DNA from: a virus | Reading direction: 5' to 3' (one strand) | Length of the DNA: 23,074 nucleotides | IMG/VR virus record: IMGVR_UViG_3300030419_007307 | Coordinates: 1-23,074 of that record | Shown here: piece after piece, positions 1 through 23,074 of the stretch | Numbering within the stretch: the first letter of the stretch is position 1 | Layout: every line of letters starts with the position of its first letter | Position numbers and translations under genes: made by a program | The notes under the pieces: generated by a model | What the model was told of the DNA's origin: nothing | What the model saw: only the letters and a program-made list of their open reading frames with translations | Database searches by the model: none

Positions 1-2
1 AA

Positions 3-310
3 AAGAAATCTGACGGCAAGAATGGCAAGAAGATCAAACCTAAAGCAAGCTATGCTCAAATGCTCATGGATATTGCTGCTGAGAGGTTTGGTAAAAAAAA
101 AGAAGTGAACTAAAGGACAGCGACTTCCTTGATCCCAAAAGAAGGTCTTTCCCAGTCTTGTCGGCAAGAGATGTTAAAAACGCTGTTAGCAGTTGGGGGC
201 GTTATGAAGGGTCGATGAGTTTTGAGGAGTTTAAAAGTAAACTTATAAGAAGGGCCAAAAAAATAGGCGCAGAAAGCGCTCTACCTAAAAGCTGGATGGA
301 CAAAAAATAA
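3..310 (+). CDS. 3' end of an unidentified virion-region gene, read through a probable -1 frameshift
   Basis: The window opens inside a lysine-rich frame that runs to TAA at 111-113. A second frame, -1 to the first, is open from position 95 to TAA at 308-310. It encodes a compact domain with FLDPKRRSFPV, a VSSWGRY element, a FEEFKSKLI helix and a final LPKSW. I recall this kind of module at the C-termini of phage portal or protease-region proteins, but I cannot name the gene. No ATG, GTG or TTG precedes the domain in its own frame, so it must be reached from the upstream frame. A run of nine A at 93-101 is the obvious slip site; one A lost or gained by sequencing error is the alternative. The stop overlaps the next gene's start as TAATG, which suggests coupled translation. 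The position before the protease would fit a portal gene, but that is inference. Confidence 0.6.
81..130 (+). promoter_or_regulatory. putative -1 programmed frameshift signal
   Basis: Nine A at 93-101 give the in-frame heptamer A AAA AAA at 95-101 (codons AAA 96-98 and AAA 99-101), followed by G. A Shine-Dalgarno-like GAGAGG lies at 81-86, about where the dnaX stimulator sits. Just downstream, AAGGA (113-117) can pair with TCCTT (126-130) around an 8-base loop, or GAAGT (102-106) with ACTTC (123-127). The zero frame stops at 111-113, ten bases past the slip. Slip site, upstream SD and downstream hairpin are the three classical parts of a bacterial -1 frameshift. Transcriptional slippage on the A run would give the same product. 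Confidence 0.5.
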
Positions 311-1800
311 TGGAATACAAATACACCACTACTTTTGACTGTCCACTTTTGGCTTGTGAGATCAATGAGTCCTCTCTGATTTCTCAAGCATCTCTGGATT
401 CTTTAGCTCCTCTTGTCCCTAATGATATTGATTACGACAGTAATGTCGATTTACTAGGGGTTGCATTTAATGCTGCTGTAGTTAATAAATTCAATAAAAA
501 TGGAGACGGGATGGATACTTCCACCGCTGTCAAGTATACTAACAATTTCATACATAAACCGACTAATATAGAACACGATAAACAAAAAGTAGTCGGGCAT
601 ATAGTTTCAGCAGGTTACAGTGAGTTTGGATCTAATAGTTTGTTATCAGAAAATGAAGTAAAAGAAAAAAAAGAACCTTTTAATATCGCGCTGGGCGCTG
701 TTTTGTATAAATCAGTCAACCCAAATTTTACATCATTAGTTGAAAATTCTTTAGATCCAGAAGATGGTTCTTATCAAAAAGTTTCTGCTAGTTGGGAAGT
801 TGGTTTTAATAGCTATGTTTTAGCAGTTGGTAGCGACCTTTTGAGTGAGGCTAGAATTGTTTCAGACCCCGACCAAATCCTTGAATTACAGGGGTATTTA
901 AGAAGTTTCGGAGGCAGTGGTAAGACAGAAGATGGAGAAACAATAGGTAGGTTGATCATGGGGGATATATATCCTCTGGGTATCGCTTACACACTAAATC
1001 CTGCCGCTCAAGTAAAAGGTTTATATGGAGATACCCCCAAAAAAGCCCAAGTTTTTATAAACGATAAGAGGGATAAAATTTCACAAAATAATAATTTAAA
1101 TGTAAACAACGAAAAGAACTTTATCGACATGGAAATTGAAAAGACTCTGAGTGAACTTAAAGAACTTCTTTCCGAGAAGAAATTCTCTAAAGAAGCAGTC
1201 GCCTCAATGACTGATACTTTTGCTGAAGCTATCCGAGAGCGGGATGAACAATACCGCAAGGATATCGAAGCTGAAAGGACAGCTAAAGAGGGCGCTAAGA
1301 AGGAATATGAGGAGTTGAAGTCCTCTGTTTCTGAGCTGGAAGAAAAACTTAATGCTGCTAATGATCGCATTTTAGTTTTTGAAAAAGATAAAAAAGCTGA
1401 AGAGGCCGTGGCTGCTTTTAATGAGCGCATGGACAAGCTGGATGATAGTTTCGAACTTGATGATCAAGATCGTGAATTTCTGGCAACTGAGCTTAAAGAT
1501 CTTGAGGATGCAGAAGCTTATGAGGCTTTTGCGTCTAAACTTAAAGTTCTGTGGAAACACAAGAACAAAGAAGTCCAAGCTGAGTTTGATGCTGAAATCC
1601 AAGCTCGCATTGACGAAGAGGTAGCTAAGAGGGTTTCCACCGCTTCTGAAGAAGAAGTTGAGGTGGAAGAGGCTCTCGATGCTGCTGAAGAGACCGATGC
1701 GGAGATTTCTAACGCTAACGAAGCTGTAACCAGTGAAGAGCCTACTCTCCGCGATAAGTTCAAGGAAGCTTTTTCTCGCGATAATATTGAAATTTCTTAA
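310..1800 (+). CDS. capsid maturation protease fused to a scaffold domain
   Basis: A 496-residue protein with two parts. Residues 1 to about 250 resemble prohead serine proteases of the HK97/T4 gp21 type. A KPTNIEH segment puts a candidate catalytic histidine at H89, followed by a VVGHIV strand. VSASWEV (about 158-164) supplies a candidate nucleophile at S159. Residues 274 to about 390 are rich in Glu and Lys with heptad-like spacing (coiled coil), and the acidic tail to 496 looks like a scaffold. Such proteins guide capsid assembly inside the procapsid and then cleave scaffold and capsid N-termini. The gene begins in a TAATG overlap with the upstream stop and is followed by decoration and capsid genes, the usual order. 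Codon usage changes sharply at an internal ATG (1129). The third catalytic residue cannot be assigned by eye. Confidence 0.85.
   Translation: MEYKYTTTFDCPLLACEINESSLISQASLDSLAPLVPNDIDYDSNVDLLGVAFNAAVVNKFNKNGDGMDTSTAVKYTNNFIHKPTNIEHDKQKVVGHIVSAGYSEFGSNSLLSENEVKEKKEPFNIALGAVLYKSVNPNFTSLVENSLDPEDGSYQKVSASWEVGFNSYVLAVGSDLLSEARIVSDPDQILELQGYLRSFGGSGKTEDGETIGRLIMGDIYPLGIAYTLNPAAQVKGLYGDTPKKAQVFINDKRDKISQNNNLNVNNEKNFIDMEIEKTLSELKELLSEKKFSKEAVASMTDTFAEAIRERDEQYRKDIEAERTAKEGAKKEYEELKSSVSELEEKLNAANDRILVFEKDKKAEEAVAAFNERMDKLDDSFELDDQDREFLATELKDLEDAEAYEAFASKLKVLWKHKNKEVQAEFDAEIQARIDEEVAKRVSTASEEEVEVEEALDAAEETDAEISNANEAVTSEEPTLRDKFKEAFSRDNIEIS
1129..1800 (+). CDS. putative separate scaffold protein from an internal in-frame start
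   Basis: An in-frame ATG at 1129-1131 would give a 223-residue protein starting MEIEKTLSELKELLSEKK, which is just the coiled-coil and acidic part of the protease-scaffold. Before this ATG most Leu codons are TTA or TTG and Arg codons are AGA or AGG. After it, Leu is almost always CTT, CTG or CTC and Arg is mostly CGC, CGT, CGA or CGG, as in the decoration and capsid genes downstream. That is expected if this part is made in far more copies than the protease. Phage lambda makes Nu3 inside gene C in this way. The upstream GAAAAGAA is only a weak ribosome-binding site. This is inference, not proof. Confidence 0.5.
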   Translation: MEIEKTLSELKELLSEKKFSKEAVASMTDTFAEAIRERDEQYRKDIEAERTAKEGAKKEYEELKSSVSELEEKLNAANDRILVFEKDKKAEEAVAAFNERMDKLDDSFELDDQDREFLATELKDLEDAEAYEAFASKLKVLWKHKNKEVQAEFDAEIQARIDEEVAKRVSTASEEEVEVEEALDAAEETDAEISNANEAVTSEEPTLRDKFKEAFSRDNIEIS

Positions 1801-1818
1801 ATTTAACCACTAAAAAAA

Positions 1819-2457
1819 ATGGCATTACGAATTCTACCATTCAGACAATACTCTGATCACGATGTCGTGAACCTCTATTCCGTTGTGGATGCAGATGTTC
1901 TCGATAGCACCACTGGATCGGGCGCTGGCGATGCTGGCGTTTTCGTGAAAGTGCAGGACGGTAACTTCGATAACGATCCTGTAACCTACCAAACGAACAC
2001 TTATCTGGGCGACAACAGTTTCCCGTTCCTTGGCACTACAGCGATGTATCCGCAAGTTAATCTTAAAATTACAGGTTCTACTTCAGGGGAAATTCCCTTG
2101 GGTCTTACTTTGTTCCAAACTGCTAAAAACGATGAGAATGGCGAAAAGCTGCTCTACAATCCTACTAAGCAAACTGAGCTTCAGGCGATCCTCCCAGGAC
2201 AAGCTGTTCCAGTGGCTACCAAAGGTATCTTTACCTTAGCTGCTGAAGCGTTTGATGGCGGTGTATCTTCCTATACCCCAGGAAAAGGTATCAGGACTTC
2301 ACTGGTTAACGCTGGTAAGATCACTGGTGCTGAAAGGGCTGACGGGATTCATGTTTTCGGTCACGTTCTTGGAACAGGCAACCGCGCAAATGTTGGAAAC
2401 ACCACTGATCAATTCTCTGGTGATTATATTGTCGTATCTTTTGATTGTAACCGCTAA
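1819..2457 (+). CDS. probable capsid decoration or stabilising protein
   Basis: A 212-residue protein between the protease-scaffold and the major capsid gene, the slot used by head decoration proteins such as lambda gpD. It looks soluble and beta-rich, with no membrane segment, cysteine motif or enzymatic signature that I can see. It is rich in Gly, Thr and Asn, and contains LPGQAVPVATKGIFTLAAEA, a smooth beta-type stretch. Codons are of the preferred type shared with the capsid gene, which implies high copy number. The start follows an A-rich leader with no clear Shine-Dalgarno. The call rests on position, codon bias and composition, not on a recognised fold. A head fibre or other abundant capsid-associated protein is possible. 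Confidence 0.6.
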   Translation: MALRILPFRQYSDHDVVNLYSVVDADVLDSTTGSGAGDAGVFVKVQDGNFDNDPVTYQTNTYLGDNSFPFLGTTAMYPQVNLKITGSTSGEIPLGLTLFQTAKNDENGEKLLYNPTKQTELQAILPGQAVPVATKGIFTLAAEAFDGGVSSYTPGKGIRTSLVNAGKITGAERADGIHVFGHVLGTGNRANVGNTTDQFSGDYIVVSFDCNR

Positions 2458-2461
2458 TTAG

Positions 2462-2467
2462 AAAGGA
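2462..2467 (+). promoter_or_regulatory. ribosome-binding site of the capsid gene
   Basis: AAAGGA, ten bases before the ATG at 2478. It is one of the clearest Shine-Dalgarno sequences in the window, as expected for the most abundant virion protein, and it fixes the capsid start. Confidence 0.6.
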
Positions 2468-2477
2468 TCTACTCACT

Positions 2478-3632
2478 ATGAAAATTACTTTAAAAAGAAC
2501 TCCAGAGCAGGTCGAGCTTATCAAAGCTATGGCTTCTCGGAATCGCAATGTTGCTTATGAGGCACAGGTAGCGCTCGCTGAGTTCATCGGACCAGTTTTG
2601 GCCGAAGTTCTCAATAACGCTCCTACTGTAAGCAACCTTTTCCAGACACTTCAGTTTAATGCTGATGACAATCCAAGCATCCCGCTTGATCTCTACTACG
2701 ATATTGCTGATGAAGATTACATCAGGGTTTGGAGTCAGAGTCACGCAGGTGGCCTTCCCAGCAACCAAGTGCTGCCCACCGCTTCTGAATTGAAGCTGGC
2801 GACTTACAGCCTTGATGCTGCTGTTGATTTTGATCGCAGGTATGCAGCTAAGAGCCGCATGGATGTGGTTAGCAAAACATTCACTCGCGTAGCGCAGGAA
2901 ATTCTTCTTAAGCAGGAGCGGACTTCCGCTACTTTGCTTATGACGGCTCTCGCTAACGCTACTATCAAGTCTTCTCCTCTTCTGGGAGATTTCCATGTTA
3001 TGGCTAACGAGGTGGCAAGCTCTTTCCTCATGGCAGACATTAATAATCTGTTTACCTTAGGTAAGCGCATCAACAGCTCTTGGATCGGTGGAACACCTAC
3101 CGCTCGGACTCGGGGAATTACAGATGTTGTCTGTTCTCCTGAGGTTGTTGGCAAGATTCGCGCAATGTCTTACAACCCAGTGAACACCACTGCGTTGCCT
3201 GACACTAATGAGTCCACTGTTCTTCCTGCTCCTGAATCTCTTCGTGAAGAGCTTTACAGGAACGTAGGTCTTGACAGCTTCATGGGTCTTAACATCTTGG
3301 AATACAACGAGATGGGTGTCGGTCAGAAGTTTAACACTATCTTCGATACCGCTGCGGGTAGCAATTCTTATCCTTCTCTCGCGAATAGCTCTAACGCAAT
3401 TACCTTTGATGGTTCCACGGACGAAATCGTGGTTGGCGTTGATCGTAGTCGTGATTCTCTTATCCGTGCAGTTGCTACGGACTCTGAGAGCGGAGCTGAG
3501 ATGAATCTCATCGCTGATGATCAATACAGCATTCGCCAGAACAAGATCGGCTACTTCGGTTCTATCGAAGAGGGTCGTGTTGTCCTTGACAACCGCGTTC
3601 TCATGGGTGTTGTTATTGGAGCCTTCGACTAA
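2478..3632 (+). CDS. major capsid protein (HK97-type)
   Basis: A 384-residue protein that forms the capsid shell. Evidence is the length, the position just after protease-scaffold and decoration genes, the strong ribosome-binding site and the strongest preferred-codon usage in the window. The N-terminal region has helices (EQVELIKAMASRNRNVAYEA) and a PTVSNLFQTLQF segment. A charged long-helix region follows around 115-165 (DFDRRYAAKSRMDVVSKTF). The last third is beta-rich and ends in NRVLMGVVIGAFD, typical of HK97-fold capsid proteins. A cognate protease is encoded upstream, so N-terminal trimming is likely, but I cannot place the cleavage site. The gene ends in tandem stops (TAATAA) and is followed at once by a strong terminator. 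Confidence 0.85.
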   Translation: MKITLKRTPEQVELIKAMASRNRNVAYEAQVALAEFIGPVLAEVLNNAPTVSNLFQTLQFNADDNPSIPLDLYYDIADEDYIRVWSQSHAGGLPSNQVLPTASELKLATYSLDAAVDFDRRYAAKSRMDVVSKTFTRVAQEILLKQERTSATLLMTALANATIKSSPLLGDFHVMANEVASSFLMADINNLFTLGKRINSSWIGGTPTARTRGITDVVCSPEVVGKIRAMSYNPVNTTALPDTNESTVLPAPESLREELYRNVGLDSFMGLNILEYNEMGVGQKFNTIFDTAAGSNSYPSLANSSNAITFDGSTDEIVVGVDRSRDSLIRAVATDSESGAEMNLIADDQYSIRQNKIGYFGSIEEGRVVLDNRVLMGVVIGAFD

Positions 3633-3648
3633 TAAGGCTTTACCCTTT

Positions 3649-3682
3649 AAAAAGGCCGTTCCTGCGGGGACGGCCTTTTTTT
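3649..3682 (+). terminator. rho-independent terminator after the capsid gene
   Basis: A 9-bp stem (GGCCGTTCC at 3654-3662 with GGGACGGCC at 3667-3675, one G-T pair) closes on the loop TGCG, a UNCG-type tetraloop flanked by C-G, which is exceptionally stable. Seven T follow (3676-3682) and five A precede the stem. It separates the high-expression head genes from the neck genes downstream. Confidence 0.9.
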
Positions 3683-3701
3683 GTAATTTATTTACTGAGT
3701 G

Positions 3702-3717
3702 TATATAATAGTATATG
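3702..3717 (+). promoter_or_regulatory. putative -10-only promoter abutting a start codon
   Basis: TATAAT at 3704-3709 is followed by AGTAT and then the ATG at 3715. No Shine-Dalgarno is visible. With the normal distance from -10 to transcription start, the mRNA would begin at or next to the ATG. A near-identical arrangement precedes the next gene. It lies just after the capsid terminator, where a new promoter is needed. I see no convincing -35. Confidence 0.4.
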
Positions 3718-4164
3718 GCTAAAAAGAAAACAACTAAGAAAAAAGCCGCCCCTTATAAAGAGGTAACAACGGGACAAGAGCAACCTGCTAAGAAGGGAAT
3801 CTTAGAGGAGCTAGAGGAGCTTAGAAAAAGCGGACAAACCAGCACGGCTCGCTATCAGGAGATTTTAAAAGAAGTGGAAGTTATTTATGGCACTGGCGAA
3901 ACAAATTCTTTTGGCACTAATGATATTAATATTCTAAAAGAAAGGTTGGCTAAAATGAGTAAGGCTGATTTGCAAGTATTTGCTAAAAAAGTGGGTATTA
4001 ATCCTTTCTATGAAAAATCAATAATGGCTGATAATATTATAAAAGAATTTAATCGTTATCAGAGTAGGGGTAACATATTCACTGCTCCCGCTCCTGTTCC
4101 CGCTATAGAACTAGACCCAGAAAATCCTCAACATAAAGAAATTCTCGATTGGTTAAATAGCTAA
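3715..4164 (+). CDS. neck-region virion protein with a small helical domain
   Basis: A 149-residue protein with a lysine-rich, Ala/Pro-containing start (AKKKTTKKKAAP), a charged helix at 28-58 and a small helical domain at about 72-118 (LAKMSKADLQVFAKKVGI, then an EFNRYQSRG end). That domain has the look of SAP- or Rho-N-like DNA or RNA binding folds: short helices joined by a turn, with basic residues. The position just after the capsid gene suggests a head-completion or connector role. I do not recognise the family with certainty. The basic N-terminus would suit contact with packaged DNA. It starts without a Shine-Dalgarno, right behind a TATAAT hexamer. Confidence 0.6.
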   Translation: MAKKKTTKKKAAPYKEVTTGQEQPAKKGILEELEELRKSGQTSTARYQEILKEVEVIYGTGETNSFGTNDINILKERLAKMSKADLQVFAKKVGINPFYEKSIMADNIIKEFNRYQSRGNIFTAPAPVPAIELDPENPQHKEILDWLNS

Positions 4165-4172
4165 ATACTGTG

Positions 4173-4186
4173 TAAGATAGTATATG
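4173..4186 (+). promoter_or_regulatory. second -10-like motif abutting a start codon
   Basis: TAAGAT (4173-4178), then AGTAT, then ATG at 4184, the same spacing and spacer as at 3704-3717. Both sites also share TACTG followed by GT about 15 bases further up. CTAAATA at 4161-4167, close to the T4-type late promoter TATAAATA, is an alternative -10. No Shine-Dalgarno is present. Confidence 0.35.
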
Positions 4187-4678
4187 GCCACTGTATTAGA
4201 AGATCTTGCTTCAGGAATTGTAGTCACTGAATTTGATGGAGACACAGGAATAGCCACCGTAGCTAATGTCAGTGGGTGGCTTTTTGAGAACCTTGGACAA
4301 GTTAACACTTACCTCTATACAGACTTTACTGGAGATCTTGCTAGTGGGACTTATGGGGTAATGGACATCGAGGCTCAGAATGTTTTAAAAGAGCTATATC
4401 TTTCTAATTACTACAATAAGCAAGCGAGAAACGCCCTCAGGGGCATTGTAGACTCAAGTGTGAGTGGAGACAACGTTCTGTCTTTAAAGGACGGAGAAAG
4501 CTCTGTGACGTTTATTAACCGCAATGAGGTGTCAAAGGTCTATCGAGGTCTTGCAAGCGATTGTATGGACAAGGTGACGCGAATGGCAGCACAATACAAT
4601 ATCTATCAGGCAGAGCCTAGACAGTTAGGCGGTATAGACGGTAGTGGTTTAAATTACCAAGTCTATAATTACGGCTAA
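4184..4678 (+). CDS. probable head-tail connector (adaptor-type) protein
   Basis: A 164-residue protein with a beta-rich N-terminal half and a helical second half (AQNVLKELYLSNYYNKQARNA at about 64-84). Recognisable motifs are few. FENLGQVNTYLYTDF near residue 34 and a C-terminal helix around residue 140 resemble small connector proteins that plug the portal. It follows a related small gene by 19 bases, and a two-way terminator ends the plus-strand head operon just after it. The assignment rests mainly on position and size. It could also be a minor capsid or tail-completion protein. Confidence 0.5.
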   Translation: MATVLEDLASGIVVTEFDGDTGIATVANVSGWLFENLGQVNTYLYTDFTGDLASGTYGVMDIEAQNVLKELYLSNYYNKQARNALRGIVDSSVSGDNVLSLKDGESSVTFINRNEVSKVYRGLASDCMDKVTRMAAQYNIYQAEPRQLGGIDGSGLNYQVYNYG

Positions 4679-4692
4679 TATATTTTAACTTT

Positions 4693-4736
4693 AAAAACAA
4701 AAAGACCGTGGTAGCTAATGCTCCACGGTCTTTTTT
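4693..4736. terminator. bidirectional terminator between convergent operons
   Basis: AGACCGTGG (4703-4711) pairs with CCACGGTCT (4723-4731). An inner AGC/GCT pairing closes a TAAT loop, with one bulged T at 4712. The stem has A-rich sequence on the left and six T on the right, so it can end transcripts from both sides: the head genes (plus) and the tail tube operon (minus). Confidence 0.9.
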
Positions 4737-4755
4737 GTAGATCAGGATTAGGGAA

Positions 4756-5886
4756 TTAACCTAATGTTCTGGTGCCTGTGTAGATCTCTTGGTGACTGAC
4801 TCCGCTAAGGAAAACTCCATCAGCGATATCTTCAGGACCACCAATTTGAGCAGTAAAGGTAAGGTCTACGGTTTTGTTGGCTCCGATGCTGGAACTCCAG
4901 CTTTCACTTTCAACCAATGCCCCTTTGAAGTCCCAAACCATTCCAGTTTTGTTATCAGAAGTTTTCAGCGTAATAGACACGTTCCTTTCTGATTCTTCCA
5001 GCTTGTCAGCCAAGTTGCGAGCATCAACTTCATTCAAAATAGCGCTGACATTCATCGTGGTAACAACTGGGAAGTCAACAGTTCTTGCATATGCGAACTT
5101 GCTTCCAAGACGATCCAGAGGAGTCCTAGAAAGCGGGATCGAGATAGTAGCACTCTGAACATGAATGCTGTCATCACCGCTAATATCACTTATGACATCA
5201 TCTCTAAAGTTGTCAATGTTAAGTGTAATATCTCCTGGGCGAAGAGCTGTAATTGAGCCGCTGAAAATGCTAGATGTGATTCCGCTTGTCGGGAGAGGAA
5301 GGGTGACATTCGTAGAGAATGCTTCGGTTCCATCTTGCTGGTTAACAGCAGGAGTTTTAATTGCATTACCCGCAGAACTGCGGACGTTAGATCCTTCCAT
5401 GCTTACGCTAGCAGTGGGCAGAGAACCGACAGAAAGATCAATGGAGTAGTCGCTGATGTAGCAATTTCCTACTCCAATAATTTTATCGGTAGCCGCATAT
5501 GCGTCTCCAGCATTCAAGTCCTCACCTTCTGGAGAGGTCACAATGTAGACGTTCTGGCCTGATCCTGCTGTCAGGTGACCAGAAGCAAAGTTTCCTTGAC
5601 CCAGAGCAGGGTTGCCAGTGGCAACAAAAAAGTTAAGAACCCTTTCATTAAATCCATCAGTCAAGTAATAAGAAAAGTCTAGGTTGACTGTCGGTGGTTC
5701 AAGAACTAACGAGTCGATACGAGCAAGCTGTCCATATTGGTTAACGTCTTGACGGTTAATAGTATAGCTGTAATTAGCACTTTGCACCCTGCGTAACTGT
5801 TCAGTTTTCGTAAAACCCGTAATAGAGGCATGTTCCGCAACGAAAAGCCCCTCTGATTGATAAATTACTCTGTTTCTGCTGGCCAT
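4756..5886 (-). CDS. major tail tube protein
   Basis: A 376-residue beta-rich protein. Three blocks match the products of 17401-18207 and 19177-20271. These are NYSYTINRQDVNQYGQL (38-54, only in the longer homologue), GNCYISDYSIDLSVGSLP (140-157), and a block at about 242-273 with an SIPLSRTP element and a GSKFAYARTV element. Tube subunits share this kind of beta-sandwich with distal tail proteins. Of the three, only this gene uses the preferred codons of the capsid gene (for example CGC and CTG), which points to the high-copy tube. It has the best ribosome-binding site of its block (AAAGGAAAG, complement of 5898-5906). It is last in the minus-strand operon, just before the shared terminator. 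Tube function is inferred from fold pattern, copy-number signature and neighbours. Confidence 0.7.
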   Translation of the reverse strand: MASRNRVIYQSEGLFVAEHASITGFTKTEQLRRVQSANYSYTINRQDVNQYGQLARIDSLVLEPPTVNLDFSYYLTDGFNERVLNFFVATGNPALGQGNFASGHLTAGSGQNVYIVTSPEGEDLNAGDAYAATDKIIGVGNCYISDYSIDLSVGSLPTASVSMEGSNVRSSAGNAIKTPAVNQQDGTEAFSTNVTLPLPTSGITSSIFSGSITALRPGDITLNIDNFRDDVISDISGDDSIHVQSATISIPLSRTPLDRLGSKFAYARTVDFPVVTTMNVSAILNEVDARNLADKLEESERNVSITLKTSDNKTGMVWDFKGALVESESWSSSIGANKTVDLTFTAQIGGPEDIADGVFLSGVSHQEIYTGTRTLG

Positions 5887-5897
5887 GATAAAAGATT

Positions 5898-5906
5898 CTT
5901 TCCTTT
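5898..5906 (-). promoter_or_regulatory. ribosome-binding site of the tail tube gene
   Basis: On the minus strand this reads AAAGGAAAG, eleven bases before the ATG at 5886. Other genes in the block rely on overlaps. A separate strong site here fits a high-copy product. Confidence 0.55.
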
Positions 5907-5935
5907 GTTTACAGTTTTATTATTAAAATATGAAA

Positions 5936-6784
5936 TTACTCAAAGCGATACCTGTTTTTTATCAAGTCAAAATCAATAAAGCCTATGTAAAGGTTGTTTG
6001 CTAAATTTTTCCTGCTGCCATCACTAAGTTTAGAGACTTTTACTTTATCGACAACAAATTGCTGCTCGGTATCGTATGGTTCTTTGGCTCCTGTGTAGTT
6101 ATATTCGTTGTTTTTTAGATCTCCAAGCTCTGTTATTGGGTATCCGCTCATGGGGATCGGTGTAAAAACTTCGTTCACAGAATCCATGAAAATAGACAAA
6201 ACACCATCAAGTTGATAGGTGTCTTCAGCTAAAACTACCGCGTTAGCGTGAACGCATGTGGTTTCCATACCTCCGAAAGCAAAGGGCTTGTTTTCACTTA
6301 CAGAAGTAGAGACAAATATTGCTGGAACAACATCATCATAAGGGGGGATATAGGTATCTGGCCCCGAAGGAAGACGCGAGTTAATCATATACTTATTTTC
6401 TATAATTAAATCGTCCTCTGTGTCATTTGTAAGATAAACATTAAAATCTTTTACTGCAAATTCCCCTGTTATGGTAGATCCAGTTACATCTCCTGAAACC
6501 AAGGCTCTTCCATTATCAAAATCCAAAACAATGCCGTCAGAGCGGCCTGAAAAGCTTGCGTCAATAAAAACACCAGTGGGTATAGTGGCTCCTGTTATAG
6601 AAGAGTCTGTCACCCACTGTTTGTATGGACTGCCGTAAGCCTTATATGTTGAGTCAAGATGGGGGTCATCGTAATAAAAAAACGTCCCCGTCTTATTGGA
6701 AAAAGCCTCCCCTTTTTTCAGTAGGAAATTATCGAACCACAAGAAAAAAGAAGTGGTTATTTTATGTTGAAACTGTTCCTTCAT
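5936..6784 (-). CDS. minor virion protein of the neck/tail operon, function unknown
   Basis: A 282-residue soluble protein. The segment GSPYKQWVTDSSITGATIPT (51-70) and the following GVFID and SGDVTG elements form a beta-strand-rich domain resembling virion proteins I have seen in environmental phages. It has no membrane segment and no enzyme motif. Its ATG overlaps the upstream stop by four bases (ATGA), so it is translated with the gp10-like gene, and it precedes the tail tube gene. Tail terminators often sit in this slot, but the protein is larger than the usual 130-200 residues, so I do not assign that role. Confidence 0.5.
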   Translation of the reverse strand: MKEQFQHKITTSFFLWFDNFLLKKGEAFSNKTGTFFYYDDPHLDSTYKAYGSPYKQWVTDSSITGATIPTGVFIDASFSGRSDGIVLDFDNGRALVSGDVTGSTITGEFAVKDFNVYLTNDTEDDLIIENKYMINSRLPSGPDTYIPPYDDVVPAIFVSTSVSENKPFAFGGMETTCVHANAVVLAEDTYQLDGVLSIFMDSVNEVFTPIPMSGYPITELGDLKNNEYNYTGAKEPYDTEQQFVVDKVKVSKLSDGSRKNLANNLYIGFIDFDLIKNRYRFE

Positions 6785-7368
6785 TTTAGTTCTTCAAACT
6801 TTTTTTTGTATTTTTTAAGGAATGCTGAAATATAAGGGGTGTTTTGAAATTTTCCACCTCTTACTTTAGTTCTTGTTTGTATAGCGGCACCTGATCTTCC
6901 TTTGTTTTTTCGTAGCAAGTGACCTAAGCCAGAGAGACCTCTTTCTATGCCTTCAGCCCAACTTCTTGCGGTCGCCCAAGGTAATGGGGTTACAGCGAAA
7001 ATTTGTTCAGGCTCTGGTAAGGTAACCTTAAAGTTTACACCTAAACCTTTACCAGATCCTTTAATATCTGAGTCATATTGCAAAACAACACTCTCCAATA
7101 GTGCTAAAATGGGAGCGATAGGATCATCTCCCTGATCAAATCCAATAAAAGCAAATAGGTTGCTTACGCCTCCCAAAGTCCCGCTAATATTGCTGCCGCT
7201 GGGACCGCTTTGTATTTCTAAAGTTATAGGGTGAGCCAGAAAATCAGCGATCATTTTTGATTTAATTTCTTTAAATCTTTTTCTGGTCTCTCTTTGTAAG
7301 TCTTTTCTGCTTAAACGAGGCACTTGTCGCTGCAAAGCTGCGATAACATCTGGCTCTAGAGATGGCAT
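6781..7368 (-). CDS. HK97 gp10-like head-tail joining or tail-completion protein
   Basis: A 195-residue basic protein with an N-terminal helix rich in Arg and Lys (about 20-40), a central beta region, and a C-terminal half with PLPWATARSWAEGIERGL followed by a very basic linker. The tail ends in a lysine-rich helix. Size, basic charge and position between the neck gene (7368-7835) and the gene before the tube are typical of gp10-like proteins, which act at the head-tail junction. It shares TAATG with the upstream stop and ATGA with the downstream gene, so the three genes look translationally coupled. The family call is by resemblance and context. Confidence 0.5.
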   Translation of the reverse strand: MPSLEPDVIAALQRQVPRLSRKDLQRETRKRFKEIKSKMIADFLAHPITLEIQSGPSGSNISGTLGGVSNLFAFIGFDQGDDPIAPILALLESVVLQYDSDIKGSGKGLGVNFKVTLPEPEQIFAVTPLPWATARSWAEGIERGLSGLGHLLRKNKGRSGAAIQTRTKVRGGKFQNTPYISAFLKKYKKKFEELK

Positions 7369-7835
7369 TATTCAGTAGGGGTAAGAGTAAAGGTATAGAA
7401 TTGGTTTGATGTAAAGCCTCTGGGCGATCCGTCACTTTCTATTATAAATTTATTTCCATCAAACTCTACCCTGCGAGCTTCACTAAGATAATCATATGCA
7501 GCTTCTTCTACTACGATTGTGACTGTCCCATCGGAAACAACAGCTTTGTTTTGTGTTCCTGCCTGTTGTGCTGCGCCATCGTCTGTGAGATACGCCTCGT
7601 CCATATCGTCATAATAAATTCTAGCTTGAAATTCTTGTGATATCTCTGTGTATTCAACAGGACTATTAGATCCTGTATTAGTTCTGCGGTAAAGAGAGTT
7701 CCAAGAATTAGTAGAAGCTATTAGAGTTTTTTTCGCATTTTTATAAACAGTTATAGTTCGGGCGAAAGTGGTGTGCAAAGTCCCCATAAGGTCTCTGACT
7801 TTGTTTATTTGATCTTGTGATAGAAACCCTGCCAT
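7368..7835 (-). CDS. probable head-closure (stopper-type) protein
   Basis: A 155-residue protein that is first in the minus-strand neck/tail operon. The start, INKVRDLMGTLHTTFARTIT, followed by VYKNAKK and a beta-rich second half (YLSEARRVEFDGNKFIIE), resembles the small beta-barrel closure proteins beneath the portal adaptor. The end FYTFTLTPTE is a typical beta edge. The likely start codon has little ribosome-binding sequence. Its upstream region is shared with the divergent gene at 7881. Stopper is the best guess from order (adaptor, stopper, completion, tube), not from a certain motif. Confidence 0.5.
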   Translation of the reverse strand: MAGFLSQDQINKVRDLMGTLHTTFARTITVYKNAKKTLIASTNSWNSLYRRTNTGSNSPVEYTEISQEFQARIYYDDMDEAYLTDDGAAQQAGTQNKAVVSDGTVTIVVEEAAYDYLSEARRVEFDGNKFIIESDGSPRGFTSNQFYTFTLTPTE

Positions 7836-7842
7836 ATTGATT

Positions 7843-7871
7843 TTTACACTTTAAATTATATAATAAGATAG
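7843..7871. promoter_or_regulatory. divergent promoter region with a palindromic -10
   Basis: The 45 bases between the divergent starts at 7835 (minus) and 7881 (plus) hold ATTATATAAT at 7856-7865, a perfect palindrome giving TATAAT on both strands. The plus strand also has TTTACA at 7843-7848, too close for a standard -35 to the TATAAT, and TAAGATAG at 7864-7871, which repeats the TAAGATAG before the gene at 4184. Confidence 0.5.
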
Positions 7872-7880
7872 GTTTAAGGC

Positions 7881-8168
7881 ATGGACGCTAAAAAAAATTT
7901 ACACAAACAGTCCGATGAGTGTATTTCTAGGCTTTTTAAGCATATGTTGATGATGCTTGAAGACATGAAGATGGATCATGATTTTCACTATGAAAAGCTA
8001 TACCAAAATATCCCAAGTGAATATCATGCGGTCATTAATACAGCAAATCACTTCACTCCTGAAAAGGTAAATTGGATCAGAAAGAGAATTCTAGATGTTG
8101 GAAATGAATCAATTAGAAATTTAGGATGTGAAATAGATAATTATACTGTAAGTTTTGTTTTTAACTAA
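7881..8168 (+). CDS. small protein of unknown function upstream of tail-assembly genes
   Basis: A 95-residue protein, probably largely helical, with a Met- and His-rich middle (LFKHMLMMLEDMKMDHDFHY, about 18-37). I recognise no family. It has two cysteines, too few and too far apart for a zinc motif. It is the first gene of the plus-strand tail operon and is preceded by AAGG and the divergent promoter. The next gene starts 11 bases on. A regulatory or assembly role is possible, but the sequence does not show one. Confidence 0.6.
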   Translation: MDAKKNLHKQSDECISRLFKHMLMMLEDMKMDHDFHYEKLYQNIPSEYHAVINTANHFTPEKVNWIRKRILDVGNESIRNLGCEIDNYTVSFVFN

Positions 8169-8179
8169 GGAATAAGGTT

Positions 8180-8935
8180 ATGGAATTTAAAGAATTATAT
8201 TCGTTTACTGTAGACGAAGAAAAGGAAGTCGAGAAAACTCATACTCGAAAAAACAAGAAAACGGGTGAGGAAACCACTGTTACAAAAAAAGTAATAGAAA
8301 AGGTTCCTGTTCAAGTTAGGCTTAAAAGACCTTCTCGCAGAGAGTTAGAAGATGCCGAGCTTGAATACTCTGTTGAGATGAGTCGCTGTGTTAAGCGTGG
8401 TATTTTAACAAAGGCTATGCTTTATAAAAAATACAGTGACACTGGAGGCGTTTGGAGCGAGGAAGATGCCAAAGAATATGGGAGGCTGTATAAAGAGATC
8501 TTTGACATACAAAACGAGTATGCGCGTCTTGAGCTTGTAGAAAAAAAGACAGAAAAACAAAAAGAAAGGCTAGAAGAGCTTAAAGGGACATTGGCTGAAA
8601 CCAAGAGGAAAATTGTTGAGTCAGAGTCTTCTATGCAGTCTTTATTTGATCATACTGCCGACACCAAGGCTCAAAATCGTCTTTTGTTATGGTATAGCTT
8701 GATGCTTACCCACATTCAAGGAGAGGAAGATGATAATCCTAAGCCTTATTTCGAAGGCGAAGATTTTGAAGATAAAATTGAGGACTATTATCTAAAAGAA
8801 GACGAATCAAGTGAGTTTTATCATGAGGTTGTTAAGAAAGTCACAACTATTTTGGCTTTTTGGTTTTTCAATCAAGCGTCTAGCCCAGACGAATTTAATC
8901 AACTCATCGAGGACTTAGAAAAAGGCGATCTTTGA
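8180..8935 (+). CDS. putative tail-assembly chaperone, first of two
   Basis: A 251-residue, highly charged protein: a Lys/Glu-rich start (18-44), a basic element VQVRLKRPSRRELEDAELEY at 45-64, a long Glu/Lys helix at about 105-150 (likely coiled coil), and an acidic C-terminal half with LTHIQGEEDDN. Two such genes directly before the tape measure gene, overlapping each other, occupy the position of lambda G and T, which hold the tape measure protein during tail assembly. Homology to G is not visible, so this is inference from order. A ribosome-binding site (AAGGAATAAGG) precedes it. The stop overlaps the next gene's TTG as TTGA. Confidence 0.55.
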   Translation: MEFKELYSFTVDEEKEVEKTHTRKNKKTGEETTVTKKVIEKVPVQVRLKRPSRRELEDAELEYSVEMSRCVKRGILTKAMLYKKYSDTGGVWSEEDAKEYGRLYKEIFDIQNEYARLELVEKKTEKQKERLEELKGTLAETKRKIVESESSMQSLFDHTADTKAQNRLLLWYSLMLTHIQGEEDDNPKPYFEGEDFEDKIEDYYLKEDESSEFYHEVVKKVTTILAFWFFNQASSPDEFNQLIEDLEKGDL

Positions 8936-9915
8936 ATGATGAATACTACATCTCGTTGATTGGGGAGGCTTTCGATGGGTATTCTGAGGTCGTCATAAAT
9001 AGTAAACCCGCTTTCATTAAGCATGTTAGTTTAAAAGATCAGAGGTATCTCCAGAAATACTACGAAAAATATAAAGCTGTAGCCTTAAACAAAGGTCTCG
9101 ACTCTAAGGAAGAAAGGCTGAAGACTGTAATGGAGGAGGGGATGTGGTCCTCTGAGGAAGATGCTGCTATAGCATCTTTGGAGTTTGAACTAAAAAACCT
9201 TCGCAAAACTCAACAAATTTTACCTTTGCAGTCTCAAAGAGATGAGATGGGGCGTGAGGTAGCGGAGAAAGAAAAGCAAGTGGCGAGCTTAATTAACAAA
9301 AAATCTGAGATACTGGGAAAAACCGCAGAAGATTATGCAACCGCCAGAAGTGGTGATGAGATTTTAAGGTTTCTTATTTTCAAAGATAAGGATTTAACAG
9401 AACATTTTTTCAAACCTGAGGAATTTGACAACTTGGAAGCGTGGGAAGTTTTGAAAATCAATCACATTCAGTCAGTTCAACTGGAAAAATTTGTAGATAA
9501 GGAATTTCAAAAAGCTGTATTAAGACCATTTTTTACAATGTATTTATCTTTGTGCGAGGATGTTTATGGTTTTTATAGAAAACCTGTAACTCATTTGACA
9601 GTCTATCAATTAAAAGTGGTTTTATTCGGGAGAATGTTTTTTAATATTTTCCAAAACACAGAAGATATTCCTGATGATATTAGAGAAGATCCTGATAAAG
9701 TGTTATCATTTGCGGAAAACCAAAGAAATAAAGATAAGAGAAAAAGCGGTATAAGAGACGATGCCGATGTCTCTATGGTTTTCGGAGCCACAAAAGATGA
9801 CATGAGGTCTTTTGATCGCCCGATGGGTAATAAGGAATTAGCTGAAGCAGCGAAAGAACACGGGGGTCAACTTAATATGGAACAAATGATGCGATTAGCT
9901 GGGCATGATGTGTAA
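8932..9915 (+). CDS. putative tail-assembly chaperone, second of two, TTG start
   Basis: A 327-residue protein. Only TTG at 8932 gives a start near the upstream stop (TTGA overlap); the two nearby ATGs are out of frame. An AAAAAGG ribosome-binding site lies about eight bases before. It has a Glu/Lys helix at about 75-125 and a larger helical domain at about 140-240 (ILRFLIFKDKDLTEHFF, YQLKVVLFGRMFFNIFQ). The C-terminus ends with a short helix near EQMMRLAGHDV. It lies between the first chaperone-like gene and the tape measure gene. Its stop (9913-9915) falls inside the hairpin over the tape measure ribosome-binding site, so its translation should influence that gene. Confidence 0.6.
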   Translation: MNDEYYISLIGEAFDGYSEVVINSKPAFIKHVSLKDQRYLQKYYEKYKAVALNKGLDSKEERLKTVMEEGMWSSEEDAAIASLEFELKNLRKTQQILPLQSQRDEMGREVAEKEKQVASLINKKSEILGKTAEDYATARSGDEILRFLIFKDKDLTEHFFKPEEFDNLEAWEVLKINHIQSVQLEKFVDKEFQKAVLRPFFTMYLSLCEDVYGFYRKPVTHLTVYQLKVVLFGRMFFNIFQNTEDIPDDIREDPDKVLSFAENQRNKDKRKSGIRDDADVSMVFGATKDDMRSFDRPMGNKELAEAAKEHGGQLNMEQMMRLAGHDV

Positions 9916-9945
9916 ATCTTTGTGTAAATAATACAAAGGTTTACG
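9911..9945 (+). promoter_or_regulatory. hairpin sequestering the tape measure ribosome-binding site
   Basis: Bases 9911-9925 pair with 9931-9945 in a 15-bp stem (three G-T pairs) around the five-base loop AAATA. The 3' arm holds AAAGG (9935-9939), the best-spaced Shine-Dalgarno for ATG 9949. The 5' arm holds the upstream stop TAA (9913-9915). A ribosome finishing the upstream gene would open the stem, so the tape measure gene would be translated mainly by coupling. No T run follows, so it is not a terminator. Confidence 0.65.
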
Positions 9946-9948
9946 GAG

Positions 9949-12900
9949 ATGCCATTAAGAATACCAGCAACAGTTACAGGATTACAAGCTAGCATTGAGG
10001 CTCAAGCTAAGAAAGCTGGACGAAATCTAAAAATAAATCTTGGAACCAGTGCCAAAAGTATTGAGGGCTTATCTCAACCCTTGGGTCGTATTACAGGTAA
10101 GGCTGATCAGTTTACCAAGTCTATGGAAGCCGCCAACGCAAGGGTGTTGGCTTTTGGCGCTTCTGTGGGTGTATTATCAGCCGTAACTCAAGGATTCAAA
10201 GAGTTAGTAACCACTACCATCGAAGTTGAAAAACAGATGGCTAGCATTAATGCCATCTTGGGACAGACCACCTCACAGCTAGACGCTTTTAAGAAAACAA
10301 TTTTTGATGTAGCGAAAAACACTGAGCAATCTTTTACCACCGTTTCTGAAGCTGCATTAGAGTTAAGCCGCCAAGGTCTTTCGGCTGAAGAGGTTGTCAG
10401 GAGGCTTAATGACGCGATGATACTTTCTAGGCTTTCTGGTCAGGGAGCAGCAGAAGCCGTGGCTGGCTTGACGGCTGCTATTAACTCTTTTGGTAAAGGG
10501 ACTGTAAGTAGCACAGAGGTTGTCAACAAGTTTTCACAAGCCGCTAAAAATGCGGCTGTATCCGAAAGAGATTTAGCAGAAGCTATTAAAAGAGCTGGAT
10601 CTGTTGCTGATATTGCAGGGGTAAGTTTTGACGAACTTGTAGGTGTTGTTAGTGCTGTTCAGCAAAAAACTGCGCGAGGTGGTGCTGTTATTGGTAACTC
10701 GTTTAAAACTATTTTTACTAGAATTCAAAGCATAGACAAGTTAAAAACACTACAAAACCTTGGCGCTCAAGTAACAGACGCGGAAGGAAACATATTAAGT
10801 GCTACTAGATTAATACAAAATTTAGCTATAGCTATAAAAGATCTCCCAGAAGCGAGACAGCTTCAAATAGCTGAAAATTTAGTAGGCAAATTCCAAGTGG
10901 CCCCGTTTGTAGCTATCTTACAAGATTATAACTCTGAAGCATCAACAGCTATAAGATTAACAGAAATTTCTCAAAAAGCATCAACAGAAGCTTATGAGCG
11001 TAATGCCGCTCTCAACAAAACCCTATCTGCTGCAATTAATGAAGCTACAGTTAATTTAAGAGAACTAGCTAATACTTTAGGAGAAATTGGAGTAACCGAT
11101 AGCCTTAAGAACATTTTAGGATTTTTTAATTCTCTAGTAGGAAACATAAAAACACTTCTTGAGGGTGAGGGTATCGGGAGTGATTTTGCTAGAGGGATAG
11201 TAAAAGGTATAGGCAACATCCTTAGCGGACCTGGGTTAGCTATCTTTGGCGCTATTATAGCTAAACTTACTATTGACCTTGCAAGATTTGGGGTGGGTTC
11301 CCTGCAAACCTTCTTTGGTCTTAACAAAGCGGCCAAAGAACAGGCTACCCTTCAAGGGCAGATAGCTTCTACTCTTTTGGGCAATAAGAGTATTCAGTCG
11401 CAAATAATGGCTATAGAAAATAGCACATTAAGCATCGAGCAAAAACGTGCCGCTCAAACAAAGTTTTTTACTACAGCGCTAAACGAGCAATTGCGAATAA
11501 TGACGCAAATGCAAGGCATCGCTGCAAGAGTTGCTCCTGGGGTTGCTAGAGGAACAAGAGGGGCTAGAGGAAGGGCTGCTGGTGGATATATTCCTAATTT
11601 CAATGCTGTAAGGGGTTATGGGACAGAAATGTCTGATATATCCAGAGGAGTAGGTGGTGCTCCTGCATCAGCGCGTCCTGTGACTATTCCTAACTTCAAT
11701 TTTGGTGGCGGTCAGCGCGGGACAATGGTGGCGAACACTAGTGAATTTATTGTTCCTAATTTTGCGGGTGGGGGATCTGCTATATTTAATCAAGACATGG
11801 TTTCCTCTATGGGGTTGCCAGCTGGAGCTAGAAGAGTAAGTGCTGCGGGAGGATTTATACCTAACTTTGTCGATACTGATCCTGTCTCTACTGTAGGGAA
11901 GACAAAGGGTATGACTCTTGCCCAAGCTGTAGCTGCATTTAGAGCGGGAAGTCTTAATCGTAGCGCTCTCACTTCTGGATTTGGTAAGGAGGCTGTTGAT
12001 GCTAGGTTAGGAGCGGTTAGCGTTGCTGGTAGACCTGTCGCAGCAGCGGGGTCATCAGGAATCTTAAGAATTCCTGGGCGAAGATATGGTGTCGCAGCTT
12101 TGTTTCCCAGTAAAAAAACAACCACTACCTCCACTAATTTCACGGGAGAGCAGACAAACCCAGGCATTATAGGATTACAGCAACGGGGCTTCACTGGCAT
12201 ATCGTTCTCAGGTGTCCAGATCTCTGATTTGCAGACTATGCAGAGGGGTATAAAGGGGGGGATGAAGGAGTCTGAAAACAGAAGAAAAATTGGTCGTTTA
12301 TTCGCTGAACCATTGGCTAGATATGGAGGTGAGATTATACCAGACGCTGGATTCCAAAATGACGAACTTACAGATATACAAGATAAAATAAAAAAACTTG
12401 GCAGAGGAAAAGGTGCTAAACTATTCAGCACGGCTGTCGAAGGGGGAATTTTTGAAGCCGCTGTAAGTCTTGTCACAAAAGGTGCTAGAGGTATTAGGCA
12501 ATTTAAAGATCACACGACTGAAAGGGAACCATTTGATTTCGAAGAAGGAGGAAGGGCAGATACAAAATTCAAAAGGGCATTTCGTTTTACTGATGATTTA
12601 GTCAGAGCTGATGCAAAAAGAACAGCTTCTAATTCGGCTGTCCAGACATTAATTTTTAAAGCTTTAAATGACCCTGCCGAACGCAAATATATTTTGGGGT
12701 TGGCTACTAGAAAGCAAAAGGGTAAAGGTAGAACAGGAGCTGGAGGATATATTCCAAATTTCAATGTTTCGCCCCTACAAGACGCTATAGCTAGAGAAAC
12801 AGGAGCTGGGCTTCCCGTTAACCAAGTTAGAATTAACCAAAGCCCCAAACTAAGAAACGCAGGAAACCCTATGGGTCTTGCTGTGACCAACACAAGGGAT

Positions 12901-15900
12901 GAGCCTACTGGGGCAATTCCTAATTTCAGAATAAGAGGTTTTGCTCCTTCAACACCAACATCTACGAAAGCTCGCGGACCAAGAGATGCAGCTGCGAGTA
13001 GCGAACTTTTAACTAAATTTATTGTTTTACAAACAGTTGTAGCTGGATTGAGTGGTGTGGTAGGTGAAACCACAAATCAATCTGAACTTTTCAATAAGTC
13101 TCTGAAGGCGATGAATATTGCCATGACAGCTTTCTTAGCTTCCTCCGCTTTTGGTGGTGCAGGTAGGCTTTTAGGAGGAGCAAGTAATTTGCTCACTGGG
13201 CAGGCTGGTGTTAATTTAGGAGCGAGGGCGGTAGAAAGATCCAGAGCGTTGGCAGAAAGAGCAGATCGATTGGAGCGAGCAGGAAATCGTTCTAGATTTA
13301 CAGGCCCAGGTTTTGTGGGGGGACCGCGCTCACGAAGGGGAAGAAGGCTTGTGAGGCAAGCGAATATGACGAGACTGGGGGGGAATATAACGAGTCGGGC
13401 AGGTAGGCTTGCGGGGTTTGCTTTAAGAGTAGCTGGTCCTGCGGGAGCGTTCACGGGAGCGCTCCTCGCTGTCTCTCATGCCGTAAATTACTTCTCAGGA
13501 AGAGCGGAGTTGGCAGGAGCCATGACTGAGCGCCTTGCAACTACAACTCAATTGGCGAATAAAGAGCTAGAAAATTTAAAAGTCCCACAATCTTTTAAAG
13601 ATTCATTAAGGGCGCAAGCCAAAAGCTCGGCTGCTCTTGCTGGTCAGTCGATTCAGGATGCAAGGTCTAAGGGCCTTCTTGGTTTTAACAGGTTAGGGGG
13701 AGCTTTTCGCGGAACAGACGATAAAGCGTTTCAACAAGCGATTACGGGAACGGTGAGCGCTGCAAGAACTGAAGGAATTAGTAATGCAGTTATTCAGGCG
13801 CAACTGAGACAGATGGACATAACTAGAGCCATAAGAGGTTCTGGTCTTGAGCAGGGCCTCAACGAATCTGATTCAGCGTTTGCTAGTAGAGCTTTAGCAA
13901 GTAAGGGCGGGAAAAAAGAACAATTTAATCCACAAGAAGAAGTTCAAGACTTTTTTGATGCACTTGAAAAGCAAATGGCTGACTTTTCAGCTCAAGAAAC
14001 TATAAATCGCTTAGTAGCAACCATAGACCCTAACTTACTAAAAGAGCTTAGGGCCGTGATGGAGCTTGAAGCTCGCGCAAGTAGGGGTGGTAGAGAACTT
14101 AGCGATGAAGAAAGAAGAAGGAGGGGTGCTCTTGATGAAAGACTAACAGAATTTGCTAGGGGGTCTGGTGTCCAAGGGTCAGACATAATAGCAAGAGAGG
14201 TTCTAACTCAAGGGTTTAGGGGATCAGTAACTAGGGGAGAAACCTCTCAACAGAGAATAGAGAGAATACAAGCAGAAACCGCCAAACTAAGACTAAAAAC
14301 AGAAATAGAAATTGCTAGAGTAAAGGCTGAAGAGATTACATCAGATGAGATACAATTAAGCAGAGGGCAAGCGCTGGGAACCCTTCGCGCAGAGGAGAAG
14401 ATCACGCTAGAAAAAAACATTGCTTTATCAAAAAATCGCAAAAAAGTCGATCTGGATATATCTAAAATCGCAGCACAAGAGATAGCTAATTTAAAAGCTT
14501 TAAACTTCGACAAAGAAAAGCAAGAGGCTCTCCAAAAACTTATAAGCAAACAGTCTTTATCTCAACTGGCTTCAGAAGAAGGAAGAAAAAACCTTATAAA
14601 AAACATTGTAGGCTTAGAAGAGAAAGGGGCGCTGGAGGCAAAGTTAATTTTAGATTTCTTTGAAGAGCAAGCTCAAGCTTTAATACAGAAAGGGAAGGCT
14701 CAAGAGGAAAATTTAAAGAAAGACTTTCAGTCCCGTGTAGAAAACGAAAAGGCTCTTGAAATCCAGCGTAAAAGAGTAAATCTATTACAAGTTGAAAATA
14801 AAAGTTTAGCTATTAGGCAAAATGCTGCCTTAGATATTCAGCGCGTAGCAGCAGATTTCGCCAGATCTAGTATTCAAAACAACCCCAATCTGACTAGCCT
14901 TGAGAGAAGTCAGGCTTTACTCGCTAACTTGCCACAACAACAGAATGTCGCAAGAGCAGAACTTCAAAATTCTGAAATTCAGAGACTTTTAAATGAAATA
15001 ATACAGGTAGAAAGCCGAGACCCCACTCAAAATTTCGAGGATTTAAGGGTTCAATTAAATAACATACTATCAGGTCGAACAAGTCGGGAAGCAGGAATTT
15101 CAGAAGTGAGAGCTTCTTTGGAGGAGAGTTTAGCTTTTGGAGAGAGGCTGGGAGCTAGTGAAGCTGACCAACAACCAATGAGACAGTTTCTACTATCCGT
15201 AGAGGCACTAGAAGCGGCTTTCGAGAAGCTAGGGCTTACATTAAACAAGGAGGAACAAGAGGCTAAGAACAGGGCAGATCCAGAAAATTTTACGAAATTT
15301 AATACGCTACTAAGAGGGCTTACTCAAGAATTAAATAGGGCGCAAGAGCAGCTTAGATTTGACGCTATCCGAGCTGGAGACGCATCAGGATTTGTTGGTA
15401 GCGCTAGGCAAATTAGAGAAAATCGACTTAGGTCATTAGCTGGAAATAATGTCTCCGCACAAATAGGAGTTACTCAACAATTTGCCCTTCAGGGTTTGCG
15501 CGACACTCAAAGAACTGGGGCAACTAGGGCTGAAAGACGACAGGCCGAAAGACAGTTACCATTTGTCGAAGAACAGTTCCGACTTCAACAAAAGTTAAAC
15601 GTATTATATGAAGATGCAGACAATAATTTAGACAAGATTAAAAAGGTCGAGGATGAAATATTAGACATAGAAAGAAAAAGACAAACAGTCAACGAGAAAA
15701 TAGGAGCTTTGATTGAAGATACATTTATTAAGAGCGCTGAAGATATCGAAAAACAATTAGGAAAATCACTTGTCGCAGATGGTGAGCGCTTCAAGAAGTC
15801 GGTAACAGATGGATTGGTAGATGCTATTATCCTCGGGCAAGATTTAGGGGACACCTTGAGACAGGCAGCTGCGGAATTCTTTAGTTCAAGAGCTAAATCT

Positions 15901-17397
15901 CAACTTGAAGCGGCATTTGATAGCATTTTGTCGGGATCACAAGGTGCTTTAGGTCCGATTCCTGAAAGGGGAGAAAGAGGAGGCTTGCTTAATGTTTTGG
16001 GGGGAGCTTTCAGGGGTCTTGGTGGTCTTCTTGGATTTAACTCTGGTGGACTTGTCACAGGAGGCTCGCGCAGAATGGATGACGTTCCTACTTTATTAAC
16101 AGGTGGGGAGTTTGTTATAAGAAGAAGTGCTGTGGAAAAATATGGCCCTGAGTTTCTTGAGGCTCTTAACAGGGGTGGTATTCAAACCATGCAAAGAGGT
16201 GGACTCTTTACCCCAGGAACTTTTGGACAAGGATCAATCACTGGATCTAGAAATCTTTTAGACTTTGCCACACAAAATCTTACGACTGGTCAACAGGACA
16301 GAATTGGAGGGGGTGCTGGATTTGGGTTCGCTTCATTAGAGCCACAGAGTGCTCGCCTTACTATGTTCGGTAGGAGAAACAGTCCGTTGTTCCAGCAAGA
16401 ACAAGACTCCAAGAGAGAGGCATTTGGACTCTTTACAAGACAATCTCAACTTGAGGAGCAATTAGCTGAACAAAGAAGGCAACAAAGGAGAGCATTTAGA
16501 AATTCTCTTATAACTTTTGTGGCTGCAACTGCTTTAGGTGAACTGACGCGACCACAGGGTGAGTCTGTGTCTACTGATGCTCAAACAGGGTTGGCAGATC
16601 AGAGGCAGTCTATAATGCTTGGTGGTGGAGGTATAGGAGGTGGTGGAGCTAGAGCAGGAGGTGGAGCTAGCACTGTTCTTACGCCTAGAGCTACAAGAAC
16701 TCCTACAACTCCTACAACTCCTACAGCTGTAACTCCAGCCCTAGATTTAACTGGCCAAGCTGGTTTAGATATTGCAGGTGGTGCAGCAAATAGGAGCGGT
16801 GGAGCGCTTAGAGCCGTTCTTAACTTGTTTAGAGGAGGAGGGGGCCAACAAGGAGGAGCGGGTCAAGGAATTATGCGAAGAGCAGCTAACGCTTTTGACG
16901 GCTTCGCGGCTCGTTTAATGGAAACCTCATTTTTTCTTCACGGTGTGGCAGATGGCAGAGAGACACCTCTCAACCTAGATAATCCTCTTTTTCCTCCTCG
17001 TTTACCTCAAGCTAGACCACAGGGCAGAGCAACTGGTGGGTATGTTTCTCCTTCTGCTGGTGTGGATAGCGTTCCCGCAATGTTGACTGGTGGAGAGTTT
17101 GTTATGAATGCTGGGGCGACTCAGAGAATTGGCCGTGGCAACCTAGCTGCCCTTAATGGAGGAAGCGGGGTAGGAGAAGGCAACGATGCTGTGGTTGCGA
17201 GACTGGATGAGCTTATTGCTGTATCTGGAGAAGGTGGAGACACAGTAATTAATATTACGGTTAATTCTGATGGCACTCAAACAACCGAAGGCGAAGGAGA
17301 CACAGACCAGCAGACTCTTGCTCTAAGGATTAGAGACGTTGTGAGACAAACTATTGATGAAGAAAAAAGACTTGGTGGATCATTAAGAAGGCAATAA
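9949..17397 (+). CDS. tail tape measure protein with an embedded nuclease-like segment
   Basis: A 2482-residue protein that sets tail length and is ejected ahead of the DNA. Residues about 60-390 are a TP901-type core (ANARVLAFGASVGVLSAV, FKTIFTRIQSI). Hydrophobic stretches lie at about 425-455, 1018-1040 and 1154-1180. Six IPNF or VPNF motifs lie at 545-551, 580-583, 602-605, 634-640, 932-938 and 990-993, several preceded by GGY or GGF. Between the fourth and fifth, E836, D863 and D888-A-K890 form a PD-(D/E)xK nuclease-like pattern. NTRDEPTG is at 981-988. Coiled coils fill about 1425-1680 and 1790-1930. Two GEFV modules lie at 2033-2056 and 2363-2386, flanking Gly-rich and Thr-Pro repeats. 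At about 0.15 nm per residue the ruler would give a tail near 370 nm, less if some parts are cargo. Confidence 0.93.
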   Translation: MPLRIPATVTGLQASIEAQAKKAGRNLKINLGTSAKSIEGLSQPLGRITGKADQFTKSMEAANARVLAFGASVGVLSAVTQGFKELVTTTIEVEKQMASINAILGQTTSQLDAFKKTIFDVAKNTEQSFTTVSEAALELSRQGLSAEEVVRRLNDAMILSRLSGQGAAEAVAGLTAAINSFGKGTVSSTEVVNKFSQAAKNAAVSERDLAEAIKRAGSVADIAGVSFDELVGVVSAVQQKTARGGAVIGNSFKTIFTRIQSIDKLKTLQNLGAQVTDAEGNILSATRLIQNLAIAIKDLPEARQLQIAENLVGKFQVAPFVAILQDYNSEASTAIRLTEISQKASTEAYERNAALNKTLSAAINEATVNLRELANTLGEIGVTDSLKNILGFFNSLVGNIKTLLEGEGIGSDFARGIVKGIGNILSGPGLAIFGAIIAKLTIDLARFGVGSLQTFFGLNKAAKEQATLQGQIASTLLGNKSIQSQIMAIENSTLSIEQKRAAQTKFFTTALNEQLRIMTQMQGIAARVAPGVARGTRGARGRAAGGYIPNFNAVRGYGTEMSDISRGVGGAPASARPVTIPNFNFGGGQRGTMVANTSEFIVPNFAGGGSAIFNQDMVSSMGLPAGARRVSAAGGFIPNFVDTDPVSTVGKTKGMTLAQAVAAFRAGSLNRSALTSGFGKEAVDARLGAVSVAGRPVAAAGSSGILRIPGRRYGVAALFPSKKTTTTSTNFTGEQTNPGIIGLQQRGFTGISFSGVQISDLQTMQRGIKGGMKESENRRKIGRLFAEPLARYGGEIIPDAGFQNDELTDIQDKIKKLGRGKGAKLFSTAVEGGIFEAAVSLVTKGARGIRQFKDHTTEREPFDFEEGGRADTKFKRAFRFTDDLVRADAKRTASNSAVQTLIFKALNDPAERKYILGLATRKQKGKGRTGAGGYIPNFNVSPLQDAIARETGAGLPVNQVRINQSPKLRNAGNPMGLAVTNTRDEPTGAIPNFRIRGFAPSTPTSTKARGPRDAAASSELLTKFIVLQTVVAGLSGVVGETTNQSELFNKSLKAMNIAMTAFLASSAFGGAGRLLGGASNLLTGQAGVNLGARAVERSRALAERADRLERAGNRSRFTGPGFVGGPRSRRGRRLVRQANMTRLGGNITSRAGRLAGFALRVAGPAGAFTGALLAVSHAVNYFSGRAELAGAMTERLATTTQLANKELENLKVPQSFKDSLRAQAKSSAALAGQSIQDARSKGLLGFNRLGGAFRGTDDKAFQQAITGTVSAARTEGISNAVIQAQLRQMDITRAIRGSGLEQGLNESDSAFASRALASKGGKKEQFNPQEEVQDFFDALEKQMADFSAQETINRLVATIDPNLLKELRAVMELEARASRGGRELSDEERRRRGALDERLTEFARGSGVQGSDIIAREVLTQGFRGSVTRGETSQQRIERIQAETAKLRLKTEIEIARVKAEEITSDEIQLSRGQALGTLRAEEKITLEKNIALSKNRKKVDLDISKIAAQEIANLKALNFDKEKQEALQKLISKQSLSQLASEEGRKNLIKNIVGLEEKGALEAKLILDFFEEQAQALIQKGKAQEENLKKDFQSRVENEKALEIQRKRVNLLQVENKSLAIRQNAALDIQRVAADFARSSIQNNPNLTSLERSQALLANLPQQQNVARAELQNSEIQRLLNEIIQVESRDPTQNFEDLRVQLNNILSGRTSREAGISEVRASLEESLAFGERLGASEADQQPMRQFLLSVEALEAAFEKLGLTLNKEEQEAKNRADPENFTKFNTLLRGLTQELNRAQEQLRFDAIRAGDASGFVGSARQIRENRLRSLAGNNVSAQIGVTQQFALQGLRDTQRTGATRAERRQAERQLPFVEEQFRLQQKLNVLYEDADNNLDKIKKVEDEILDIERKRQTVNEKIGALIEDTFIKSAEDIEKQLGKSLVADGERFKKSVTDGLVDAIILGQDLGDTLRQAAAEFFSSRAKSQLEAAFDSILSGSQGALGPIPERGERGGLLNVLGGAFRGLGGLLGFNSGGLVTGGSRRMDDVPTLLTGGEFVIRRSAVEKYGPEFLEALNRGGIQTMQRGGLFTPGTFGQGSITGSRNLLDFATQNLTTGQQDRIGGGAGFGFASLEPQSARLTMFGRRNSPLFQQEQDSKREAFGLFTRQSQLEEQLAEQRRQQRRAFRNSLITFVAATALGELTRPQGESVSTDAQTGLADQRQSIMLGGGGIGGGGARAGGGASTVLTPRATRTPTTPTTPTAVTPALDLTGQAGLDIAGGAANRSGGALRAVLNLFRGGGGQQGGAGQGIMRRAANAFDGFAARLMETSFFLHGVADGRETPLNLDNPLFPPRLPQARPQGRATGGYVSPSAGVDSVPAMLTGGEFVMNAGATQRIGRGNLAALNGGSGVGEGNDAVVARLDELIAVSGEGGDTVINITVNSDGTQTTEGEGDTDQQTLALRIRDVVRQTIDEEKRLGGSLRRQ
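16618..16728 (+). repeat. low-complexity Gly-rich and Thr-Pro repeats within the tape measure gene
   Basis: A glycine-rich run (residues about 2224-2244) carries two DNA copies of GGTGGAGCTAG, followed by three tandem copies of ACTCCTACA encoding Thr-Pro-Thr. It is probably a flexible linker between the two GEFV modules. Such runs change length easily by slippage. Confidence 0.6.
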
Positions 17398-17400
17398 AAA

Positions 17401-18207
17401 ATGTTTGGAACAAGGTTAAATTACGACTCCCACTTTTTTGTTGATGGAGAAGAAATCTCAGGAGTTAGTTCTGTAGATATAGGATATAACAATTCTGCAA
17501 CTGTAAGCAAACCATTAGGGTATCACGGTGGAGCAGTAACAATAGGTGGAGCCACCCAACAGACTGTTTCTGTTTCTAGATATCTTATTTCCAATACTCC
17601 ATTAGAATCTATATCAAATGGTCAAAGACTGTCAGGAAGTTTAAACTATAATGGAGAGTCTTATGGTTTTAGCAATGGTTATGTAACCGATGTTTCTGTT
17701 AATTGTGCGGTAGGAGCTATACCTCAGACAACTTATAATATGGTTGTTTATGATGAATTGCGATCTGGCTATAATGCATCAGGAACAAACACTAGTGATA
17801 TCTTTATTCCCAGTCAGGGTTCTATTTCTGTAGCTTGCGATAATACTAGTAGTAATAGAGTTTTGGGTTTTGATTATAGGGTTAGCAGTCCTATTAAACC
17901 ATATTATACTGTAGCGTCCGAAACCCCCACGGAAGTAAAATATGTAGGACCAAACCAATACAGCGCCACTATACAAATGGAGGTGGACAATGCTATACCA
18001 GAAAGCGGATATACTTTTTTAACATCTGGAAAAAATGGCAGAGGCGGCAAATTCTCTACCAGCAATGTGAGTTTAACTGTAGATGGAAGAGATGGAACCA
18101 ATATACAAACTTACAGCATACCCTCTGCGGTTCTAGTTGGAGAACAACTTAATTCGACTTCTGATGGATCTTTGAGATTAACTTTAAATTATGTAGGACA
18201 TCTATAA
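17401..18207 (+). CDS. tail-tip protein with a tube-like fold
   Basis: A 268-residue beta-rich protein starting four bases after the tape measure stop, with AGAAGG as ribosome-binding site. SNGYVTDVSVNCAVGAIP (91-108) matches the GNC(Y/F)-SVG-LP block of the tail tube protein and of 19177-20271. The segment 141-197, with an RVLGFDYRV element, matches their second shared block. Codons are of the ordinary AT-rich kind, so copy number is probably low. Directly after the tape measure gene, a tube-like protein is expected to be the distal tail protein or tube cap that starts polymerisation. That role is inferred. The stop overlaps the next start (TAATG). Confidence 0.6.
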   Translation: MFGTRLNYDSHFFVDGEEISGVSSVDIGYNNSATVSKPLGYHGGAVTIGGATQQTVSVSRYLISNTPLESISNGQRLSGSLNYNGESYGFSNGYVTDVSVNCAVGAIPQTTYNMVVYDELRSGYNASGTNTSDIFIPSQGSISVACDNTSSNRVLGFDYRVSSPIKPYYTVASETPTEVKYVGPNQYSATIQMEVDNAIPESGYTFLTSGKNGRGGKFSTSNVSLTVDGRDGTNIQTYSIPSAVLVGEQLNSTSDGSLRLTLNYVGHL

Positions 18208-19175
18208 TGGGAGAAAGCTTATTCTATAATAGAGATGTAAACATCTCTGGGATTTCAGTTCCAAGTGATCTAGCTGACCTTAACTACACCCCCGTATATG
18301 GGTCACAAGTAGTTTTCGAGGCTAGAAACCACAGTTATCCGACTGATGATTTTTATAACAATTTAATCCCCATGTCTTTAAATAGTTTGACAGCGGATTT
18401 TAAAATTAGATATGATGTAGATGAAACAGGTGCTCAAAAACTAGTAACATTTTTCGAAAGCCAATCAGGATATAATCAGTTTTCGTTTGTTCCTGACACT
18501 AGAGTTTACCGAAACATAACTGGTGTTTGTGATAATTATGCTGTTAACTTTATAAACAATCAGCACTTCGAAGTCGCAGCTAACGTTAGTGTAGACAGTG
18601 CTCCAACACTATTAAATTGGTCGGGTGGCACTTTTACCAATCTTGATTTTCAGGGGTGGGATGTAGATCAGCGTTATTTTAAATACGCAGTCGTTTATTC
18701 GGGTGTGAGACCAGATGGCTCTGTAAACGCTAGTAAGTTGGATAATTTTTATTATGCCACTGGAGACCATCGCTCCACTTTGACTAATAGCCCCACAGGT
18801 GCATCATCAATGTGGACACAAATGTTTTTCTTTGAGCCAGATATAGGGACTCAAAATAATGTTGATATAAAAGCGGATAGGTTAGACTACAAGAACTCTT
18901 TCATACAACACTTTAAAACTAACAACAATATATCTACTTTTAACATGAGTTATACTTATAAGAATATAACAGACCATCAGTTAAAAGGGATGTTACATTT
19001 TTTAGAAAACAAAGGTGGTTATAGAAGGTTTGAACATCAAATACCATCGGTTTACAACAGACCTAAAGTTTATTATTGTCCTCGCTGGACTCATACTTGG
19101 GTTTCTTATAATTGTAATGATTTAACAGTGGAGCTGGTCGAAGACCCGCTCGGTGTAATCCCAACAGGAACATAA
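18207..19175 (+). CDS. minor tail-tip protein with two gpM-like domains
   Basis: A 322-residue protein made of two related halves. Residues 58-130 (SLTADFKIRY, LVTFFESQSGYNQFSFVPD, VCDNYAVNF) align by eye with 240-313 (ISTFNMSYTY, GMLHFLENKGGYRRFEHQIP, YYCPRWTHTW). The shared order is: short strand, helix ending in F-x-E-x-x-x-G-Y-x-x-F, a P-containing loop, then a C-x-x-(W/Y) segment and a final strand. This is the layout I associate with lambda gpM-type minor tail proteins (Phage_min_tail family), which join the tube to the tip in siphoviruses. A middle segment (about 135-235) separates the halves. The start overlaps the previous stop (TAATG). Confidence 0.6.
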   Translation: MGESLFYNRDVNISGISVPSDLADLNYTPVYGSQVVFEARNHSYPTDDFYNNLIPMSLNSLTADFKIRYDVDETGAQKLVTFFESQSGYNQFSFVPDTRVYRNITGVCDNYAVNFINNQHFEVAANVSVDSAPTLLNWSGGTFTNLDFQGWDVDQRYFKYAVVYSGVRPDGSVNASKLDNFYYATGDHRSTLTNSPTGASSMWTQMFFFEPDIGTQNNVDIKADRLDYKNSFIQHFKTNNNISTFNMSYTYKNITDHQLKGMLHFLENKGGYRRFEHQIPSVYNRPKVYYCPRWTHTWVSYNCNDLTVELVEDPLGVIPTGT

Positions 19176-19176
19176 A

Positions 19177-20271
19177 ATGGCTAGAGATATTGTAAAAAGT
19201 AATATCGCGGCAGTCGCGGTTAATCATGGTTCAACTAATGCCTTTAGCACTAGCAATCTTGGTTTAAGGCTTTATATGGGTGTCCAAGACTTTAATTATT
19301 CCATCAATCTTTCGCGACAAAATCAAAAGCAACTGGGAACTCAAGATTATTCATTTAGAGAAATTAACAATCAGCCTGATGTAGAGCTAGGGGTTTCTTA
19401 TCTAGCAAATAGCGCGTGTTCAAATGAAATGAATGGAGGCTTTGTGGGAGAGTCAGCATTTTTCACTAGATTTAACAATTTCTTTTCTGGGACTCTAGAG
19501 AACTCTACTAATTTTTATGTTTTTTTTGATCCAAACCAAAGTTCTGATATATTTAATACTTTAACATTTGATGAATCGCTTATAAATCTATCAGGGTTTG
19601 ATGCTATCGCCTTTGGCAACTGCTTCCCTGCAACATATGGAATTAGTTATGCTGTTGGGACATTGCCTATTGTTTCTACAAACTATATCTGCTCTAACGT
19701 TGTATTTGAGAATATAACTGGCACAACCATGCAGTCTCCAGCTATTAATTTAACAGGAGGAAACAATAATGGTGTGGGTTTATGTGAGTTTGAATTCGAA
19801 GAGCAGGTAACAAATGATGCTGACCCTCTTGTGCTAAATCCTGCTGACACAGGTAGCACTGTAACGCTCCAAAATTTACAGGTAGGGGGACAGCCTTTGT
19901 CTGGAGTTCATGCCATACAATCTCTAGATATGTCAGTAGATCTTCCTAGAGTTCCTTCTTATGGACTGGGAAACGATTACGCTTACAATAGAAAAGCTCA
20001 ACTACCAGCAAACGGAAGATTTTCAGTTTCCTCTTTAGTATCAGGATTTAACGAAGGCTCTTTAACGGGAATATTAAAGAATGATCAAAATTATGACTTC
20101 CAATTGGTTTTAGCCTCTGGCTCTAAAAAATTGATTTACCAAATAGAAGACGCAAAGCTAAACTCTTACAACTATGGTATGGGACTCAATGAAATGATGA
20201 CCCTTGATGCTGAGTTTGGTTTTGAAGTAACGGAAACAAAAGGGTTAAAGGTTAGTGGGACTCTTTATTAG
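19177..20271 (+). CDS. second tube-like tail-tip protein
   Basis: A 364-residue protein, close in length and pattern to the tail tube protein on the other strand. DFNYSINLSRQNQKQLG (38-54), GNCFPATYGISYAVGTLP (147-164) and the block 245-277 with SVDLPRVPSYGLGNDYAY match its three blocks. The C-terminal strands (IYQIEDAKLN and MMTLDAEFGF) match too. Codons are ordinary, so it is probably a low-copy paralogue built into the tip or tube end rather than the main tube. It begins one base after the previous stop. Its own stop overlaps the convergent gene's stop (20268-20271). It is the last plus-strand tail gene seen here; host-binding fibre genes are not in this window. Confidence 0.6.
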   Translation: MARDIVKSNIAAVAVNHGSTNAFSTSNLGLRLYMGVQDFNYSINLSRQNQKQLGTQDYSFREINNQPDVELGVSYLANSACSNEMNGGFVGESAFFTRFNNFFSGTLENSTNFYVFFDPNQSSDIFNTLTFDESLINLSGFDAIAFGNCFPATYGISYAVGTLPIVSTNYICSNVVFENITGTTMQSPAINLTGGNNNGVGLCEFEFEEQVTNDADPLVLNPADTGSTVTLQNLQVGGQPLSGVHAIQSLDMSVDLPRVPSYGLGNDYAYNRKAQLPANGRFSVSSLVSGFNEGSLTGILKNDQNYDFQLVLASGSKKLIYQIEDAKLNSYNYGMGLNEMMTLDAEFGFEVTETKGLKVSGTLY

Positions 20272-20654
20272 TCATAGTCAATTTTAAGGTTTTTACTTTC
20301 GTATCCCTTTTCTTTGATTCTGTTTGGGTGTTCTGCCCCACCCCTTTCTTTGGCATAATTGTCGTAAAACTTTTCTTTTACTGGATCTAGCCCCCCTGCT
20401 TTTTCTGCTCTTTGTTTACTTAAATCAGCAGAAAGGTCCATCATGTCTCCAAGTGTGCCTTTTTTATTATAAGTAGCGTCTATATATTGCTGCTTATTAA
20501 ATGGATCAATTGAATTGTCAATGGAGGCGTTGGGCGAAAGAAATACCCTCTTCCACTCAACGCCATCCTCTGAATAGACATGTTTATCATTCATCCCTTG
20601 AAATACCTCTCGGTATTCTTCGTTTTCGGGGTGTTTGTAAACATAAATAGGCAT
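20268..20654 (-). CDS. FmdB-like small phage protein lacking zinc cysteines
   Basis: A 128-residue protein. MPIYVYKHPENEEYREVFQG resembles the start of FmdB-type zinc-ribbon proteins (MPIYEYxC), but the cysteines that bind zinc are absent throughout. The rest is hydrophilic, with WKRVFLSPNASID, DPFNKQQYIDATYNKKGTLG and a basic, helical C-terminus. I recall such Cys-free relatives in aquatic phages; their function is unknown to me. It starts in a TGATG overlap with the Hsp20 gene and is the last gene of this minus-strand operon. Whether it kept any FmdB role cannot be told. Confidence 0.55.
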   Translation of the reverse strand: MPIYVYKHPENEEYREVFQGMNDKHVYSEDGVEWKRVFLSPNASIDNSIDPFNKQQYIDATYNKKGTLGDMMDLSADLSKQRAEKAGGLDPVKEKFYDNYAKERGGAEHPNRIKEKGYESKNLKIDYD

Positions 20655-20971
20655 CAGGTTTTGATTGTTATTTCCCTGCCCTCCGATACGGCCCTTTTAG
20701 GCAGAGTCAACTTCAGTAGTCCGTTTTTTAATTCTGCGCTAACGTGCTCCTCTGAAACTGAATTGTTTAAATGTAGTTTAAACTTTTTAGACCTTTCTTT
20801 GTTTTTGGCATATACACTTAAAGTGTCGTCTAAGATTTTAATCTTTACGTCTTTCTTAGAAAATCCAGCCAGCTCAAGCTCTACCTTATATACATCACCA
20901 GAGTCTGAGATAATTTTTTTACTTTCTAAGCCGTCAGTAGTATTAAACAATGTATTGATTAAAGAATTCAT
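20654..20971 (-). CDS. hsp20: small heat shock protein (Hsp20 / alpha-crystallin)
   Basis: A 105-residue protein with an alpha-crystallin domain from about 24 to 95. YKVELELAGFSKKDVKIKI is the typical early strand pair, DDTLSVYAKNK follows, and SAELKNGLLKLTLPK carries the family's A-x-x-x-x-G-x-L-x-x-x-x-P signature. Small heat shock proteins hold unfolding proteins. Phage versions occur in T4-like cyanophages and may help virion assembly. The N-terminal arm is very short and the C-terminus ends in ITIKT, close to the I-x-I oligomerisation motif. It lies 37 bases after the glycosyltransferase stop and overlaps the next gene by one base. Confidence 0.9.
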   Translation of the reverse strand: MNSLINTLFNTTDGLESKKIISDSGDVYKVELELAGFSKKDVKIKILDDTLSVYAKNKERSKKFKLHLNNSVSEEHVSAELKNGLLKLTLPKRAVSEGREITIKT

Positions 20972-21008
20972 GCTTAGTAAATAGCAATGCCCATGCCGTT
21001 AGTAAAAC

Positions 21009-22091
21009 CTATAAAATACAGTCTAAAATTGAATTTAGTGTATTGGAGTAGGTCATTTCTTCTGCCAAATTTTGTCCCTCAGAGTTAATTTGTCCCGCTT
21101 TTGACTCAGCCGTTTCCATAGCGGCAACGACTTGTTCTTCTTGCCATGTGTAAAAGGTTCCTTTATTAAAAGGATTACTGGGTGAGAAGAAAACTCCGTC
21201 CTCGACAGGCATTTCTCCAGAGGGTTCTATGAGGATAGAATTATTTTCAGTAGCCCAGTCTTTGTGAGAGGTGCAGTTAAGAACTATGCTCCACTTTCCT
21301 AAGCAAGTAGAGTTAAATGCTGGTAAATTCCAACCTTCACCTCCAGATAGGCCAGTCAGATCAATATCAATTGAATTTAAAAGCTCATTAACCTCGCTAT
21401 TTTTATCCAAAGAGGGAAGGAAATTTATATTATTATAATGTTGTCCTCCAAGGGTCTCGTTTATGATACCCTTCATTTGCTCTGGTTGGAAAAACACATT
21501 ATTAACGCAGCATGAAAGCTGGTATTTGTTGTTATTTCCGTATTTCTTAAGCCAAGTTCTAATTATTTTTTGAGTATGCTTTCTGTTTTCGAACTTACCC
21601 ATCAAACCAAAATGAACCACATCTTTAAGGTATGTTTTTTCAGTTCTGAAAAAATCTTTATCAAACCCCAGAGGAACAAATCTTACATTCTCACAACCTT
21701 GTTCTTGAAAACACTCTACGGCATGACTAGAGCTAAAAAGTGTTTTATTTTGTGCCGCGCAAATTGATATCTCTTCTTCTGTTGGCTTATTGCATTCGTA
21801 AAAACTAAAAAGAAACTGATCTCTCGTCTTCCTGTTATCGCTCCCGTTTAGGTGCCATAACTTAAAACAAGGAACGTTTTCTTTTAGAAATTGCCACCTT
21901 TTTTTGACTGCTTGATCAATGTATTCTTTAATCTCCTGCGGGGGATCAAAGGCTGATAAGTCAATTTGATCTACAGGGTTGATCGGGAATATGGCTAGGT
22001 CAACATCACGACTGTGAAGCTCTCTGATAATGTTGTAAGAAACATTACCAAAGCTTAGTCGATTGAGGGGAACTTCTAAAAGTAATTTCAT
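21009..22091 (-). CDS. GT-B type glycosyltransferase
   Basis: A 360-residue soluble protein with a two-lobed GT-B look. The N-terminal lobe starts with a beta strand and a NVSYNIIRELHSRDVDLAIF helix-strand. The C-terminal lobe has GLMGKFENRKHTQKIIRTW (162-180), NINFLPSLDK (221-230), then GEGWNLPAFN (251-260), matching the nucleotide-sugar motif of family 4 enzymes (GEGFGLPxxE). The Glu that usually ends this motif is replaced by Asn260. The following SIVLNCTSHKDWATENN segment is conserved in position. It could modify phage DNA, virion proteins or host surface sugars; the neighbours (SSB, sigma-like factor) do not decide. The start overlaps the SSB stop (TAATG). Confidence 0.75.
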   Translation of the reverse strand: MKLLLEVPLNRLSFGNVSYNIIRELHSRDVDLAIFPINPVDQIDLSAFDPPQEIKEYIDQAVKKRWQFLKENVPCFKLWHLNGSDNRKTRDQFLFSFYECNKPTEEEISICAAQNKTLFSSSHAVECFQEQGCENVRFVPLGFDKDFFRTEKTYLKDVVHFGLMGKFENRKHTQKIIRTWLKKYGNNNKYQLSCCVNNVFFQPEQMKGIINETLGGQHYNNINFLPSLDKNSEVNELLNSIDIDLTGLSGGEGWNLPAFNSTCLGKWSIVLNCTSHKDWATENNSILIEPSGEMPVEDGVFFSPSNPFNKGTFYTWQEEQVVAAMETAESKAGQINSEGQNLAEEMTYSNTLNSILDCIL

Positions 22092-22456
22092 TAAAACGGC
22101 ACAAGGTCTTCAGATTCTTCAGCCTCTACTCCTTCTGAATCGGAATCAGACTTTTTGCCCGAACTCAAGAACTGTAGGTCTTTTCCTCTGATGTAGTATT
22201 TGCTAAAGCTCTTTCCGTCTTTTTCCCAAGAGGACATGCAGAGTTCGCCCTGAACCATAAACTCGCGACCCTTAGTTAAATACTTTTCTGCGATCTCTGC
22301 CGTCTTGTCCCAAAACTCTACATCAATAAAACACTTGGTTTTGGCATTGGCTGTAGAGATGCCCACCCTAAGGTTGGCTACTTTCTTTCCTCCGTTCGTC
22401 TCGCGGACTTCTGGATCTTTTACTAAATAAGCGGCTGCTGTGATTGAATTAAACAT
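22091..22456 (-). CDS. ssb: single-stranded DNA-binding protein
   Basis: A 121-residue SSB. Residues 1 to about 98 form the OB fold: NSITAAAYLVKDPEVRE at the start, VANLRVGIST, FIDVEFWDKTAEIAEKYLTK and GREFMVQGEL, all in the order seen in bacterial SSBs. A short Ser/Asp/Glu linker leads to the acidic tip EESEDLVPF, the phage equivalent of the DDIPF tail that recruits replication and repair proteins. Length is short compared with E. coli SSB (178), as is common in phages. The start lies eight bases inside the sigma-like gene's end, so the two are translated together. Confidence 0.93.
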   Translation of the reverse strand: MFNSITAAAYLVKDPEVRETNGGKKVANLRVGISTANAKTKCFIDVEFWDKTAEIAEKYLTKGREFMVQGELCMSSWEKDGKSFSKYYIRGKDLQFLSSGKKSDSDSEGVEAEESEDLVPF

Positions 22457-22922
22457 AATTTACTTCTTTTTTTACTTTGTCAATGAATCTGTTGTGGATG
22501 TTTATACACCCTTGTATGCTCATGTCAAGCTCTTGGGCAATAATTTTCCACGGAGTGAGTTTATTATTATCAACGTTGTATCTCATGTCAACTATTTTTT
22601 TAACCCTGAGATCCTTTTCTTTTTTTAAGCATTTTTTAAACATTAAAATTGCTTCTTCTTTGTTTATATCTTTTATAAAGCTTTCTGAAAAAGGTTCTAT
22701 GTAGGTTCTGTCATCGTTGATAAAAACCTCCCTGTTTCTTTTCTTTTTGTTGATTATATTTAAACACTTCCACTTAGTCTGATTCGCTAAGTGAGTAGAA
22801 AATTTAGTCTTCCTGTCTGGGTCGAAGCTGATTGCTGAATCAAAGATAACAGAATCTTTCTCGCTAACAACTTGGCTTTTATCTAGGCAAAAGTTAGGAT
22901 GAGACAAAAATTGATTTACCAT
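22449..22922 (-). CDS. sigma-70-like transcription factor
   Basis: A 157-residue protein with two sigma-like parts. Residues about 27-58 (FDSAISFDPDRKTKFSTHLA then NQTKWKCLNI) match sigma region 2, the F-D-P-x-R-x-x-K-F-x-T core that binds RNA polymerase and the -10 element. Residues about 122-152 (LTPWKIIAQELDMSIQGCIN) look like a region-4-type helix-turn-helix. Regions 1 and 3 are missing and the protein is short, comparable to T4 gp55 (about 185 residues), the late sigma factor. It probably reads phage late promoters. It is first in the operon, and its own start lies just behind a -10-like hexamer in the palindrome at 22931-22945, so self-regulation is possible. Confidence 0.75.
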   Translation of the reverse strand: MVNQFLSHPNFCLDKSQVVSEKDSVIFDSAISFDPDRKTKFSTHLANQTKWKCLNIINKKKRNREVFINDDRTYIEPFSESFIKDINKEEAILMFKKCLKKEKDLRVKKIVDMRYNVDNNKLTPWKIIAQELDMSIQGCINIHNRFIDKVKKEVNYV

Positions 22923-22930
22923 ATTCTACT

Positions 22931-22945
22931 AGTATAAGTTATACT
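22931..22945. promoter_or_regulatory. palindromic divergent promoter or operator
   Basis: AGTATAAGTTATACT is a perfect inverted repeat (7-bp arms, one central G). It gives TATACT on each strand: 22940-22945 toward the plus gene and the complement of 22931-22936 toward the sigma-like gene. The ATGs follow after 3 and 8 bases and neither has a Shine-Dalgarno. It could be two back-to-back -10 elements, a dimeric repressor site, or both. Confidence 0.55.
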
Positions 22946-22948
22946 GAT

Positions 22949-23074
22949 ATGTATAATTTATCTAGCTCTAAATTTACTCGACCATTATCTGCAAGTATTA
23001 GTCATGAAGATATGTTTAATTTATCATCATCACAACTTATAATGCCATTTAGTGGAAGTACTAATGAAATACAA
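22949..23074 (+). CDS. 5' end of an unidentified gene, cut by the window edge
   Basis: An open frame of 42 codons from ATG at 22949 to the last base, starting MYNLSSSKFTRPLSASISHE and going on with DMFNLSSSQLIMPFSG. It is rich in Ser, Thr and Asn and repeats the short element NLSSS. This suggests a virion or fibre-type protein, but too little is visible for a call. It is divergent from the sigma-like gene and shares its palindromic upstream region. A chance open frame of this length is possible in AT-rich DNA. Confidence 0.5.
   Translation, partial: MYNLSSSKFTRPLSASISHEDMFNLSSSQLIMPFSGSTNEIQ

Follow-up and report, generated by a model that had tools for sequence, protein, structure and literature searches.

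A predicted PD-(D/E)xK-type nuclease domain in an exchangeable cassette slot of a phage tape measure protein

As judged from their sequences, otherwise near-identical tape measure proteins (TMPs) of related phages are shown to differ by the replacement of whole cassettes between short motifs, at a fixed slot of the protein. In the virus studied here this slot holds a segment of 292 residues, and alignment of its homologues strongly supports the assignment of a PD-(D/E)xK-type active site to it. Of these two results, the array of exchangeable cassettes matters more. Taken together, the segment is probably a nuclease domain of the PD-(D/E)xK type that is carried as an exchangeable TMP cassette and that would be ejected with the genome and cut in the host.

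The window (the whole stretch of DNA that was analysed, 23,074 nucleotides) is contained in a virus record of 43,038 bases. The ORF at 9949..17397 was identified as the TMP by its tape-measure domain, its large size and its position in a tail gene cluster; several PHROG tape-measure families match it as well. The coordinates of the features are given in Table 1. The exact DNA pattern for G(F/Y)IPNF is present in three copies in the 43-kb record, all within the TMP gene, and a control with the reversed pattern gave none. Both motifs that flank the cassette are preceded by an extra Gly, and thus read GGFIPNF upstream and GGYIPNF downstream. The preliminary description had placed a nuclease-like segment between two GG(F/Y)IPNF motifs and had named E836, D863, D888 and K890 as its active-site residues; the motifs and all four residues were found at these positions. 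Within the cassette a variable linker leads, followed by a conserved domain at about aa 702-925 (12052-12723). The module that follows the array (window 12763-12927) reads NPxGLxVxNxxDEPxG, and may serve in recognition or processing.

Table 1. Features of the TMP gene and of the cassette region. Positions are those of the window; residue numbers (aa) are those of the TMP.
Feature	Position	Strand	Basis or remark
Tape measure protein, carrier of the cassette	9949..17397	+	2,482 aa ORF
PhageMin_Tail domain, conserved TMP backbone	10297..10887 (aa 117-313)	+	Pfam E=2.3e-28
First GYIPNF motif	11584..11601 (aa 546-551)	+	Exact pattern
Short inter-motif module ...GTMVANTSEFIVPNFAGGGSAIFN..., kept in relatives	11602..11850 (aa 552-634)	+	Segment cluster 4
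GFIPNF motif, upstream cassette boundary	11851..11868 (aa 635-640)	+	Exact pattern
Nuclease-like cassette	11869..12744 (aa 641-932)	+	Flanked by GFIPNF and GYIPNF
E836 codon, predicted catalytic Glu, helix aa 828-844	12454..12456	+	58/58 sequences
D863 codon, PFDFEE, predicted metal-binding Asp	12535..12537	+	59/59; low-confidence loop in model
D888-A-K890 codons, predicted (D/E)xK motif, strand aa 886-892	12610..12618	+	Alignment
K904 codon, near-invariant Lys, helix after DxK	12658..12660	+	58/58 where aligned
GYIPNF motif, downstream cassette boundary	12745..12762 (aa 933-938)	+	Exact pattern
Conserved module 3' of the array, PLQDAIARETGAGLP...NPMGLAVTNTRDEPTGAIPNF	12763..12927 (aa 939-993)	+	408 related IMG/VR stretches

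Some other parts of the record were inspected as well. At window positions 4756-7835 four sizeable ORFs lie on the minus strand, within a structural cluster that is otherwise on the plus strand. A small ORF at 20654-20971 (minus strand) resembles, by eye, an HSP20-type heat-shock protein and is located near an SSB-like gene (22091-22456). In record bases 23039-43038 (L243), genes that by eye look like those of glycosyltransferases, NAD-sugar epimerases and nucleotidyltransferases follow one another and adjoin ribonucleotide reductase and RecA-like genes; such a run of sugar-type genes suggests that the phage carries a pathway for surface sugars or DNA sugars. No DNA methylase was obvious by eye in the 20 kb beyond the window, in a record that may itself be a fragment.

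Conservation of the named residues was assessed in 59 distinct homologous segments, taken from IMG/VR and from one metagenome-assembled bacterial contig. E836 was invariant in all 58 homologues that cover the position, D863 and K890 were each present in 59 of 59, and position 888 was D in 57 and E in 2. The invariance expected at E836, D863, D888 and K890 was therefore observed, the only exchange being that between D and E. In an alignment of 58 sequences (A7), whose members are as little as ~21% identical to the window, all four columns rank within the top 16 of 229; the corresponding probability for four random columns (P=1.6e-5) is only indicative, since related sequences are not independent. 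E831, which adjoins E836, was considered as a catalytic residue and rejected because it varies (37/43). With E831 variable and E836 invariant, conservation picks out the residues needed by a PD-(D/E)xK site. In eight close pairs dN/dS was 0.03-0.29, which shows that the domain is under purifying selection.

The same residues recur in more remote cassettes. In L157-L160 the motifs read GGLFE ... PFDF ... IEAK, that is, the ExK form. The inter-motif segments of related TMPs form 70 clusters, and these were compared with A7 by profile-profile alignment (hhalign). Five clusters stood out, with P values, each for a single comparison, of 4.6e-7 (cluster 2), 8.3e-7 (cluster 10), 3.3e-6 (cluster 36), 1.1e-5 (cluster 52) and 1.8e-4 (cluster 13); E, D and (D/E)xK were aligned in each of them, and the other clusters scored far lower. 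ExK also occurs in members of clusters 2 and 13, such as L230 (LEAK) and L195 (YEAK). Cluster 36 begins at the E-helix, which indicates that the upstream strands are absent from some members. The domain of the smallest cassette, L196:3055-3573, begins at this helix too. The ordered and invariant series E...D...(D/E)xK is thus found in the family of the window and in remote cassettes, and at the level of residues the cassette resembles a PD-(D/E)xK nuclease, of which it is a putative member by fold.

The structure of the segment was predicted twice with AlphaFold2, the second time from 58 sequences (pLDDT 86.6, pTM 0.79). In this second model E836 is within a helix (828-844, which is 132-148 of the model), D888-K890 lie in a strand (886-892) followed by two helices, and D863 is in a loop with a pLDDT <50 rather than in a modelled strand. 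Five strands precede the E-helix, which is not the textbook order for the PD-(D/E)xK fold. Searches of the PDB with Foldseek and VIA-align gave no nuclease-like structure for either model (E <= 0.001); the best VIA Z, 3.9, was on a helical stretch and is not meaningful. Viral structures gave no match for the first model. The helix-E, strand-D, strand-DxK layout suggested in the preliminary description is therefore retained for the helix of E836 and the strand of DxK, whereas D863 falls in the low-confidence loop and the PDB offers no counterpart. Overall, the cassette resembles the PD-(D/E)xK superfamily in having a Glu in a helix, an Asp and a (D/E)xK strand followed by a helix, with interchange of D and E. 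It differs in that its predicted strands precede the E-helix, that the D strand is not resolved in the model, and that neither sequence nor fold gives a significant match to characterised members.

Searches of sequence families agree with this last point. The segment and its homologues gave no match in Pfam, PHROGs, NCBIfam or PDB sequences, a result that is still compatible with a divergent PD-(D/E)xK member. With PADLOC, one of 58 members gave REase_II at E=0.03, which is no better than chance. Among isolated phages (INPHARED), tblastn of the segment found nothing, an array part of L191 likewise found nothing, and queries with whole TMPs gave matches only in the conserved N-terminal part, at 23-29% identity among the matches listed.

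Exchange of cassettes was analysed in 22 pairs of TMPs, each with at least 85% DNA identity (85-99.7%) upstream of the slot. Unrelated cassettes occupy the same slot of near-identical TMPs, and in 18 of the 22 pairs homology stops at most two codons from the end of the motif. L227 and L229, for instance, have 99.7% DNA identity as far as the final codon of a motif, then carry cassettes (342 and 272 aa) that are unrelated to each other, and return to 99.9% identity thereafter. The nuclease family of the window is among the swapped partners in L170/L171 (99.6%), L099/L219 (91.8%), L173/L176 and L055/L165 (86.4%); the nuclease is replaced by an unrelated cassette in L055/L165, and the number of cassettes differs in L170/L171. 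L227 and L229 also contain one cassette twice in tandem (TMP aa ~657-1000), as motif-bounded copies with 99.6% identical DNA, which is a recent in-frame duplication of a cassette. Assembly errors are unlikely to account for these observations because independent pairs stand in different contigs.

For a wider view of the arrays, the best 80 of the 408 IMG/VR stretches related by the post-array module were taken (L163-L242). In these related TMPs of uncultured phages, motifs of the G(F/Y/L)(I/V)PNF type bound segments of 60-480 aa, and the number of cassettes per array is 1-7 in the TMP ORFs of the 80 loci and of L055. One or more nuclease-like cassettes were recognised in 43 of the 64 arrays that have a complete N-terminal side, and about one-third of the sampled arrays had none; the stretches sampled are ranked by their similarity to a single phage, and the figures are no census. 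The only curated enzyme family matched by array cassettes is the GNAT acetyltransferases, in L191:4471-5004 (PF00583, E=7.8e-7, 29.8 bits versus a cutoff of 20.7). Most other cassettes gave no match in Pfam, and LPD domains were without a significant match among the cassettes.

Inspection by eye pointed to a P-loop-like cassette at L196:4783-5295, kinase-like ones at L055:4762-5409 and L175:5428-6009, ART-like ones at L215:4951-5484 and L222:4894-5550, and an HExxH-like one at L191:5023-5613. The kinase-, ART-, HAD- and HExxH-like clusters seen in this way received no support from Pfam and are treated as leads only.

The idea of a nuclease cargo in the TMP, put forward in the preliminary description, thus gains support in that the segment is one exchangeable cassette in a family of TMPs that bear cassettes; ejection, activity and target are what we infer. 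The cassette would be packed in the tail tube and, at infection, the TMP with its cassette would exit the tail together with the DNA or before it. It would then reach the host side of the envelope, fold, bind a divalent metal and cut nucleic acid. The TMP of lambda is located at the inner membrane next to ManYZ while the genome is injected (PMC13190303), which makes it plausible that a domain borne by a TMP can reach the host interior, and injection of large effector proteins along with the DNA has been proposed for phages (PMC5512222, PMC7824862). The likeliest targets would be the chromosome of the host, plasmids and prophages that reside there, or competing phages, and the attack would come at the very start of infection, ahead of all phage gene expression. 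In that case an arms race, fought with the defences of the host or with competitors, may lie behind the reshuffling of the cassettes. A nuclease that is made in the producing cell and rides with the phage genome would need a mechanism of control, and this need weighs against the reading; the phage's own DNA might escape through timing or confinement, by being modified, or because the nuclease is inactive inside the tube.

Several alternatives were weighed against the nuclease effector. Frequent replacement and the presence of other enzyme-like cassettes, GNAT among them, recall effectors of anti-defence or takeover, for example the polyvalent proteins (PMC5512222), and would also suit an anti-defence effector that keeps the nuclease-like active site but has a narrow substrate (defence-system nucleic acids, RNA, or DNA bound by a specific host complex) instead of being a general DNase. 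The analysis revealed no tie to any particular defence system, however, and we consider this version unlikely. An active nuclease could also work on the phage's own DNA, by trimming or opening the ends at ejection or by helping circularisation or recombination. The domain would meet this DNA first, and the conserved active site suits such work equally well as an attack on foreign DNA. Housekeeping of this kind predicts a fixed domain, yet the nuclease has been swapped (L055/L165), the cassette number varies (L170/L171) and a third of the sampled arrays lack a recognised nuclease-like cassette, which leaves a role in own-DNA processing rather unlikely. An effector turned against hosts or rivals accounts for the turnover of cassettes better than would a constant role in the DNA metabolism of the phage.

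It is quite improbable that the cassettes are shuffling structural spacers or membrane-interaction domains, in which E, D and DxK bind metal or hold the fold without catalysis. The unrecognised fold, the position of D863 in a low-confidence loop and the large share of cassettes that match no enzyme family would agree with this, but the residues that stay invariant are those of a catalytic centre, the D/E exchange occurs exactly at the (D/E)xK position, and a GNAT enzyme is not expected among structural spacers. Finally, the bare spacing pattern E-x(15-35)-D-x(10-30)-(D/E)xK starts at 25 positions of the TMP, including 6 inside the segment, is not significant and was dropped as an argument, but the chance motif that this frequency might suggest has a negligible probability and is refuted by the alignments, in which the named columns are invariant across 59 homologues and the same triad returns in remote cassettes.

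Some TMPs carry lysozyme or peptidase domains that act on peptidoglycan for entry. These share with the present TMP an embedded enzyme domain, and differ from it in that the domain here is nuclease-like and sits in an exchangeable slot. A second comparison is with the polyvalent proteins (Iyer et al. 2017, PMC5512222), large multidomain phage proteins that presumably enter the host with the DNA and whose several effector enzymes include GNAT and ART domains (PMC7824862). Several effector domains per protein may have their likeness in the cassette arrays of related TMPs, in which GNAT alone matched a curated enzyme family, but polyvalent proteins are separate proteins, whereas the cassettes lie inside the protein that sets tail length and are bounded by the fixed GG(F/Y)IPNF motif; PMC5512222 makes no mention of TMPs. 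Polymorphic toxins (Rhs, CdiA and relatives; Zhang et al. 2012, PMC3482391) similarly exchange variable effectors behind a conserved boundary of the carrier. In contrast to these, the cassettes are internal (aa 641-932 of 2482), form arrays of 1-7 and belong to a virion protein, and the variable C-terminal toxin domain of polymorphic toxins is not a feature of the cassette TMP, in which no arrangement of C-terminal toxin and immunity gene was noticed.

Domain shuffling in phage proteins was surveyed by Smug et al. 2023 (PMC10684548), in which TMPs appeared possibly mosaic by sequence and no recent mosaicism of TMPs could be confirmed. The pairs described here, in contrast, give a clean exchange of cassettes at 85-99.7% upstream DNA identity, and the recent exchange in TMPs fills the gap left by that survey. 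Among the open-access papers that were searched, none connects IPNF to tape measure proteins, and priority is not claimed.

The TMP is commonly viewed as a ruler and a conduit for DNA. If it carries exchangeable enzymes, the tail would also deliver proteins that act before phage gene expression, and a new place would be available in which to seek anti-defence and takeover factors. The large size and the mosaicism of some TMPs would be explained, and GG(F/Y)IPNF would be a sequence signature for finding new effector families. The chances are about even that the TMPs of many uncultured phages are reloadable carriers of effectors, with GG(F/Y)IPNF motifs as ports and a tail that delivers the cassettes with the genome, which would make them the equivalent, carried in the tail, of polymorphic toxins. 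These cassettes would comprise nucleases, acetyltransferases and possibly kinases, ADP-ribosyltransferases and peptidases, which are swapped, duplicated and strung into arrays.
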